Positions 1 through 64,000 of a DNA stretch of 64,000 bases are shown here, piece after piece. Location: positions 1-64,000 of IMG/VR virus record IMGVR_UViG_3300030098_004514; one strand, written 5' to 3'. Within the stretch, counting starts at the first letter, position 1. Every line of letters starts with the position of its first letter. This DNA is from a virus. Both the position numbers and the translations under genes were made by a program. The notes under the pieces were generated by a model that did not search any database, was not told where the DNA came from, and saw only the letters and a list, made by a program, of their open reading frames with translations.

Positions 1-195
1 TCATGGCTTAGTAAAAATGTTAGACCAATGGTTTTAATATTTTTAATAGTATGTACAATGTTATTAATATTTATAGATGCAGGTGCTATAAAGTTTGACG
101 TTAAAGACACATGGGTAGATTTATTACAACTGGTATTAATAACTGTGATCGGCGCTTATTTTGGCGGTCGATCATTTGAAAAAGTAAAAAAATAA
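1..195 (+). CDS. Phage holin, 3-TM/GTA-holin-like (5' truncated)
   Basis: The open frame runs in from the left edge and ends at TAA 193-195; 64 residues are visible. It begins SWLSKNVRP, followed by a strongly hydrophobic stretch (MVLIFLIVCTMLLIFI), a short polar part and a second hydrophobic stretch ending GAYFGGRSFEKVKK. The W-x6-RP entry into a membrane segment, a second span and a short basic tail resemble the C-terminal part of 3-TM holins of the gene-transfer-agent holin family. Such proteins form inner-membrane holes that release the endolysin; the likely partner is the M15 peptidase at 49690-50145. The start is outside the window. Family assignment is by resemblance only. Confidence 0.6.
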   Translation, partial: SWLSKNVRPMVLIFLIVCTMLLIFIDAGAIKFDVKDTWVDLLQLVLITVIGAYFGGRSFEKVKK

Positions 196-199
196 AATT

Positions 200-877
200 A
201 TGGGAATAAATTCAACAGAAGTCGCTTATGGCTTCGGACAAATGGGTAGCGTATTTACAAATTTAGCAAAACCTGTTTATCCACCAAAAGGCCATGTTAT
301 TGTAGCTATTCAATTTTTAGCAGATAACACACCAACAGAACTACATACAGAAACGTTAGATACTATGGGTCCACAGTTTATAACATCAGAAGGTACAGAG
401 GCAAACGACGCTAACTATATAGGTGTTACTGAGGCAGCTGCTAATGCCGCTGGATCAAGTGTAGGTGTTATAACTCTAACCGCGGCTAACGCTAAAATAA
501 AAGTAGGGCAATATGTTATAATAGCGGAAGACAATGATACTATTGATGCTGGTCTTGATATAGATCATGCTGCTGGTAATTATGGGTCAATAGTAGCAGC
601 AACACCTATTTACCAAGGACCTAACGCGAGTGGAATAGTGGTAAAGAGTATTAGCGGAACTACGTTAACGCTGGAAAACGCTGATGGCTCGGTGTTTGAC
701 GCAACTAATATAGATAACGCAAACACATTCTATTTCCTTGATGAATACCACGGTGTTGGAGGTACAACTACAGATGGAGTTAAATTTCCAAAAGGACTTA
801 CGATATATGGTAGATGGACTATGTTTCAACCAGAAGCTGATGCTGATGGCGGTGTAATTTGTTATTTCGGTAAATAA
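200..877 (+). CDS. Putative virion structural protein, unknown family
   Basis: A 225-residue protein starting 4 bases after the holin stop. It has no signal peptide, membrane segment or catalytic motif. It is rich in Ala, Gly, Thr and Asp with alternating beta-type hydrophobic patterns (VGVITLTAANAKIKVGQYVIIAED, split by acidic loops), which is usual for phage capsid-decoration or fibre proteins. Its stop overlaps the next start by one base (TAATG), so the two are probably translationally coupled. The position between holin and packaging genes in the late block favours a virion role. I do not recognise a family. Confidence 0.6.
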   Translation: MGINSTEVAYGFGQMGSVFTNLAKPVYPPKGHVIVAIQFLADNTPTELHTETLDTMGPQFITSEGTEANDANYIGVTEAAANAAGSSVGVITLTAANAKIKVGQYVIIAEDNDTIDAGLDIDHAAGNYGSIVAATPIYQGPNASGIVVKSISGTTLTLENADGSVFDATNIDNANTFYFLDEYHGVGGTTTDGVKFPKGLTIYGRWTMFQPEADADGGVICYFGK

Positions 878-1614
878 TGTTAGGATTAGGAGCTAGTTTA
901 ACAGGGGGTGCTGCGCTATCGTCAGAATTTCTACCAACAGATGTTGGTGGAATACAGTTATGGCTTAGAAACAATGTTGGACTAACTGGTGATCCGGTAA
1001 GTCAATGGGACGATTCGTCTGGTAACTCAAATCACGCTAGTCAAAGCTCAGAATCAAATAGAGCTGCTCTTTCAGGCGGTGGTTTAGACTTTGAAGAATC
1101 AGAAGGAGATCATTATGATCTTGCTTCTTCAATAAGTATATCAGCAGACACGGGTATAGCTTGCTTTATAGTTTTAGATATAGAAAGTTATGACAGCACG
1201 CAAAATTGTTTTTTATCTTCTAGTAGTAGTAAGTTTATGGAGTTTCAAAACAATGATAGAATAAGACTTAATTACACTAACGACGTTACTACAATTTATT
1301 TTGATGTAGCTAATCATTTTACAGTTGCTGGAGGAAAAATGCTGGTTACAATAGTTAGAAACGATTCTGGTTTACATAAGGTATATAAAGACGGTAGTCT
1401 TTTAGCTATAGACACGTCGTCTACTAATGCGGCTGGAGCTGGTTTAACAAATCCAACAGCTGGAGCAATAAGCGTGGTTGGTCATAGACAAAAAGCAACT
1501 GCGGATAGACAATTTGACGGAAAAATATATGAAGTTATATTTTATAATCAAGAAGTGAGCGATAGTAATATTGCATTAATAAACACATTTTTAACAGACT
1601 ATCATAGTCTATAA
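877..1614 (+). CDS. LamG/concanavalin-like virion protein
   Basis: A 245-residue protein. Residues about 23-60 read DVGGIQLWLRNNVG and then VSQWDDSSGNSNHASQ, the usual entry of LamG/concanavalin-A-like jelly-roll domains in phage and bacterial surface proteins. Later strands (ACFIVLDIES, KVYKDGSLLA, GKIYEVIFYNQEVSD) fit the same fold, including the common 'G.IYEV..YN..LSD' end. Such domains usually bind carbohydrate, so a head fibre or receptor-binding accessory is likely. No signal peptide. The start overlaps the preceding stop by one base. The glycan target cannot be told from the sequence. Confidence 0.65.
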   Translation: MLGLGASLTGGAALSSEFLPTDVGGIQLWLRNNVGLTGDPVSQWDDSSGNSNHASQSSESNRAALSGGGLDFEESEGDHYDLASSISISADTGIACFIVLDIESYDSTQNCFLSSSSSKFMEFQNNDRIRLNYTNDVTTIYFDVANHFTVAGGKMLVTIVRNDSGLHKVYKDGSLLAIDTSSTNAAGAGLTNPTAGAISVVGHRQKATADRQFDGKIYEVIFYNQEVSDSNIALINTFLTDYHSL

Positions 1615-1637
1615 TATTAACAATTAAATTAAATAAA

Positions 1638-1928
1638 ATGGCAAAAACAAAAAAAGAAAAAATAATAGACTTAAAACCTGAAAAAATTTCTGATAAACAT
1701 TTAAAGAAAATGCAGGATTTAATTAACAACTTAAATAGATCTCAAATAGAAATAGGTGGGATTGAAGTAAGAAAACATGAACTAGTACACGGTATGTCTA
1801 CACTAAAAGAAGATTTAACATCTTTACAGGTAGAGTTTGAGAAGGAATATGGTACTTTTGACATTAGTATTGTAGACGGTACTATAAACTATCCAAAGGA
1901 AAATGGCAAAGCTGATAAGAAAGATTAG
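1638..1928 (+). CDS. Small charged coiled-coil protein, unknown
   Basis: A 96-residue, Lys/Glu-rich protein. Residues about 16-70 are predicted by eye to form a coiled coil (heptad-like L/I/M spacing in HLKKMQDLINNLNRSQIE and STLKEDLTSLQVEFEKEYG). The start follows the leader AATTAAATTAAATAAA, an A/T-rich leader also seen before other genes here. The last 26 bases overlap the next gene. It resembles the small coiled-coil proteins found beside packaging genes in many phages. No function can be assigned. Confidence 0.55.
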   Translation: MAKTKKEKIIDLKPEKISDKHLKKMQDLINNLNRSQIEIGGIEVRKHELVHGMSTLKEDLTSLQVEFEKEYGTFDISIVDGTINYPKENGKADKKD

Positions 1929-2124
1929 TGTAGGTAAAGACTACAAAAATGACGCTATGCACTACGCTGTTGGTCAAGAGGTTTACGGGGGACATACTAT
2001 TTGTGATATATTAGAAGAAAAAGATAAATATTCTATTTATATTAAAAAAAACAAAGACGTATTACCTTGGAAGGACTTTAACAAAAATATGGCTGTGTCT
2101 ATAGAATACAATTTAGAGTACTAG
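1903..2124 (+). CDS. Small hypothetical protein
   Basis: A 73-residue protein without recognised domain. It overlaps the upstream gene by 26 bases and touches the downstream GTG start by one base (TAGTG), the tight packing expected for real phage genes. The sequence (GQEVYGGHTICDILEEKDKYSIYIKKN, interrupted by loops) suggests a small beta-rich fold. The ATG start is the only one that gives a compact protein, although an internal start is possible because of the long overlap. Confidence 0.5.
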   Translation: MAKLIRKISVGKDYKNDAMHYAVGQEVYGGHTICDILEEKDKYSIYIKKNKDVLPWKDFNKNMAVSIEYNLEY

Positions 2125-2714
2125 TGAAAAGTGTTTACAACTTTGTTGTAACACCAAAAGGAAAAAGATATAATAACACTAAAAAGGTTGGAGATTCAGA
2201 GTTGATACTTAACACTGAAATCTTCAACCATCAGTACACAAATAGAGAAGCTATTGTTATATCAACTCCGATTATTGGTGATACAGACATAAAGCCAGGG
2301 GATACAGTTATAGTACATCACAATGTATTTAGAAGATGGCATAATATTAGAGGTGAAGAAAAAAATAGTAAAAGTTTTTTTAATGAATCAACTTATCTTG
2401 TAAATAAAGATCAAATTTTTTTATACAAAACAAATAAAGAATGGATAGCACCAAAAGGATATTGTTTTATAAAACCTTTAAAAGCTGTAGATAACTTTAA
2501 TATTGAACAAGAAAAACCCTTACAAGGTATTGTTAAATATTCTGATGGTACAGTTGAAGTTGGTGATTTAGTTGGTTTTAAGCCAAATAGTAAATATGAG
2601 TTTATTATTAATAACGAAAGGCTATATCGAGTTTTATCTAATTTTATTACAATCAAATATGAATATCAAGGAGACGAAGAAGAATATAATCCAAGCTGGG
2701 CAAAAAGCAGTTGA
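2124..2714 (+). CDS. GroES/Cpn10-like co-chaperonin
   Basis: A 196-residue protein with a GTG start that overlaps the preceding TAG by one base. Residues about 109-185 follow the GroES order: GYCFIKPLKA (first strand), a variable loop, QGIVKYSD, VEVGDLVGF and LYRVLSNFITIKYE (closing strand). The N-terminal half repeats parts of this (IKPGDTVIVHHNVFRR and NKDQIFLYK), so the protein may contain two copies of the fold. Phage co-chaperonins such as T4 gp31 replace or help GroES in folding the capsid protein, which fits the place just before the packaging genes. The match is at the level of fold pattern. The ends overlap terS. Confidence 0.55.
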   Translation: MKSVYNFVVTPKGKRYNNTKKVGDSELILNTEIFNHQYTNREAIVISTPIIGDTDIKPGDTVIVHHNVFRRWHNIRGEEKNSKSFFNESTYLVNKDQIFLYKTNKEWIAPKGYCFIKPLKAVDNFNIEQEKPLQGIVKYSDGTVEVGDLVGFKPNSKYEFIINNERLYRVLSNFITIKYEYQGDEEEYNPSWAKSS

Positions 2715-2934
2715 TGAATTAATTAAAGTAGCGAAAGAACCTATTGTAGATTCAGATGATGATATATCAGCAGATAGATTAAAAAATGCCGCAGCTACTA
2801 AAAAACTAGCTATATTTGACGCATTTGAAATACTTAACAGAATTCAAGAAGAAGAACAACTACTCGAGGGAAAAACACCTGAAAAGAGAGAGGAAAAAGT
2901 CTTTAAGGGATTCGCAGAAGGCAGATCTAAGTAA
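2659..2934 (+). CDS. Terminase small subunit (probable)
   Basis: A 91-residue protein if it starts at the ATG at 2659 (MNIKETKKNIIQAGQKAVDEL). The open frame reaches further upstream, but those residues lie in the GroES-like gene and are hydrophobic and out of character. The chosen start still overlaps that gene by 56 bases. The protein is helical and charged, with the block ADRLKNAAATKKLAIFDAFE then ILNRIQEEE, as in small terminase subunits of Bacteroidetes phages. The stop overlaps the terL start by one base (TAATG). The role, recognising phage DNA for packaging, is inferred from position, size and resemblance. Confidence 0.55.
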   Translation: MNIKETKKNIIQAGQKAVDELIKVAKEPIVDSDDDISADRLKNAAATKKLAIFDAFEILNRIQEEEQLLEGKTPEKREEKVFKGFAEGRSK

Positions 2935-5147
2935 TGTACGAGCAAAGTTTAGTTAAAACAATAGAACCTATTAAAAAAACGACTATTAGTCGTCTTAACA
3001 AATCTAAAAAATGGAAATATGGATACAATAAAGAACATGATATTGTGGTTATCTCTAAAACGGGAAAAATTGGTGAGATACTTGAAATCCAAAACTTGCG
3101 AATTGGCTTGCCGTTGGAACCAAAAGGAGTGTACGTGCACCCCAAAAACAAATGGGTAAAACAAGAATATCCTAAAGAATTAAGTAGGATTAAAAACATA
3201 TTTGATTGGAGAAACTATCCAGATGAAAATAAAGAACAGTGGTTTGATTATATAGACGAAGAATTTAAAAGAAGAGACGAAGGTTTTTGGTTTATGAACA
3301 ATGGTAAACCAACTTATATAGTAGGAACACATTATATGTATCTTCAATGGAGTAAAATAGATGTTGGCGCTCCAGATTTTCGTGAAGCAAATAGATTGTT
3401 TTTTATATTTTGGGAAGCGTGTAAAGCAGATAAAAGATGTTATGGTATGTGCTATCTTAAAAATCGTCGTTCTGGTTTTTCTTTTATGTCTTCAGCCGAA
3501 ACAGTTAATTTAGCTACTATTTCGAGTGATAGTAGATATGGTATATTATCTAAAACAGGTGCTGATGCTAAAAAAATGTTTACAGATAAAGTAGTACCTA
3601 TTAGTATTAACTATCCATTTTTCTTCAAACCAATTCAAGATGGTATGGATAGACCAAAGTCTGAATTAGCATATAGAGTTCCTGCCAGTAAATTTACTAG
3701 AAAGAAAATGTCTGCCACAGATGGTATGGAAGAGATTGAAGGTTTAGACACAACTATAGATTGGAAAAATACTGGTGATAATAGTTATGACGGTGAAAAG
3801 TTAGCGTTATTAGTACATGATGAAAGTGGTAAATGGGAAAGACCTGATAATATATTAAATAATTGGAGGGTTACAAAAACTTGTTTAAGATTAGGTAGTA
3901 GGATAATAGGTAAATGTATGATGGGTTCAACATCAAACGCTTTAGATAAAGGCGGGGACAATTTTAAAAAATTATATAATGCATCAGATGTCACTAAGCG
4001 AAATAGAAATGGTCAAACAAAATCTGGTTTATACTCTTTGTTTATCCCAATGGAATGGAACTACGAAGGATTTATTGATGAGTATGGAATTCCAGTATTC
4101 ACTACTCCTGACACAGATGTGTTTGCCCCAGACGGTGAACTAATAGATATAGGTGTAATAGATAATTGGCAAAACGAAGCCGATGGTTTAAAAGATGATC
4201 AAGATGCTTTAAATGAATTTTATCGCCAATTTCCAAGAACTGAAGAACACGCGTTTCGTGATGAAACAAAAAATAGTATATTTAATTTAGTAAAAATATA
4301 CGAACAGATAGATTATAACGAGGAAATGTCTAGAACCTTAGGAATTACAAAAGGTAATTTTCAGTGGGTAAATGGAATAAAAGATTCTCAAGTTATATTT
4401 TATCCAGATCCAAAAGGTAGGTTTAAAGTTAGTTGGGTACCACCTTCTGGTTTACAAAATAGAGTAATACTTAAAAACGGTATTAAATATCCTGGTAATG
4501 AACACATGGGGGCATTTGGTTGTGACTCTTATGATATATCAGGGACTGTAGATGGAGAGGGTTCTAAAGGAGCATTACATGGCTTAACCAGGTTTAGTAT
4601 GGAGGACGCTCCTGCGAATAGCTTTTTTTTAGAATATCTATCAAGACCACCTACAGCTGAAATATTCTTTGAAGATGTATTAATGGCATTAGTATTTTAT
4701 GGAATGCCAATACTAGCAGAGAACAACAAACCAAGACTTCTTTATTATTTAAGAAGAAGGGGTTATAGAGGTTTTAGTATGAATAGACCTGATAAAGTTT
4801 GGAATAAATTATCAACAGCAGAAAAAGAAGTTGGAGGTATACCAAACTCAAGCGAAGATATAAAACAAGCGCATGCAGCAGCTATTGAGATGTATATACA
4901 AGATCACGTAGGCATGAAGCAAGATGGAACGTTTGGAAACTTATATTTTAATGATTTATTAAATGATTGGGCTAGATTTGATATAACAAAAAGAACTAAG
5001 CATGATGCTACAATAAGTTCTGGACTAGCTATAATGGCAAATAATAGACATTTATACGCGCCAAATGCTAAAATTGAAAAACCAAAGTTAAATATAAATA
5101 TCTCTAAGTATGATAATACTGGGGTTAATTCACAAATAATTAAATGA
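2934..5147 (+). CDS. terL: Terminase large subunit (packaging ATPase-nuclease)
   Basis: A 737-residue motor that pumps DNA into the prohead and cuts concatemers. The ATPase half has a deviant Walker A, KNRRSGFS (residues 176-183), and Walker B LALLVHDE (290-297) with the catalytic Asp-Glu pair. The nuclease half has the RNase-H-type acidic motif GCDSYD (about 529-534), and further acidic residues follow near DDWARF-type sequence at the C-terminal side. The order terS, terL, portal is standard. Length is at the long end for terminases but normal for marine podoviruses. Start ATG at 2934 overlaps the terS stop by one base. Confidence 0.9.
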   Translation: MYEQSLVKTIEPIKKTTISRLNKSKKWKYGYNKEHDIVVISKTGKIGEILEIQNLRIGLPLEPKGVYVHPKNKWVKQEYPKELSRIKNIFDWRNYPDENKEQWFDYIDEEFKRRDEGFWFMNNGKPTYIVGTHYMYLQWSKIDVGAPDFREANRLFFIFWEACKADKRCYGMCYLKNRRSGFSFMSSAETVNLATISSDSRYGILSKTGADAKKMFTDKVVPISINYPFFFKPIQDGMDRPKSELAYRVPASKFTRKKMSATDGMEEIEGLDTTIDWKNTGDNSYDGEKLALLVHDESGKWERPDNILNNWRVTKTCLRLGSRIIGKCMMGSTSNALDKGGDNFKKLYNASDVTKRNRNGQTKSGLYSLFIPMEWNYEGFIDEYGIPVFTTPDTDVFAPDGELIDIGVIDNWQNEADGLKDDQDALNEFYRQFPRTEEHAFRDETKNSIFNLVKIYEQIDYNEEMSRTLGITKGNFQWVNGIKDSQVIFYPDPKGRFKVSWVPPSGLQNRVILKNGIKYPGNEHMGAFGCDSYDISGTVDGEGSKGALHGLTRFSMEDAPANSFFLEYLSRPPTAEIFFEDVLMALVFYGMPILAENNKPRLLYYLRRRGYRGFSMNRPDKVWNKLSTAEKEVGGIPNSSEDIKQAHAAAIEMYIQDHVGMKQDGTFGNLYFNDLLNDWARFDITKRTKHDATISSGLAIMANNRHLYAPNAKIEKPKLNINISKYDNTGVNSQIIK

Positions 5148-5151
5148 CAAT

Positions 5152-7566
5152 ATGGCATATTCTGGTAGAGCATATTTTCCTAGTCAAACTGTAAGCGATG
5201 CTGAAAAATCAAGTCTTGAATACGGCTTGAAAGTAGCTAAAGCTATAGAAACGGAATGGTTTAATAACGATAGAAGCGTTAATCGTTATCGATCTAATTA
5301 CAATAATTTTCATAATTTAAGATTGTATGCTAGAGGCGAGCAATCTGTTCAAAAGTATAAGGATGAATTATCTATAAATGGTGATTTGTCCTATTTAAAT
5401 TTAGATTGGACACCAGTCCCAATTATATCTAAATTTGTAGACATTGTAGTTAATGGTATAGCTGAGAGAACTTATGATTTACAAGCATATTCTCAAGATC
5501 CTTATGGTTTGAAACAACGTACAGAACACATTCAAAACATGTTGTCTGATATAAGAATGTCTAGATTTAACGCTTTAGCGGCTTCTTTTGGTATGGATTT
5601 AAGAAAAAGTAATATTCCTGATTTACCTGATACACCCGAAGAAGCAGAACTTCATATGCAGTTAAACTACAAGCAATCTATAGAAATAGCTCAAGAACAA
5701 GCGTTAAACGTTTTATTTGAAGGAAATAACTATGAATTAATAAAAAAAAGATTTTATCACGATTTAACAGTGTTGGGTATAGGTGCTGTTAAAACTTGTT
5801 TTAATACATCTGACGGTGTCACTATTGATTATGTTGACCCAGCTAATCTTGTGTATTCTTATACAGATTCACCTTATTTTGAAGATATATATTATGTTGG
5901 TGAAGTTAAATCAATACCAGTAAACGAATTAATGAAACAATTTCCTGATTTAACGCAAAGCGAACTTGAGAATATAATGAAAAATAAGAGTGTTCACAAG
6001 AATAATTATCAAACTAGATACTCTTTAAACAAAGAAGACAACAATACTATTCAAGTTTTATATTTTAATTATAAAACGTATAAAAATGAAGTTTATAAAG
6101 TAAAGAAAACAAAAACTGGAGCAGAAAAAGTTATATTAAAAAATGATTCTTTTAACCCACCTAAAGATAAAGAAGGTGGTTATTCTAAATTGTCAAAGTC
6201 AATAGAATGTCTTTACGATGGGGCAGTAATTCTTGGTACTGATAAATTACTTAAATGGGAGATAGCTAAAAACATGATTCGTCCAAAAAGTAACTACAAT
6301 AAAGTTAAAATGAATTATGCTATAGTTGCACCAAGAATGTATAATGGTAAAATAGATTCGTTAGTAAAACGTATAACTGGTTTTGCTGACATGATTCAAT
6401 TAACCCATTTAAAACTACAACAAGTACTATCAAGAATGGTTCCAGATGGAGTTTATTTAGATGCCGATGGTTTAGCTGAGGTTGATTTAGGTAATGGAAC
6501 AAACTACAATCCACAAGAAGCGTTAAATATGTTTTTCCAAACAGGATCTGTTATCGGTAGATCATTTACGCAAGAAGGCGATTTAAACCCAGGTAAAGTA
6601 CCAATACAAGAAATAACATCGGGATCTGGTGGTAATAAAATGCAAGCACTTATAGGTAATTACAATTATTATCTACAAATGATAAGAGATGTAACAGGGT
6701 TAAACGAAGCTAGAGATGGTAGTATGCCGGATAAAAATGCTTTGGTGGGCGTTCAAAAAATGGCAGCTGCAAATAGCAATACGGCTACAAGACATATATT
6801 ACAAGCTGGTTTGTACTTAACAGCTGAAACCGCAGAATGTTTATCTCTTAGAATATCTGATATTATAGAATATTCTCCAGCAAAAAAGGCATTTATAGAA
6901 TCTATTGGTGGTAAAAATATGGCAACGTTAGAAGAAATAAACAACATGCATCTTTATGATTTTGGTATTTTTCTTGAATTGCAACCTGATGAAGAAGAAA
7001 AACAATTATTAGAAAATAATATTCAAATGGCTTTGCAGCAACAAAGCATTGAACTAGAAGACGCTATTGATATTAGGAATATTAAAAATCTAAAATTAGC
7101 AAACCAACTTCTTAAATTACGTAGACAGAAAAAACAAGAAAAAGATCAAGCTTTACAAGATCAAAATATGCAGCAACAAGCTCAACTAAACCAACAGTCG
7201 ACACAGGCGGCAGCCCAAGCTGAGATTCAAAAAAACCAAGCTTTAGATCAAAGTAAAAGTAAACTAGAGCAATTAAAAGCTGAATTAGAATCTCAAAAAA
7301 TGAATCAAGAGGCACAGCTTAAAAAAGAACTAATGGCTTTGGAATTCGATTATAATATGAAATTGAAAACTATGGAAAACCAAACCATGAGTATGAAAGA
7401 AAAAGAAAAAGAAGATAGAAAAGATCAAAGAACAAAAATTCAAGCATCTCAACAAAGTGAAATGATTGAGCAAAGAAAAAGTGGCACACCACCTAAAAAC
7501 TTTGAATCCTCAGGTAATGATATATTAGATGGAGGGTTTAATTTAGGGAAATTTGAGCCTAAGTAG
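5152..7566 (+). CDS. Portal protein
   Basis: An 804-residue protein directly after terL, the usual portal place. The N-terminal and middle parts have the features of portal proteins: a long helical and beta body with an early block LDWTPVPIISKFVDIVVNGIAER, a DYVDPANLVYSY segment, and the LLRDVTGLNEARDGS-like stretch at IRDVTGLNEARDGSMPD (about residue 510-526). Residues about 620-770 are a long Gln/Lys-rich coiled coil, matching the barrel/crown region of podovirus portals. The portal forms the dodecameric ring at one capsid vertex and docks the terminase, then the connectors. The start lies 4 bases after the terL stop. Confidence 0.85.
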   Translation: MAYSGRAYFPSQTVSDAEKSSLEYGLKVAKAIETEWFNNDRSVNRYRSNYNNFHNLRLYARGEQSVQKYKDELSINGDLSYLNLDWTPVPIISKFVDIVVNGIAERTYDLQAYSQDPYGLKQRTEHIQNMLSDIRMSRFNALAASFGMDLRKSNIPDLPDTPEEAELHMQLNYKQSIEIAQEQALNVLFEGNNYELIKKRFYHDLTVLGIGAVKTCFNTSDGVTIDYVDPANLVYSYTDSPYFEDIYYVGEVKSIPVNELMKQFPDLTQSELENIMKNKSVHKNNYQTRYSLNKEDNNTIQVLYFNYKTYKNEVYKVKKTKTGAEKVILKNDSFNPPKDKEGGYSKLSKSIECLYDGAVILGTDKLLKWEIAKNMIRPKSNYNKVKMNYAIVAPRMYNGKIDSLVKRITGFADMIQLTHLKLQQVLSRMVPDGVYLDADGLAEVDLGNGTNYNPQEALNMFFQTGSVIGRSFTQEGDLNPGKVPIQEITSGSGGNKMQALIGNYNYYLQMIRDVTGLNEARDGSMPDKNALVGVQKMAAANSNTATRHILQAGLYLTAETAECLSLRISDIIEYSPAKKAFIESIGGKNMATLEEINNMHLYDFGIFLELQPDEEEKQLLENNIQMALQQQSIELEDAIDIRNIKNLKLANQLLKLRRQKKQEKDQALQDQNMQQQAQLNQQSTQAAAQAEIQKNQALDQSKSKLEQLKAELESQKMNQEAQLKKELMALEFDYNMKLKTMENQTMSMKEKEKEDRKDQRTKIQASQQSEMIEQRKSGTPPKNFESSGNDILDGGFNLGKFEPK

Positions 7567-7568
7567 AG

Positions 7569-7596
7569 AATTTATTAATTATTATTATATTATATT
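7569..7596 (+). promoter_or_regulatory. A/T-rich leader shared with 10325-10354
   Basis: The 28 bases before the scaffold ATG (TTATTAATTATTATTATAT then TATATT) are nearly the same as those before the gene at 10355. No Shine-Dalgarno sequence is present. It may be an initiation-enhancing leader or promoter element; the second copy lies just after the capsid terminator, where a new promoter would be useful. Confidence 0.4.
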
Positions 7597-8784
7597 ATGG
7601 AAGAAAAAAATGAAAACGTAGTTGAAGAAACTACACAAAAAACAACTGAAAAAGTTGAAGAAACTAAATTTAAATCTGCTAATGATGATGACGTTATAAA
7701 AGTAGATTTAAGTAAACCACCAACACCAAAAGAAAAAGAAAATGAAACTAAAGAAGATAACGCTGACGACAGCGGAGTGGTTGCAGAGTCTGAAAATGCC
7801 GACGCCCCACAAGAACAAGAAAAAGTACAACCGGAAACAGAAACACAAGAAACTTCAGTATTAGAAGAAATAACTGAAGACTCTACCGAAGAAGAGATTG
7901 CTGATACAGAAGAAAAAATTGAAGAGGCAATTGCTGAATCTAAAGCTACCGGTGAGGCTTTACCAGAAGATATTCAAAAATTAGTAGATTTTATGGAAGA
8001 AACTGGTGGAGATTTAAATGACTACGTTAAACTTAATCAAGATTATAATAAATTAGATGATCAAGATTTATTATATGAGTATTATAAACAAACAAAACCT
8101 CATTTAAACAACGAAGAAATTAACTTCCTTATGGAAGATACTTTTGCTTATGATGAAGAATCAGAAAGCGAAAAAGATATTAAAAGAAAAAAATTAGCGC
8201 TAAAAGAGCAAGTTGCCAGCGCTAAGACCTATCTGGACGGGCAAAAGTCCAAATACTATAAAGAAATTAAAGCCGGGTCAAAATTGACTCAAGAACAACA
8301 AAAAGCTATTGATTTCTTTAATAGATACAACAAAGATTCAGAAGCAACTAAAAAAACAGTTGAAAAAAACTCTGAGATTTTTACACAAAAAACTAATCAA
8401 GTTTTTAACGACAAATTCAAAGGTTTTGAATACAATGTCGGTGATAAAAAGTATAGGTTTAATGTAAACAATGCTGATGAAATAAAGACCGCTCAAAGCG
8501 ATTTAAGCAATTTTACCAAAAAGTTTTTGGATAAAAACTCTGCTTTAAAAGACGCTAAAGGGTATCATAAGTCTTTATTTACAGCAATGAATGCTGATGC
8601 TGTTGCAAAACACTTTTACGAACAAGGAAAAGCTGACGCTATGAAAGATAGTGTTGCAAAAGCTAAAAATGTTAACATGAATCCAAGACAATCTCACAAA
8701 GAGATTGAAGTTGGTGGAACTAAATTTAGAGTGTTGGGTGATAATGCTAATGATCTTAAGTTGAGAATTAAAAATAGAAAATAA
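7597..8784 (+). CDS. Capsid scaffolding protein (probable)
   Basis: A 395-residue, strongly acidic protein between portal and major capsid genes. Residues 1-130 are almost entirely Glu, Thr, Asp and Lys with low complexity; the rest is helical with a basic C-terminal end (GGTKFRVLGDNANDLKLRIKNRK split across the last 25 residues). A disordered acidic N-terminus with a basic helical C-terminus and this gene position are hallmarks of phage scaffold proteins, which guide prohead assembly and then leave. No protease motif is visible. The leader just before the ATG is TATTATATTATATT, nearly the same as before 10355. Confidence 0.7.
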   Translation: MEEKNENVVEETTQKTTEKVEETKFKSANDDDVIKVDLSKPPTPKEKENETKEDNADDSGVVAESENADAPQEQEKVQPETETQETSVLEEITEDSTEEEIADTEEKIEEAIAESKATGEALPEDIQKLVDFMEETGGDLNDYVKLNQDYNKLDDQDLLYEYYKQTKPHLNNEEINFLMEDTFAYDEESESEKDIKRKKLALKEQVASAKTYLDGQKSKYYKEIKAGSKLTQEQQKAIDFFNRYNKDSEATKKTVEKNSEIFTQKTNQVFNDKFKGFEYNVGDKKYRFNVNNADEIKTAQSDLSNFTKKFLDKNSALKDAKGYHKSLFTAMNADAVAKHFYEQGKADAMKDSVAKAKNVNMNPRQSHKEIEVGGTKFRVLGDNANDLKLRIKNRK

Positions 8785-8808
8785 TTAACAATTTAAAACA
8801 TTTAAAAA

Positions 8809-10287
8809 ATGGCAATTTCAAGTTACGGTACAGGCACATTTGCTGCCGCGCCAATACAAGCTGCGTTGACGACTAATTATATAGACTTCGCAACTGGATC
8901 AGGGGTAGACTGGTCACAACAATATCTACCAGATTTAATGGAAAAAGAAGTTGATATCTTCGGTAATAGAACGATATCAGGATTTTTAGCACAAGTAGGA
9001 GCTGAGGAAGCTATGAGTTCAGACCAAGTAGTTTGGTCAGAGCAAGGTAGACTTCACTTGACTTACACTTGTCAAATTCAAACTGCATCTTCAGGTTTAG
9101 TAGAAATACAAAATGATGTAGATGGTAACTCAATCGGCGCTAACCACGGTATTAGAGTTGGTGATCAAGTTTTATTAGCTAAAGCTGGAACAACAACTAG
9201 AGGTTATGTTGCTGAAATTAGTTTAGATTCTTCTGGATCTGCTGCAACTTCTTCTAATCAATTTATTACTGTTTTACCTTACGCACAAGCAGAATTAGGT
9301 ACAAATACCTTGTGGGAAAATGGTGATAACACTTGTAGAATTATGGTTTATGGATCTGAGCACGCTAAAGGTACTACTGGTAAAGCTGCTGGTAATAAAC
9401 CACAACACAAATCTCATACTAACAAACCAGTTATTATGAAAGACTTGTATGAGATCTCTGGATCTGATGCATCTCAAATTGGTTGGGTTGAAGTAGCTGC
9501 TGAAGACGGTACTACAGGTTACTTATGGTACTTAAAAGCTGAGGCTGAGACTAGAGCTCGTTTCGCTGATTATTTAGAAATGACTATGATTGAGTCTGCA
9601 AAAGGAGATTCTACATCTGAAATTCATGATCACACTGGTGGTTTAGGTTCAGATACTAATATTGGTACTGAAGGTTTATTCTCTGCTATTGAAACTAGAG
9701 GTCACGTTACTACTGGTGTTACTGGTGTTAACGCTGCTACTGATTTAGCTGAGTTTGACGATATATTAGCTAAGTTTGATGAGAATGGTGCTATAGAAGA
9801 GAATATGATGTTTGTTAATAGAGATACAGCTCTTGCGATAGATGATATGTTAGCTTCGATGAATTCTTACGGAGCTGGTGGTACTTCTTACGGAGTATTT
9901 AACAACTCAGAAGACATGGCACTTAACCTAGGTTTCTCTGGATTTAGAAGAGGTTCTTATGATTTCTATAAATCTGACTGGAAATATCTTAACGATAAAG
10001 CTACAAGAGGATTTATAAACGCTTTAGATACTACTAACGCTGTTAGAGGTACTATTATACCAGCTGGTGTGTCTTCTGTTTACGACCAAGTTGTAGGTAA
10101 GAATATGAAACGTCCTTTCTTACATGTTCGTTACAGAGCTTCTCAAACTGAGTCTAGAAAAATGAAGACTTGGGTTACTGGTTCTGTTGGAGCTGTAACA
10201 TCTGATTTAGATGCAATGCAAATTCATATGTTATCTGAAAGATGTTTAGTTGTACAAGGTGGTAACAACTTCATGTTAATGAAGTAA
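8809..10287 (+). CDS. Major capsid protein
   Basis: A 492-residue protein following the scaffold and followed at once by a strong terminator, the classical setting of the most highly expressed phage gene. It has no signal peptide or enzymatic motif. The codons are noticeably more regular than in neighbours (many GCT, GGT and TCT), as expected for high expression. The beginning (DLMEKEVDIFGNRTISGFL) and the later block RAFINALDTTN-like segment (RGFINALDTTNAVRGT) fit HK97-type capsid proteins of marine Bacteroidetes podoviruses. The fold is inferred from context; no family hallmark is decisive by eye. Confidence 0.8.
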   Translation: MAISSYGTGTFAAAPIQAALTTNYIDFATGSGVDWSQQYLPDLMEKEVDIFGNRTISGFLAQVGAEEAMSSDQVVWSEQGRLHLTYTCQIQTASSGLVEIQNDVDGNSIGANHGIRVGDQVLLAKAGTTTRGYVAEISLDSSGSAATSSNQFITVLPYAQAELGTNTLWENGDNTCRIMVYGSEHAKGTTGKAAGNKPQHKSHTNKPVIMKDLYEISGSDASQIGWVEVAAEDGTTGYLWYLKAEAETRARFADYLEMTMIESAKGDSTSEIHDHTGGLGSDTNIGTEGLFSAIETRGHVTTGVTGVNAATDLAEFDDILAKFDENGAIEENMMFVNRDTALAIDDMLASMNSYGAGGTSYGVFNNSEDMALNLGFSGFRRGSYDFYKSDWKYLNDKATRGFINALDTTNAVRGTIIPAGVSSVYDQVVGKNMKRPFLHVRYRASQTESRKMKTWVTGSVGAVTSDLDAMQIHMLSERCLVVQGGNNFMLMK

Positions 10288-10295
10288 ACATTTTT

Positions 10296-10330
10296 AAAAG
10301 ACCGGGGCTTCGGCCTCGGCCTTTTATTTT
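10296..10330 (+). terminator. Rho-independent terminator after capsid gene
   Basis: A 13-bp stem (10296-10308 with 10313-10325) closed by a C(TTCG)G tetraloop and followed by a T-rich run (TTTTATTTT). There is one A-C mismatch and one G-U pair in the stem. It starts 8 bases after the capsid stop codon. It would end or attenuate transcription so that capsid mRNA is made in excess over the downstream connector genes. Confidence 0.85.
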
Positions 10331-10354
10331 ATTAATTTTATTATATATTATATT
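10325..10354 (+). promoter_or_regulatory. A/T-rich leader, second copy
   Basis: The bases before ATG 10355 repeat the leader of the scaffold gene with small changes (TTATTAATTTTATTATATAT then TATATT). It lies directly downstream of the capsid terminator, so it may restart transcription or support translation. I see no clear -33 element. Confidence 0.4.
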
Positions 10355-11173
10355 ATGGCAAAGAAACAAAAAACAGAAAAGGTAGAGGTACCTGTTGTTG
10401 AAACACCAGTTGTTGAAACACCAAAACCTAAGAAAGTTGAACCAAAAAAACCTGAATGGGAAATTAAAGATAGACATTATTATCTTACTAATAATATGAC
10501 TCCTTTAAGTTATTCTATTAGATCTTCAAATATTTACTATTTCGACGAAGAAAAAGGTTATGAAAGAGAACTTAAATATTGTGTTAATCAAAAAACATGT
10601 TTTGTTGATGAAATGCAAGGTGATCAAAGATTAGAACATATAATATTCCAAAACGGAGTACTTCATGTTCCTAAAAATAAAGTTGTTTTGCAAAAACTTT
10701 TATCGCTATATCACCCTCATAAAGAAAAGCTTTTTACAGAATACAAACCTGTCGAGGAGGCCGCTGAAGAAATAGATATATTAGAACTAGAAATAGAAGC
10801 ATTAAATGCTGCTAAAAATATGGATATTGATATGGCAGAAGCGGTTATGCGCGTAGAGATTGGTTCTAAAGTGTCTACAATGAGTTCTAAAGAACTTAAA
10901 CGTGATTTACTTATATACGCTAAGAAAAATCCAGAATTGTTCTTAGATTTAGTAAATGATGATAATGTTCAACTTAGAAACTTTGGGATTAAAGCAACAG
11001 AAATGGGAATATTAAAATTATCTTCTGATCAAAGAACTTTTTCATGGGGTTCTAATGATAGAAAACTAATGAACGTTCCATTTGACGAACATCCTTATTC
11101 AGCTTTAGCTGCTTGGTTTAAAACTGATGAAGGTATGGAAATTTATTCCAATATTGAAAAAAGATTAAATTAA
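10355..11173 (+). CDS. Virion-associated protein, unknown family
   Basis: A 272-residue protein. Residues 1-35 are a Lys/Pro/Val/Glu-rich tail with the direct repeat VVETPVVETP; the rest is folded, with a beta-rich part (about 36-120, RHYYLTNNMTPLSYSIRSSN and HIIFQNGVLHVPKNK) and a helical part (about 130-265). It sits between the capsid gene and the connectors, so a capsid-vertex or head-completion role is likely. The leader before the ATG repeats the one before the scaffold gene. I do not recognise a family. Confidence 0.6.
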   Translation: MAKKQKTEKVEVPVVETPVVETPKPKKVEPKKPEWEIKDRHYYLTNNMTPLSYSIRSSNIYYFDEEKGYERELKYCVNQKTCFVDEMQGDQRLEHIIFQNGVLHVPKNKVVLQKLLSLYHPHKEKLFTEYKPVEEAAEEIDILELEIEALNAAKNMDIDMAEAVMRVEIGSKVSTMSSKELKRDLLIYAKKNPELFLDLVNDDNVQLRNFGIKATEMGILKLSSDQRTFSWGSNDRKLMNVPFDEHPYSALAAWFKTDEGMEIYSNIEKRLN

Positions 11174-11180
11174 TCTAACT

Positions 11181-11217
11181 GTAGTGGTAGTCGCCCTGCG
11201 GGGCGATTACAAACTAC
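11181..11217 (+). other. Intergenic RNA hairpin without U-tract
   Basis: A perfect-looking 10-bp stem (11187-11196 with 11201-11210, one G-U pair) with loop TGCG, extended outward by GTAGT (11181-11185) pairing with ACTAC (11213-11217). No T-run follows, so it is not a standard terminator. It may be an mRNA processing or stabilising structure, or a weak attenuator, between 10355-11173 and the small gene at 11236. Confidence 0.5.
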
Positions 11218-11235
11218 AAATCAAAATGTAATTAT

Positions 11236-11406
11236 ATGGAAGATAAAAAATCAAAAGGATTAGGCGACTCAATAGAATGGTTTGCAAAAAAAACAGGGAT
11301 TCATAGCGTGGTACAAGCAGGCGCAAAAGCTGTTGGAAAAAAAGATTGTGGTTGTGGAAAAAGAAGAGATGCTTTAAACAAGAAGTTTCCTTATAATAAA
11401 AAATAA
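11236..11406 (+). CDS. 56-aa protein with CGCGKRRDALN motif
   Basis: A 56-residue basic protein. The frame from ATG 11236 to TAA 11404-11406 is clean, and the next gene starts 2 bases later. The N-terminal half is a short amphipathic helix (SIEWFAKKTGIHSVVQAGAK); the C-terminal half reads DCGCGKRRDALNKKFPY. The closely spaced cysteines with a basic helix and a terminal FPY suggest a small metal-binding or DNA-contacting module. I have the impression that this motif recurs in Bacteroidetes phages at the same locus, but cannot confirm it here. It is probably a small head or connector component. Confidence 0.65.
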   Translation: MEDKKSKGLGDSIEWFAKKTGIHSVVQAGAKAVGKKDCGCGKRRDALNKKFPYNKK

Positions 11407-11408
11407 AT

Positions 11409-12086
11409 ATGGTAAATATAGATACAGTATATCAAAAAGTTTTAGCTTTAGCAAATAAAGAACAAAGAGGTTATATAACTCCTCAAGAATTTAATTTATT
11501 TGCTGATCACGCTCAAGCAGAAATATTCGAGCATTATTTTTATGAGTTAGAACAACGAATGAGGGCTCATGGAAATTCCGAAGAGTATTCTGATACTATT
11601 GATAATCTACAGGAAAAAATAAGTATATTTGAAAGAACAAGTGCTAATAACAATACACCGGTAAACATTCCTGATTCAGTGTATCGTTTGGGATCGGTTT
11701 TTTATGGTGATATAGAGGTTCAACAAATACAAAGAAATGAACTTGGTTATATTAATAACTCTCCACTTTTAAAACCTAGATTGGTAAGGGGAAGTTGCTA
11801 TTATATTAGGCAAGGTAATCAAATTAGAGTCTATCCTAGCGGTATAGAACAAGTTACTTATACTTACGTAGAAAGACCATCAAAACCCCAATGGGCATAT
11901 ACTGTTATAAATGGTAACGCTATGTATCTACCAACAAATTCAAGAGACTTTACACTTCATGCTTCTGAAGAAACAGAATTGGTATATAAAATATTACGTT
12001 TAGCTGGCGTGGCTATACAAAAACAAGATATAGTGCAAACAGCTACGGGTATGGATCAATTAAATATTCAACAAGAAAAACAATAA
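11409..12086 (+). CDS. Head-tail connector protein (probable)
   Basis: A 225-residue protein with the N-terminal block GYITPQEFNLFADHAQAEIFEHYFYELEQ split by a short loop, followed by a beta-rich C-terminal half. The 'R.GYITP.EFN..A..AQ..IF' beginning is common to a structural protein that follows the capsid gene in marine podoviruses and is usually taken as a connector or adaptor. The 2-base gap to the previous gene and 4-base gap to the next suggest one translational unit. The function is inferred from place and resemblance. Confidence 0.55.
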   Translation: MVNIDTVYQKVLALANKEQRGYITPQEFNLFADHAQAEIFEHYFYELEQRMRAHGNSEEYSDTIDNLQEKISIFERTSANNNTPVNIPDSVYRLGSVFYGDIEVQQIQRNELGYINNSPLLKPRLVRGSCYYIRQGNQIRVYPSGIEQVTYTYVERPSKPQWAYTVINGNAMYLPTNSRDFTLHASEETELVYKILRLAGVAIQKQDIVQTATGMDQLNIQQEKQ

Positions 12087-12090
12087 ATAA

Positions 12091-13629
12091 ATGGCAAATT
12101 ACTGGCAAGGATTAAACAATTTACCAAATCAGCATTACTACCAAGGTAATGATCATGGTAATTATCAATTTATTTCTTTAAAAGAACTCATTAATCAATT
12201 TATAATAACGTACGTCGGAGAAGGCAAGATAATATCTAAAGTAAAAAGAACAGATGTTATGTTTCATGCTCAAAGAGCTTTAGCAGAATTATCTTTTGAT
12301 ACTTTTAAATCTTGTAAAGCTCAAGAAATAATTGTACCAAATAGTTTACAAATGATTTTGCCTCATGATTATATTGACTATACTAAAGTTAGTTGGGTCG
12401 ACGACGCTGGTATAAAGCATGTTTTGTATCCAACAAATCTTACTTCAAATCCATTTAGTATAAATCAAAATGCTGATGGTAATTATCTTTATGAAATAAG
12501 TAATCCTTTAGTTAGAAATAAACAGTTTAGCGTAAGCGGTGGGACGGTACAACCCCCATGGATTACAAATGGACCACAACAAAATAAAGTTGAAATAACA
12601 GCTGGCAACGCAGGTAACATTGATTTAATTACTGTCGCTTCAGATCTTGGGGATGGCAATAATAGATTAAGATTTAGATTTTATTCTAATGAGGGTTATG
12701 GTGAGTTCACCTCTCATATATACACGGTTTGGCAAAAAATTGATGTAAGTAACCAAAACTATGTAAACTTAAGTGGAGAAGGTAAAACTAATGGTGCAGG
12801 AGGAAAAGAATTAGGAAGTACAGTGTGGCTTGGTTTAACCGCAGATGAACCATCTAGTGGCACTATATTTCAAGATAGTTCTACCATTACATCTACAAAT
12901 AAAGACCCAAATTGGTTGCAAACTATATCTGGAGATGATGCTTATTTAGAATGGACTAAAGATGTTGATACTACGGAAAATATAAAAGAATTAAAAGAAG
13001 AAGACGTTATAGACGTAAGTGCTTATGACGAAGTGTATGTTGTAATAACTAGTTGGGCTGAATACAGTGATTTTATAGCTAACGGTGCAACAAGTGCAAT
13101 TTTTTCCTATATGGATAATGTCAATGTTACTGGTGTTATGCTTGATGGTGGTATACAAACAAACAATACTTTAACATCTACAGCTTGGGAAAATTACAAG
13201 TCCCAAACACCGTCTGAAAATACTAGTAATGATTACGAAGATGAGACTTATTGGCCATACCATGGTGAAAGATATGGTTTAGAACCGTCTCACGCTCAAG
13301 TAAATGGATCTTTTTATGTAGACTGTAGAAGAGGTAAAATAAACTTTAGCTCTAATTTATCAGGTAAAACTGTGATATTAGATTATATAAGCGATCATCT
13401 AGGAACAGATGCTGAAATGCAAGTACATAAATTTGCAGAAGAAGCAATGTATAAATGGATAGCCCATGCTATTTTATCAACTCGTATGAATACTCCAGAG
13501 CAATTAGTTCAAAGATTTAAAAAAGAACGTTTTGCAGAAACTAGAAAAGCAAAACTAAGATTATCTAATATAAACTTAGAAGAAATTACTCAAATTTTAA
13601 GAGGTAAATCGAAACAAATAAAACATTAA
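12091..13629 (+). CDS. Connector/tail structural protein
   Basis: A 512-residue protein. The first 120 residues hold the block KVKRTDVMFHAQRALAELSFDT, then ILPHDYIDYTKVSWVDDAG and KHVLYPTNLT, a conserved-looking core of a podovirus connector family. The core resumes near the end (DCRRGKINFSSNLSGKTVILDYISD, split by turns, and AEEAMYKWIAHAILSTR). In between, about residues 165-400, is a Ser/Thr/Asn-rich beta insertion that looks like an added surface domain. The role would be joining portal and tail hub. It sits 4 bases after and before its neighbours. Confidence 0.6.
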   Translation: MANYWQGLNNLPNQHYYQGNDHGNYQFISLKELINQFIITYVGEGKIISKVKRTDVMFHAQRALAELSFDTFKSCKAQEIIVPNSLQMILPHDYIDYTKVSWVDDAGIKHVLYPTNLTSNPFSINQNADGNYLYEISNPLVRNKQFSVSGGTVQPPWITNGPQQNKVEITAGNAGNIDLITVASDLGDGNNRLRFRFYSNEGYGEFTSHIYTVWQKIDVSNQNYVNLSGEGKTNGAGGKELGSTVWLGLTADEPSSGTIFQDSSTITSTNKDPNWLQTISGDDAYLEWTKDVDTTENIKELKEEDVIDVSAYDEVYVVITSWAEYSDFIANGATSAIFSYMDNVNVTGVMLDGGIQTNNTLTSTAWENYKSQTPSENTSNDYEDETYWPYHGERYGLEPSHAQVNGSFYVDCRRGKINFSSNLSGKTVILDYISDHLGTDAEMQVHKFAEEAMYKWIAHAILSTRMNTPEQLVQRFKKERFAETRKAKLRLSNINLEEITQILRGKSKQIKH

Positions 13630-13633
13630 TTAA

Positions 13634-16600
13634 ATGCCAGAAATAAAACATCAGTTTTCCTCTGGAAGAATGAACTTAGATCTTGATGAGAGATTAGTTC
13701 CCAATGGAGAATATAGAGAAGCGTTTAACATACAAGTATCATCTTCGGAAGGTTCTAACGTTGGTGTGTTACAAAATATACTTAGTAATCAAAAGGTAAA
13801 TGGCCAGTTAAATATTACTGATCATAGAATGTACACTTATAACTGTATAGGATCTGTTAGTGACGAAAAAAATGATACTTTATATTGGTTTGTTAGACCT
13901 AACCACCATAAAGTGGCATCTGCGATTGAATTTTTTCGAGGAATATACAATACTGATTCTACTGCTTTAGGGGCAGTAAGCACAAATGGTTTATGGCAAT
14001 GGAAACCATACGCTGCTAATATACCAAACAACCCTTATACATTTGCTGTTCAAACTACCGTAGGCCAAGACATGATATTACAGTATACAAAAAATAGTGT
14101 TATTGAACCGGTGTTGGTAGATCAATTTGAAGTAATATGTGGTGTTGTGGATGGTTTGTATCAACTTCCAGGAACTTCAGGGGGTCAATATCTCGAATAT
14201 GGAACTCTGAGGTTACAAATTGACGAAGAAGCGTATAACGCTATAGACATTGGTTGGGAATTAGATGGTTACACGTTGGGCACAAGTAATACGGGGTCAA
14301 GTTCTTCGTTAGTAAACCTTTTTAATATACACGTAGTTAAAAAATACGAAGCACCCTCTGGCGTATTTAATATTGAATTAGCACATTATGAGGACAATAT
14401 GTTTATGTCTTCGTTAAACAATTTACATATCTTTGCAGATAATATAGTTAATTACGGTATAGGTCCAGCGGGTAGAATAAAAGCTTTGTATTTTAAAAAT
14501 CCTAAACCAATAACAAACTTTAGAAACGTTCGACATATAACAGGTGTGAATATTATTGATGATATGTTATTTTGGACTGATGACTACAATGAACCTAAAA
14601 AAATTAATATACCAAGAAGTATAAGCGGTACTTTTAGTACGGCCACACATCCTACTTACCTTATAAACGAAGCGGATTCAATACAATTATCTGATAAAGT
14701 TAGATTAAAAGAAGAACACGCTACTGTTATTAAAAAATCACCAAATAATCCGTTGGCTTTAAATCTTGTTACTGGTAGAGAAGAACTAAGGGTGTTAGAT
14801 AGTAATGACAACGTATACTATCAATCTTATTCGTCTATTATAACAACTGGTAGTTTAAATAATACGTCTGATGATATTTTAGATATAAATGGAAATACTT
14901 CTGTAAATAGTTTTAGCTCGTTAAATGTTGGCGATAATTTTACTGTAAAATTAACAAGAGACGCTGCTGGGCACGATGCTACAGCTGGAGATAATATTTC
15001 TTTTTTATGGGGTGCTGGTGACGTAGTTGTAATTAAAGAGTTTGACGATACAAATACTGATCCACCTAGTTTACCATTAACAGAGTATACTATAAAAGCG
15101 ACGATAGTTGGATTTAATAGTGTTAGTGTGCCTAATGTTGGTGGTTTAGTATCTAATAATACTCAATCAGCCGAAGTGACATTTATGGTTAATAGTATTC
15201 GAGGGGCTATACCCACAATAAACACTATTGCAAACACAACGGGTGAACTCCAATATGTTATAGATAAATTTGACCAAGAGAAAAATATATTTGAGTTTAA
15301 GTACCCTAGATTTGCTTATAGATACAAATATGAAGACGGTGAGTATTCTCATTTTTCGCCTTTCACACAACCAGCTTTTGTCCCTGGAGGGTTTGATTAC
15401 CATCCTAAAAAAGGATATAATCTAGGTATGGTAAACAGAATAGCCTATATTGTACTCAAAAACTTTGTTTCAGACAATATACCAAAAGATGTTATTGAGG
15501 TTGATTTATTATACAAAGACGACTCTTCCCCAATGATATACGTTATTGATAGTTTAGCCCCTGATGACGAGCAGTTTATTAATAAACCAAATTGGTGTAA
15601 TGAACCTATAACCTCAGTTGGTTGGGCTCAAAAATGGAATAATTGGCAATTAAACGCTTATAAAATAACAGACGAACAAATAAAGTATATATTACCAGAG
15701 AATCAACTTTTAAGAATATATGATAACGTGCCTAGAAAAGCACTATCTCAAGAAGTTACTGGAAATAGAATAGTGTATGGTAATTATCTACAAAATTTTG
15801 ATTTATTAAATTTGGTGGGGGAAAGGTTTACACCATATTTTCAACACGCTTTAATTGAATATGATCAAGAATATGGAAACAATATAAAAGATAGATCTAT
15901 AAAATCTCTTAGAGAATATCAGCTTGGTGTTGTGTTTGTTGATGAGTTTGGTAGAGAGACACCTGTATTATCAACATCACAAGCTACATTTAAAGTACCT
16001 AAAGATCTTTCTGATAACAATAATAGATTAAGAGTTGGAATGTCGTACGCTCCACCTGCTGCGGTTTTTGCCGATATGAAATATTTTAAGTTTTGTATAA
16101 AAGAAACTAGTGGCCAGTGGTATAACATGGCTATGGATAGATATTATGATGCTGGAGATGGAAACGTGTGGATGTCTTTTCCTTCTGCTGATAGAAATAA
16201 AATAAAAGAAGAAGATTTTTTAATACTAAAAAAAGCCGCAGAGTCTAATGACGCAGTAATAGATCATCCCGCTAGATATAAAGTTTTAGCTATTGAAAAC
16301 GAAGCTCCAGATCATATTAAAACTACTTTTACACTAGTTGATTCAAGAACACATGGGGGAGATGTATTTACTTCCTTCTCAACACAAATTCCTAGAGGAG
16401 GTACATCTACTTTTGAAATGAAATATAATGAGTTTTACAATACTCATATTTCTAATTGGCACGAACAATTTTTAAATAGAGCTAGTGGTGATGAGTTTTA
16501 TATACAATTTGAAAACGGAGGAGAACTTTCTCAAAAATATAAAATAGCATCAATAACATGTGACGTACAATTTGATGTGACTACTGGTGTTCCAACCAAT

Positions 16601-19600
16601 CTTAATAGCGCTAGATATCACGTTAAAACCGCAATAACATTAACAGACGATGTTAACATGATATTAGATGATCCAACTAATACGAGTCCAAATTTTGTTT
16701 TAAGTACATCAAGAATTAGAATATTTAGATCAACCGTACAAAACAAACCTGAATTTGATGGTAGATTTTTTGTAAAAATATTTACAGATGATATTTTTGA
16801 TAGATTTATAAAAACCCCAAGTCGTCCTGATTTTATGGACGAAGATAATTATCAAGTAATCGCGTCTATTCCACTTAACTACATGAATAGAATGCATCAC
16901 TTAATGCATGGTTCTAAAGGTGATTTTCAAGATAGTAATGGTGAAAATTACCATGCTGGTACTGGTTTGCAAGAACCAGTTCGTTGTGCTGTAGCTAATA
17001 GTAACCTACCAGGATCTAGCGGAATACCAACTTATAATGGAACTACAGCATATGAAAACGCTTACACGCTTAAACAACTTACAAGTAAAGTAGATCTTAA
17101 CGGTGATACCGTTGAACTAGGACTCGCAACTTTCGCTCCATTCTTTAGATTATACACAAAAGCTCCAAACAACTATGCAGATGTTTTAGATACCACTGGT
17201 GGTATAGATTATATTAAACATTACTCAATTCCTAATAATAATACAAATGGAAGTAATGGTTGGGCTGGACCTATTGGACAGTTGGCTTACAACTCTAATT
17301 GGCACCAAGGTTATGACACTAGATATGCTTTTAAATATAATGGTGATGTTGAAAATGGTGTTTGGATTGAAGAGTATAATAACTACACCACAATACCTTG
17401 GAAAAGTTTTCACCCAATAAAATATTTAGGTAGTTTTGTTACGTCTGGTCACTATACTGGTGTTGGTGCAAGCAATTGGACTAATCCTGTAAATCCGGGG
17501 AATTTAATGAAACCCACTGATCCACCATACGATTTAGATTCGATGAGGGATTTAACTTGGGATAACTGGTGGAGAACAGATGGTTATAAAAAGAAATCTG
17601 ATAGTTTGGCTAGAGATACAGAAATTTGGTATATAAATAATGGTTTTTCTGTTGGTAAAGAGTATTATACAAATGACAAAAGGTGGGAAAATTTATACGG
17701 TAGTCAAGAGGGTCAAGGAATAATAATAGGATCACAATCAATAAGATTAGAAGTATCTTTAGGCGGTATATGGGGCGAACCTAAAGCTAGTATGGATGGG
17801 GATAACTATCCATCTGACCCTATGGTTGATGAAGGATTTTTTAATATAGGTAAAGTTGGTGGTAATCCATCTTATCAAGACGCTGCTACAATAGCAAAAG
17901 TCGAGGCAATGCAACCTGGCACATACTGTAGGTTTAAAGAAGACCCAACAGGTTCTATATATCAAATAATAGGTGTGTCAGAAGTTAATTATTACAACTA
18001 TGCTAAATATGCTAAAGGAGCCGCTGAAGGAGACTGGAGAATGAATGATATTGCTGCGGAATCAGAGGCCAACGGCGGATATGCTTATTCTCTAGATATA
18101 CTTTCACAAGCCTATGGTGGTGAGTATTATGGCTCTGGAGTAGGTACTTATACAGCCACAGCTTACGGAAGTTACTTAAATGATAAATTTGGTAATACAT
18201 TTTTAGGTGATTTTTGGGCTAGAGACATTGCTAGTGGTGTGCATATGATATCTTATGATATAACAAATACAGTAGATCGCGCTGCTGCAACCGAAATAGC
18301 TTTTCACACGCCAGATGACCCGGCGTATTGGATAACCGCTGGGGGTTCTGTTATGGTTGGAGGGACTAATATTATGGATAAGCAATCGAATAGATGCTCT
18401 TGGACAAAAAACTATTCTTATGGAGCTCAATTATCGTGTAATTTTACAAAATCTTGGAGGTTAGATTTAGTAAATATTGATGATTCTGTACCAAATCAAA
18501 TGTTATGGAACCCCACAGGTGCTACTGGCGAAGATTTTGGTCGTATATCTAACGGTGTTAAAATACCTGTATTAATAAAAGGAGGTAACGACACTAATGG
18601 TACAACTGATCATATAGATTTAACTACTGTTGATTATGTGTTTTTTACAGATAGTATAACTAATGATGACGGTCAAATGTTAGAAAAAGGTATGATAGCT
18701 TATAAGTTTGATACGACTTCAAATGGAACTTATGATGTGAATTTTGGTAAAGATATAGATAGTACTAACGATCATGAGAGTTTATTATACTTACAAGTAG
18801 TTGATATAATAGATTGGGGTGATGATGACCCTTACCTATTAGGAGCTGATGGTCGTTATGAAGTTGCTTTAGGTGGTTATATTAGACCACTATGTATAAA
18901 TGATACTTACGATTTTGTGGACGGTGGTACAATATTATTTAGACAAGCTATAATGAATGGCTATAGTAAAAACTCAGTCGTAAAAATTTCCAGGCATATG
19001 GAGTATGACAGTGATTTTGATTGCGGTGTGTCTAACGGGGCGGATTTACAAGCGACACAATACACTTTGGAGTTTTTAAGAGCCGAGGAAGATTTAGAAG
19101 TTCCTTTGTCTCAAAACCCAGCTATTTGGGAAACAGAACCAGAAGATGGTCCAGAATTAGATATATATTACGAGGCAAGTCCACGTATACCTATAGAATT
19201 AGACACAACTACAGCTAATGATTGGATACCGACTAGATATTCTTGGAATCCTTTTCCATACGTTGTGAACACCTATACGGAAGACGACGGTCAAAGAATT
19301 CATAATCCAGATGGATCTCATGAAAACTCTATTATAGTGACACATAATGACGCTTCTACATCTGCATTTCTACCTCCAGAGGCTATAACGCCGTTGACAG
19401 AATTAGAAATAGTACACGTAGATGGTGATATATTAACTTTACGTTGTGATGGTAAGGCTTGGCAAGATTCTATAATATTTGCCGCTATGAACGTGGGAGC
19501 CTCTTCAGCGTTGATACAAACCCCACCAAAGAGAATAAGAATAAGAAGACCTGATGGAATAATATTTTCAACAGAAGTTTTAGCACACAATGTTGGTAAA

Positions 19601-21007
19601 TTAAACGTAACAAGTAGTGGTATAGGAAACCCTAGTATGTACGCTGGTCACGAGGGTGGGTTAGAGCCATATGTTACCACAACTGATCCTAATTTTGGTG
19701 ATGGTCCAGAAAACAGTTTTAGAATAAAAATAAATAAAAATATTTATGGTGGCGAAGAAAATAAATCGCCATATTCTATGATTGATTTAAATTGGCATAA
19801 TTGTTATTCTTTTAGAAACGGTGTTGAATCAGATAGAATTAGAGATAACTTTAATACACCTTTTATATCTAATGGTGTTAGAGTATCTACAACTTTATCT
19901 GATTATAAACAAGAACAAAGACAATATGGGTTAATATATTCTGGAATATATAACTCTGTGGCTGGTATTAATAATTTAAATCAATTTATACAAGCTGAAA
20001 AAATAACTAAAGATATAAATCCAAATTACGGTAGTATACAGAAACTTTTTTCAAGAGATTCTGATTTATTAACAATATGTGAAGATAAAACATTAAAAAT
20101 ACTAGCCAATAAAGATGCTGTATATAATGCTGACGGAAACCCTCAATTAACAGCTAATATAAATGTATTAGGTCAAACTATACCATTTTCAGGAGATTAT
20201 GGTATATCAAAAAATCCAGAATCATTTGCATCGGAAAACTATAGAGCTTATTTTACAGATAAAGTTAGAGGTGCTGTGTTGAGATTATCTAAAGACGGAT
20301 TAACACCTATATCAGAAGCTGGTATGCGAGATTGGTTTAAAGACAATTTAAGACATGCTGATAAAATTATTGGTTCTTATGATGATGAAAAACAAGAATA
20401 CAATGTCACTTTAAAAAACACAATAGATCATGTTTTAGATTGGACTAATCTTTCAAGTCCAGTTGCTAATTCTAATAACGATAGTGGTGGTTTTGGCGTA
20501 GTGGCTACGTATGACGAAAGAGTAAAAGGTTGGGTTAGCTTTAAGTCGTTTAATGAAATGGAAACCGGTGTTAGTTGTGCTAACAATTATTATACGGTAA
20601 AAGATGGTATTTTATATGAACATCACTATCAATCCGCTAGTTACAACGAGTTTTACGGGCAGCCATATAAAACCTTAGTGAACGTGCTATTAAACGACGA
20701 ACCTAGTATGATTAAAAGTTTTAAAACAATAGGGTATGAAGGTAGTCAAGCTAAAATATTATCACACGTAGATTACAGCAACCAGTATAATGATTTTGAA
20801 CCTTCTATGGGATGGTACGTGTATAGCATGAATACCAATATGGACGAGGGTACAGAAACATATTTTATTGAAAAAGAAAATAAATGGTTTTCTAGAATAA
20901 AAGGTAATAATACAGCAGATATTGATACTAGTAGTTTTGCTAACCAAGGACTTGGCCCATTAGGTACAGTGACTGTTGTTAGTGGAGGTGGTGGAGGTGG
21001 TGTTTAA
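13634..21007 (+). CDS. Giant tail hub/stabilisation-type protein (2457 aa)
   Basis: A 2457-residue protein. The beginning (HQFSSGRMNLDLDERLVPNG followed by EYREAFNIQVSSSEGSNVG) is the hallmark entry of the tail 'stabilisation' or tubular proteins of Bacteroidetes podoviruses, which form the tail hub below the portal. The middle is very long, aromatic and Asn/Gly/Asp-rich with beta character; residues about 1100-1800 look like an inserted fibre-like region rich in Tyr and Trp. The core resumes near the end with FSRDSDLLTICEDKTLKILANKD-type and LKDGLTPISEAGMRDWF-type segments. It ends in a poly-glycine tail (SGGGGGGGV). No signal peptide. Confidence 0.65.
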   Translation: MPEIKHQFSSGRMNLDLDERLVPNGEYREAFNIQVSSSEGSNVGVLQNILSNQKVNGQLNITDHRMYTYNCIGSVSDEKNDTLYWFVRPNHHKVASAIEFFRGIYNTDSTALGAVSTNGLWQWKPYAANIPNNPYTFAVQTTVGQDMILQYTKNSVIEPVLVDQFEVICGVVDGLYQLPGTSGGQYLEYGTLRLQIDEEAYNAIDIGWELDGYTLGTSNTGSSSSLVNLFNIHVVKKYEAPSGVFNIELAHYEDNMFMSSLNNLHIFADNIVNYGIGPAGRIKALYFKNPKPITNFRNVRHITGVNIIDDMLFWTDDYNEPKKINIPRSISGTFSTATHPTYLINEADSIQLSDKVRLKEEHATVIKKSPNNPLALNLVTGREELRVLDSNDNVYYQSYSSIITTGSLNNTSDDILDINGNTSVNSFSSLNVGDNFTVKLTRDAAGHDATAGDNISFLWGAGDVVVIKEFDDTNTDPPSLPLTEYTIKATIVGFNSVSVPNVGGLVSNNTQSAEVTFMVNSIRGAIPTINTIANTTGELQYVIDKFDQEKNIFEFKYPRFAYRYKYEDGEYSHFSPFTQPAFVPGGFDYHPKKGYNLGMVNRIAYIVLKNFVSDNIPKDVIEVDLLYKDDSSPMIYVIDSLAPDDEQFINKPNWCNEPITSVGWAQKWNNWQLNAYKITDEQIKYILPENQLLRIYDNVPRKALSQEVTGNRIVYGNYLQNFDLLNLVGERFTPYFQHALIEYDQEYGNNIKDRSIKSLREYQLGVVFVDEFGRETPVLSTSQATFKVPKDLSDNNNRLRVGMSYAPPAAVFADMKYFKFCIKETSGQWYNMAMDRYYDAGDGNVWMSFPSADRNKIKEEDFLILKKAAESNDAVIDHPARYKVLAIENEAPDHIKTTFTLVDSRTHGGDVFTSFSTQIPRGGTSTFEMKYNEFYNTHISNWHEQFLNRASGDEFYIQFENGGELSQKYKIASITCDVQFDVTTGVPTNLNSARYHVKTAITLTDDVNMILDDPTNTSPNFVLSTSRIRIFRSTVQNKPEFDGRFFVKIFTDDIFDRFIKTPSRPDFMDEDNYQVIASIPLNYMNRMHHLMHGSKGDFQDSNGENYHAGTGLQEPVRCAVANSNLPGSSGIPTYNGTTAYENAYTLKQLTSKVDLNGDTVELGLATFAPFFRLYTKAPNNYADVLDTTGGIDYIKHYSIPNNNTNGSNGWAGPIGQLAYNSNWHQGYDTRYAFKYNGDVENGVWIEEYNNYTTIPWKSFHPIKYLGSFVTSGHYTGVGASNWTNPVNPGNLMKPTDPPYDLDSMRDLTWDNWWRTDGYKKKSDSLARDTEIWYINNGFSVGKEYYTNDKRWENLYGSQEGQGIIIGSQSIRLEVSLGGIWGEPKASMDGDNYPSDPMVDEGFFNIGKVGGNPSYQDAATIAKVEAMQPGTYCRFKEDPTGSIYQIIGVSEVNYYNYAKYAKGAAEGDWRMNDIAAESEANGGYAYSLDILSQAYGGEYYGSGVGTYTATAYGSYLNDKFGNTFLGDFWARDIASGVHMISYDITNTVDRAAATEIAFHTPDDPAYWITAGGSVMVGGTNIMDKQSNRCSWTKNYSYGAQLSCNFTKSWRLDLVNIDDSVPNQMLWNPTGATGEDFGRISNGVKIPVLIKGGNDTNGTTDHIDLTTVDYVFFTDSITNDDGQMLEKGMIAYKFDTTSNGTYDVNFGKDIDSTNDHESLLYLQVVDIIDWGDDDPYLLGADGRYEVALGGYIRPLCINDTYDFVDGGTILFRQAIMNGYSKNSVVKISRHMEYDSDFDCGVSNGADLQATQYTLEFLRAEEDLEVPLSQNPAIWETEPEDGPELDIYYEASPRIPIELDTTTANDWIPTRYSWNPFPYVVNTYTEDDGQRIHNPDGSHENSIIVTHNDASTSAFLPPEAITPLTELEIVHVDGDILTLRCDGKAWQDSIIFAAMNVGASSALIQTPPKRIRIRRPDGIIFSTEVLAHNVGKLNVTSSGIGNPSMYAGHEGGLEPYVTTTDPNFGDGPENSFRIKINKNIYGGEENKSPYSMIDLNWHNCYSFRNGVESDRIRDNFNTPFISNGVRVSTTLSDYKQEQRQYGLIYSGIYNSVAGINNLNQFIQAEKITKDINPNYGSIQKLFSRDSDLLTICEDKTLKILANKDAVYNADGNPQLTANINVLGQTIPFSGDYGISKNPESFASENYRAYFTDKVRGAVLRLSKDGLTPISEAGMRDWFKDNLRHADKIIGSYDDEKQEYNVTLKNTIDHVLDWTNLSSPVANSNNDSGGFGVVATYDERVKGWVSFKSFNEMETGVSCANNYYTVKDGILYEHHYQSASYNEFYGQPYKTLVNVLLNDEPSMIKSFKTIGYEGSQAKILSHVDYSNQYNDFEPSMGWYVYSMNTNMDEGTETYFIEKENKWFSRIKGNNTADIDTSSFANQGLGPLGTVTVVSGGGGGGV

Positions 21008-21026
21008 ATAAAATAATTTACGTAAT

Positions 21027-22844
21027 ATGAACTGTACAAAAAGTGATTTTTTAAGAATATATATGGAGTCTAATATTAAAGATCTACAGCGTAAAGTAGA
21101 TGGTAATATACTTAGATCAACAAACTACACTCCAAACATTGATTTTTTAAATAAAATATGGAATGATTACGAAAGTCAAAAATGTAATTCTTTTGATAAA
21201 CACGTACAAACATTACAAGCGGAACTAAGTAGATCAGTAAAAAACTCCGATTTACACAAGTTAAACTTAGAAAAAATAGATTTTTTAGACAAACTAAAGT
21301 TTACTTGCAATTGTTCTAAACATAGTTCTAATATTAAAGTTAATAAGTTTATAAAGCAAGTTGATTTTAACCAAAGTAGTATTCCAGCGAATGGTGGAAG
21401 TAAAAAGTTTGTTATAAAAGGTGATAAAAATGCTGTATTTAGTTTTTACGTGACAAATGAAGATAGTCCTAAAAAATATTATAATTTTGAAACAAATTCT
21501 TTTACAACAACTAAGTACGTTTTAACAGATGTTGTTATAGAGGAACATAGTAAAACAATAAGCGTTAGCTTCCCAAAAGTAACCGATGACGATCATTATG
21601 ACATAACGGTTTTTGCTAATCCAGAATACGATACTTTTCATGTACCGTATGTAGAGATGAGGTACGACGATGACAACAGAACGGTAAACGTAAATGATAG
21701 CGTTGGATCTAATTCTGCTTTATTGCATAAAAAATTATACCAATACACTGATAACACTATAACGTTAACAGCCATTACCCCAAATTCTATTCCAGCTCTT
21801 TCAGGTTATGCTTTTATAACAAACGAAACTATTACAGCTACAAAACATGGCGGAACAATTAAACAGCCATTTAAATTAATCGTAACAGCCGCCGCCACTA
21901 AAGCATATTGGATTAAAAGGCAACCAACAACAGCTGATTTAGGAACTACTGTTCAAAGAACTATTGGTAGTGCTGCTGTTCCTATAGAAGGAGAGGATAT
22001 TAGTAGTTCTACGTATTATAGATGGCCTATTGATAATGCTCTGGGTATATCGAATGGAATGCTTGTAACAGGTACTAATGTGGTTGCTAATTCTAAAATA
22101 TCGGATTATATAACCACTATTGATATAAAAACAAAAGGCGAACCTGACACTGCTTTGTCTTCTTTAAAGAAAGCGGTCTCTTCAGAATTAAAAATAAATA
22201 CAAATGTTTTTGAAGGTGGTGCTAAGAAAATATCAAAATATGGAAATGAAACTTTAATACAGTCTGAAAGATCTTTACCAAGAGCTCGTTTAAGAACAAA
22301 AAAATATTCTGATGTTACAGCTACAGGTGTTAATTTTACATCTTTAGCAACGTTTACAAATGGTGTTGCAACATCTAGACCTGGTAATATCACGTTGAAC
22401 AAACAACAGCCTGACGCGTTGAAAGATGATACTGTGAAAATATTTGCTATGGGTAGAGATCAAATAGAATCACTAACTGGGTATAAAGTCAAAGTAACAA
22501 ATGTTGAGGCTGTTTTAACAAAACCAACAACTACAACAACATCAGCAGCTACTAGTACAACTATAGCTGTGGCAGATACGGAAGGTGTTATTAATAAAGT
22601 GTCTAGACTAAGTGGTGTAAATATTTCTTCGACATCAGCACCTCTAATAACATCAGGTGGTGGTAGTGACGGTTCAGGTAACTGGATTGTTGATGCAGCA
22701 CAAACATATGAAAGCGGTACTACTTTAACAGTGGAAAACACCGGTAGAACCGTTACAATAACTGGTGATATTGAAATATCACAAGTTGGAGAAAGCGATG
22801 TAACAATACATTTTAATATAGAAAGATTTTTATCAGCATCATAA
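21027..22844 (+). CDS. Tail-associated structural protein (probable)
   Basis: A 605-residue protein. Residues 1-100 are helical with three cysteines (CTKSDF at the start, CNCSKHSS at about 94-97); the rest is Thr/Ser-rich beta sequence with several hydrophobic-polar alternations, as in tail fibres. There is no enzymatic motif. It follows the tail hub by 19 bases and precedes a small virion-like gene. A tail or fibre component is the best guess from place and composition. Confidence 0.5.
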   Translation: MNCTKSDFLRIYMESNIKDLQRKVDGNILRSTNYTPNIDFLNKIWNDYESQKCNSFDKHVQTLQAELSRSVKNSDLHKLNLEKIDFLDKLKFTCNCSKHSSNIKVNKFIKQVDFNQSSIPANGGSKKFVIKGDKNAVFSFYVTNEDSPKKYYNFETNSFTTTKYVLTDVVIEEHSKTISVSFPKVTDDDHYDITVFANPEYDTFHVPYVEMRYDDDNRTVNVNDSVGSNSALLHKKLYQYTDNTITLTAITPNSIPALSGYAFITNETITATKHGGTIKQPFKLIVTAAATKAYWIKRQPTTADLGTTVQRTIGSAAVPIEGEDISSSTYYRWPIDNALGISNGMLVTGTNVVANSKISDYITTIDIKTKGEPDTALSSLKKAVSSELKINTNVFEGGAKKISKYGNETLIQSERSLPRARLRTKKYSDVTATGVNFTSLATFTNGVATSRPGNITLNKQQPDALKDDTVKIFAMGRDQIESLTGYKVKVTNVEAVLTKPTTTTTSAATSTTIAVADTEGVINKVSRLSGVNISSTSAPLITSGGGSDGSGNWIVDAAQTYESGTTLTVENTGRTVTITGDIEISQVGESDVTIHFNIERFLSAS

Positions 22845-22856
22845 AAAAATAAATTT

Positions 22857-23237
22857 ATGGCAACTACACAAGCGACAGTATCATATGACTATTCATTAAA
22901 CACCTCTTTACAAATAGGAGACTTTTTATATTGTACGTGTGTAGTGAGCACAACTGATGGGTTTCACGTTAGCACGGCACCACCACTATTATTTGGTGAA
23001 GTAACTGAGATCACTGATACATATATAGGATTTTCATACACCTCTTTTGGTAATGGATTACCTGACTTAATACCTTGCAGCGGAGGTACTAGATTTTTAT
23101 CTTTTGGAAAAGACAAAGCTGTAAATGAAACATCATTAAAGGGCTATTATAATTCAGTTGCTTTTTTAAATGATGACAATAATAACGAAGCAGAATTGTT
23201 TATGGTTAATTCAGAAACAACGTTTAGTAGTAAATAA
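22857..23237 (+). CDS. Small putative virion protein
   Basis: A 126-residue beta-rich protein with no recognised family. Features are the segment LQIGDFLYCTCVVSTTDG and a Gly/Phe-rich middle (TYIGFSYTSFGNGLPDLIPC). Starting MATTQATVSYDYSLNTSL, it resembles in style the small MAT-starting virion proteins at 42244-43923, though I see no clear homology. It is followed by a 41-base gap with the repeated ATTAAATTAA leader before the enzyme cassette. Confidence 0.45.
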   Translation: MATTQATVSYDYSLNTSLQIGDFLYCTCVVSTTDGFHVSTAPPLLFGEVTEITDTYIGFSYTSFGNGLPDLIPCSGGTRFLSFGKDKAVNETSLKGYYNSVAFLNDDNNNEAELFMVNSETTFSSK

Positions 23238-23278
23238 ACAGCAAAAACTGTGACTATATTAAGTATAAATTAAATTAA

Positions 23279-23704
23279 ATGAACTTAATTATAGAAACTA
23301 GTAAAAAAGATTGGGAAAAATTTCTTAAAGAAAAAAATATTACAAAAAATCAAGTTGATTATTATTTAAAAAACATACTTGATACCCCTAGTTTTGACAC
23401 TAAAGCAGGTCAAGTTTTGAATATTGAAAACAATCAATATGAGAAAAGAATATCTACAATACATGGTTTTGGTATATTTGCAAAGAAAGACATTGATAAG
23501 GGCGAAACAATAGGTATAGCCATAGGTTTTATAAATGATAAAAAATATAGAAGTTATATAGGAAGATTTACAAATCACTCTAATAATAAAAATTGTGTTT
23601 TTGAACAGTGTGAATCTGGAAATGTTTTTGCGGTGTGTATAGCAAATATTAAAAAAGATCAAGAAATACTAGTTGACTATAGAGATCATTGGGAAAAGTT
23701 TTAA
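23279..23704 (+). CDS. SET-domain protein methyltransferase
   Basis: A 141-residue protein. Residues 61-134 carry the SET-domain landmarks in order: HGFGIFAKKDIDKGE (62-76), RFTNHSNNKNC (96-106, the RFxNHS/C cofactor motif of the pseudoknot) and IKKDQEILVDYRD (125-136, ending in the catalytic-type DY). SET enzymes transfer a methyl group from S-adenosylmethionine to lysine side chains. The first 55 residues are helical and would sit before the domain. It heads a run of three predicted modifying enzymes placed among structural genes. The substrate is unknown; a virion or host protein is possible. Confidence 0.75.
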   Translation: MNLIIETSKKDWEKFLKEKNITKNQVDYYLKNILDTPSFDTKAGQVLNIENNQYEKRISTIHGFGIFAKKDIDKGETIGIAIGFINDKKYRSYIGRFTNHSNNKNCVFEQCESGNVFAVCIANIKKDQEILVDYRDHWEKF

Positions 23705-23721
23705 ATTAAATTAAATTAAAC
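23704..23721 (+). repeat. Tandem TTAAA leader
   Basis: Tandem TTAAA units directly before the oxygenase ATG (ATTAAATTAAATTAAA). The same kind of ATTAAATTAA leader precedes 1638, 23279 and, on the minus strand, the H1-like gene (about 50435-50450). These leaders stand where other bacteria have a ribosome binding site. Confidence 0.45.
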
Positions 23722-24294
23722 ATGATATATCTTATAGATAATTTTTTAAACGATAATTTGTTTAAAAAAACAACACACTATTTAAATAGTAATAGTTATA
23801 TTGAACACGAAACACCTGGTAAAACTTTTTGGGTACAAGAGGCTAAACAGGAGTTTATTAATACTGTATTAAGTACTCTTGCTTTAAAAGAAAAATGTGA
23901 GTTGGAAAATATACTAGCATTTTTTAGGGTATCCACAGATACTATAGATACTGAATGGAGAATACATAGCGATGGTATTATAAATGGTCAAAAACCTGAA
24001 AGAGCTGTGGTTTTATATCTCTCACCTAAAAAGATGAAAGGGTTACATGGTACCGCGTTTTGGGATCACAAAGAATATGGGAAAAAACAACCAGGTAATA
24101 TTAGTGATAGAGATTTTGATGCGCTTTTATCAAAAGAATCTGGAGATTTAACTAAATGGGATTTAAACACTGTTTTAGGATACGAACAGAATAGATTAAT
24201 ATCATATCCAGCAAATTACTTTCATAGTAAGTATCCTAATAAAGCTTGGGAAGAAGGTAGGCAAGTATTTGTTATGTTTTATAAAACTAAATAA
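23722..24294 (+). CDS. 2-oxoglutarate/Fe(II) oxygenase
   Basis: A 190-residue double-stranded beta-helix enzyme. The iron-binding triad is visible as HSD (His82, Asp84) and His168 in SYPANYFHSK; Arg180 in EEGRQVFVMFY fits the 2-oxoglutarate-binding arginine. WRIHSDG and NRLISYPANYFH match phage and bacterial prolyl-hydroxylase-like oxygenases. Such enzymes hydroxylate proteins or small molecules, consuming O2 and 2-oxoglutarate. The leader carries four tandem TTAAA units. It lies between the SET and GNAT genes, so the three probably act on related targets. The substrate is unknown. Confidence 0.8.
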   Translation: MIYLIDNFLNDNLFKKTTHYLNSNSYIEHETPGKTFWVQEAKQEFINTVLSTLALKEKCELENILAFFRVSTDTIDTEWRIHSDGIINGQKPERAVVLYLSPKKMKGLHGTAFWDHKEYGKKQPGNISDRDFDALLSKESGDLTKWDLNTVLGYEQNRLISYPANYFHSKYPNKAWEEGRQVFVMFYKTK

Positions 24295-24296
24295 CT

Positions 24297-24707
24297 ATGG
24301 AAGATAAATTAGTATTTCGTCCATTAATAGATAGTGATTATGAAACTATATGTAGTTGGTGGAAATGGTGGAGATGGCCTATTTTACCAAAGGATTTTCT
24401 ACCTAACAACGGTAAAGGTGGTTTTATAGTAGAGAAAAATAGCGTACCTATTGTTTCATGTTATTTATATTTAACAAACTCTTCTGTGGCTATTTTTGAT
24501 TGGGTGGTATCAAATCCAGAATATAAAGAAAAAGATAGAAAAAAAGCGATTGAAAAGTTAATAAATGACACGGAGCTTTTTTGCAAAGATATAAACATAA
24601 AACATCTATTTAGTATAGGTAGAAATCAACACTTAATAAAAACACATGAAAAATTAGGATGGCATATAGATAAAAAGTCATCTTATGAATTAATTAAAAA
24701 AATATAA
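24297..24707 (+). CDS. GNAT-type acetyltransferase
   Basis: A 136-residue protein starting 2 bases after the oxygenase stop. The beginning LVFRPLIDSDYETICSWW is the usual first strand and helix of GNAT acetyltransferases. It continues with a central strand (VAIFDWVVSNPEYKEKDRKKAIEKL, in the place of the acetyl-CoA pyrophosphate loop and helix) and the late segment HLIKTHEKLGWHIDKKSSYE. The canonical R/QxxGxG/A loop is degenerate, so cofactor binding is less certain. Third gene of the modifying-enzyme cassette and followed one base later by the ejection proteins. Confidence 0.65.
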   Translation: MEDKLVFRPLIDSDYETICSWWKWWRWPILPKDFLPNNGKGGFIVEKNSVPIVSCYLYLTNSSVAIFDWVVSNPEYKEKDRKKAIEKLINDTELFCKDINIKHLFSIGRNQHLIKTHEKLGWHIDKKSSYELIKKI

Positions 24708-24708
24708 T

Positions 24709-25791
24709 ATGTCAGTAATAACAGGAGTGGTGGTAGCGGTGGGAGCTGCTTATATAGGTACGTCTATATATAATAGTTACAAAGCAGGTCAGGCTCACGA
24801 TGATGCTATGGAGATAGCAGAAGATAATCAAGTCCAACAAAACGAGATTGCAGAACAACAACTAGCTTTTCAAAAAGAAGAAGCTAAAAAACTTGAGGCT
24901 CAAAAAGATGTTTATAGAAGTATGGTGTTTAAAAATCCATATGCTGACGTAAAGAATTTTTATGCAGATATTCAAAATCCATTTAGAGATTTACAAACAG
25001 ATTTTGAAAATGTATACGAAGATTTAACTGTAAACCAACAACAAGCTGAGTTTCAAAGAGACACGATGGCCCAACAAAGAGCTAATATAATGGGTCAAAT
25101 GAGAGGTGCTGCTGGAGGAAGTGGTATTGCCGGTCTTGCTCAAGCTATGGCTAATCAAGGCCAGTTAGCCACACAACAAGTTTCAGCGTCAATAGGCCAA
25201 CAGGAGGCAATGAACCAAAGATTGAGAGCGCAGGGCGCTGCTCAAGTTCAAAGCATGGAAGCCCAGAGAGAACAGTTAATAGCTCAAGGCGCTTACCAGG
25301 CAGATATAACAAGAGCTAGAGGTGAGTCGGCTGCAGATATGGCTAGACGTGGTGGAGAAGCTAGTTTGCAAGAAATGGAAATGAGTAGACAAGCAACTTT
25401 ATTAGGTATTCAGATGGGGCAAACAACAGGCGCTAACCAAGCTTTACAGCAAGCTTATGCAAACCAAATGATGGCAGGGGCAGGCATGGCCAACTTAATG
25501 GGACAGCAATCCGCTTCTTTATATGGTTTAGCTGGTTCATATGCGCAGGCTGGTGGACAAATGATAGGTAGTGCGGCTTCTGATAGGAGATTAAAGAAAA
25601 ATATAAATAAAATTGGTGAATCATCTAGCGGGTTAAATATATATAGTTTCGAATTTAAAGATTCTAAATATGGCGAAGGTGTGTTTCAAGGCGTAATGTC
25701 TGATGAGATACCACAAAAGTTTGTTAGAACTATAAATGGTTACGATATAGTAGATTATAGCATGTTAGATGTAGAATTTAAACAAATATAA
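24709..25791 (+). CDS. Internal virion/ejection protein with S74 chaperone-like tail
   Basis: A 360-residue protein. Residues 4-24 are a hydrophobic glycine-rich stretch (ITGVVVAVGAAYIGTSIYNSY); residues 30-285 are Gln/Ala/Glu-rich helix with glycine-rich repeats, as in podovirus ejection proteins such as T7 gp14. Residues 291-360 begin SDRRLKKNINKIGESSSGL and go on with the VFQGVMSDEIP block, the signature of the Peptidase S74 intramolecular chaperone domain, here short and at the very end. The protein probably sits inside the capsid and enters the host envelope with the DNA. It is the first of three ejection genes packed with 2- and 7-base gaps. Confidence 0.65.
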   Translation: MSVITGVVVAVGAAYIGTSIYNSYKAGQAHDDAMEIAEDNQVQQNEIAEQQLAFQKEEAKKLEAQKDVYRSMVFKNPYADVKNFYADIQNPFRDLQTDFENVYEDLTVNQQQAEFQRDTMAQQRANIMGQMRGAAGGSGIAGLAQAMANQGQLATQQVSASIGQQEAMNQRLRAQGAAQVQSMEAQREQLIAQGAYQADITRARGESAADMARRGGEASLQEMEMSRQATLLGIQMGQTTGANQALQQAYANQMMAGAGMANLMGQQSASLYGLAGSYAQAGGQMIGSAASDRRLKKNINKIGESSSGLNIYSFEFKDSKYGEGVFQGVMSDEIPQKFVRTINGYDIVDYSMLDVEFKQI

Positions 25792-25793
25792 AT

Positions 25794-27533
25794 ATGGCAA
25801 AGGGATATGGGGCAGATCCAACTTTAGTATCAGCGGCGTATAGATTAGGACAATCTTATGGACCTGCTGATTATACAAAGATTTTTGAATATCAATACGA
25901 AGGCTTATCAGAAGCGATTAAGGCTAAATATGAATCTTATGAAACAATGGTTAAGGCAAGTGCTGACATGGTAACCGACGTCTATGAAGGTTTAGAAAAA
26001 AAGATGGGGGAAAGGGATAAGGAGAGTGCGGAAACATTGACCGAGACTGGTAAAGTTTTAACTGGTGATTCAACATTTGATTATTTAAGTGAGGGTCAAA
26101 ACTTTAATAAAGCTATGAATGAATTATCAACTAATTACACTGATGGTGTAATCACAGATAATAAAGATAATTATTCCACAAGTAATCCAAATATAACAAA
26201 CAAAGCAGAGTTTAAAAGAGATAAAGAACAGTTTTTAGCGTACAAAGAGACAATAGAAGAATATAGTGGTAAATTATATCTCACTAAAAATCAAAAAGAA
26301 AAAAGAGATGACGCTATTAAAGCTACCTTAAAACTTAGAGAAACCATGAATAAACATAGAGGGATGATTAATAGTAAAGGAATAGCTTGGAATAGTGGTT
26401 TTATAGATAAACAACATTCGTTTGAAAACGATCCTGATTTAATGTTTTTGTCTGGTAAGGTTTTGGAAAAAGATGGAGACATGTCGAAAGCTGGAGTAAG
26501 TACTTTTTATGGACAAGATGGTCATATTTATTATAAATATCCAGTTGGTATGGCTAACCCAATACTTAAAGAGATACAAACTAAAGCTAAAGAACTTGAA
26601 AATATTTCTTTAAATCTAGACACTCCAACCGCAGAAGAATTAGCTAAAAAAGGAGGTGAGATGATGACTGGTAAAAAAGAAATTGGTTTAGAAGTGCCAA
26701 AGCTTAAAACAAAAGAACTAGAACTACCAACATCGAAAGAATACAAAATTATTAGAGCAGATAAGTTATTTGCCGGTTTACAAGAGGTTGATAATGCAAC
26801 TAGAAACACTTTAGAAGCCGAAACTGCTAACATTATTAATTTAGCCCAAGAAACAATGACGGCTACTGATGGAAAAACCAAAGTTGCTTCTATAGAAAAC
26901 TATAATAAAATTTCTAAAAAAACAGAAAACAATATAAAAAACCAGCTGTTAAAATCTACTAATTATCGAAACATAACAAATAATCCTGTATTAATATCTG
27001 GTGAAGAAATTAATTGGGATGAGGATTTGAGTGAGAATATAGAGATAGACATGGCGGTTATAAATCAAGATTTTATTGGAAGTAATGTCCTTACTTTAGA
27101 TCAATTGAAAAACTGGGATGAAGATAAATCAGGAACATTAGATCAAGATGAGCTTAACAAGCATGAGGAGGCTAAAAAAATGCTTATTGATAAACTGCTA
27201 AATCCAATAACACAACAAGAAAAAGAAGTTTCTGTAAATGAGTTTGCTAAATATATAAATGGTTATATGAAACAGGTTTTTGATCAAACTAGAGAAAGAA
27301 TGGATATAGAATCTAGTGAAAAAGGATTAAACACTAGATTGGTAAAAGCTATAGAGTCTGGACAAAAAAACATTACTATTGGTAGAGAAAGATTTGAGTT
27401 ACAAGGTGGTAAATATAAGTTGGTACAGGTATTACCACAAGGTTCTCCTACGTGGGTTGATTTTGGAGAGGACGTGTCTTACTCTGTAGACGAGTTTATA
27501 CAAGATTATGGTAAACGTTTTAAAGCAAAATAA
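25794..27533 (+). CDS. Ejection-type internal virion protein with EF-hand motif
   Basis: A 579-residue, largely helical and charged protein between two ejection proteins. Residues 442-453 (DEDKSGTLDQDE) fit the EF-hand calcium loop at every ligand position: D1, D3, S5, G6, L8, D9 and E12. Whether a full helix-loop-helix pair exists is unclear, since only one loop is visible. No membrane segment is obvious. Calcium binding could stabilise the virion or sense the extracellular medium. Assignment as an ejection protein is from position and composition. Confidence 0.5.
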   Translation: MAKGYGADPTLVSAAYRLGQSYGPADYTKIFEYQYEGLSEAIKAKYESYETMVKASADMVTDVYEGLEKKMGERDKESAETLTETGKVLTGDSTFDYLSEGQNFNKAMNELSTNYTDGVITDNKDNYSTSNPNITNKAEFKRDKEQFLAYKETIEEYSGKLYLTKNQKEKRDDAIKATLKLRETMNKHRGMINSKGIAWNSGFIDKQHSFENDPDLMFLSGKVLEKDGDMSKAGVSTFYGQDGHIYYKYPVGMANPILKEIQTKAKELENISLNLDTPTAEELAKKGGEMMTGKKEIGLEVPKLKTKELELPTSKEYKIIRADKLFAGLQEVDNATRNTLEAETANIINLAQETMTATDGKTKVASIENYNKISKKTENNIKNQLLKSTNYRNITNNPVLISGEEINWDEDLSENIEIDMAVINQDFIGSNVLTLDQLKNWDEDKSGTLDQDELNKHEEAKKMLIDKLLNPITQQEKEVSVNEFAKYINGYMKQVFDQTRERMDIESSEKGLNTRLVKAIESGQKNITIGRERFELQGGKYKLVQVLPQGSPTWVDFGEDVSYSVDEFIQDYGKRFKAK

Positions 27534-27540
27534 ATAAAAT

Positions 27541-30500
27541 ATGCTTGAAGATATATTAGATGAAAATTTAGAACAAGAAAATATTCTTGAAACCGGAACT
27601 GATGTTACTGGAGATAATTTATTGCTTGAAGAAGAAGAGACTGAAGAAAACAAGTATAAAATTAAAACAGATAAAGATGGTAAGAAAACTGCTTTCCAAT
27701 GGAAAACCGTTGCCGATATAGAAGAAGAACAATTTGGTACTAGAAATACTGATCCAGAATGGGTTAAAGAACAAGCGGCTAAAAAAAGAGAAGAAAATAA
27801 ATTTGTTGTATATCATAAATTTACATCTGGAGATGATCCTGAGGTAGAACCTGAAACTAGTGATTACTCACCTTCTTTAATAAAACCAATAAAGCGAAAT
27901 TTTAAAGATGGAGAGTGGAGTGTTGGTAAATACCTTGATGAAGATGATAATATTGAAAATAAAATTATAAAAGGAGAACCTTATCATTATAACGGTATAA
28001 CCACTGTGGAGTATGAAGATGGTACGACACAGCATTTTAAAACAGAAGATTATCAAGCTAGAACAAAAGACACTGAAATATTGGGTGTTGAAAAAGATGA
28101 TGTAACTGGAGAAGTGCTACTAAAAGGCGGTAGTGAAAAGTGGAAGGTGGGAGGAGAAACGCTTATGACGCTACCTGACGTTCAAATTACAGACATTAGA
28201 ACAACAGAAAATCTTGCTAATTTGAAAAAAAGATCATACGCGCCTATAACTAAAGACGAAATAAATAATGCCGCTGAAGAGTGGGAACAAGGTTCTATTT
28301 TTACTGGCAACGAAGAAGAGTCTATTAATCAAGCAACAAAACTATTTGGAGGTTTAGGGATAACCTTTGAACCGGGCACTCATACTGGTGATAATTATAT
28401 TAAAGTAAGATTACCAAATGATGAGTTATTAGATTGGTCATTAAAAGTTGGTGGAGATAAAGAACAATCAATAGAGCAATATAAAAAACTTACAGAAAAT
28501 TTAACAAAAAACCACCTTCATAAACTAGAGCGTTTTAAGTATATTAATCCAACTGATTATGATAAACAGTATATATTTAAAAATGCTAATTTAAATCTAA
28601 ATGAGGTAGTTAACTATGACGAGGATAGTTACGAAGATTGGTTGAATCAATTACTACCAAATTCTCAATTTTTAGGCGAGCAAAGAGGAGCGGGTGATGC
28701 TTATAAATATGCGATACCTAATATTGGTAGCGACGGCAAAGTAAAAACAACAAACTTTGATGTAAATTTACAACCAAATATAGATATAACAGGTGATATA
28801 GCAAGAGCGGCTTTTGGTGGTGGTGAAAACACTGTTATTCAATACGGTATAGTACCAGCTCTTAAATATGCAGAGTGGAGACATGCTAATCCTCGAAGAG
28901 CTGCTGTTTATACAGATTGGACACCAAATCAGGGTAGCGATGGACCTATCTCAAGTGGCGAAACAGTTAGAGAGATAAAAAACTTGTCTACTCTTAATAA
29001 TGTATATAAAGAAGCTGTTGGGATGGAAATTTTAAGTACTGGGTCATTTCCACCTACTTATGTTGTTAAAAAAGACGGTAAAGAAATATTTAGAGGTAGC
29101 AGTGTGTATTCTACTGCGGGTGTTGATAGTTATGTTTCAACAGACGGTGAAGTAAAAAATTATAGAAACAACATACAAGATTTTATGACCAATTATGATT
29201 GGTCTGCTGAAGAACTTCAAGCTTTAAGTTTAGCTAGAAGTAATGCTGTAAAAAAAGTAGAGGGTAATAGAAATAAAACCAACTTTGATTTAGCATACGA
29301 TAGGGAAAGTGAGTATACAAACCTAGCCGCTGCAAATAATTATACAGAAACAGAAGCCCTACCTATTCACGAAAAAGCAATAGATAACGCTGAGCAAGAT
29401 TTAATAAAGGAAGGTATAGAAAAGTTTGGTATAATTGATGACGAAGGTAATATAACACAACATGGAAGCTACTCAGCTACTGGAGAACTTTTAGGTGAAA
29501 ACGCTAAGAAACTTATTGAAAAACACGGTGGAAAACTAGAGTTTAGCGAAGAATTAGAAGCTTATGTATTTAGTACTGAAACTGATGATCCAAAAGTACG
29601 TAAAGAGTTTACTGAAATGTCTAAAGCTTTAAATGGTTGGTATCACCAGTATTCACAACAACTTAATTTACATAGAGATGCTTTAACCGATATACAAGAC
29701 AGAAGATTAGGCCTTCAAGATCTTTACGATGCTTCTGAAAAGAAGACGACTGCTTTGATGAGAAATTACAACCCAGGTGCTAAAATGGCTTATGGTTGGC
29801 AGAAAAGTTGGAAGCAACTTGGTTATAATATTGTTGGACTTGTTGCTCCTAGCGTTACTAAAGACGCGTCTGAAGAGTTAGATAAAAGATACCAAACAAT
29901 GTTTGCGCCACAACTTACTTTTGATCGCGCTATGGAAGAAGATAGATTTTGGGAATACGCTGGTAATGTTACTACTGAAAACGGCGCTATTACAACTCTA
30001 AGTATACTTACCGCTGGGGCTGGTTCACTTTTAAACGTTGGTGCGAGAACTATACAATGGACAATTGGTGGTATTGCTGGTGTTAGTGCTGGTGGGCAAA
30101 AAAATATTGAATTAGCAAATATAGCTGATGAAATTAAAAATATAGAGGATAATTTATTACCGCAACTAGATCAACTTTTAGCAGATGAAAAAATAACTCA
30201 AGCTCAATATGACGAAAAAAGAACAGAATTAGAAAACTTTATAGATGATAATACGTATAGCGCTCTTCAAAGAACTACTTCGGTTTTAGGTGCCACCATT
30301 TTAGAGGGTACCGTAACAGCGACAATGGGTGCTAGAAACTATACTAAATTTGGTGAAAATGTTCTTAACCCTACTAAAAACTTTGTTAAAGATCTAACTA
30401 GGGGTAATTGGAGAGCGGCTGGAAGAGCTTTAAAACAAACGGGTGGTGGTGTAGGCTTAGAAGTAGGTGAAGAAGAACTTATATATTTTGGAGACGCTTT

Positions 30501-33500
30501 AATGGATTGGAAGATTCTTGATAGAAAATTCGACATTAGTCAATACGAAAAAGTCGGAATAGATGCTGCTATTGTAGCTGGCCCAATGGTAGGTAGTGGG
30601 GCAACGTACTCCACTGTTATGACTCAAGTTGCTAATAAAGATATTAGAAACGAAATTAACGATGTAAAAAATAATCTTTCAGATATACAAAAAAGATTTA
30701 GAAAGCTAAAACGCACTGACATAGATTACGAAAAAGAAAAGAAAATGTTGATGCGTAAAAAGCAAGAGCAATTTGATAGATTAGGATTAAAGATCGATGA
30801 GGTGGAGCTTATGAGTATGTCTTTAGATCCTAAAGATTTAGACATGGTTCTTTCTTCTGGTTTTATACTTGATAACTTGAATCTTCAAGCTGGTATAGAC
30901 CCACGTTTTGACAATAATAAGAAGAATCAGCTTTTAAAAAAATACGTTGGAACATTAAGTAAAGACAAGGCAAAAAACTTTATGGAAAAGTATAATAACG
31001 CTATTAACGCTAAAAAATCTGCTTTACGTAAAATGGGTGGTTTTGATCTTACCGTAAAAAGAGTTTATGGTGAGCAAGCCCAAACAATATTAGATGATTT
31101 AATAAAAACAAACCCAACATTAAAAGACGCTGATTCTAAAGAAAAAGCCTTAGCTATCCATAAAGAGTTTAAAAAAAGATTAAATGATAGTTATATAAAT
31201 AAAGCTAGAGCAAATCCGTATGTTGTGGATATGGTACAAAGAAAAATTTACGGAAGTAAATACGATCCAAATAAAAAGGGGAAAATACGTTATAAAACAA
31301 AAGCAACTATTCAAGCTGAAAATGATTTATATTCTCATATAGGTAAACAAATATCTATGGATATAGATAAAGCTATTGTTATATCCAAAGAAGAAGGTAG
31401 ATTGGCTTCAGAAGTACTTAGAGATATTAGATTAAAAGACCTTAATTTAACAGTGGCTCCAGATGATGGTGTATTACAAGAAGAGGTTATGCAAGCTTAT
31501 GATGACATGGCTCAACAAGATATTGATAGATTAAAAAAGAAAAATATTTCTAAAGAAGAAATGGAATCATTGTCGGGAATAATTAAAGCTAGACGTGATG
31601 CTGAAGCTCAACAACATATTGATGCTCTTAGAAACAACGAATTAAACGCTATAATTGTTGGTGGTAAATATATAGTTAAAGATAAAAAAGCTGCTGATAA
31701 AGCTCTTGAGCAAGGATATTTATTAGCTGGTACCGCTATATCACATGAAGTTGGTCATGCTATAGATTACTTAGCGTTTGATGAAGCTGGTGTTACAAAT
31801 TACGGAAAAAATCTTCATAATTACATGGAGAAAAACTTTCCTGAAATACATGCTGAAGCGCAAAGAATTCAAGCTGTAATTGGTAACTTTGACGCTACAA
31901 ACGGTGAAATGCCTAGAGGAGAAAATAAATATTATGATGAATACAGTAAAGAAGTTCAGAGTCAATTTATATTGAATAAAAAAGATAAGAACAAACTATA
32001 CAAATTGTCTTCTAACGTAAAGGGTTCTTTTGGCGCTATGATTGATAGATTTACAGAAAAAGGTGAGGGTTTTAGAATAGACAATGATAGAGACGCTGCT
32101 ATGTATCTATCTAGTTTTTTAAAAGGATTTGAGAATGGTGAAATAGGTAAACTACAAAAAAGAAGAATAGATTATAGAAAAAGACGTGGTATAAAAAGAG
32201 AAGATACGGAAACTAAGAAGTCGTCTAACTTACAAACTATGTTAGATACAGATTATGATGGTAATGTTAGAAAAATGGGTAGAGATGCTATCTCTGTTGA
32301 TCCTCAAGGTAAAAAACTAGAAGGTAAACAAGCTTTTGATTTAATGAATTCTAAATTAGGTCAAGATATAGGACCTATGGTTACCGATATAACAAAAAAG
32401 TTATATGATCCTATAATTGATAAAGGTGAGTTAACCAGGCAAGAATATCAAAATGCTTTAATAGGTATAGCTTCAGAAATAATTAGAACTGAAAATTTTG
32501 ATCCAACAAAACAAGATTTAGACAAATTTGTTAGTAGTAGATTATATTTTAGAGCTAATGCTTTGGCTAAACAATTAGGCGTGCCGCAAGAGTTTTTAAA
32601 AGATATAGATAATATAACTGATCCAACGGTAGATCCAGACGAAGATATAGATATAGCATTGGATGAAGAAGCTAGAATATTAAATGATTTTGATATAGCT
32701 CTTGAAGATGGTTTAGTTGATGCTGAAATTACTGCTGAAGTAGAATCTTTAATAGAACAAAATCCAGTTGATTTAGAAAAACGTATGGAAAAACTTATAC
32801 TAGGTGATATACGTAAAAAACTTGACAACGCTATTGGTAAAATTGCTAAAAATAAAGAAACTGGAATTGTTGAACCAACAGCAGAGTATGAGACATTTAT
32901 TAGAGATGAATTTAACGAAATAATAAGTAGTTTAGATATAAAAACAATAAGAACATCTTACAAACCATTTTTTAAACAAGAAAAAACAGGTAGAAAAGAT
33001 TATAAAAACATAGATCCTGTAACTGGTAAGGTTAGTAATTATAGAAAAGATACTTTTATAAACACCGCTAGTAAACCAGATTTTATAAAATATTTTACAC
33101 AAGGTAAACCAAATGTTTTAAGAGAAAGAAGAACAGGTTTAATAAGGCGTATATCTAAAAGAAAAGCTGATATAGCTATAGATAACTATATAGAAAGAAA
33201 TTCTAATAACATTGATGCGGTAGTAAAAGCAAAACTTAGATCAATAAGTAGAACTGCTGAAAATATACAAGACGAACAAACAAGTTTTGACTCTGTAAAA
33301 TACAGCACACAAGTAGAGACTCGTATTAATGATTACATGAAAGATGAGGTGGATGGTAAACGAAGGTTTGCTAATAGAGGACAAGCCTTAGAGCAAGTTA
33401 TAATAGACATGCTTAGTGAGTATGGTTTCCCTGTTGAAAGATTAAAATTAAGAGTAAGCACTCAAACAGAACAAGGTGGATTAGCTGATATAAATCTAGA

Positions 33501-36500
33501 GGTATTTGGAGAGCCTTTTAACATAGAGGTTAAACTAGATGAAAAAGTACCTATGGGTAGTGTTCTGGTTTCTAATTATGATTTAAATTACCGTAATTTT
33601 ACTTTAGCAAAAAGCGCTATTAGATTACCTTTTAGAGATATGTTAGACATGGTTCACGATGATATAGTTAACCTTAAAAACGTATACAACGAAAAAGTAG
33701 AAGCTTACAATAAGAAGAATGGTACTAACGAACCATTAATGTCTGACAATCCTATTGGTCATCGTATGGTTGAATCTATATACAACGAATTAGTTAAGGA
33801 AAAAGTAACAGGTGCGATTTTTAGTAATAGTACATTTACTAGTCCCAACGCGCAACCTTTAATCGATCATTACCAAGGTAAAACTAACGTTGTTGGCAAG
33901 GGTAAAAATAAAAAAACTATATCAGCGCCAGTTGATGCTATAGAAATATTCGGCATGGGACTATATTCTTTTGTTCCAAACTCTCCTCTTGGTACAAACG
34001 CCCCTTATATATTAAACATGGCTAGAGTGCAAACAGGTATAAGGGTAATGAACTCTGGTAGAATAAAAAGCAAGGGCAAAGTGGTTACTAACAAAGCTGG
34101 CGATGGGTATATAAGATTTAGTTTACAGTTTCAAAATACATTAACTGATCTTAAGGCTCCAAAAAATCCTATTAGTCTTACTAGACAGCAAGATATGACA
34201 CCTATTTTTGGCGCACCAGTAAAACAAAATCTAATGCCAGAAGTTACTTTAGCGTCTAAAAACGCTAGAACAACTAAAAAATATCATATCAATCCAAGAG
34301 GTATGAGTACTTTTGATTTTGATGAAACGTTGATTATAGAAGGTAAAAACTTTATAGTTGCTAAAGACCCGATCACTGGTGAAGAAACAAAGATAAGTAG
34401 TGGTAATTGGCCTTTAGAAGGACCTAAACTAGCAGAGCAGGGTTATACTTTTGATTTTAATGATTTTGTAAACGTAAGAGGTGGTGTTGATGGACCATTA
34501 TTACAAAAAATGAAAAACCAAATAAGTAAGTTTGGACCTGAAAACGTTTTTGTTTTAACAGCAAGACCACAGGCTAGCGCGCCAGCAATTCACGGTTGGT
34601 TAGATTCTAAAGGCATTAATATACCTTTTAAAAATATAACTGGTTTAGCTAATAGTACTGGAGACGCTAAAGCTGAATGGATGTTACAAAAGTTTGCCGA
34701 AGGATATAACGATATGTATTTTGTTGACGATGCTTTACCTAATGTTGAAGCCGTTAAAAGTGCTTTAGAACAATTAGATATTAAATCTGATGTGCAACAA
34801 GCTAGAGTTAAATTTAGCAAACAATTAGATCCTACTTTTAACAAGATACTTGAAGAAGTTGTGGGTATTGATGCTGATAAAAGATTTTCTGCTATAAAAG
34901 CTAGAAAACGTGGTGAAAAGAAAGGTAGGTTTAGATTTTTTGTACCACCATCACACGAGGATTTTGGAGGTTTATTGTACAACTTTTTGGGTAAAGGTAA
35001 AAAAGGTAATGAACATAGAGCTTTTTTTGAAGAAGCTTTAATAAGACCATTAAATAGGGGTTATAGAGAGTTAGATATAGCTAGACAGTCTATAGCTAAT
35101 GATTATAAAGCTTTAAATAAAAACTTTCCAGAAATTAAAAATATCTTAAATGAAAAAATACCGGGTAGTGATTTTACAAATCAAGATGCTATAAGAATAT
35201 ATTTATGGAATAAACACGGTTATAACATTCCTGGGCTAAGTAAGGTTGATCAAAAGAAACTAACTGAACATGTCAAGTCAGATGAAGAAATGCAATCTTA
35301 TGCCGAGACATTAAACACAATATCAAAGCAAGAAACATATGTAAATCCTACTGAAGGATGGGATAGTGGAGATATAAGAATGGATTTAGATGATGCTACT
35401 GGAAGAGTTGGTAGAGCTGAGTTTTTTAGTGAGTTTACTGAAAACGCAGAAGAAATATTTTCTGAACAAAATTTAAATAAGATTGAAGCAGGTTATGGTA
35501 AAGACGTTAGAAGTGCTTTAGAAGATATGCTGTATAGGATTGGTACTGGTAAAAATAGACCAAAAGGACAAAGCGCAACAGTAAATAGATTTATGAACTT
35601 TTTAAATGGTTCTGTTGGGTCTGTTATGTTTTTAAACATGAGATCTGCTTTGTTACAGCAAATGTCTATTGTAAATTATATAAACTTTGCCGATAATAAT
35701 ATATTTGCAGCTGCTAAAGCTTTTGCAAATCAAAAGCAATATTGGACTGACTGGGCGTATATATTTAACTCTGACATGCTAAAACAAAGACGTGGCGGAA
35801 TTAAAACAGATGTTAATGGTGCTGAGCTTGCTGAAACTATTAGTAAATCAAGGTTTCCAATGAGAAGCTTAGTGAGAGAATTGCTGCAACTCGGATTTAA
35901 ACCTACACAAATTGGTGATAGTATAGCGATCGCAACTGGTGGCGCGACATATTATAGAAATAGAATTAATAGATATCAAAAACAAGGACTAAGTAGAAAG
36001 GATGCTACGGAAAAAGCTTGGAATGATTTTCAAGATACTACTCAATCCACCCAACAGTCATCTAGACCTGACATGGTATCTCAACAACAAAGCTCTTGGA
36101 AAGGTAAAATAATATTAAACTTCCAAAATATTACATCACAATATAATAGATTTGGTAAAAAAGCAATGAGTGACATTTATAATAGAAGAATATCACCTCC
36201 TTACACAACACAACTACAAAGTGACATTGGTAATGCTTCTAAAATAGCTTTTTATTTTGGAATACAAAATATGATTTTTTACAGTTTACAAACAGCGTTG
36301 TTTGCCATGATGTTTGAAGACGATGAAAACGAAGAAAGATGGTTGAAGAAAAAAGAAAGAGTTATCAATGGTAGTATTGATTCGATATTACGTGGAAGTG
36401 GAATAGGTGGAGCTGTTTTGTCTACTTTAAAAAATATGGCTATTAAATTTGCTGAGCAAAGAGGGAAAGGTTATAATCCAGATGAAAGTGCTGTATTAAT

Positions 36501-37191
36501 GGAAATGTTAAACTTTTCACCAGTAGTTGGTATTAAAGCTAGAAAAATAACAAACGCTGAAAAAACATTATTTTATAATAAAAATGTTATAAAAGAAATG
36601 GACACCTTTGATATTGACAATCCTATGTGGTCTGCTTATACAAACTATATAGAGGCTGGAACAAATTTACCTCTTAATAGATTATATAACAAAACACAAA
36701 ATGTAAGACAAGCTTTAAATAACGAGCATGAGGCGTGGAAAAGGGTTATGATGTCGTTTGGATGGAGTCAATATAATCTAGGTATTCAAGATGATACTAT
36801 TAAGGAAGTAAAAGAAACTATAAAGCGAAAGAAAAAGATACAAAAAGACAAAGAAAGAGAGCAAAAAAAAGAGGCTAAAATAAAAGAAAAATATCCTAAT
36901 CTTAATAAAAAAGAAATACAAGTTAAATTAAAAAGTAAGGAAATGTTTAGTTTAAGTAAAGGAGAGCAATATTTTATATTAAAACAACTAGGTCTTTCTG
37001 AAACACAAATTCTTAATCTTAAAAAAGAACAAAACAGAGCTGATAAAATAGCTGAGTTATATGAAAAAAATCAAAAGTTGATTGATGATTTTATGAAAAA
37101 TCCAAAATCTATGGAAATAAAAAAACAAAAAGGATTTGGTGATGGTAAATATAAAAGAAAAACATATACTAGAAAATCATATACTAGATAG
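27541..37191 (+). CDS. 3216-aa polyvalent ejection protein: peptidase, nuclease, HAD
   Basis: A giant protein of the kind injected by podoviruses. Visible modules: hydrophobic glycine-rich stretch about 818-850; zinc peptidase motif HEVGH (1402-1406) in GTAISHEVGHAIDYL, with a downstream EYSKEVQSQF that could give the third ligand; a PD-(D/E)XK nuclease with Glu1951, Asp1983 and EVK (1996-1998); a HAD domain with DFDET (2259-2263), VLTARP (2338-2343) and VDDALPN (2395-2401); a hydrophobic segment about 2902-2926; and a basic coiled tail 3055-3216. The residues match the catalytic ones of each family. It is the last and largest of three consecutive ejection genes. The joint presence of three enzyme folds marks it as a polyvalent protein. 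Confidence 0.75.
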   Translation: MLEDILDENLEQENILETGTDVTGDNLLLEEEETEENKYKIKTDKDGKKTAFQWKTVADIEEEQFGTRNTDPEWVKEQAAKKREENKFVVYHKFTSGDDPEVEPETSDYSPSLIKPIKRNFKDGEWSVGKYLDEDDNIENKIIKGEPYHYNGITTVEYEDGTTQHFKTEDYQARTKDTEILGVEKDDVTGEVLLKGGSEKWKVGGETLMTLPDVQITDIRTTENLANLKKRSYAPITKDEINNAAEEWEQGSIFTGNEEESINQATKLFGGLGITFEPGTHTGDNYIKVRLPNDELLDWSLKVGGDKEQSIEQYKKLTENLTKNHLHKLERFKYINPTDYDKQYIFKNANLNLNEVVNYDEDSYEDWLNQLLPNSQFLGEQRGAGDAYKYAIPNIGSDGKVKTTNFDVNLQPNIDITGDIARAAFGGGENTVIQYGIVPALKYAEWRHANPRRAAVYTDWTPNQGSDGPISSGETVREIKNLSTLNNVYKEAVGMEILSTGSFPPTYVVKKDGKEIFRGSSVYSTAGVDSYVSTDGEVKNYRNNIQDFMTNYDWSAEELQALSLARSNAVKKVEGNRNKTNFDLAYDRESEYTNLAAANNYTETEALPIHEKAIDNAEQDLIKEGIEKFGIIDDEGNITQHGSYSATGELLGENAKKLIEKHGGKLEFSEELEAYVFSTETDDPKVRKEFTEMSKALNGWYHQYSQQLNLHRDALTDIQDRRLGLQDLYDASEKKTTALMRNYNPGAKMAYGWQKSWKQLGYNIVGLVAPSVTKDASEELDKRYQTMFAPQLTFDRAMEEDRFWEYAGNVTTENGAITTLSILTAGAGSLLNVGARTIQWTIGGIAGVSAGGQKNIELANIADEIKNIEDNLLPQLDQLLADEKITQAQYDEKRTELENFIDDNTYSALQRTTSVLGATILEGTVTATMGARNYTKFGENVLNPTKNFVKDLTRGNWRAAGRALKQTGGGVGLEVGEEELIYFGDALMDWKILDRKFDISQYEKVGIDAAIVAGPMVGSGATYSTVMTQVANKDIRNEINDVKNNLSDIQKRFRKLKRTDIDYEKEKKMLMRKKQEQFDRLGLKIDEVELMSMSLDPKDLDMVLSSGFILDNLNLQAGIDPRFDNNKKNQLLKKYVGTLSKDKAKNFMEKYNNAINAKKSALRKMGGFDLTVKRVYGEQAQTILDDLIKTNPTLKDADSKEKALAIHKEFKKRLNDSYINKARANPYVVDMVQRKIYGSKYDPNKKGKIRYKTKATIQAENDLYSHIGKQISMDIDKAIVISKEEGRLASEVLRDIRLKDLNLTVAPDDGVLQEEVMQAYDDMAQQDIDRLKKKNISKEEMESLSGIIKARRDAEAQQHIDALRNNELNAIIVGGKYIVKDKKAADKALEQGYLLAGTAISHEVGHAIDYLAFDEAGVTNYGKNLHNYMEKNFPEIHAEAQRIQAVIGNFDATNGEMPRGENKYYDEYSKEVQSQFILNKKDKNKLYKLSSNVKGSFGAMIDRFTEKGEGFRIDNDRDAAMYLSSFLKGFENGEIGKLQKRRIDYRKRRGIKREDTETKKSSNLQTMLDTDYDGNVRKMGRDAISVDPQGKKLEGKQAFDLMNSKLGQDIGPMVTDITKKLYDPIIDKGELTRQEYQNALIGIASEIIRTENFDPTKQDLDKFVSSRLYFRANALAKQLGVPQEFLKDIDNITDPTVDPDEDIDIALDEEARILNDFDIALEDGLVDAEITAEVESLIEQNPVDLEKRMEKLILGDIRKKLDNAIGKIAKNKETGIVEPTAEYETFIRDEFNEIISSLDIKTIRTSYKPFFKQEKTGRKDYKNIDPVTGKVSNYRKDTFINTASKPDFIKYFTQGKPNVLRERRTGLIRRISKRKADIAIDNYIERNSNNIDAVVKAKLRSISRTAENIQDEQTSFDSVKYSTQVETRINDYMKDEVDGKRRFANRGQALEQVIIDMLSEYGFPVERLKLRVSTQTEQGGLADINLEVFGEPFNIEVKLDEKVPMGSVLVSNYDLNYRNFTLAKSAIRLPFRDMLDMVHDDIVNLKNVYNEKVEAYNKKNGTNEPLMSDNPIGHRMVESIYNELVKEKVTGAIFSNSTFTSPNAQPLIDHYQGKTNVVGKGKNKKTISAPVDAIEIFGMGLYSFVPNSPLGTNAPYILNMARVQTGIRVMNSGRIKSKGKVVTNKAGDGYIRFSLQFQNTLTDLKAPKNPISLTRQQDMTPIFGAPVKQNLMPEVTLASKNARTTKKYHINPRGMSTFDFDETLIIEGKNFIVAKDPITGEETKISSGNWPLEGPKLAEQGYTFDFNDFVNVRGGVDGPLLQKMKNQISKFGPENVFVLTARPQASAPAIHGWLDSKGINIPFKNITGLANSTGDAKAEWMLQKFAEGYNDMYFVDDALPNVEAVKSALEQLDIKSDVQQARVKFSKQLDPTFNKILEEVVGIDADKRFSAIKARKRGEKKGRFRFFVPPSHEDFGGLLYNFLGKGKKGNEHRAFFEEALIRPLNRGYRELDIARQSIANDYKALNKNFPEIKNILNEKIPGSDFTNQDAIRIYLWNKHGYNIPGLSKVDQKKLTEHVKSDEEMQSYAETLNTISKQETYVNPTEGWDSGDIRMDLDDATGRVGRAEFFSEFTENAEEIFSEQNLNKIEAGYGKDVRSALEDMLYRIGTGKNRPKGQSATVNRFMNFLNGSVGSVMFLNMRSALLQQMSIVNYINFADNNIFAAAKAFANQKQYWTDWAYIFNSDMLKQRRGGIKTDVNGAELAETISKSRFPMRSLVRELLQLGFKPTQIGDSIAIATGGATYYRNRINRYQKQGLSRKDATEKAWNDFQDTTQSTQQSSRPDMVSQQQSSWKGKIILNFQNITSQYNRFGKKAMSDIYNRRISPPYTTQLQSDIGNASKIAFYFGIQNMIFYSLQTALFAMMFEDDENEERWLKKKERVINGSIDSILRGSGIGGAVLSTLKNMAIKFAEQRGKGYNPDESAVLMEMLNFSPVVGIKARKITNAEKTLFYNKNVIKEMDTFDIDNPMWSAYTNYIEAGTNLPLNRLYNKTQNVRQALNNEHEAWKRVMMSFGWSQYNLGIQDDTIKEVKETIKRKKKIQKDKEREQKKEAKIKEKYPNLNKKEIQVKLKSKEMFSLSKGEQYFILKQLGLSETQILNLKKEQNRADKIAELYEKNQKLIDDFMKNPKSMEIKKQKGFGDGKYKRKTYTRKSYTR

Positions 37192-37224
37192 TAAAGAATT
37201 AAAAAAATAAGTGATTATATAACA

Positions 37225-38304
37225 ATGGTGAGAAAATTAATAATATTAATACTATTTATTTCAAATATAGTAACAGCGCAAACTTTTAATAATGAAACGG
37301 TTGGTAAACTTTTAAAGTTTTCTACTTTTTACGCTGCTGTAAACGGTGGAACATCATTGTCTGATGTTGACGTATTTTCTGTAGATAATGGTTTATCTAC
37401 ACAAACTATCTCAACTCCTTATGATTATAATTTTACCATAGGTTTACGTAAGATAGCTAGATTTGGATATGAAAATAAAGCTCAGACTTTTTATGACGGA
37501 ACGGAATCTAATTACAGTGACGCGGCTACTGTTGGTAAAGTTAAAGGGGTTGAGTATTTATTTGAAGTAGATTATAAAAGACAAGAAGGCAAAAACTACA
37601 TGGATCAACACCATTTTATTAGATTTAGTTCTGACGAGGGCTGTCCAGACGAGTTGTGTGTAAACTTTTTCGCCCTAAAGTTAGAATACTTAGAAGATGG
37701 TTTTGCTGATGTAAAATATTTTGAAGCTTCAGAAAGATATAGACATAGAGATGGTAAACATTTATCCTGGAATATAGGTTTAACACACCGCTTGGCAGAA
37801 CCTTACGGTTATGATCCGCTAGACGAATGGATATTAAGCAACGGTAATATACATTATACTTATTTAGCATTGCAGGAGGGTTATGAGGTAGATGTGTATA
37901 GCAACGAGTATTATGACCCCAACGGTAATATTGTAGCAACTAGTGCTGAGGTGTGGGAAGCTGTTGTTATACCAGAAGTATTGTCTAATTACACAGAAAA
38001 GAAAAGAAACGAATTAAAAAAAATAATACAACACTCTTTAGTTGTAGGTTTTGATTACTATAAATATTCTAAAAAAACATGGTTACACGCTTGGGGTAGT
38101 TTAATGCCTTATCACTACGATGATGGTAGTGAGTTTAGTTATCATAATTATGTTGATGGACAGTGGTACGATTATTCTGGCGGTTTAATATATGGCGTTA
38201 AAGTAAATAAAAATTTAGGTTATTTTGTAGAAGGTAAATATAACAAGTACTGGAATAGAGAATGGTACGATTTTAAATTAGGATTAAATTACACAATTTT
38301 TTAA
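37225..38304 (+). CDS. Outer-membrane beta-barrel protein
   Basis: A 359-residue protein with a signal peptide (MVRKLIILILFISNIVTAQ, cut after Ala-Gln-like end at about 19) followed by alternating aromatic beta strands. The last strand WYDFKLGLNYTIF ends with a C-terminal phenylalanine, the BAM-recognised signal of outer-membrane proteins. It is therefore probably inserted into the host outer membrane during late infection. It begins the exported-protein group 37225-42239. Possible roles are blocking receptors against superinfection or changing permeability. No specific family recognised. Confidence 0.65.
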   Translation: MVRKLIILILFISNIVTAQTFNNETVGKLLKFSTFYAAVNGGTSLSDVDVFSVDNGLSTQTISTPYDYNFTIGLRKIARFGYENKAQTFYDGTESNYSDAATVGKVKGVEYLFEVDYKRQEGKNYMDQHHFIRFSSDEGCPDELCVNFFALKLEYLEDGFADVKYFEASERYRHRDGKHLSWNIGLTHRLAEPYGYDPLDEWILSNGNIHYTYLALQEGYEVDVYSNEYYDPNGNIVATSAEVWEAVVIPEVLSNYTEKKRNELKKIIQHSLVVGFDYYKYSKKTWLHAWGSLMPYHYDDGSEFSYHNYVDGQWYDYSGGLIYGVKVNKNLGYFVEGKYNKYWNREWYDFKLGLNYTIF

Positions 38305-38305
38305 A

Positions 38306-38587
38306 ATGACAAAAGAATTAAATGAAGACACGAGTTTTAATGTAAGTGTTAAAACGCTTATAGGTATTGGTTTTGCAATTGCAACAGTGGTTGGTATGTG
38401 GTTTGCTTTACAAGCGGATATTGCCGAAGCTAAAGAACTACCAGCACCACCAGATCCGGAGGTTACTAGAATGGAGTTTGATATGAAAGACCAAATGATT
38501 CGTAATACTATTTTAACAACACAAGAAGATGTTAAAGAAATTAAACAATCAATAGAAAAAATAGAAGACAAATTATATAATAAATAA
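38306..38587 (+). CDS. Single-span membrane protein with coiled coil
   Basis: A 93-residue protein. Residues about 16-35 (TLIGIGFAIATVVGMWFALQ) form one membrane segment; residues 55-93 are a charged coiled coil (QEDVKEIKQSIEKIEDKLY). The N-terminus is short and polar, so an N-in orientation with the coil outside is plausible. That layout resembles an inner-membrane spanin, but no lipoprotein partner is seen next to it, so a lysis role is only a guess. One base separates it from the barrel gene and the next gene starts directly after its stop. Confidence 0.5.
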   Translation: MTKELNEDTSFNVSVKTLIGIGFAIATVVGMWFALQADIAEAKELPAPPDPEVTRMEFDMKDQMIRNTILTTQEDVKEIKQSIEKIEDKLYNK

Positions 38588-38911
38588 ATGAAAAAAATAC
38601 TGTTGTTATTGTTACTACCTACTTTGAGTTTTGGTCAAATAAAAGTAATGCAATTTAATGCTGGTTGGAATAAAGCTAATGATGTTAAGTGGGTTCAAAG
38701 CTTGAAGGATTGCAAAACTATAAGCTATACGGATGTTGCTAAAGAAACTAAAGCCCAAACAAAATATAAAATAGCAGTTGTACCTACAATTATAATATTT
38801 AAAGACGGAGAAGAAGCAACTAGATTCCAAGCTGATCTTAGTTTTAAAATGTTAGCAACAAAAGAAGAAGTACAAGAGGCTATTGACGAGCTACTAATGA
38901 GCGATTTTTAA
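38588..38911 (+). CDS. Periplasmic thioredoxin-like protein lacking the CxxC
   Basis: A 107-residue protein with a signal peptide (MKKILLLLLLPTLSFGQ). The remainder follows thioredoxin order: first strand KVMQFNAGW, central helix, then KIAVVPTIIIFKDGEE with the cis-proline (Pro66) and a last helix (EEVQEAIDELL). The active-site WCxxC is replaced by WNKAN (residues 27-31), so both catalytic cysteines are Asn. Redox activity is therefore unlikely; a binding or chaperone role is inferred. The signal peptide is nearly the same as that of the protein at 39774. Confidence 0.65.
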   Translation: MKKILLLLLLPTLSFGQIKVMQFNAGWNKANDVKWVQSLKDCKTISYTDVAKETKAQTKYKIAVVPTIIIFKDGEEATRFQADLSFKMLATKEEVQEAIDELLMSDF

Positions 38912-39421
38912 ATGAAAAACATATTGTTAATATTATTGGTTTTTTTTGGATTACAAATCCAAGCGCAGCAATCGGCAATGTATTTCTGTTGCGATTCAAT
39001 AACATATAGTATAGATCCAAGTCAAGGGTTTAATATATCTTTAGATACTACAAATATAGTTCACAATCCAGATTCTATAGACGTGTGGTGGTCAATATGC
39101 ACTTCAAGTATGTGTTACGCGGGGCAAGGTATGTATTGTTATTTTGGACAAATAATAACTTCAGATACTCTCAAGGTTTGTTATGATGCTTATCTTTATG
39201 AGTCAAATTCGGTAGAAGTATGTACTCGCTGTGATTCATTAATATTTAATGGAACTAGTTGGGTCTTATTTAGCATGGGTAATCCAACAGCGATTAATGA
39301 ATTACAATATATTTGGAATAACGATGGAAAGATACGTGATTTATTAGGCAAAGAATTAATAGAAATACCAATAGGTAAAATGTATATTAAGAATAATAAA
39401 AAATGTATACGTATAAAATAA
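38912..39421 (+). CDS. Secreted protein with T9SS-like sorting tail
   Basis: A 169-residue protein with a signal peptide (MKNILLILLVFFGLQIQAQ). The middle is Cys-rich (about ten Cys) with short beta segments. The last 45 residues (ELQYIWNNDGKIRDLLGKE, then IPIGKMYIKNNKKCIRIK) look like the type A C-terminal sorting domain of T9SS cargo: 'D.LG.E', 'G.Y..' and a basic end. That system moves proteins over the outer membrane in Bacteroidetes. It starts right after the stop of the thioredoxin-like gene and overlaps the nuclease gene by 19 bases. The role at the cell surface is unknown. Confidence 0.55.
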   Translation: MKNILLILLVFFGLQIQAQQSAMYFCCDSITYSIDPSQGFNISLDTTNIVHNPDSIDVWWSICTSSMCYAGQGMYCYFGQIITSDTLKVCYDAYLYESNSVEVCTRCDSLIFNGTSWVLFSMGNPTAINELQYIWNNDGKIRDLLGKELIEIPIGKMYIKNNKKCIRIK

Positions 39422-39771
39422 AACTAGACAGGGTTATTGACGGTGACACTATTGATGCTTATATAGATTTAGGATTTAATGTGTCTGTTAAAAAAAGAAT
39501 TAGATTTGTAGGGATTAACACCCCAGAATCAAGAACAAGAGATTTGGAAGAGAAGGCTAGAGGTTTAGCTGCTAAAGATAGATTAAAAGCTATATTAGAA
39601 GGCGCTGGTACAATACAACTAAACTCACATGGTGTTGGGAAATATGGTAGATGCTTAGGTGAATTACATGTTGATGTGGTGGATGGTAAAGATTGTTTAA
39701 CTCTAGTAAATGTAAATGAATTATTAATTAAAGAAGGACACGCCGTAGAATACGACGGCGGAAAAAGATAA
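39403..39771 (+). CDS. Staphylococcal nuclease-like (SNase) thermonuclease
   Basis: A 122-residue OB-fold nuclease. Motifs match SNase: RVIDGDTIDA (residues about 10-19), RIRFVGINTPESR (about 32-44, with the catalytic Arg and Glu), EEKARGLAAKDRL and GKYGRCLGEL (the second catalytic Arg), ending VNELLIKEGHAVEYDGG. It hydrolyses DNA or RNA with calcium. There is no signal peptide, unlike its two neighbours, so it likely acts in the cytoplasm or virion. It overlaps the upstream gene by 19 bases. It may degrade host DNA for nucleotide reuse. Confidence 0.8.
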   Translation: MYTYKIKLDRVIDGDTIDAYIDLGFNVSVKKRIRFVGINTPESRTRDLEEKARGLAAKDRLKAILEGAGTIQLNSHGVGKYGRCLGELHVDVVDGKDCLTLVNVNELLIKEGHAVEYDGGKR

Positions 39772-39773
39772 AT

Positions 39774-42239
39774 ATGAAAAAAATATTATTATTACTACTA
39801 TTACCTTTACTTAGCTTTGGACAAAATTGCGCTCCAACGCTAACAACCACAGATACTTGTATGTATGGTTATGCTAAAACCTGGGTAGAGTGGCAACCAT
39901 TAGATAGCGGTTGCGTTATAGCTAATGTTCATAGAGGTACGCCTTACAATACGTATAGTTGGAATTGGTATGATCAAAACTTAACTAATTATTCTTTTTA
40001 TAATAATTATAGCCCCGGCGATCCATTTGCTAGCTCGGCTGGTTTTTGGATGTTTTTAGAAATGACTGACGGTAGTTTTACTGATACAATTTATGCAAAC
40101 GAATTTACATGTATAGAAGGTTGTATGGACCCGTCATATGATAATTATAACCCATTAGCTAATATACCAGATGTTTGTTTAGCGATACCACCCCCACAAG
40201 ATGATTGTTTTGATACTACAAAAACATCCATAACAATAGAGTTTGTACCAGACACATATTCTGGCGAAACATCTATGAGTATTATAAATCAAGATGATAG
40301 TGTTTTATATAGTATACCACAAGGATTTTTTTGGAGCGTAGGTACTGGTAACACTTATACCGAAACAATATGTGTACCAATAGGTGATACAGTTGAGTTT
40401 ATGATATATGACTCGTATGGTGATGGTATATGTGGGAGTTGTTTTGGTGGTGTTGATGGTTATGCTTTAATTACAGATGAATGTGGTGATACTATATATA
40501 GTTTAACACCAGGTGATAATTTAAACTTTGGTCATGGTGATACATCAGATATATTTGTGATGAAAGATTGTAGTTGGATACCTGTAGTTGGTTGTCCTAA
40601 CCCAGCTTACTTAGAGTTTAATCCAGCAGCTGATATAGATAACCCAGCGTTGTGTATTACACCTAGAGTAGTAGGTTGTATGGATAGCACTATGTTCGAT
40701 TTTAATCCTATGGCTAATACACCACTTATGGAGGATACCTGTGGCTATATACTAGAGCTTACAGATGGTGGTGGTGACGGTTGGTTAGGTGCTTACGTTG
40801 TAGTAAATCAATTAGGTAATTCATATGGCCCTTATACTAATATAAGTTCTTTTACTGAAACTATAAACTTGGAATTAAAATCAAACCACCCGGTTACAAT
40901 TAGAGCTTACTCACAAACAAGCTCTGATGCTACTATAGATCAAATAGGTTTTAGATTAATAAATCCAGAAGGTGTAGTTATAGCTTCGGGTGGTACAAAT
41001 CCTTGGAGTGACAGAATAATGTTATTTCCAGATAAATATATAGCTTTACCAAACTGTCCTACTATATGTACACCTTACGTTTACGGGTGTATGGACACTA
41101 CAGCTTATAATTATGATAATAATGCAAATACCGATAACGGAAGTTGCTATTACTCACCAGGTTGTACAGATCCACAATATTTAGAGTATTATACTCAAGG
41201 TTTTGTAGCTGATTATAACAACGGAGACTGTCAAACAGAAGCTGTATGGGGTTGTACCGATTCTTTAGCGTTTAACTATGATGTAGCAGCTAATCTTGAT
41301 AACGGTGGTTGTATACCTGTTGTTTTAGGTTGCATGAATGAATTAGCATTTAATTACAATCCAAACGCAAACACACCTGATACGTGTATACCCGTAATAG
41401 AAGGTTGTACTTCACCTATAGCTTTAAATTATGATTCATTAGCTAACACGGATGATGGTAGCTGTATAGGTGTTATATATGGGTGTATGGATCCTAATGC
41501 TTTTAATTATAACCCAAATGCGAATGTTGATGATAGTAGTTGTGTTGATATAGTTTATGGGTGTATGGATCCAACAATGTTCAATTATGATCCACTAGCA
41601 AATATAGATAACGGTAACTGTATTTCTTTTGTCTATGGGTGTATGGATTCAACAATGTTTAATTATAATCCCTTAGCAAATAGTGACAACAATTCTTGTA
41701 TACCTTTTATATATGGCTGCACGGATCCTTCTATGCTCAATTATAACCCACAAGCAAACACGGAGGACTTTAGTTGTATTGCTTTTGTTTATGGGTGTAT
41801 GGATAGTTTGGCCCTTAATTACGATCCACTTGCTAACACGGATAACGGTTCGTGTATCGAAATCATTATGGGTTGCATGGATCCAAACGCGTATAGCTAC
41901 GAGCCAGCTGCTAATGTTAATGATTCTTTATCTTGTTTATATAGTGCTGGTTGTATTACTGGTCCAGGTAGTCCTTATTGGTTAAACGACCCGTGTTATG
42001 CTTGGGTAATAGAAGTAGATGAATATTGTTGTGAAAACGAATGGGATACTATATGTCAAGTAACTTACGATTACTGTGCTGGTACTTGGTCTGGACCATT
42101 GTTAACGAGAGAAACTGCCGAGAAAAAATTAGTAGCTATAACAGATTTATTGGGTAGACCAACAAAAATAATTAAAAATAAACTATTATTCTATATTTAC
42201 AGTGATGGAAGTGTAGAAAGAAAATTAATAAAACAATAA
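39774..42239 (+). CDS. Secreted repeat protein with T9SS-like tail (14 GCxDP repeats)
   Basis: An 821-residue protein. Signal peptide MKKILLLLLLPLLSFGQ. Residues about 140-275 look like a CUB-like beta domain with YDSYGDGICGSC; residues about 325-420 are a second such domain (LTDGGGDGWLG). I count 14 units of the type GCMDPxAFNYxPxANxDxxxC, mostly from about 440 to 720, which are typical surface repeats of marine Bacteroidetes. The last 45 residues (KLVAITDLLGRPTKIIKNK, then LFYIYSDGSVERKLIKQ) resemble a T9SS type A sorting domain. It is probably displayed on or released from the host surface. The first few repeats are more divergent than the later ones. Confidence 0.7.
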   Translation: MKKILLLLLLPLLSFGQNCAPTLTTTDTCMYGYAKTWVEWQPLDSGCVIANVHRGTPYNTYSWNWYDQNLTNYSFYNNYSPGDPFASSAGFWMFLEMTDGSFTDTIYANEFTCIEGCMDPSYDNYNPLANIPDVCLAIPPPQDDCFDTTKTSITIEFVPDTYSGETSMSIINQDDSVLYSIPQGFFWSVGTGNTYTETICVPIGDTVEFMIYDSYGDGICGSCFGGVDGYALITDECGDTIYSLTPGDNLNFGHGDTSDIFVMKDCSWIPVVGCPNPAYLEFNPAADIDNPALCITPRVVGCMDSTMFDFNPMANTPLMEDTCGYILELTDGGGDGWLGAYVVVNQLGNSYGPYTNISSFTETINLELKSNHPVTIRAYSQTSSDATIDQIGFRLINPEGVVIASGGTNPWSDRIMLFPDKYIALPNCPTICTPYVYGCMDTTAYNYDNNANTDNGSCYYSPGCTDPQYLEYYTQGFVADYNNGDCQTEAVWGCTDSLAFNYDVAANLDNGGCIPVVLGCMNELAFNYNPNANTPDTCIPVIEGCTSPIALNYDSLANTDDGSCIGVIYGCMDPNAFNYNPNANVDDSSCVDIVYGCMDPTMFNYDPLANIDNGNCISFVYGCMDSTMFNYNPLANSDNNSCIPFIYGCTDPSMLNYNPQANTEDFSCIAFVYGCMDSLALNYDPLANTDNGSCIEIIMGCMDPNAYSYEPAANVNDSLSCLYSAGCITGPGSPYWLNDPCYAWVIEVDEYCCENEWDTICQVTYDYCAGTWSGPLLTRETAEKKLVAITDLLGRPTKIIKNKLLFYIYSDGSVERKLIKQ
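41085..41930 (+). repeat. Coding tandem repeat array (GCxDP units)
   Basis: About ten direct units of roughly 66-80 bases inside the secreted repeat protein at 39774. Units share TATGGGTGTATGGAT and AATTATAA-type blocks, each coding for one GCMDPxxFNYxPxAN unit. The last copies are most alike at the DNA level, pointing to recent expansion or recombination among them. Confidence 0.65.
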
Positions 42240-42243
42240 AAAC

Positions 42244-42639
42244 ATGGCAACATTAAACCACACATTAACATTATCTAGTTCAGATATAAGTAGCGACACT
42301 CTTAGTATTACGCTAGTAGACGCATTATCAGTTACTAGTCCAACTAGAAATTTATCTACAATTATAGCAGATAATACTGGGGCAAACAGTATAATAATAC
42401 CAGCTGGAACTGCTATTACATATCTATTTGTTAGACATAGTGGAACAACAGATGGATCTACAGCTACAACGCAGTTGGTTGACCTTGAAAATACAGATAA
42501 CGAAGCTTTTGCTAGGTTAGGACCTGGAGAATTTTTATTCATGCCCTTTAATCACGGTGGAGCTAGCGTTGGTGTGCAACTTCAAGTAGCACACGCTAGT
42601 AATGTTCAAATGGAATACGGATATTGGACAAAAAGTTAA
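42244..42639 (+). CDS. Small virion protein, paralog 1 of 4
   Basis: A 131-residue beta-type protein. It starts MATLNHTLTLSSSDISSDTL, alike the starts of the next two genes (42672 and 43138), and ends with ARLGPGEFLFMPFNHGG, alike GRLYAGDFMWMPW in paralog 2 and GRLYGGDWMLIPG in paralog 3. There is no signal peptide or catalytic motif. A repeated small module between ejection and adhesin genes suggests fibre or decoration proteins. Function not known. Confidence 0.55.
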   Translation: MATLNHTLTLSSSDISSDTLSITLVDALSVTSPTRNLSTIIADNTGANSIIIPAGTAITYLFVRHSGTTDGSTATTQLVDLENTDNEAFARLGPGEFLFMPFNHGGASVGVQLQVAHASNVQMEYGYWTKS

Positions 42640-42671
42640 AAATAATTAATTAATAATAAAAAAAAACGAAT

Positions 42672-43109
42672 ATGGCAACAACTACAGCCTCGCTTTCGAT
42701 AACAAGTTCTGATTTGTTTGAAGATAACTTATCTATCTCAACGAGTAACACGTTAAACAAAGCGGGATTAACAACAGGTTTAGAACAAACAACAGGATTA
42801 AACAAGGTGTATCTTACAGCGACTACAAACGTAGATATCGTTACGGTACCAGGAGCAACTTTAGATGGTAAACAGAATTTCGTATATATCGCTAACTTAT
42901 CAGAAATAGCATCTGAATACTTAGTAGTAAGTATAGGTGACAAGGTAATTGGTAGATTATATGCTGGTGATTTTATGTGGATGCCTTGGAATCAACAAGC
43001 TCAACATTTAAGTGATATTGAAATCGCTCCGAGTGTGGCCACTGGTATGTGGGTTGAACACATGATTATAGGTGAAGGATTAGTTAAGACAAGCTCTGCT
43101 GATTCATAA
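42672..43109 (+). CDS. Small virion protein, paralog 2 of 4
   Basis: A 145-residue protein aligned end to end with its neighbours: start MATTTASLSITSSDLFEDNLSIS, then LNKVYLTATTNVDIVTVPGA and GRLYAGDFMWMPWNQ near the end. It has a beta-rich composition with few charged residues. The start follows an A-rich leader (AATTAATTAATAATAAAA) with no ribosome binding site. Its role is probably virion surface or fibre, as for paralog 1. Confidence 0.55.
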   Translation: MATTTASLSITSSDLFEDNLSISTSNTLNKAGLTTGLEQTTGLNKVYLTATTNVDIVTVPGATLDGKQNFVYIANLSEIASEYLVVSIGDKVIGRLYAGDFMWMPWNQQAQHLSDIEIAPSVATGMWVEHMIIGEGLVKTSSADS

Positions 43110-43137
43110 TAACTAACAATATAAATAAATAACAAAT

Positions 43138-43623
43138 ATGGCAACAATAAACGCAACAATAAGTGTTAGTAGCGCGGATCTTAGTAGTAATTCATTATCG
43201 TTAAGTCGTACTATGACGATGACTAAACACACAACATCATCAGGGGCTGGAGATGGATTAGAATTTACTTCTGGTCTTGTTAGAAGAACTTTTACTTCTA
43301 CAGACCACGTAGATCTTATTACGTCTGGTGCTCAAAACTATGGAACACCTACAGCTTCAGATTCAAATGCTGCTAACAAAATATATATTAAAAACACAGG
43401 TTCTAGTACAACTGATTACTTTGAAGTAGGTTTAGGTACTTCTAGTGGTAGTGGTACAGCGACTTCAGATGCTATTGGTGGTACCCACTTAGCTATCGGT
43501 AGGCTTTATGGTGGTGACTGGATGCTTATTCCAGGTCATTTAAAAGCTACTGTTGGGGATGTAACAATTAAACCAAGTACCGCTGAAAAAATGAGCATTG
43601 AATTCATGGTGTTTTTTGAATAA
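43138..43623 (+). CDS. Small virion protein, paralog 3 of 4
   Basis: A 161-residue protein. It starts MATINATISVSSADLSSNSL and has the shared end GRLYGGDWMLIPGHLKAT followed by VGDVTIKPSTAEKMSIEF. It is longer than paralog 2 through a Ser/Gly/Thr-rich loop (GTSSGSGTATSD). The three genes look like recent tandem duplicates that have diverged. No enzymatic motif. Confidence 0.55.
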   Translation: MATINATISVSSADLSSNSLSLSRTMTMTKHTTSSGAGDGLEFTSGLVRRTFTSTDHVDLITSGAQNYGTPTASDSNAANKIYIKNTGSSTTDYFEVGLGTSSGSGTATSDAIGGTHLAIGRLYGGDWMLIPGHLKATVGDVTIKPSTAEKMSIEFMVFFE

Positions 43624-43626
43624 TAA

Positions 43627-43923
43627 ATGGCTACTTTACACCATAATATATCAGGCACTTTAACACAAGAATTACTAGCTGCTGGCAATAAAACACCCGT
43701 GTCAATGGTGTCTTTTGCTAATACTGGTAGCGGGTCTTGCAGGCTTGATTTATATATTGAGAAAAAAACAGTTGGGAAATTTTATCTTTTAAAAGGTTTG
43801 AATATACCAGCTGGTAATACTTATATATATAGTGGTGTTGTTTTTGATAATCGAAGCAATGAATTCGGTTTGTATATGAAATTAAATGGAACAAGTCCAA
43901 CAATGGACGTAATAATATCATAG
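43627..43923 (+). CDS. Small virion protein, distant paralog 4
   Basis: A 98-residue beta protein. It starts MATLHHNISGTL, and its middle (LDLYIEKKTVGKFYLLKGLN, then NIPAGNTYIYSG) resembles the C-terminal half of the paralogs but lacks their N-terminal repeats. It lies 3 bases after paralog 3 and one base before the next gene. The relation to the others is weaker, so it may be only similar in style. Confidence 0.45.
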   Translation: MATLHHNISGTLTQELLAAGNKTPVSMVSFANTGSGSCRLDLYIEKKTVGKFYLLKGLNIPAGNTYIYSGVVFDNRSNEFGLYMKLNGTSPTMDVIIS

Positions 43924-43924
43924 T

Positions 43925-44338
43925 ATGGGATTTTTAGGAAATATAAATAGTGATAAATATCTTTATTTTAGAACAGAAGCAACTGACGGAGATGATGATG
44001 CTAGTGGGGATAGTGCTTTATTTCCAGCTTCGTCGTTAATGGGTATGCAGCCACGAACAGATACGCGGTTAACCTTGTACTTTAAACCAATGGTTCGTAG
44101 AGATCCCACTGGTAGTGTTGATAGTGCTAATAGTTTAGATAATCATGATACTGTTGGTTTAGCTATTAGTGAAAATGCACATCTTGACGTTATGAGGGAT
44201 ATAGTGGATGCAATAACGAGCAATGGTCCACCTTTGATCGTAGTGGCTAATGACGATTCTGGTGGAACAGAATACGTAAGTACTGCTATTACTAGTTGTG
44301 AAACTATATCTGTATCAGCTATTTATGCTAATTCTTAA
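43925..44338 (+). CDS. Putative virion structural protein
   Basis: A 137-residue protein beginning MGFLGNINSDKYLYFRTEATDG and containing an acidic loop (DGDDDASGDSALFPASSLMGMQ). It has no recognised domain. A place one base after the paralog set and 10 bases before the 1786-aa protein suggests a decoration or fibre-attachment role. The middle RLTLYFKPMVRRD is beta-like. Confidence 0.45.
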   Translation: MGFLGNINSDKYLYFRTEATDGDDDASGDSALFPASSLMGMQPRTDTRLTLYFKPMVRRDPTGSVDSANSLDNHDTVGLAISENAHLDVMRDIVDAITSNGPPLIVVANDDSGGTEYVSTAITSCETISVSAIYANS

Positions 44339-44348
44339 ATAAAATAAA

Positions 44349-47300
44349 ATGAAGAAGTATACTGCTTTTGATGAGATAATAGACCATAAAGGTGACCTTA
44401 TTAAGATTGAAAAATCTTTTAACGTTGATAATGCTATTATTAATGGTGGCGACAGCAACCCAATCAATACACCGTGTTACGCGGTGGGTAGTCCTACTTG
44501 TAATTGTAATCCTAGAATTGGCCATACGTTTAAAGTAACTGGTGTTAAAGTAAATGGAATTTGGTTTCAAAGTTCCTTTGCGACTTTACAACCACCAACA
44601 AATCCTGGTCCTTTTTCTTCAGATCCTTGTCCAAACATGCAAATGGAGGGGGTGGTATTATTTTCTGATTTTAATAACCCTCTTAATCCCCCACAACCTT
44701 GGTGGAATCCAGGCTCGATTCCTCCAGATCCCTGGCATGATTTTGCTTGGAATACACACGCGACTTTCCATCATATATATGGAGGGGGATCTCAAGTTAG
44801 TAACCCATGGGAGGATGCTTTTTATAATCGTATATGTCAACAAGTGGGCTGGACACAGTTAACAGTTGGGCAAAAATTTTCCGGTACACTCGGCGTGCAT
44901 CCAATGGCACAACCGGGTCAACCCCCTGGAATACACGCTTCTTGGGCTTTAAGTAGTGGTCTTATTCCTTGGCAGGACTTCGCAGCCGCTGGTATAGACT
45001 GGTCTGGTCTAACGCAACCACCATATAATAATCACGATTGGATAACTGATATTTGTTTTGAATATACTGGTTATCAATTAGCCTGGCATAGATACCCTCT
45101 TTTTTTTGATAATTTTAGCACTTCTAGTTGTTTAAACATTGTTGATAATGATGACAATGATGATCCATGTAAGTATCAAATAGGTGACATAAGTGATCCA
45201 ACGTTTGGTGGGGCGGGAGGAATGATTTTTGCTCTACCTAATACGCCACAAAACCCAACTCCTTATTTTTACGAGGTTGCTTTAGATGATTTAAGTACAG
45301 GTAACCATCCTTTAGAACATAATCAAACGCATATAGCTGATCCTAATATTACCGCGGAAGATAATTGTGGTCATATAGCTACCACGCCTATACAACATAC
45401 TTTCAACTGTCCTTGGCAGGCTCCTATAGATACAAATATTCCAAATAATATGTGTCGTTGGGGGTATGGACCTGGTTCTTTTCAACCATCAATCACAAGC
45501 CCACCTGGTATAAATACCCCGACCGGTGTTAATGTTGGTGATCCAATACAAGCGCTTGGCTCTTCTCAAAATCAATTGTATCCACCAGGTACAATTATAG
45601 ACGATATAATATACATACCAGCCGCCGCAGTCAACACTTTAATGGTTGTTGGTGGCGTGGTGGTTAATTTAACAGCGCTACCTTACGACTCTTACTTGTT
45701 TTTATTTAGTAATTCAACTGTACCTACAGTACCACCCTTTTCACAACCTATAAAAATATTAGATACAGGTGGGACACCACAGCAAGCAGGTCCTTTTAGT
45801 CAAACTGGCGCCGAATGGGGTGCTTGGGGAGAATATTTACAGTTTTTATCTACAGACTTTGGTACTGGACACTTAAACACTCAACATATTGTAACTTGGC
45901 CCGCACAACCAGTTTGGGGAACACATGATGTTGCCGCGGAGTTATGTGCTAACCACCAAGCTTTTGGTCCTAATGAAAGGTGGTTTTTACCATCACTAGA
46001 CGAGTTTGAATTAATGTACCATATGGTTGGTCCAAATACTTCTTTTGCTTCAATTACAAATTTATACGGTCAAATTGAGGACATGTCTGATACTTATTGG
46101 ACGTCTTCGGACAACGTAGATGGTGGTCCTGGTGGTGGAGCTGGTTTTCATTATGCTTTTGCTTATAATGTTACACAACCACCATATCCAGCTATACCAA
46201 TAACACCAAATCCACCTGGTCCAGTTATGGCTCAAAGATGTTCCGCTTTATCTGTTAGACCTATTAGAAGATTTAAATGTGTAGTTCCAGAACCAATGCC
46301 AGAAGAGGCTTACATGTGGTGTGATGCATTTGTTAAAGAAAGAGGTGTCACTAACTCTCAAAATTTTCAAGCTAAGTTTACTAATTATTATTCTCCTGGT
46401 GCCTGCGGTAGTGGTTGGGGTTACTTTGATTCAAACGATTTTACTCTTACTAATTATAACGGCCCGTTAGACACTACTATTTTTAGATCTGAAGCCACTA
46501 TAGGTGGATATAAATTTACTTGGCAAATTGCCTCAACTGACGCTGGTGGAAATCTATGGGATTTAAGTGATTTTGATGACGCTAACAATCCTGACGGATA
46601 CACTATTAAACTTTGGGAAGCGGACGGAACATATTTAGGAACTTGGCATTATCAAAACGTTGTTTCGGTTAATAGAGTAAGTAATTGGATGACACAAACA
46701 GCCGCACAAGGTCAACCGGCATATATGGGTTGGCACGATAGAATACCACAACCTGATAATCCAAACGCTTGGACGTCTAAAAATTTTCCAGATAAAATAA
46801 GCGTTGAGTTTGAAAACGTAACACACATTGATGGGCCTTATCAAATTGTTAACTATGGTTATTCAAGAGAGAGAAATCCAGCTTATCCACTAAACAACTA
46901 CCCCGGTGCACCTTGGCAAGATGGTCATGATGTGTGGAGAATTTTCAATTCGACAGGAGCCCCGAACGGTTGGAGTGGTATTGGGTACCAAAACAGTATC
47001 GATTTAATGAGTGATTTTTCTAATACTGCCACGGTACATCATACTAATTATTTTAACGAGTATTATGAAGAAGCTTGGGGAGGTTGGACTTGTAGCTTTG
47101 CTTTTATTCAGTTAAACTGTGATACAGCTATGGCAAAACTCAATGCTGGTGGTGGAGTTGGAAACGTAAGCACAGGTGTAAACACTGTGTATCAACAAAA
47201 GCATGTTGTTTGTTTGAAAAAACCTTTTACCGACTTAAGATACTACGCTAATCAATTTAACCACCCACAGTATTTAACCTCGCGTAGTGGTGGTCATATA

Positions 47301-49709
47301 GGTATTGGTGGTCATTCTCCATTCAGCACGGCCAACACTACTAGCTATGCTACTCAGCAAATAGGTCCTGATTTATTAAAAAATACTACTTATGGAAACG
47401 TAACTGTTAATGGGCAACCAGGTCACACGCCAAATCCTCAACCGTTAGACCACTGGATGCCTGGACTTGGCCCTGTAACTGCTAACAGTTTATCTATATT
47501 CCCGGTAGTATCTGGAGGATTAGCTAACTATCCAAAACATTATTTATTTCCTTGGTGTGCTGAATATATACCACCAATTTCTTCTCAACTAAAACATTAT
47601 AATAGTTTAACCGATGGTTTAAACGCTATGAATAATGAAGACGCGTGTGAGGCACACGATCCTTGTGATTATCAAATTGGTGACACGGGTCCTGCTGGTG
47701 GTATTATTGTAGCTACTCCATACATGAATTGGAATCCTAGTGGTAATCCATTAACCGAAATAGTTGGCCCGTATGTTCCGCCATTACAGGGTGACGTTGT
47801 TTTAAAAAATCCTACAAATTATTATTACGAATTATCACCACAAAATTTAAACTTAACAGACTGCTCAAACAGTAGTGATGAAGTAGCACAGTGGGGTTTT
47901 GGAGGTGGTTTCTTTTTAGGTATGATAGATGTTACTACAGCTCCTGAAACCGCAGATGCATGGATCCCAGATTGGACACTGTATGATATACCAGTTAATC
48001 TAGGTGGGGGTAGTTTATTAACTTTTACCGGTAATCCACAAGAAATGGAACTTGTTGGGCAAAGCGTCTCAATTAATGATGCTTATAAAAACGCTGTTTA
48101 TCCTGGTGGTCCTTGGTATGATCCAACATTAGGTAATGTTTACACAAGCGCTTGTACATTTGGAGTTTATAGCGCTAGTATTGGGGCTTTTAAAATGTGT
48201 TGGGATTATTATCAAGGTGGTTTTGGTGATTGGTTCTTACCAACTGTTAATGAAATGGAGTTTGCTAGAAATTATACATTACCAGGCGCTTTATATGATT
48301 CAACTTCTGGTGGGCAATCAAGCGCGTTTGACTCTCCACAAAACAGTTTGGATACGGATGGTGATGGAATAATTGATTATACTGGTAGTAAACATTATTG
48401 GACTTGTAATACTTATGGGCAGCTTGACAATGATCAAGTCGTAAAAGAAGACCTATTCTCATCTACAAACGTACCATCTAGTCACGGTGCTATTTATTGT
48501 GATAATCAAGGGCTTTTTAGCGGTGGAACCACAAATCTTGATGATTATAATAATATGCATGCTTACACCGTAAGTATGGACCCTATAATATATTCAAACC
48601 CTGCTTCAACACCTGATGATCATGGATGGAAAACAGCTACGAAAAGAGATAAAAACGCAAATGTTAGAGCTATGCGTAGATTTGAATGTGGTGAATGGAC
48701 TGGCCCTGTAGATCCAGGTATTGATTATAATTTTAGGTTTGAAGCATTAGGTGGTGGGTATCCTTTTATTCCAGGTAAATGGGGAAGAATAGAATCTTCT
48801 ATGGTACAAGATCCGGTTAGTTACAATTATAGTTTTCCTTGGGGAGATTACAGTGATCCTTCATATAGACATGGTTGGATAGGTGATACATATTGTACGC
48901 TTTATTCACATTTATTTGATGTTGTTGGTAACAATTGGTATCCTGCGCAATACAAAGATTGGATTATAACGGTATATAGTCAAGACGAAATTTTATTGGG
49001 AAAATGGGTTTATGAAATGTACCATTGGACTAGTTGCAGTTTTACTTGTGATGCAATGCACATACGGATGTACTTGAAGCCTGGAGTGCCGCAATCACCA
49101 CCTATTGATCTATGGAACCATACTAACACGCAGTATCATTTCTCAGATGATCAAGTAATTTTTACTGGTCCTCCAGCATGGGGAAATTACGCTACGCATG
49201 ATCCTACTAATGAATACAAATATATAAAAGTCGAGGTCAAAGAGCCTACCTACTCGTTCCCTAATACGTTTGGTAATACATTAAATCTAATGGATCACCT
49301 AGGTAGTGGTATAAATAGAAGAGTTTTACCTGGCCAACCAACTAATATCATGTGGCCTAAGGTTTGCTTAGATCCTTTTTGCCCTCCTCCAAATGCTCAA
49401 TGGCAAAGTTGTGTTAAGATGTTTTCGGAAGTACCATTAAATCCTATGCTAACATCTTGTAATATGGGATCTTTCCCAATGGATTGGTGTGGAACAAACC
49501 CTCCTTCAGCAAATAAAGAAGGTGTAAGATTAGATATTAAACCTGGTAAAAATGAATGTTTAATATCTAACGAAGAAGAAATAGAAAAAGAATTAAAGGA
49601 TGCTGATCTTCAAAAAGAAATTAGGGAAGCGCAAGAAGAAAAAATAAAAGCAATTGAAGAAAATAAAAAACTGAAAAATATAGAAGAAAATGATAAGCGA
49701 ACATATTAG
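44349..49709 (+). CDS. 1786-aa adhesin-like protein with duplicated DUF1566-type domains
   Basis: A 1786-residue, Pro/Asn/Trp/Tyr-rich protein without signal peptide. Two DUF1566 (Lcl C-terminal)-like units are seen. The first runs from YQIGDISDPTFGGAGG at about residue 277 to WFLPSLDEFELMY at about 543, YWTSSDN and RPIRRFKC. The second runs from YQIGDTGPAGGIIVATP at about 1109 to DWFLPTVNEMEFARNY at about 1293, HYWTCN and RAMRRFEC. This domain is used in surface adhesion. The last about 70 residues are a charged coiled coil (NEEEIEKELKDADLQKEI). The position before the endolysin suggests a tail fibre or receptor-binding protein. The end overlaps the endolysin gene by 20 bases. Confidence 0.6.
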   Translation: MKKYTAFDEIIDHKGDLIKIEKSFNVDNAIINGGDSNPINTPCYAVGSPTCNCNPRIGHTFKVTGVKVNGIWFQSSFATLQPPTNPGPFSSDPCPNMQMEGVVLFSDFNNPLNPPQPWWNPGSIPPDPWHDFAWNTHATFHHIYGGGSQVSNPWEDAFYNRICQQVGWTQLTVGQKFSGTLGVHPMAQPGQPPGIHASWALSSGLIPWQDFAAAGIDWSGLTQPPYNNHDWITDICFEYTGYQLAWHRYPLFFDNFSTSSCLNIVDNDDNDDPCKYQIGDISDPTFGGAGGMIFALPNTPQNPTPYFYEVALDDLSTGNHPLEHNQTHIADPNITAEDNCGHIATTPIQHTFNCPWQAPIDTNIPNNMCRWGYGPGSFQPSITSPPGINTPTGVNVGDPIQALGSSQNQLYPPGTIIDDIIYIPAAAVNTLMVVGGVVVNLTALPYDSYLFLFSNSTVPTVPPFSQPIKILDTGGTPQQAGPFSQTGAEWGAWGEYLQFLSTDFGTGHLNTQHIVTWPAQPVWGTHDVAAELCANHQAFGPNERWFLPSLDEFELMYHMVGPNTSFASITNLYGQIEDMSDTYWTSSDNVDGGPGGGAGFHYAFAYNVTQPPYPAIPITPNPPGPVMAQRCSALSVRPIRRFKCVVPEPMPEEAYMWCDAFVKERGVTNSQNFQAKFTNYYSPGACGSGWGYFDSNDFTLTNYNGPLDTTIFRSEATIGGYKFTWQIASTDAGGNLWDLSDFDDANNPDGYTIKLWEADGTYLGTWHYQNVVSVNRVSNWMTQTAAQGQPAYMGWHDRIPQPDNPNAWTSKNFPDKISVEFENVTHIDGPYQIVNYGYSRERNPAYPLNNYPGAPWQDGHDVWRIFNSTGAPNGWSGIGYQNSIDLMSDFSNTATVHHTNYFNEYYEEAWGGWTCSFAFIQLNCDTAMAKLNAGGGVGNVSTGVNTVYQQKHVVCLKKPFTDLRYYANQFNHPQYLTSRSGGHIGIGGHSPFSTANTTSYATQQIGPDLLKNTTYGNVTVNGQPGHTPNPQPLDHWMPGLGPVTANSLSIFPVVSGGLANYPKHYLFPWCAEYIPPISSQLKHYNSLTDGLNAMNNEDACEAHDPCDYQIGDTGPAGGIIVATPYMNWNPSGNPLTEIVGPYVPPLQGDVVLKNPTNYYYELSPQNLNLTDCSNSSDEVAQWGFGGGFFLGMIDVTTAPETADAWIPDWTLYDIPVNLGGGSLLTFTGNPQEMELVGQSVSINDAYKNAVYPGGPWYDPTLGNVYTSACTFGVYSASIGAFKMCWDYYQGGFGDWFLPTVNEMEFARNYTLPGALYDSTSGGQSSAFDSPQNSLDTDGDGIIDYTGSKHYWTCNTYGQLDNDQVVKEDLFSSTNVPSSHGAIYCDNQGLFSGGTTNLDDYNNMHAYTVSMDPIIYSNPASTPDDHGWKTATKRDKNANVRAMRRFECGEWTGPVDPGIDYNFRFEALGGGYPFIPGKWGRIESSMVQDPVSYNYSFPWGDYSDPSYRHGWIGDTYCTLYSHLFDVVGNNWYPAQYKDWIITVYSQDEILLGKWVYEMYHWTSCSFTCDAMHIRMYLKPGVPQSPPIDLWNHTNTQYHFSDDQVIFTGPPAWGNYATHDPTNEYKYIKVEVKEPTYSFPNTFGNTLNLMDHLGSGINRRVLPGQPTNIMWPKVCLDPFCPPPNAQWQSCVKMFSEVPLNPMLTSCNMGSFPMDWCGTNPPSANKEGVRLDIKPGKNECLISNEEEIEKELKDADLQKEIREAQEEKIKAIEENKKLKNIEENDKRTY

Positions 49710-50145
49710 TTATAAAGAAGGTGTGTATAGCACAACCGCTTTGCGTAGGGGTATAGATAATACGCCTGATGACAAGCAATTAGAATGTATGGAATTAATT
49801 GCAGAAGAAATATTTGAGCCGTTAAGAGCGTATGTTGGAGGTCCTATTAAAATTAATAGTTTTTTTAGATCACCAGAACTTAACACAGCTATTGGCGGGT
49901 CTAAAACATCACAACATTGTAAGGGCCAAGCTATGGATATAGATGATACTTACGGTAAGATGACTAACGCTGAAATGTATCATTGGATAAAAGAGAATTT
50001 AGATTTCGATCAAATGATCTGGGAATTTGGAAATGATGACAACCCTGCTTGGGTTCATGTTAGTTATGTGTCACCTGAAAAAAATAGAAATAGATGTTTA
50101 AAAGCTTACAAAAAAAATGGAAAAACAAAATACACTGTTATTTAA
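49690..50145 (+). CDS. Endolysin, peptidase M15 family
   Basis: A 151-residue zinc peptidase (M15A/VanY-like) that cuts peptide cross-links of peptidoglycan. The zinc ligands are visible: His76 and Asp83 in SQHCKGQAMDID (H-x6-D) and His123 in WVHVSY; the INSFFRSPELNTAIGG stretch is the usual one just before. There is no signal peptide, so release needs the holin at the left edge. The last gene of the late block, overlapping the adhesin gene by 20 bases and followed by the terminator near 50.2 kb. Confidence 0.85.
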   Translation: MISEHISYKEGVYSTTALRRGIDNTPDDKQLECMELIAEEIFEPLRAYVGGPIKINSFFRSPELNTAIGGSKTSQHCKGQAMDIDDTYGKMTNAEMYHWIKENLDFDQMIWEFGNDDNPAWVHVSYVSPEKNRNRCLKAYKKNGKTKYTVI

Positions 50146-50194
50146 AATTTAATATAGAAATTAAAGATAAAGATTTAGCAACGTGGATATAAAA

Positions 50195-50226
50195 AAAAGG
50201 GGACAACTTTCGTTATCCCCTTTTCA
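50195..50226. terminator. Bidirectional terminator between convergent blocks
   Basis: A stem of AAAAGGGGA (50195-50203) with TCCCCTTTT (50216-50224), then a C-A mismatch and AAC/GTT closing a TTTC loop. A-rich sequence before and T-rich sequence after make it active in both directions. It lies between the endolysin stop and the end of the minus-strand gene at 50240, where the late and early blocks meet. Confidence 0.85.
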
Positions 50227-50239
50227 CTTTAAGAATGTT

Positions 50240-50434
50240 CTAGAACTGAGCGTTTTTTTGATCTTGCACTTCAACCCTAACTTCTTGGGCTAGAGACTTT
50301 ATAGTCTGCATAGCTTTTCTTACCCGCGTTCCAGCGGAATTATTTCCTTCTATAAATTTTGTTACATCAGATTGACAATCGTTAATTGTGTCTTGCAACT
50401 TATCATACAAGGTATCTAATTGATTAAAACTCAT
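50240..50434 (-). CDS. Histone H1-like (Hc1-type) DNA-binding protein
   Basis: A 64-residue protein. Residues 29-62 (EGNNSAGTRVRKAMQTIKSL, then AQEVRVEVQDQKN) match the Hc1 histone H1-like proteins common in Bacteroidetes, whose core is 'N.AAGTRARKALQE.K.LAQE.R.E.Q..KN'. The N-terminal 28 residues are a helix. Family members bind and compact DNA. The usual Lys/Ala-rich tail is missing, so it is a core-only version. As a phage gene it may compact host or phage DNA, or alter host transcription. It is the last gene of the early block. Confidence 0.75.
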   Translation of the reverse strand: MSFNQLDTLYDKLQDTINDCQSDVTKFIEGNNSAGTRVRKAMQTIKSLAQEVRVEVQDQKNAQF

Positions 50435-50455
50435 ATTTAATTTAATTTAATTTAT

Positions 50456-50701
50456 TTAATATTTACATTTACTATTATCACAACACATAAAGAAGTATAC
50501 GACAAATAATAAAGTTATAAGTCCTACAAATCCAGCGCTACCAAAAGCTGTTATCATCGCCATTAAATTTCCTATAAAATCAATACCGAATACAACTTCA
50601 CCGGTTAATAATGTCCACAAAATAGTAACAGGAATTATAGCCATCATAATACATACTAAGCCTTTAAAAAATCCCGTTATATAGTTAATCACTTTTTCCA
50701 T
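50456..50701 (-). CDS. Small two-span membrane protein
   Basis: An 81-residue protein with two clear hydrophobic segments, residues about 12-34 (FKGLVCIMMAIIPVTILWTL) and 48-72 (MAMITAFGSAGFVGLITLLFVVYFF), with a Cys-rich end (MCCDNSKCKY). No signal peptide cleavage site. Small two-span early membrane proteins of phages often act in superinfection exclusion, but no family is recognised here. It lies between the barrel protein and the H1-like gene. Confidence 0.55.
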   Translation of the reverse strand: MEKVINYITGFFKGLVCIMMAIIPVTILWTLLTGEVVFGIDFIGNLMAMITAFGSAGFVGLITLLFVVYFFMCCDNSKCKY

Positions 50702-50723
50702 TGTTATTTTTTTTAGTTAATAA

Positions 50724-51140
50724 TTAAAACTTGTAAGATATGCTCAAATTAAACTTACCTTCTCTTTCGCCATCTTCATCTTCCTCTAAAGGCATTGTAA
50801 AGTTTGGATCAACGTATAATCCCCTCCAAACATTCCAAGAATAACCAATACCAACGTCTAACCTATCAATTACTTCTTTTGTTTCAGAATCATAATTATA
50901 CACGCATGTACCCCAAATTCCATTCATTAACTCGTAACGACCTAATATCTCATATTTATCTTCACCATCAGCAGTGGCTCCAATCATGAGCTTTTCATTT
51001 ACTTGATAACCAATACCTATTTTTTCTGTAACTGACCAAGCTGAATCAGCATTTTCAGTAACCGTTGTTAATACAGAAAATTGGGCAGAAGCTACTATTG
51101 TACTAAAAGCTAAGGCCATTGTTAAAAATAATTTATTCAT
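50724..51140 (-). CDS. Outer-membrane beta-barrel protein (early)
   Basis: A 138-residue protein with signal peptide (MNKLFLTMALAFSTIVASAQ) and about eight alternating beta strands (for example KIGIGYQVNEKLMIGATAD and RLDVGIGYSWNVWRGLYVD). The last residues FNLSISYKF end in phenylalanine, the outer-membrane assembly signal. The size suits an eight-stranded barrel of the OmpA/OmpX type. Expression with early genes suggests surface change soon after infection, for example superinfection exclusion. It is not clearly related to the late barrel at 37225. Confidence 0.65.
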   Translation of the reverse strand: MNKLFLTMALAFSTIVASAQFSVLTTVTENADSAWSVTEKIGIGYQVNEKLMIGATADGEDKYEILGRYELMNGIWGTCVYNYDSETKEVIDRLDVGIGYSWNVWRGLYVDPNFTMPLEEDEDGEREGKFNLSISYKF

Positions 51141-51155
51141 AATAATTTGTTTTTG

Positions 51156-51914
51156 TTATAGGCTTGTTATTTCGCAGACTCCACCGGCACAAGCCAATTC
51201 ACCCGATAGATCTGTTTCGTCAGTTGTTTCAACAATATTAGATAAATTCACATCGTTTAAGAGTTTGACTCTCTTATTGAACTCTCTTTCTGTTATATCT
51301 TCAAACGGAGCTTGAGTATAGGTTCCGCCATCATAAGGTAATACAGATAAACCATTATAGCACTCTCTATTTTCCCACATCCATTTACCAGCTTTATTCC
51401 ATTCGTCTTCTTTCAAACTAATTGTTGCAGACACGTTGTGGGTGTTGGATCCTTTACGGTGCCCAGGTTTAACCCATTCAGTTGCAACTTTTTTAACTCT
51501 TTTTAATAAGTCGAAAGCAGACTCAGTTCTTAATATAGAACCTTTTGGCGCTGATTGTGGTATTTCAATAACAGCAGTGTCATGTGGTCTAAAGTATTCA
51601 TCCTGTACTAAGTCAGGATTGTTTTCTTTTAAATATCTATATATAGGTTCATTCTTGCCTACACGTAATCTTCTGATATAAAAGTCATTATGCCAAGCGT
51701 GTATACCTGAAGACGTGCCAAGTACTAACGAAGTTGTTCCAGCGGGTTTAACACATGTTGTTCTTGCTGCTTTGTTTATTCCTATTAACTTCGCTACTCT
51801 TGTATTTTCTCTTTTTACTATACTTGCAGCTGCCTTCATATCCAGCGGGAGCACAGCGGCACTCGCGATTCCTGTCATTGACACACCTATAAGCGCGTCT
51901 TTCTCTGTTGCCAT
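51156..51914 (-). CDS. Ribonucleotide reductase, C-terminal part
   Basis: The 252-residue second part of the reductase. It opens TEKDALIGVSMTGIAS right after its ATG, which in intact class II reductases follows directly on the end of the first part. The phosphate-binding loop PAGTTSLVLGTSSGIH (about 57-72) is present, as is the C-terminal redox pair C-A-G-G-V-C near the end (residues about 243-248). Its start overlaps the first part by 28 bases in the -1 frame. Either the enzyme is made as two chains, or a single-base error or mutation splits one gene. See the first part at 51887. Confidence 0.75.
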   Translation of the reverse strand: MATEKDALIGVSMTGIASAAVLPLDMKAAASIVKRENTRVAKLIGINKAARTTCVKPAGTTSLVLGTSSGIHAWHNDFYIRRLRVGKNEPIYRYLKENNPDLVQDEYFRPHDTAVIEIPQSAPKGSILRTESAFDLLKRVKKVATEWVKPGHRKGSNTHNVSATISLKEDEWNKAGKWMWENRECYNGLSVLPYDGGTYTQAPFEDITEREFNKRVKLLNDVNLSNIVETTDETDLSGELACAGGVCEITSL

Positions 51915-53023
51915 ATTTCTCTTAGATAGTGGAATTCCGTATAACCTGCTTGAAGCGTGCCAATAAAAGCTGCGGCTTTAACGCGGGCGTTAAGGTCTTC
52001 TTGGTCTGTGACGTCACTTACATTAACTTCACACAGGTTACAGAACTGATAAGGTCTTAAAGCTATTTCGCAACACGGATTAGTTCCCCAATCTTTATCA
52101 TGGTTAAAATAGATACCTGGTTCACCAGCTCCGGATAATTCAATACGTTTCCACAAATCTAAGAAAAATTCCTTTGTTATTTTATGTCTCATTAATACAG
52201 CAGAGTTATTAGCTCTACCTCTTTGTGGGTTCTTTTCCCACCAACTTCCTGATTTACACGAAATCATTTCTTCATCATATGCTGAGAATAAACTTATTAA
52301 AGCAGCTCTTCTAATACCGCCTGCAAGTACAGCGTCAGCAATATGACAAATAATATCGTGTACTTCGAGGGTCGATAATTTTGTTCCATCTTCTTTCGCA
52401 TCTAATATTCCTTTAATTTTTACTAAACATTCTTTTAATGGTTGTGGCCCTGGAGCTTTTCCCCCTGAAGTCACAAGCCTTGCACCCTTTGGCCTAATAT
52501 CCGAATAATCAAATTTTATCTTAGATGATCTCTTATTGCCTAAATAAGACTTAATTAAAACTTTTATTGAATCAGACCAACCTTCAATACTATCACCTAT
52601 AACAAACCTTCTAGTTCTACCTTGGAAAGGTTTTGTTATGCAGGGAAGTAAATTAGTATGGTGTTTTTGCACTGAATAACCAACCCCACAACCAGAGAGA
52701 AGAAGAAACATGCATTCACTAAAGCTATCAACATGATCAATAGGTAAGTAAGAACAGTTGTATAATCTATTCGGACTAATTTCAATTGGTTTGCCACTAA
52801 ATTGTAACGAGCGCATACTTGGCAATACTTTTTTATCATAGACATATTTATAATTTAATTGTATTTGATCAGATAATTCCGGATATCTTTTTTGATGCAT
52901 CTCTTTGTTTCTAGTAACTAGCTCTTCCCAAGTCTCTCTTCTATTTAATTCAGGAATGTATTTAGCGTATTTCATATGCACGGTTAAATCAGATAATATT
53001 TTTTTATTTAAATCGCTAATCAT
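51887..53023 (-). CDS. nrdJ: Ribonucleotide reductase, N-terminal catalytic part (class II-type)
   Basis: The 378-residue first part reduces ribonucleotides to deoxynucleotides. Active-site residues are present: Cys90 in YNCSYL, the N-P-C-C-E loop at 315-319 with the thiyl Cys and Glu, and Cys328 in CNLCEVN. WGTNPCCEI fits class II (adenosylcobalamin-dependent) phage enzymes, and no nrdB-like small subunit is found in the window. The frame ends ten codons after HYLREIW, where a -1 shift would join the downstream part. Cofactor class is inferred. Confidence 0.75.
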   Translation of the reverse strand: MISDLNKKILSDLTVHMKYAKYIPELNRRETWEELVTRNKEMHQKRYPELSDQIQLNYKYVYDKKVLPSMRSLQFSGKPIEISPNRLYNCSYLPIDHVDSFSECMFLLLSGCGVGYSVQKHHTNLLPCITKPFQGRTRRFVIGDSIEGWSDSIKVLIKSYLGNKRSSKIKFDYSDIRPKGARLVTSGGKAPGPQPLKECLVKIKGILDAKEDGTKLSTLEVHDIICHIADAVLAGGIRRAALISLFSAYDEEMISCKSGSWWEKNPQRGRANNSAVLMRHKITKEFFLDLWKRIELSGAGEPGIYFNHDKDWGTNPCCEIALRPYQFCNLCEVNVSDVTDQEDLNARVKAAAFIGTLQAGYTEFHYLREIWQQRKTRL

Positions 53024-53028
53024 TTATT

Positions 53029-53490
53029 TTATTTATTTTTAGTTATTAATTCTATTACTTTATCACATTCCTTTTGGTTTTGAGGTTTATATAAAGTCAC
53101 ATGTTTTAAGTTATCATTTACATATTTTTTAAACATTTTCCATCGCATTGGAAAACTTTCATTAGCTCTACCTTTGCATTCAATTATAAATGAATCACTT
53201 ACAAAGTCAGGTGTATATTTAATATTTAAAATCTTTTTTTGACCTCTATTCACCATATCACCCTTACCATTGCTTTGCCTTTCGAATGAATCAACTTTAA
53301 AATTAAATGCTTTTTGTAATATATATGTTTGTCCTTCATATAAAGCTTTAATTTTTGCTTTTTTTAAAGCTTGGTACATATATTTTTCTAAACCAGAAGC
53401 GAATGTGATCCCGTCAAATGTAACTTTCTTAGATCTAACGGGACCTTTTTTTCGTTTATATTTCTTCCTCATCATATCTAAACTTATCAA
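53029..53490 (-). CDS. PD-(D/E)XK endonuclease (DUF1064-like)
   Basis: A 153-residue nuclease. The catalytic pattern is visible: Glu35 in SGLEKYMYQAL, Asp95 in KYTPDF and Glu104-x-Lys106 in IIECKGR. The F-x-x-R-W-K-M-F segment after it is usual for phage DUF1064-type or T7 endonuclease I-like enzymes, which resolve branched DNA. The first ATG overlaps the upstream gene by 35 bases; starting at Met6 or Met7 (about 53475 or 53472) would shorten the overlap and is equally likely. It acts in recombination or packaging. Confidence 0.7.
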   Translation of the reverse strand: MISLDMMRKKYKRKKGPVRSKKVTFDGITFASGLEKYMYQALKKAKIKALYEGQTYILQKAFNFKVDSFERQSNGKGDMVNRGQKKILNIKYTPDFVSDSFIIECKGRANESFPMRWKMFKKYVNDNLKHVTLYKPQNQKECDKVIELITKNK

Positions 53491-53767
53491 TTAAAGCCTC
53501 TTCAGACAAATCACGAAGCTCTTCACGCGCGGTTTGTATGTATAGCACAGCATCCATAAGTTCTTCTTGTATATCATTTAAATAACCTTGAAGATTTTTT
53601 ATATTAAACCTACGCTCGTCATCTAATGTTGATCCATATTTTTCATAACCAACATCGGATCGTTTAACAAATTTATCAACTACATTTTTAACCACTGGGT
53701 CACGAAAGCCATAAGACTCTCTACACATAATACCATTTTTACCGTCCATTATTTCTCTATCGCTCAT
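53456..53767 (-). CDS. MazG-like nucleotide pyrophosphohydrolase (all-alpha)
   Basis: A 103-residue protein if it starts at the ATG at 53767 (MSDREIMDGKNGIM), one base after the upstream stop (TAATATG); an ATG 24 bases further upstream lies inside that gene. The helical segment YEKYGSTLDDERR and then DIQEELMDAVLYIQTAREEL resembles phage MazG-like enzymes with the 'EELMDA..YI' metal-binding helix. They hydrolyse non-canonical or surplus dNTPs to monophosphates. It neighbours a second MazG domain and a thymidylate-synthase-family gene, so nucleotide-pool control is likely. Confidence 0.6.
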   Translation of the reverse strand: MSDREIMDGKNGIMCRESYGFRDPVVKNVVDKFVKRSDVGYEKYGSTLDDERRFNIKNLQGYLNDIQEELMDAVLYIQTAREELRDLSEEALIDKFRYDEEEI

Positions 53768-53768
53768 A

Positions 53769-54566
53769 TTAATCTTTTTTAAATGTTCCATTACTCATTT
53801 TACCTGTTCTATTTTTAATCTCGTTATAAGCAAGATCAATACAGTCTTCAATACTAGTACCAGCAAGTTCTGCTAAATTTGTTAACACAACTACACAATC
53901 ACCAATACCATCCATTGTGGCTTGTTTATCGACTTTAAGTACAGCTCTACATATTTCACCGGCTTCTTCCATTAATTTTAACGTTTGTGTTTTTGTGTCA
54001 CCGCCACTATATAAACCTCTTTCATTGGCCCACATTCTGATCTTGTCAAATCTACACATTGTTTCACAAGTTTTATTGTGATCAGTCATGATACCACCTG
54101 TTCTAGGATATGCATTATTATTATCAAACCACCTAGCAAATGCCTTGTTATATATATAAGATCTTTCTTTGTTATATTTAGATATTTGTACGTTGTTTAA
54201 TATCCATTTTATAGACTCATCCGTTATTACACAAGAGCCGTGTTCTGTTTCCCATGACATACCTATATTATCCATAAGTTGTCCTTTTAATTTATTCATT
54301 GGGCACGGAAATGTTGTTGTTTGTTCTGTTACGTTTATATTCATATTATTATTAAATTTAAGTTCACTATATAATACTTCGTCTACCTTGTAGCCGTAGC
54401 ATTTTTGCATTATTCTTTCACCCGCAGATATAAAATCTATATCTTCAGATGTTTCTATTATTTCGTATTCACCTGGATAATACCCTTGTTGTTTGTGAAC
54501 ACGTTCTTCAAGATTAGTTGTTACGCCAATCTTTTTTCCTGGTATATGATATAAGTAATACGTCAT
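53769..54566 (-). CDS. GIY-YIG nuclease fused to MazG pyrophosphohydrolase
   Basis: A 265-residue two-domain protein. Residues 1-65 follow the GIY-YIG pattern: YYLYHIPGKKIGVTTNLEER (3-22), with the Arg22 and the Glu50 of SAGERIMQ at the catalytic places. Residues about 172-265 are MazG-like: LKLMEEAGEICRAVLK (Glu200, Glu201, Glu204) and MDGIGDCVVVLTNLAE (Asp219, Asp223). The middle is unassigned. The fusion joins DNA cutting with dNTP hydrolysis. It overlaps the gene at 54563 by 4 bases (ATGA) and so is probably co-translated. Confidence 0.7.
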   Translation of the reverse strand: MTYYLYHIPGKKIGVTTNLEERVHKQQGYYPGEYEIIETSEDIDFISAGERIMQKCYGYKVDEVLYSELKFNNNMNINVTEQTTTFPCPMNKLKGQLMDNIGMSWETEHGSCVITDESIKWILNNVQISKYNKERSYIYNKAFARWFDNNNAYPRTGGIMTDHNKTCETMCRFDKIRMWANERGLYSGGDTKTQTLKLMEEAGEICRAVLKVDKQATMDGIGDCVVVLTNLAELAGTSIEDCIDLAYNEIKNRTGKMSNGTFKKD

Positions 54567-55240
54567 ATCTTATCGTTATATAAATGCATATTATGTGCGA
54601 AATGATAATATACACCCGGTTCAATATTTAATTCATCAGAGACCATCTTTTGTAGCTTAGAAAAACAATATTGATCATTACAAAAACCATACCAAAGATC
54701 ATTACTACGCATTACAACACACATATCTAATCTATTATGTAATATTGTAAATTGAACAGCATAAGTACAAGGCGTGTCTTTTGCGTATTTGTTTATTTCT
54801 TTACCATCATAAATAGATATAGCCGCTTGCCTAGTTTCGTTATTAAAATCTAGTTGACCTATTACCTTATCAAGCTGACCATAACGTTGCCATTGCCAAC
54901 CATAATTAGAGTTTACATTACCAGAGTTATCTTCCATACGTTTCCATATTTCAGGTATTTTACCGTATATCTTACCTAATTTTTCGGTACTTGGATCGCC
55001 AGATAAATACCACTGCCATTCAGCTTCAGCATAATCTTCTTTCCAGTTACGCTCTCTATTTATTATCTTGTTGTCTTGTGAGTCTGTAATATAAAACCCA
55101 ACATTAAACAAGGCTTTAGTGCCTGCAAAGTCTATACCATCTTGTAATATGCGATCGTGTAAATATTCGTATGCTTCATTTGCATTTCTAAAGACTTTAT
55201 TATTTATTGTGTTTATCATAATAGTATTTATAATATTCAT
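54563..55240 (-). CDS. Thymidylate-synthase-family enzyme, likely acting on dCMP
   Basis: A 225-residue enzyme. TS landmarks: catalytic Cys158 in DTPCTYAVQF, the phosphate-binding RSND (178-181), and HLY (219-221). Where TS has the Asn of GLPFN that recognises uracil, this protein has Asp189 (GFCND). In T4 dCMP hydroxymethylase the same Asn-to-Asp change gives cytosine specificity, so a dCMP hydroxymethylase or methylase is favoured over dTMP synthesis. It overlaps the GIY-MazG gene by 4 bases. The start may be the second ATG at 55219, since the first lies inside the upstream gene. The substrate is inferred. Confidence 0.7.
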   Translation of the reverse strand: MNIINTIMINTINNKVFRNANEAYEYLHDRILQDGIDFAGTKALFNVGFYITDSQDNKIINRERNWKEDYAEAEWQWYLSGDPSTEKLGKIYGKIPEIWKRMEDNSGNVNSNYGWQWQRYGQLDKVIGQLDFNNETRQAAISIYDGKEINKYAKDTPCTYAVQFTILHNRLDMCVVMRSNDLWYGFCNDQYCFSKLQKMVSDELNIEPGVYYHFAHNMHLYNDKI

Positions 55241-55469
55241 TAACTTTGTTGTAAACTACATCATCACTATACCGATTAGGATCTGTGTGTGTTTTACCAT
55301 TTATATTTATATCAATTTGCCACCTATTCATATCGTCTTTCCAATCAGGGCTTATACCAACACTTATTTTTTTATTTAAACACCAACCTATTATTTTCAT
55401 TTCTTTAGGTTCCCATGATCTTTGGGGTGGTTTTTTACTAGGTGATCGTTGCCATTTTTTAAAAGCCAT
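55200..55469 (-). CDS. Small hypothetical protein
   Basis: An 89-residue basic, Lys/Trp/Tyr-rich protein. I choose the ATG at 55469, which overlaps the primase-helicase stop by one base (TAATG), rather than the one 12 bases upstream. Sequence blocks: MAFKKWQRSPSKKPPQRSW and WKDDMNRWQIDININGKTHT. The end overlaps the TS-family gene. No domain recognised. Its linkage to replication genes suggests an accessory role. Confidence 0.55.
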   Translation of the reverse strand: MAFKKWQRSPSKKPPQRSWEPKEMKIIGWCLNKKISVGISPDWKDDMNRWQIDININGKTHTDPNRYSDDVVYNKVNEYYKYYYDKHNK

Positions 55470-57184
55470 TATGATTCCCAAGGCATTGGTTCGCTATCTT
55501 CAACTAAATTTTCTTGAGGCACGAAACTTCCAGATTTAGGTTCCCAAGTAAAATGTGATTCAGCGCCATTTTCACCTAAGTTTTGAAACTTAACTTTTAG
55601 CACTTTAACTTTAGTTGTTTTGGCTTCATAATCTCTATGTACTAATAAACCGTGATAACTAGCGTCATACCACTCACCACCACCTTTAATATTGTACATT
55701 GTAGGTTCTTCAATCTTACCGTCTTGACCTTTATACATTTTAGTTGGATGGGCAACTATAAAAGTTAACACATCGTATTTTTTGCAAAAAGATTCAATCT
55801 TAGCTAAATAATCCATTGTGTAACGGTTTACATCATCTGATGCCGCGTTTGTGTCTCTGATCTTGTTAAATGGATCAATAACCAAACATTTGATACCTTT
55901 ACGTTTAACTAGTTCAGCGCCTTTGCGTAATACAGACTCTAAACTATATTTGTCCATATCAATAAAGAAGTAATTATCGTTTACGTGGTCTGCTACTTCT
56001 TTCCATTTTCCTCCTCCGATATCTCCTGGTGATGGCATGTCTTGCCACGTTTTTCGCATGAGTTTATGCGCGTGAAGATATACCGGTTGGTTTTCTGGAC
56101 TTGCATACGCAGTTTTCCAACCATATAAATTATTGTAACCAACAACCATTTGATCAACAAAGTCAGACTTACCACTACTAGGGATACCAGTGACAGTAAT
56201 AAACTGCCCAGTGTAAGTAGAAAAAATCTTGTCGAAGTTCTTAAGTCCAATTTGGTAACCGGGTTTAAAGCCGTTTTTAACAAAGTCTCTAAGTTCATCC
56301 TCTACATCTTTTAAAGTTGATACATTTTCTAATGGTACAGGGCGTGAGTTGTGTATAGCATTTCTCAACGCGTCAGCACCGTGTTCTAACAAGAAATCGT
56401 TTGCGTCTTTATTACCATTAAAATCTATTAAGTAACATACTTCTGCTCCTAAACGTCTAACAAGTTCTCGTTGTAACATTTGACCAGGCTCATCCTGGTC
56501 TACAGCTAATATAATTCTAGTTTTGTCATCAAAATAATCAATACAATTATCTAAGTAATCTAAATTATTATTGTTTAACGTGGCTCCATTAGGTACTGAA
56601 ATAGCATTTGGTATACCAGCTTCATGTAGTGCTAACACATCCATCTCGCCTTCAACTATAACACAAGTATCATAACCTACAATACTATTAATATTATAAA
56701 ATACTTTTTCAGCTCCTTTATAAAGCTTAAAGTTTTTCCTACCATCTCTATATTTCACGTTGATCAACTGATCACCCATAAAATAATTAAATTGAATAGT
56801 ATTTTCTTTCTTACCTGTCTGAGGCATAAACTCAGAACCCTCAGTTACCTGAAGATCTCTAAGAGTTTGTTTTGATATACCTCTTGTTCCAAACCACGTT
56901 TCAACATTCGTACTTACCTCGTTAAAGTTGGCCGGCGTATCCGGTCTAACATAGACACGTTCGCTACTGCCCTTGCGTTGATAAGTATGAAGTTGAAAGG
57001 TAGTGTTACAATTGTGACAAGTTCCGAGACCACGTTCCCAATCATAAGAAGCACATTGTGCTTTTTGATTTTTAGGTTTCCTAGTATGCGAGCACAAGGG
57101 ACATGTCCCCTGTGACGCATTTTCTTTTAGGCCATGTTGATTGAATTTATCAATAACAAATCCATTGATCTCATCTGTACTCAT
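55469..57184 (-). CDS. Primase-helicase (T7 gp4-like)
   Basis: A 571-residue bifunctional replication protein. It has a zinc-binding N-terminus (Cys28, Cys31, Cys56, Cys59), TOPRIM primase motifs VEGEMD (177-182) and AVDQDEPG, then the hexameric helicase with Walker A GIPSSGKS (333-340) and Walker B CLVIDPFN. Domain order and length match T7 gp4, which primes and unwinds at the fork. It would work with the SSB gene just upstream in transcription. The DNA polymerase gene is not in the window and probably lies beyond the right edge. Confidence 0.9.
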   Translation of the reverse strand: MSTDEINGFVIDKFNQHGLKENASQGTCPLCSHTRKPKNQKAQCASYDWERGLGTCHNCNTTFQLHTYQRKGSSERVYVRPDTPANFNEVSTNVETWFGTRGISKQTLRDLQVTEGSEFMPQTGKKENTIQFNYFMGDQLINVKYRDGRKNFKLYKGAEKVFYNINSIVGYDTCVIVEGEMDVLALHEAGIPNAISVPNGATLNNNNLDYLDNCIDYFDDKTRIILAVDQDEPGQMLQRELVRRLGAEVCYLIDFNGNKDANDFLLEHGADALRNAIHNSRPVPLENVSTLKDVEDELRDFVKNGFKPGYQIGLKNFDKIFSTYTGQFITVTGIPSSGKSDFVDQMVVGYNNLYGWKTAYASPENQPVYLHAHKLMRKTWQDMPSPGDIGGGKWKEVADHVNDNYFFIDMDKYSLESVLRKGAELVKRKGIKCLVIDPFNKIRDTNAASDDVNRYTMDYLAKIESFCKKYDVLTFIVAHPTKMYKGQDGKIEEPTMYNIKGGGEWYDASYHGLLVHRDYEAKTTKVKVLKVKFQNLGENGAESHFTWEPKSGSFVPQENLVEDSEPMPWES

Positions 57185-57493
57185 CTAAAATGGTAGATCT
57201 TCTTCAACAGCTGGAGCTGGAGCGGCTGGAGCTGAGTTGTTATCTCTTGGAGCTGGTTCAACATTCTGACCATTAGTCCAAACTACCTTTACATTACCAA
57301 GGTAAGTCTTAGGTGCTTTAGCATCTCTTTCTTCCTTAGTTTGTTCTACAACTACAGGACCTTGATTACCGAACTGATCTAGTTCGTCATTCAAAGTAAT
57401 TGTAATTGGTAAGTATTTACCTTTTTTACCTACGTAGATCTTATCTTTCGGTATTTCATTTAGGTTAATACTAGTTTTAATAATACTTGCCAT
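57185..57493 (-). CDS. Single-stranded DNA-binding protein
   Basis: A 102-residue protein. The N-terminal part is OB-fold-like beta sequence (KYLPITITLNDELDQFG and KTYLGNVKVVWTNGQN). The C-terminal part is disordered and Pro/Ala-rich and ends in the acidic EEDLPF. That acidic tail with a terminal Phe is the hallmark of SSB proteins, which use it to bind replication partners. Its stop directly abuts the primase-helicase start, supporting one replication operon. It would coat single-stranded DNA at the fork and in recombination. Confidence 0.75.
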   Translation of the reverse strand: MASIIKTSINLNEIPKDKIYVGKKGKYLPITITLNDELDQFGNQGPVVVEQTKEERDAKAPKTYLGNVKVVWTNGQNVEPAPRDNNSAPAAPAPAVEEDLPF

Positions 57494-57495
57494 AA

Positions 57496-57663
57496 TTAAT
57501 AATTATTTAGTTGATTAAACATTCTCATTATTTGCTCTTTTGTAGCACCGCTGTTTCTTCTTAAGTTATCTACGGCTTTTACATGGTTTTGATTTGTGTA
57601 AAAATTATTTACACTAGTTTTAATTCCACTTACGCTACATACTTTTGATTTAGTTCTTGGCAT
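57496..57663 (-). CDS. 55-aa hypothetical protein
   Basis: A 55-residue basic protein from ATG at 57663 to TAA at 57496. It begins MPRTKSKVCSVSG and ends KEQIMRMFNQLNNY, with a likely C-terminal helix. It fills the gap between SSB and RecE-like genes exactly, leaving 2 bases before the SSB start codon, which supports it as a real gene. No family recognised. It may be a small DNA-binding or accessory protein of the recombination module. Confidence 0.5.
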   Translation of the reverse strand: MPRTKSKVCSVSGIKTSVNNFYTNQNHVKAVDNLRRNSGATKEQIMRMFNQLNNY

Positions 57664-57673
57664 AATTTTAGGT

Positions 57674-58414
57674 TTATAAGGTTTTGCTTATGAAATACTG
57701 TTTAGGATCAAAGTCCTTGGTCTTGTAAAATAAGTCATAAGCTTCGCTTGCTTTACGCACCTTCTCTTCTCCCTTTTCATAAAACTGGGGAGAACAGTCG
57801 AACATACCAATTTGATGGGTGTTCTTATCGATAACTATAAATAAAAACTCATATCCAAATAGTTTACTATATATATAGGCTTGTGAGTCATAGTTATACT
57901 TTGACGCTGACCATTGAAACTTCTCAATGTCTGCTGTTGTTTTTAAATCAATAATTAGTTTCTCATTATGATTAACAATATCTGCTTTACCTTTCCATTT
58001 ATTACCAAATAACTCTGTAACCATAGGTACTTCAAAATCATTTAACTTACCATCTGTACCCGTAATAAGATCAGCACAGATATCGTTAGCCATAACTTTC
58101 TCTCTCATCAATTCAATTGCATCTACTTCATGTTGTAGTAGACAAAGCTCACCACCTGCAACATCTTTATATTGTTTAGTGTTTCTAGTGGTTGATTTAA
58201 CAACTTTGTATTTCTCTAACTTATCTGGTTCTAAAATACAAGTATGGAAATATCCACCAACTAAAAACGCTGGAGATGGTTTACTTGGTTCGAAAGCTCT
58301 CAATGGATCTTTCAATAGTTTACCAACGTGTGAGTTAGATAAAAACTTATTACCAAACTCTCCGTAGTAATCTTCATCATTTTTTAACTTCTGTAAGATT
58401 TTTTCTTTGTTCAT
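57674..58414 (-). CDS. RecE-like exonuclease (PD-(D/E)XK)
   Basis: A 246-residue nuclease of the RecB/RecE fold. It has His57 in GGYFHTCI, Asp145 in KGKADIV, Asp156-x-Lys158 in IIDLKTT and the late QAYIY (Gln178) of RecB-type nucleases. RecE exonuclease digests one strand of DNA ends to allow annealing. It overlaps the ERF gene by 38 bases, a common exonuclease-annealase pair. These would process ends in phage recombination. Confidence 0.75.
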   Translation of the reverse strand: MNKEKILQKLKNDEDYYGEFGNKFLSNSHVGKLLKDPLRAFEPSKPSPAFLVGGYFHTCILEPDKLEKYKVVKSTTRNTKQYKDVAGGELCLLQHEVDAIELMREKVMANDICADLITGTDGKLNDFEVPMVTELFGNKWKGKADIVNHNEKLIIDLKTTADIEKFQWSASKYNYDSQAYIYSKLFGYEFLFIVIDKNTHQIGMFDCSPQFYEKGEEKVRKASEAYDLFYKTKDFDPKQYFISKTL

Positions 58415-58943
58415 CTGTTAATTTATATTTTGTTTCAATAGCTTCAATATTACCACCCGCGGCTATATATTCTTTAGCTTTTTTCATTTGCTCCGCAGTT
58501 ATAGGTGTTGCCGCTGCTTTTTTAATCTTATTAACCACGTTAGATTTTTTACCGTGATCATTAGTGGCATCTGCATCTTCAGTATCATCAATTAAGAATA
58601 AGTTACCTAATGCGTATTTCTTACCGTAAGAAGAAGCGGCACCAAATTGTTGGGCGGTTTGCATACCTTTTTGATTAAGGTCTACACCAACCACCGCTGT
58701 GGCGTGTATAGCATTTTCACCATCTGATATTGTTGCTGTTGATTTAAGTGTTGGAACAGGATCTGTAGCTATTATCTCTTCATTAAGAGTAACCGAGACG
58801 CCATGTTCAATTAAGAAAGGCTTTGTAGCCTCTAAGATGTCTTCAGCTTTACGAAAGTGGTATTTTCCAAAGCTATTGTATGAAGACTTTTTTGCTTTTA
58901 GCTTAGTCTGAATGACCGCTAATTTTTGGTTTAATTCTTTCAT
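58377..58943 (-). CDS. ERF-family single-strand annealing protein
   Basis: A 188-residue protein from the ATG at 58943 (MKELNQKLAVIQTKL); an upstream ATG at 58976 would add eleven residues that do not match the family style. Residues about 20-135 carry ERF motifs: SYNSFGKYHFRKAEDILEA, then GVSVTL, and SSYGKKYALGNLFLIDD. ERF proteins bind single-stranded DNA and anneal complementary strands. The C-terminal about 50 residues may form a small helical domain (KAKEYIAAGG). It pairs with the RecE-like gene overlapping its end. Confidence 0.8.
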   Translation of the reverse strand: MKELNQKLAVIQTKLKAKKSSYNSFGKYHFRKAEDILEATKPFLIEHGVSVTLNEEIIATDPVPTLKSTATISDGENAIHATAVVGVDLNQKGMQTAQQFGAASSYGKKYALGNLFLIDDTEDADATNDHGKKSNVVNKIKKAAATPITAEQMKKAKEYIAAGGNIEAIETKYKLTDEQRKNLTEVKK

Positions 58944-59005
58944 AATATTGGTCTTTTGGTGTGTATATATAATCACACATTTTTAATTTAATTTACAATA
59001 GTAAC

Positions 59006-59767
59006 TTACAGAAAATCAATCACTTGCGAGTGGTCTACGTTCTCTATTAATTTACTTACTGCTTGCTTTTTTAACTGTGAAACCCTTACATAGGCTCCGC
59101 TTCCTTCTATATCTAAATATTCTGCTATTTGTTTTGCTGAATGCTTGTCACAATCCAATCCATAACTTAATCTTAACACGTGAAACTCTTTATTTGTTAA
59201 GTGTTGTTTTAGTAAAGATGTAAGATACATATTTAAAAATTGAATATTATATGGCTCTGATTTATCTTCTATTTGTAAAAATATATCATCATCCTCTCTA
59301 GTACCAGCATCAATACTTAAAAATATAGAATTAAAGAACATTGCTACAGCTTTTTTATCTTTACCAAAGTTTTTACGTATCTCGTTTGTTACGTGTTCTG
59401 GTAATCTCATTTGTCCTCTGTTTGTGTCAATAGCTCTTCTTATTCCACCCTTAATTCTTTTAGATAAAAACGATTTCATAGTTTTCTCTTGATCTTCCGA
59501 TTCCTGTAATTTATCCCAATCAATACGATCAACAGCTTTAATTAAGTTTAAATTACCTTCTTGTATTATATCCAATATACTCATGCACCCACTAGCTTGT
59601 TGTGATGTCGCAAACTTTCTAGCTATATTTTCTACAAGTGGCATAAATAATAATATTAACTCATTTCTATTATAATCTTTATAATCATAAGCTTGTTTTA
59701 ATCTTTTATAAGATTGTTCTAAATCGTTTTTATATCTTATATAATTCTGTATATTATAATGTTTCAT
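59006..59767 (-). CDS. Sigma-70-like transcription factor
   Basis: A 253-residue protein. Region 2 is visible at about 38-125: LLFMPLVENIARKFA, then MSILDIIQEGNLNLIKAVDR, and the end IRRAIDTNRGQMRLPEH, which fits regions 2.4-3.0. Region 4 lies at about 187-243 with LTNKEFHVLRLSYGLD and KQIAEYLDIEGSGAY for the -35 recognition helix-turn-helix. There is no region 1.1. It would redirect host RNA polymerase to phage promoters, for example those of the late genes. The start follows a one-base overlap (TAATG) with the small gene upstream. Confidence 0.85.
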   Translation of the reverse strand: MKHYNIQNYIRYKNDLEQSYKRLKQAYDYKDYNRNELILLFMPLVENIARKFATSQQASGCMSILDIIQEGNLNLIKAVDRIDWDKLQESEDQEKTMKSFLSKRIKGGIRRAIDTNRGQMRLPEHVTNEIRKNFGKDKKAVAMFFNSIFLSIDAGTREDDDIFLQIEDKSEPYNIQFLNMYLTSLLKQHLTNKEFHVLRLSYGLDCDKHSAKQIAEYLDIEGSGAYVRVSQLKKQAVSKLIENVDHSQVIDFL

Positions 59768-59877
59768 TAGTATTGTCTTCTTTTGTTATATCCATAGCTC
59801 CACTTATCTAAAAGTTTTATTGCCACTTCTTTAGTTATTTCATTTGCATAATATAAATCATATATTAATCTTTTCAT
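59767..59877 (-). CDS. 36-aa micro-protein upstream of sigma gene
   Basis: A 36-residue protein (start MKRLIYDLYYANEITKEV, end KWSYGYNKRRQY). Its ATG overlaps the upstream stop as ATGA and its stop overlaps the sigma start as TAATG. Such exact coupling on both sides supports real translation, perhaps to couple expression of the two transcription-related proteins. Amphipathic helix predicted. Function not known. Confidence 0.55.
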   Translation of the reverse strand: MKRLIYDLYYANEITKEVAIKLLDKWSYGYNKRRQY

Positions 59878-60488
59878 AATTGTTTATTTAATAATTCCTT
59901 TTCTCGTTTTAATTCTTCGCACATATTTCTATGTATAGTTCTAGTTGAGCAGTCTAGCAAACCTGCTATTCTACTTATTGTAATTTTTTTACCCATGTCA
60001 TTCATATCTAACATGCATTGATAAATATCATCTGCGTGTATACGTTTAGATCTACCTATTAATTCTCCCACAATTCTTAATTTCTCTTCTTTGGACAATC
60101 GATTACCATATTTAAATATAACCTTACGTAATTTATTCTTAGGTGGTTCATCTAAATCTAGCATTGATACCTCATATACTATCTTACGTAGAAGGTCAGC
60201 GTGTATAGCAAAGCTCGTAAATCCATTACGTTTATCAGCTAATATCTCTGCTACTTTCATAAATTGATCTTGATCAAGTTGAGGATTTAAATACCATAAT
60301 ACTAATAAATGCCATTTAAGTGATTTGAATGTAGTTATCTTAGCTTTACTAGTAAACAAATGATAACACTCATACGTACCATTAAGATAAAACATGTAAT
60401 ATTTATTTTCTTGATCTGGTTTATCTGTTATTGGATCTCTTTTATAGACAATGCGATTATCGTTAAAATATGTTAAGTTGTGTGACAT
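59874..60488 (-). CDS. Helix-turn-helix protein, probable regulator or replication factor
   Basis: A 204-residue protein. Residues about 167-195 (GKKITISRIAGLLDCSTRTIHRN) form a helix-turn-helix: I-x-x-I-A-x-L-L as the first helix and S-T-R-T-I-H-R-N as the recognition helix. The first 150 residues are an unassigned helical domain with YYMFYLNGTYECYHLF near the start. It lies just upstream of the sigma-like gene and shares a 4-base overlap with the micro-gene between. A DNA-binding role is clear, but the exact function is not. Confidence 0.55.
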   Translation of the reverse strand: MSHNLTYFNDNRIVYKRDPITDKPDQENKYYMFYLNGTYECYHLFTSKAKITTFKSLKWHLLVLWYLNPQLDQDQFMKVAEILADKRNGFTSFAIHADLLRKIVYEVSMLDLDEPPKNKLRKVIFKYGNRLSKEEKLRIVGELIGRSKRIHADDIYQCMLDMNDMGKKITISRIAGLLDCSTRTIHRNMCEELKREKELLNKQL

Positions 60489-60495
60489 TAGCCTC

Positions 60496-60633
60496 TTACT
60501 CTTTATTTTTAGGGGCTGTTGTCACAGTCCCCTCTGGTCTTAATGTTGTAAAAATAATTCTTGTTTCATTATCATTATTACCGTATTTAATTTCATTAAA
60601 TATCTTTATTCTATTTATTAAATCTTCGCTCAT
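60496..60633 (-). CDS. 45-aa hypothetical protein
   Basis: A 45-residue protein from ATG 60633 to TAA 60496 (start MSEDLINRIKIFNEIKYG, end TTAPKNKE). It overlaps the DenV gene by 23 bases and stops seven bases before the next start; GAGG lies in that gap, an unusual Shine-Dalgarno-like site for this genome. No family recognised. It looks like a normal small early gene. Confidence 0.5.
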   Translation of the reverse strand: MSEDLINRIKIFNEIKYGNNDNETRIIFTTLRPEGTVTTAPKNKE

Positions 60634-60973
60634 ATATTCTCTGTTTTATTATTTTTATATCATTACTTTTTACTTTATAATCATTCATTAATTCTTGTGG
60701 TACATTATCCCATGCGCCTATGTAATTCTGCACGTTAAATCCTCGTTTAATACACTCATCATACAAACTAATATATCTATTTTTAAGATATAATAACTTG
60801 TTATAGAAAAACTTAACATGGCCGGTACCTAATTTAAATTTATCAGGTATACCATCCATATTATATTTACCTTTAGCAATACAATTTGGTATACGCTTTA
60901 TTTCCCTATGCTCAGCTATTAAATGTTGATTAATTAATTCAGCTGGTGGTATTCCTACGTTTATTCTTGTCAT
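60611..60973 (-). CDS. denV: Pyrimidine-dimer DNA glycosylase (T4 DenV-like)
   Basis: A 120-residue protein. The start MTRINVGIPPAELINQHLIA then EHREIKRIPN matches T4 endonuclease V, including Thr2, Arg3 and the catalytic Glu24 (the E of HRE). The later block LGTGHVKFFYNKLLYLKNR and IKRGFNVQNY also corresponds to the T4 enzyme. It removes UV-induced cyclobutane pyrimidine dimers by base excision. It is about 18 residues shorter than T4 DenV at the C-terminus. UV repair fits a surface-ocean phage. The ATG overlaps the upstream stop as ATGA. Confidence 0.85.
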   Translation of the reverse strand: MTRINVGIPPAELINQHLIAEHREIKRIPNCIAKGKYNMDGIPDKFKLGTGHVKFFYNKLLYLKNRYISLYDECIKRGFNVQNYIGAWDNVPQELMNDYKVKSNDIKIIKQRIYERRFNK

Positions 60974-61080
60974 TTATTAAACGGTTTTGATCTTACTATT
61001 CTATCTTTTTTTATTTTCTTAAGCGTCCACAAAATATCTGTTAGTAACTTAAATAATTGTTCTTCTTGTTTTCCTGTCAT
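60970..61080 (-). CDS. 36-aa micro-protein
   Basis: A 36-residue basic protein (start MTGKQEEQLFKLLTDIL, end VRSKPFNK). Its ATG overlaps the upstream micro-gene stop as ATGA and its TGA overlaps the DenV start as ATGA. The double coupling supports a real gene. Predicted mostly helical. No function assigned. Confidence 0.5.
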   Translation of the reverse strand: MTGKQEEQLFKLLTDILWTLKKIKKDRIVRSKPFNK

Positions 61081-61184
61081 AAGTTCTGTTGTTTTGCTAA
61101 TTTTTCTATTACTTTTACTAGTTTAGTTAAGGCTTTAGTTAAGTCGCTAATGTCCTTATACATTTGTTGTTGATTTCTATTCAT
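61077..61184 (-). CDS. 35-aa coiled-coil micro-protein
   Basis: A 35-residue helix (start MNRNQQQMYKDISDLTK, end VIEKLAKQQNL) with leucine, valine and isoleucine spaced as in a coiled coil. The start lies 8 bases inside the ligase end, and the stop couples to the next gene by ATGA. It may be a small oligomeric accessory protein. No family recognised. Confidence 0.5.
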   Translation of the reverse strand: MNRNQQQMYKDISDLTKALTKLVKVIEKLAKQQNL

Positions 61185-62016
61185 AATCTCTAATACATTT
61201 AAATAATGGATGTCTATAACTACCAGCTTTTGTACGCTCGAAATATGTAAACGTAGCTAATTTACCAACCCATGTTTTCATTTCTTCAAAATTATCTTGT
61301 AAATATTGAAACTTATCCATAACAGGCATACCGAATATATTACCCTCAGAATCTTGTGCCATAAATTTACCGATAGTACCTTTACGCTTACCTTTACCTT
61401 CAACCCAATCAAGTAATAAAGCTTCATCGTCACTAAAGTCTTTAAACTTACGTAAATTCCATGATCTACCACACTTATACATATCGTTAGTACGTAGTAT
61501 AGAACCCTCGTAGCCATTTTTTAAATTTTGCTTATGAATCATTTTAGCAAGATTCTCATTATCTATAGCTCTAGTTGGTACATGACGAATACAGTGATTA
61601 CGAGGTACAGCTTGTTCGATAAAAGTATTACGTTCTTCAAACGTTTTAGTCTCATCTATAATATCATAACAATGAAACTGCACCATATCAGCTGATTCTA
61701 TCATATCTATGTCATCTGGTTTTTGTTTTCTGACTAACGATATTATCTTTTCAAAATTATCTTTTAGATCGTGATTATACAGCTCGCCATCGAGTATAAC
61801 ATTAGGGTTAAGAGCAAACCACGGGGTAAGATTAAATAATATGTGGTCAATATTTTTCCATTCTTTACCTGTACGTGAATAAGCTTTTGGCATACCACCA
61901 CCTTCATATTGTATTACACATCTAACACCGTCAAGCTTTGGTTGCATAAATACTGGTTTATCATAATTAATTGGTTTGTCACTTGCTGGATAAGCTAACA
62001 TTGGTTTTTTTCTCAT
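61177..62016 (-). CDS. ATP-dependent DNA ligase
   Basis: A 279-residue ligase. Motifs of the nucleotidyltransferase family: I with the adenylated lysine KLDGVR (Lys27), III ILDGELYNH, IV GYEGSILR and V LRKFKDF, followed by an OB-fold domain (GKGKRKGTIGKFMAQD and onward). It seals nicks in phage replication and repair, for example after DenV action. The size is typical for minimal phage ligases. It overlaps the gene at 62013 by 4 bases. Confidence 0.85.
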   Translation of the reverse strand: MRKKPMLAYPASDKPINYDKPVFMQPKLDGVRCVIQYEGGGMPKAYSRTGKEWKNIDHILFNLTPWFALNPNVILDGELYNHDLKDNFEKIISLVRKQKPDDIDMIESADMVQFHCYDIIDETKTFEERNTFIEQAVPRNHCIRHVPTRAIDNENLAKMIHKQNLKNGYEGSILRTNDMYKCGRSWNLRKFKDFSDDEALLLDWVEGKGKRKGTIGKFMAQDSEGNIFGMPVMDKFQYLQDNFEEMKTWVGKLATFTYFERTKAGSYRHPLFKCIRDYE

Positions 62017-62360
62017 CTATTTCCTTTTTTTAATATTTTATTTACTTCGTCCATTCGTTGTTTAATAATAGCACATTTTTCATATGCTTCATCTTCTTTA
62101 AACAGGTTCATTAATGTCATAAGCTTTGCTGCTTCACCTAATGCATTTTCTTCTTCGGTTAATTCAAGATCTTGGTAAGCCGTTGACCAAGCTATGTCAG
62201 ACTTGGACACGTGGTGAAACCAATCTTCCATAGATTTTAATTTTACCATACGACTTACGATCTTGATTGCCAACCTGTTAAGACCTTCATCACCTACTTT
62301 AAGATCATTAATTTTGTCTAATATTTGTTTATTTGTTACACGTTTATTATCTTTACTCAT
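62013..62360 (-). CDS. Helical hypothetical protein
   Basis: A 115-residue, mostly helical, charged protein with no recognised domain (for example NKQILDKINDLKVGDEG and ENALGEAAKLMTLMNLF). It overlaps the neighbours by 4 and 8 bases, as expected of a phage operon. It may be a small regulator or accessory factor. No evidence for a specific function. Confidence 0.5.
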   Translation of the reverse strand: MSKDNKRVTNKQILDKINDLKVGDEGLNRLAIKIVSRMVKLKSMEDWFHHVSKSDIAWSTAYQDLELTEEENALGEAAKLMTLMNLFKEDEAYEKCAIIKQRMDEVNKILKKGNR

Positions 62361-62709
62361 TCGTATTTATTTTGTATTTATCTAATAATTTTTGCGGTTC
62401 ACCTACAAAGATACATTCAAAGTCAAGGCCGTTACCCATACCTTCGAATATACTTATCCATGTCGTTTTTAACGGTGCTTGCCATATATAATATATATAC
62501 TCTAAATCACCGTGTCTTGTATCTAAATGTTCTACTTCCCATCCTGATAATTTTGTGGAATCTAATAATGACTCGGCTATCTCTACGCCTAATCCCTCTG
62601 GATAGCCATCACTGTGGTTATAGAACTGCGCGTGTATAGCATTTGGATGCTCATTAAAGCTCACGCCAACTTCTCTTGTTGCAAATCTAATCTGTGCTCT
62701 TGTGCTCAT
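62353..62709 (-). CDS. Conserved hypothetical protein (MSTRAxIRF type)
   Basis: A 118-residue protein beginning MSTRAQIRFATREVGVSF and with FYNHSDGYPEGLG at about 29-41. This beginning and HSDGYP block belong to a conserved-looking family seen in phages and bacteria, with no known function that I recall. Its C-terminal end overlaps the next gene by 8 bases. A beta-rich fold is likely. A copy of the GTGTATAGCA motif lies in this gene at 62632-62641. Confidence 0.6.
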   Translation of the reverse strand: MSTRAQIRFATREVGVSFNEHPNAIHAQFYNHSDGYPEGLGVEIAESLLDSTKLSGWEVEHLDTRHGDLEYIYYIWQAPLKTTWISIFEGMGNGLDFECIFVGEPQKLLDKYKINTNE

Positions 62710-62977
62710 AATATCTTTCTTTTAATTGTTCAATAATTGCTCTACCTGTTGCCGTATGAAAACCATAGCTATGTGTGAATAAACCTTTAATTGGGTCATT
62801 AAAGAATAATAATCTCATATAATCTAGTGGGTCAGCTGCTTTTGCAAAATGATTACCGTAATTATCTTCAGCCATATCATTACAAGCAGCAGCAATAGCT
62901 TTAGGGCAGTGAGTAAACTCATCTGGTGTTCTATAAGACATATAGTCTTGTACTTTTTTACTTGTTAGTTTTTTCAT
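62687..62977 (-). CDS. Hypothetical protein
   Basis: A 96-residue protein (start MKKLTSKKVQDYMSYRT), mainly helical, containing GLFTHSYGFHTATGRA. It overlaps the downstream gene by 23 bases. No domain or catalytic motif is recognised. Its place in the early operon, with one base to the upstream gene, makes it a normal small early gene. Confidence 0.5.
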   Translation of the reverse strand: MKKLTSKKVQDYMSYRTPDEFTHCPKAIAAACNDMAEDNYGNHFAKAADPLDYMRLLFFNDPIKGLFTHSYGFHTATGRAIIEQLKERYYEHKSTD

Positions 62978-62978
62978 A

Positions 62979-63365
62979 TTATTCTTTATTTAATTGGTCA
63001 GCAGTTGGTTCGTCTTCAGGGCAATCAGCTTCTTTAAATAGTTTACATACATTATTTACTATTTGTTCTGTTAATTCATAAGCAGCTTGTAAACCAACAC
63101 TTTCACAATATACTTTACCATCATACTCCATACCATACTCAAACTCATAGTTATCTGTATTACTAAAGTCAAAATCTTCAACAGCTTTTTCTACAGCATC
63201 ATGAATCTCATCCATCATCATTGGTGTAATTTCTGGTTTGTTGTAATCTTCTAACTCTTGTTTAGTTGCTTTTAACTTGCTTTCATAATTAGTAGCAAAG
63301 TCTTGATGCTCTTTGATTGCTTTTTCTAGACCTTCAATCTTGGTCTTTAAATCCATTTCATTCAT
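62979..63365 (-). CDS. Acidic coiled-coil hypothetical protein
   Basis: A 128-residue acidic protein. Residues 4-55 form a coiled coil (KTKIEGLEKAIKEHQDFA and ESKLKATKQELEDYN). The rest has MMMDEIHDAVEKAVEDFDFS and an acidic C-terminal end. It begins the run of genes after the structured RNA at 63419-63548, whose 3' end lies about 50 bases before its ATG. No function is known. Confidence 0.5.
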   Translation of the reverse strand: MNEMDLKTKIEGLEKAIKEHQDFATNYESKLKATKQELEDYNKPEITPMMMDEIHDAVEKAVEDFDFSNTDNYEFEYGMEYDGKVYCESVGLQAAYELTEQIVNNVCKLFKEADCPEDEPTADQLNKE

Positions 63366-63418
63366 ATTATTTAATTTTATTATATTATCTTACTTTATTC
63401 GTATTTAGTTTGTAATAA

Positions 63419-63548
63419 AACGAGGTCGGGCAGGTGTGGTTTCAACTTTATCCTGCCGTTCTGCCAAGTGAGTAAGATGCGGCTCAAGAATTAACCTGAT
63501 CTTTGTACTTCCGCTACACGTCTCACGCGCTACCACCCTCACCTCGTT
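63419..63548 (-). ncRNA. Candidate structured RNA, multi-stem, 130 nt
   Basis: A GC-richer island in AT-rich DNA. It is closed by a perfect 8-bp inverted repeat (AACGAGGT at 63419-63426, ACCTCGTT at 63541-63548). Inside are stems GGCAGG/CCTGCC (63429-63434 with 63452-63457), GTGAG/CTCAC (63468-63472 with 63522-63526), GCGG/CCGC (63479-63482 with 63511-63514) and a hairpin TCAAG/CCTGA (63484-63499). The last pairs completely as RNA only on the minus strand (G-U instead of A-C), which points to the minus strand, the same as the operon. The element follows directly on the stop of a small gene. It does not match a tRNA or a riboswitch that I know. Confidence 0.6.
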
Positions 63549-63651
63549 ATAATAACTTACCTATTCCAATTCCTATTATCAATCCAGCTATTCCTATGTA
63601 AGCTACTATTAAAAACAATAGCGAATCTTTATTTTGTCTATCTTTATTCAT
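63547..63651 (-). CDS. 34-aa membrane micro-protein
   Basis: A 34-residue protein: start MNKDRQNKDSLLFLIVAYIG, then a hydrophobic glycine/isoleucine-rich span to the end KLL. One membrane segment is clear. The ATG overlaps the upstream gene by 8 bases and the stop touches the structured RNA, whose first stem begins inside the stop codon. It may be a toxin-like or leader peptide. No family recognised. Confidence 0.5.
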   Translation of the reverse strand: MNKDRQNKDSLLFLIVAYIGIAGLIIGIGIGKLL

Positions 63652-63781
63652 ACCAAACACCATATACTTTAACACCTTTCGGTTCACACATTAATACTTT
63701 TTTCTTTATTGGTTTTTCGTTTAATTGACTTTTGTCCATGTATTTTGGATTTTTGCTGTTTAGTTTTCTCTTTTTTGTCAT
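63644..63781 (-). CDS. 45-aa basic hypothetical protein
   Basis: A 45-residue protein: start MTKKRKLNSKNPKYMDK, end VKVYGVWYE. It is basic in the first half and beta-like in the second (KKVLMCEPKGVKVYG). It overlaps the membrane micro-gene by 8 bases. A second frame (63684-63845) overlaps most of it, and this one looks more protein-like. No family recognised. Confidence 0.45.
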   Translation of the reverse strand: MTKKRKLNSKNPKYMDKSQLNEKPIKKKVLMCEPKGVKVYGVWYE

Positions 63782-63845
63782 ATTCTTCTATATTTCTAAT
63801 TAATTTTTCATTTTGTCCTAATCTTTTTCTAAATAATCTCATCAT
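63684..63845 (-). CDS. Basic small frame, doubtful gene
   Basis: A 53-residue frame from ATG 63845 (MMRLFRKRLGQNEKLIRN) that couples to the upstream stop by ATGA. It is very Lys/Gln-rich in its second half and overlaps the 45-residue gene at 63644-63781 by 98 bases in another frame. The coupling favours translation; the composition and overlap speak against a conserved protein. Only one of the two may be real, or both may be. Confidence 0.25.
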   Translation of the reverse strand: MMRLFRKRLGQNEKLIRNIEEYDKKEKTKQQKSKIHGQKSIKRKTNKEKSINV

Positions 63846-64000
63846 ATTACTTTATATCTTTGTCCATCTATTATTACTTGTACGCTTTGTGTTTTTTCAG
63901 GAAATATTACATCAGCAATACTATTTCTTGTTTTAATTTCATTTTCATACTTCCATTTAGGTACAAACTTACCACTTGATAGCATATTAGCGTAACCTAT
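63842..64000 (-). CDS. Hypothetical protein, possibly truncated at window edge
   Basis: The frame is open to the right edge (52 residues visible) and has a possible start at 63985 (MLSSGKFVPKWKYENEIK). The end SVQVIIDGQRYKVI is beta-like. It may be the C-terminal part of a longer protein outside the window. The stop is TGA at 63842-63844. No family recognised. Confidence 0.4.
   Translation of the reverse strand: MGYANMLSSGKFVPKWKYENEIKTRNSIADVIFPEKTQSVQVIIDGQRYKVI

Follow-up and report, generated by a model that had tools for sequence, protein, structure and literature searches.

SET-domain methyltransferases are chiefly known from eukaryotes and the viruses infecting them, and from intracellular bacteria. 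A small viral SET domain comparable to the one described here is vSET (A612L) of the chlorovirus PBCV-1, a histone H3K27 methyltransferase. The SET protein of the present locus differs from vSET by an extra N-terminal linker and by its setting in a module of virion genes, and its phage presumably infects a bacterium, which would lack histones of the eukaryotic type. Among phage proteins, the cupin-SET protein gp49 of Pseudoalteromonas phage PH1 (PHROG 34170) has a linker+SET half homologous to our SET protein, and its gene lies directly before an ejection gene. PH1 gp49 is fused to a cupin, whereas the SET protein studied here stands alone with a separate 2-oxoglutarate (2OG) oxygenase neighbor. 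2OG-Fe(II) oxygenases of marine phages (cyanophages) are widespread viral enzymes with no known substrate and have been discussed in terms of nitrogen/2OG modulation or DNA repair (PMC3037559), whereas the 2OG genes considered here lie beside a SET gene or the terminase gene. A phage GNAT, pc40 of Cobavirus/SIO1, has already been equated with T7 gp13 (PMC6775973); it likewise lies beside internal virion proteins, the likeness being one of position, and belongs to a different phage family. Each of the SET, 2OG and GNAT folds is already known. The literature, in which subscription papers were covered in part, yielded no description of phage SET enzymes or of lysine methylation in phage virions, and no paper that links a phage SET family to genes for ejection, terminase or baseplate proteins or that describes a SET-2OG pair.

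The DNA analyzed was a stretch of 64,000 bases (the window), corresponding to positions 1 to 64,000 of the 71,276-base virus record IMGVR_UViG_3300030098_004514. Its source is a marine bacteriophage of a flavobacterial podovirus family; the terminase, the portal and one virion protein were assigned to PHROGs 6681, 6547 and 13704, respectively, and the nearest named phages were a Manatee Spring podovirus, the Flavobacterium elemo phages and Cellulophaga podoviruses. The sequence-only reading had described three adjacent genes for SET, 2OG and GNAT proteins with gaps of 2 to 17 bases, placed between tail and ejection genes, and the ORF coordinates agreed with this description. The genes for the SET protein (23279-23704, plus strand, 141 aa), the 2OG protein (23722-24294, plus strand, 190 aa) and the GNAT-fold protein (24297-24707, plus strand, 136 aa) were separated by 17 and 2 bases, and the next gene followed after 1 base. 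Upstream were tail genes, including one for a giant 2457-aa tail/muzzle protein with a C-terminal crassvirus muzzle domain (crAss_MUZ_C), and a gene for a small tail-module protein (22857-23237, plus strand), which lies directly before the GNAT gene in the relatives L021-L025. The three genes downstream, all on the plus strand, were inferred from gene order and N-termini to encode gp14/15/16-type ejection proteins. The probable gp14-like internal virion protein (24709-25791) was assigned by order, its N-terminus and a match to phrog_6121 (virion structural, 2.3e-5), the probable gp15-like one (25794-27533) by order, and the giant 3216-aa probable gp16-like ejection/cargo protein (27541-37191) by order and by the conservation of a giant gene in relatives. 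The genes at the gp14-like position in the elemo phages and MW202828 matched phrog_13764, also virion structural.

Several further features of the window were observed. The SET gene had on both sides an AT-rich direct repeat of 18 bases (23266-23283 and 23702-23719; 94% identity), possibly an insertion scar or a repeated ribosome-binding context. Rfam and terminator scans of the region gave no matches. In the 3216-aa protein, a zincin motif (HEVGH) and an HAD-like motif (FDFDETL) were noticed by eye, with Pfam silent. The ribonucleotide reductase was encoded by two overlapping ORFs on the minus strand (51156-51914 and 51887-53023), where L030-L032 have a single ORF of approximately 622 aa; a frameshift, a split gene and an assembly error are the alternatives.

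The SET protein of the window matched Pfam PF00856 with an E-value of 3.8e-10 (40.6 bits; curated cut-off 22.4), and the motifs HGFG, RFTNHS and LVDY pointed out in the sequence-only reading were read directly in it. The SAM site (GxG and NHS) and the catalytic tyrosine of the ExxxDY motif were present. Its family profile matched PBCV-1 vSET (E 2.3e-6, approximately 105 residues) as well as MLL-type enzymes, and the solved structures matched were mostly histone methyltransferases. In 135 phage SETs, the residues G63, G65, N99, H100, N105, E129 and Y134 were conserved at nearly 100%, a value partly built in for N99, H100 and part of the E..DY motif, which were included in the search patterns. 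On these profiles and motifs, the protein is a genuine SET domain with intact cofactor residues, predicted to be a SAM-dependent protein-lysine methyltransferase.

For the 2OG protein, a DUF6445-like protein matching phrog_1644 at 3.3e-12, no curated Pfam family was above the cut-off (DUF6445 22.6 versus 24). The AlphaFold model (pLDDT 80) displayed a double-stranded beta-helix fold, and the Foldseek matches listed were all 2OG oxygenases, including OGFOD1 (E 1.1e-5), PHD2 and P4H. The proposed iron and 2-oxoglutarate set was borne out by an alignment with 8 relatives, in which HxD (H82, D84), H168 and R180 were invariant. The modeled fold and the aligned site, in place of a curated family, identify the protein as a genuine 2OG-oxygenase fold with intact cofactor residues. 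As the SAM and iron/2OG residues are intact, both the SET and 2OG proteins look catalytic. It was also noted that PHROG 1644 is named minor coat protein, a name that may mislead annotation.

A first impression that the SET gene was unique to the window was overturned by profile searches. A profile built from the window SET plus its closest relatives, used together with earlier scans, identified 33 contigs, all from this phage family, that carry a SET gene between a GroES-like gene and the terminase gene, the terminases being mostly 64-67% identical. A gene of approximately 100 aa separated SET from the terminase in nearly all of them; the equivalent small gene of the window (2572-2934, plus strand) also precedes the terminase. 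A 2OG gene was located directly 5' of SET in 21 of the 33 contigs and in 4 of the 7 SET clusters, counts drawn from related, not independent, metagenomic contigs and from clusters related to one another. SET and 2OG are a recurrent adjacent pair in the relatives. Either gene was also often found singly, as 12 of the 33 SET contigs had no adjacent 2OG gene, and the nearest homologues of the window 2OG protein (55%, in L026 and L027) occupied the terminase slot without SET. The dN/dS ratios of SET and 2OG in diverged pairs were approximately 0.1-0.35, with pairwise dN well below dS, by which measure both genes are under purifying selection.

The terminase slot of the window contained neither SET nor 2OG, and both genes adjoin the GNAT gene instead. 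The window SET grouped with the terminase-slot SETs with clade support of 99/98, and relocation of the pair from that slot is the simplest reading, the direction of the move being deduced. The order was 2OG-SET in the relatives versus SET-2OG in the window, and the SET-adjacent 2OG protein of the relatives (PF13640 at 0.001, below the cut-off) was a distant homologue of that in the window, forming a second, distant 2OG subfamily. Given the inverted order and the different subfamilies, two separate gains are possible, and the pair need not have moved in one step. The supposed co-conservation of all three genes did not hold, as none of the relatives examined had the trio together, and the candidate of a conserved SET/2OG/GNAT cassette was rejected. 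SET was found in none of the 21 relatives searched, and 2OG was present in 9 of these 21, elsewhere in the genome where mapped. In the five relatives having both SET and GNAT, the two genes were 17-21 kb apart.

The GNAT gene (PHROG 17252) is a fixed core gene of the flavobacterial podovirus family, separate from SET and 2OG. In those GNAT-selected IMG/VR relatives with a readable next gene, as in MW202828 and the elemo phages, the tail genes came first, then GNAT, then the gp14-like gene, and this neighborhood matched the T7 gene order 12-13-14-15-16. The GNAT-like fold proposed in the earlier reading was upheld by an AlphaFold model (pLDDT 90), for which the Foldseek hits listed were all GNAT enzymes (E 3.5e-6, TM approximately 0.7), and by phage proteins in BFVD that share this shape and are more closely related. 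Pfam gave no hit for the protein itself and a weak Acetyltransf_1 match in 3 of 14 relatives. The acetyl-CoA loop, in contrast to the fold and to the intact cofactor sites of SET and 2OG, was degenerate: the aligned columns, on which this statement rests, read NPEYKEKD[RK]x in all 14 members instead of the canonical [Q/R]xxGx[G/A], and the corresponding search pattern also matched T7 gp13, L022 and L023 outside the loop or loosely at it. The lack of the canonical loop makes the third chemistry doubtful. T7 gp13 (PF11090), a probable scaffold, shares the gene order (tail, gp13, gp14, gp15, gp16) and the size (138 versus 136 aa). PF11090 had no Pfam match in the window protein or its relatives, and the profile-profile match to T7 gp13 (hhalign) was collinear but weak (P 0.013, probability 3%); homology to gp13 at the sequence level was not demonstrated. 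The protein is probably a non-canonical GNAT serving as an assembly factor like T7 gp13, not an acetyltransferase.

Scans with SET alignments detected at least 469 and at least 486 related loci, while a scan of genome contigs with the family SET alignment gave 4 distant matches only. Among the matches listed, phage SETs took three forms, which were cupin+SET of approximately 285 aa (95 loci), stand-alone linker+SET of approximately 130 aa, and short SET of approximately 97 aa. Among the same matches, 73 of 94 cupin-SET loci had a member of the DNA-ejection family phrog_598 as the next gene, and among the other 21 many next genes had a similar N-terminus by eye; after the short cyanophage-type SETs, the next gene encoded the baseplate wedge gp25 in 25 of 50 loci. 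Some short SETs had a primase/helicase-like gene, not a virion gene, as neighbor, so that the association with virion genes is strong but not universal. The cupin half of cupin-SET was annotated as short tail fiber or tail fiber adhesin. A fusion in swapped order (L177, 7995-8831) and separate neighboring genes (L233, 276-1277) indicated that SET and cupin are modular partners. In L197 (2345-3016) and L245 (2703-3374), a SET with a C-terminal extension was found between genes for a 677-aa probable portal and a 358-aa acidic scaffold-like protein. In podovirus zth2-2 (L081, 4977-6975), cupin-SET was accompanied by small gp14-like genes with a GNAT gene just downstream, and in L160 a GNAT gene lay directly before cupin-SET; in these unrelated podoviruses, GNAT and SET have repeatedly ended up in the same slot near ejection genes.

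The reading we favor, if tentatively and at slightly less than even confidence, is that this podovirus family carries, within its virion-structural region, a recurrent pair of enzymes, SET and 2OG, that modify proteins, with the GNAT-fold protein as a separate assembly factor. The pair, usually between the GroES-like gene and the terminase gene and in the window beside GNAT, immediately ahead of the ejection genes, would be expressed with the late genes. SET would methylate lysines on an assembly or ejected protein of the phage, and 2OG would hydroxylate or oxidatively demethylate the same or a neighboring client protein. Such marks may tune assembly, the unfolding required for ejection, or recognition inside the host, while the GNAT-fold protein would work in assembly as T7 gp13 may. 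The frequent location of phage SETs beside ejection or packaging genes supports the idea that the phage modifies its own particle proteins, and particle or assembly proteins are the likely substrates. It is unlikely, though worth weighing, that the two enzymes are instead directed at host proteins such as ribosomal proteins, RNA polymerase or nucleoid proteins, the virion-gene location reflecting late expression only. The best structural match of the 2OG protein, OGFOD1, is a ribosomal-protein hydroxylase, and the histone methyltransferases among the SET matches point the same way. The phage GNAT Rac is cited as attacking host RNA polymerase (PMC10504331). A host target fits less well with the way SETs in unrelated phages tend to sit immediately ahead of genes for ejection, terminase or baseplate proteins; this preference, like the fusion of SET to a cupin annotated as a tail protein, points to particle assembly.

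That cupin annotation and the position in a structural module would equally suit a non-catalytic SET reusing the fold as a virion or assembly component, a reading we regard as improbable in view of the almost invariant SAM site and catalytic tyrosine in the 135 phage SETs, even with the part of this conservation that the search patterns built in. SET and 2OG may also be unrelated hitch-hiking morons in the same permissive gaps, their adjacency being functionally meaningless; the sporadic occurrence of each gene and the repeat around SET are in keeping with this, but both genes are under purifying selection and SET is accompanied by a different 2OG subfamily at each of two sites, which leaves this reading with a low probability. 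The dedicated three-enzyme modification system first proposed from the sequence could draw on the genomes G020, G026, G027 and G031, which have SET with adjacent 2OG plus GNAT, and on the GNAT genes flanking cupin-SET in zth2-2 and L160. The trio is adjacent in the window only, GNAT is a core gene usually without SET, and its acetyl-CoA loop is degenerate; three chemistries acting as one system are accordingly not supported, and we consider this reading very improbable. A wider extension of the favored SET-2OG pairing, which we put forward as speculative and rather unlikely as a whole, is that phages across unrelated lineages use SETs to methylate their own ejection, portal or baseplate proteins, and that a dedicated 2OG here acts on the same substrate, in a two-enzyme protein-marking step of particle assembly.

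A large phage SET family with a preference for sites near ejection, terminase and baseplate genes, here joined by a 2OG protein, would turn lysine methylation of phage particles into an idea open to direct testing, cultured cupin-SET phages being available in Rhodoferax phage P26218 and Pseudoalteromonas phage PH1. For this flavobacterial podovirus family, the GNAT-fold protein at the gp13 position gains a likely reading as an assembly factor, not an enzyme.
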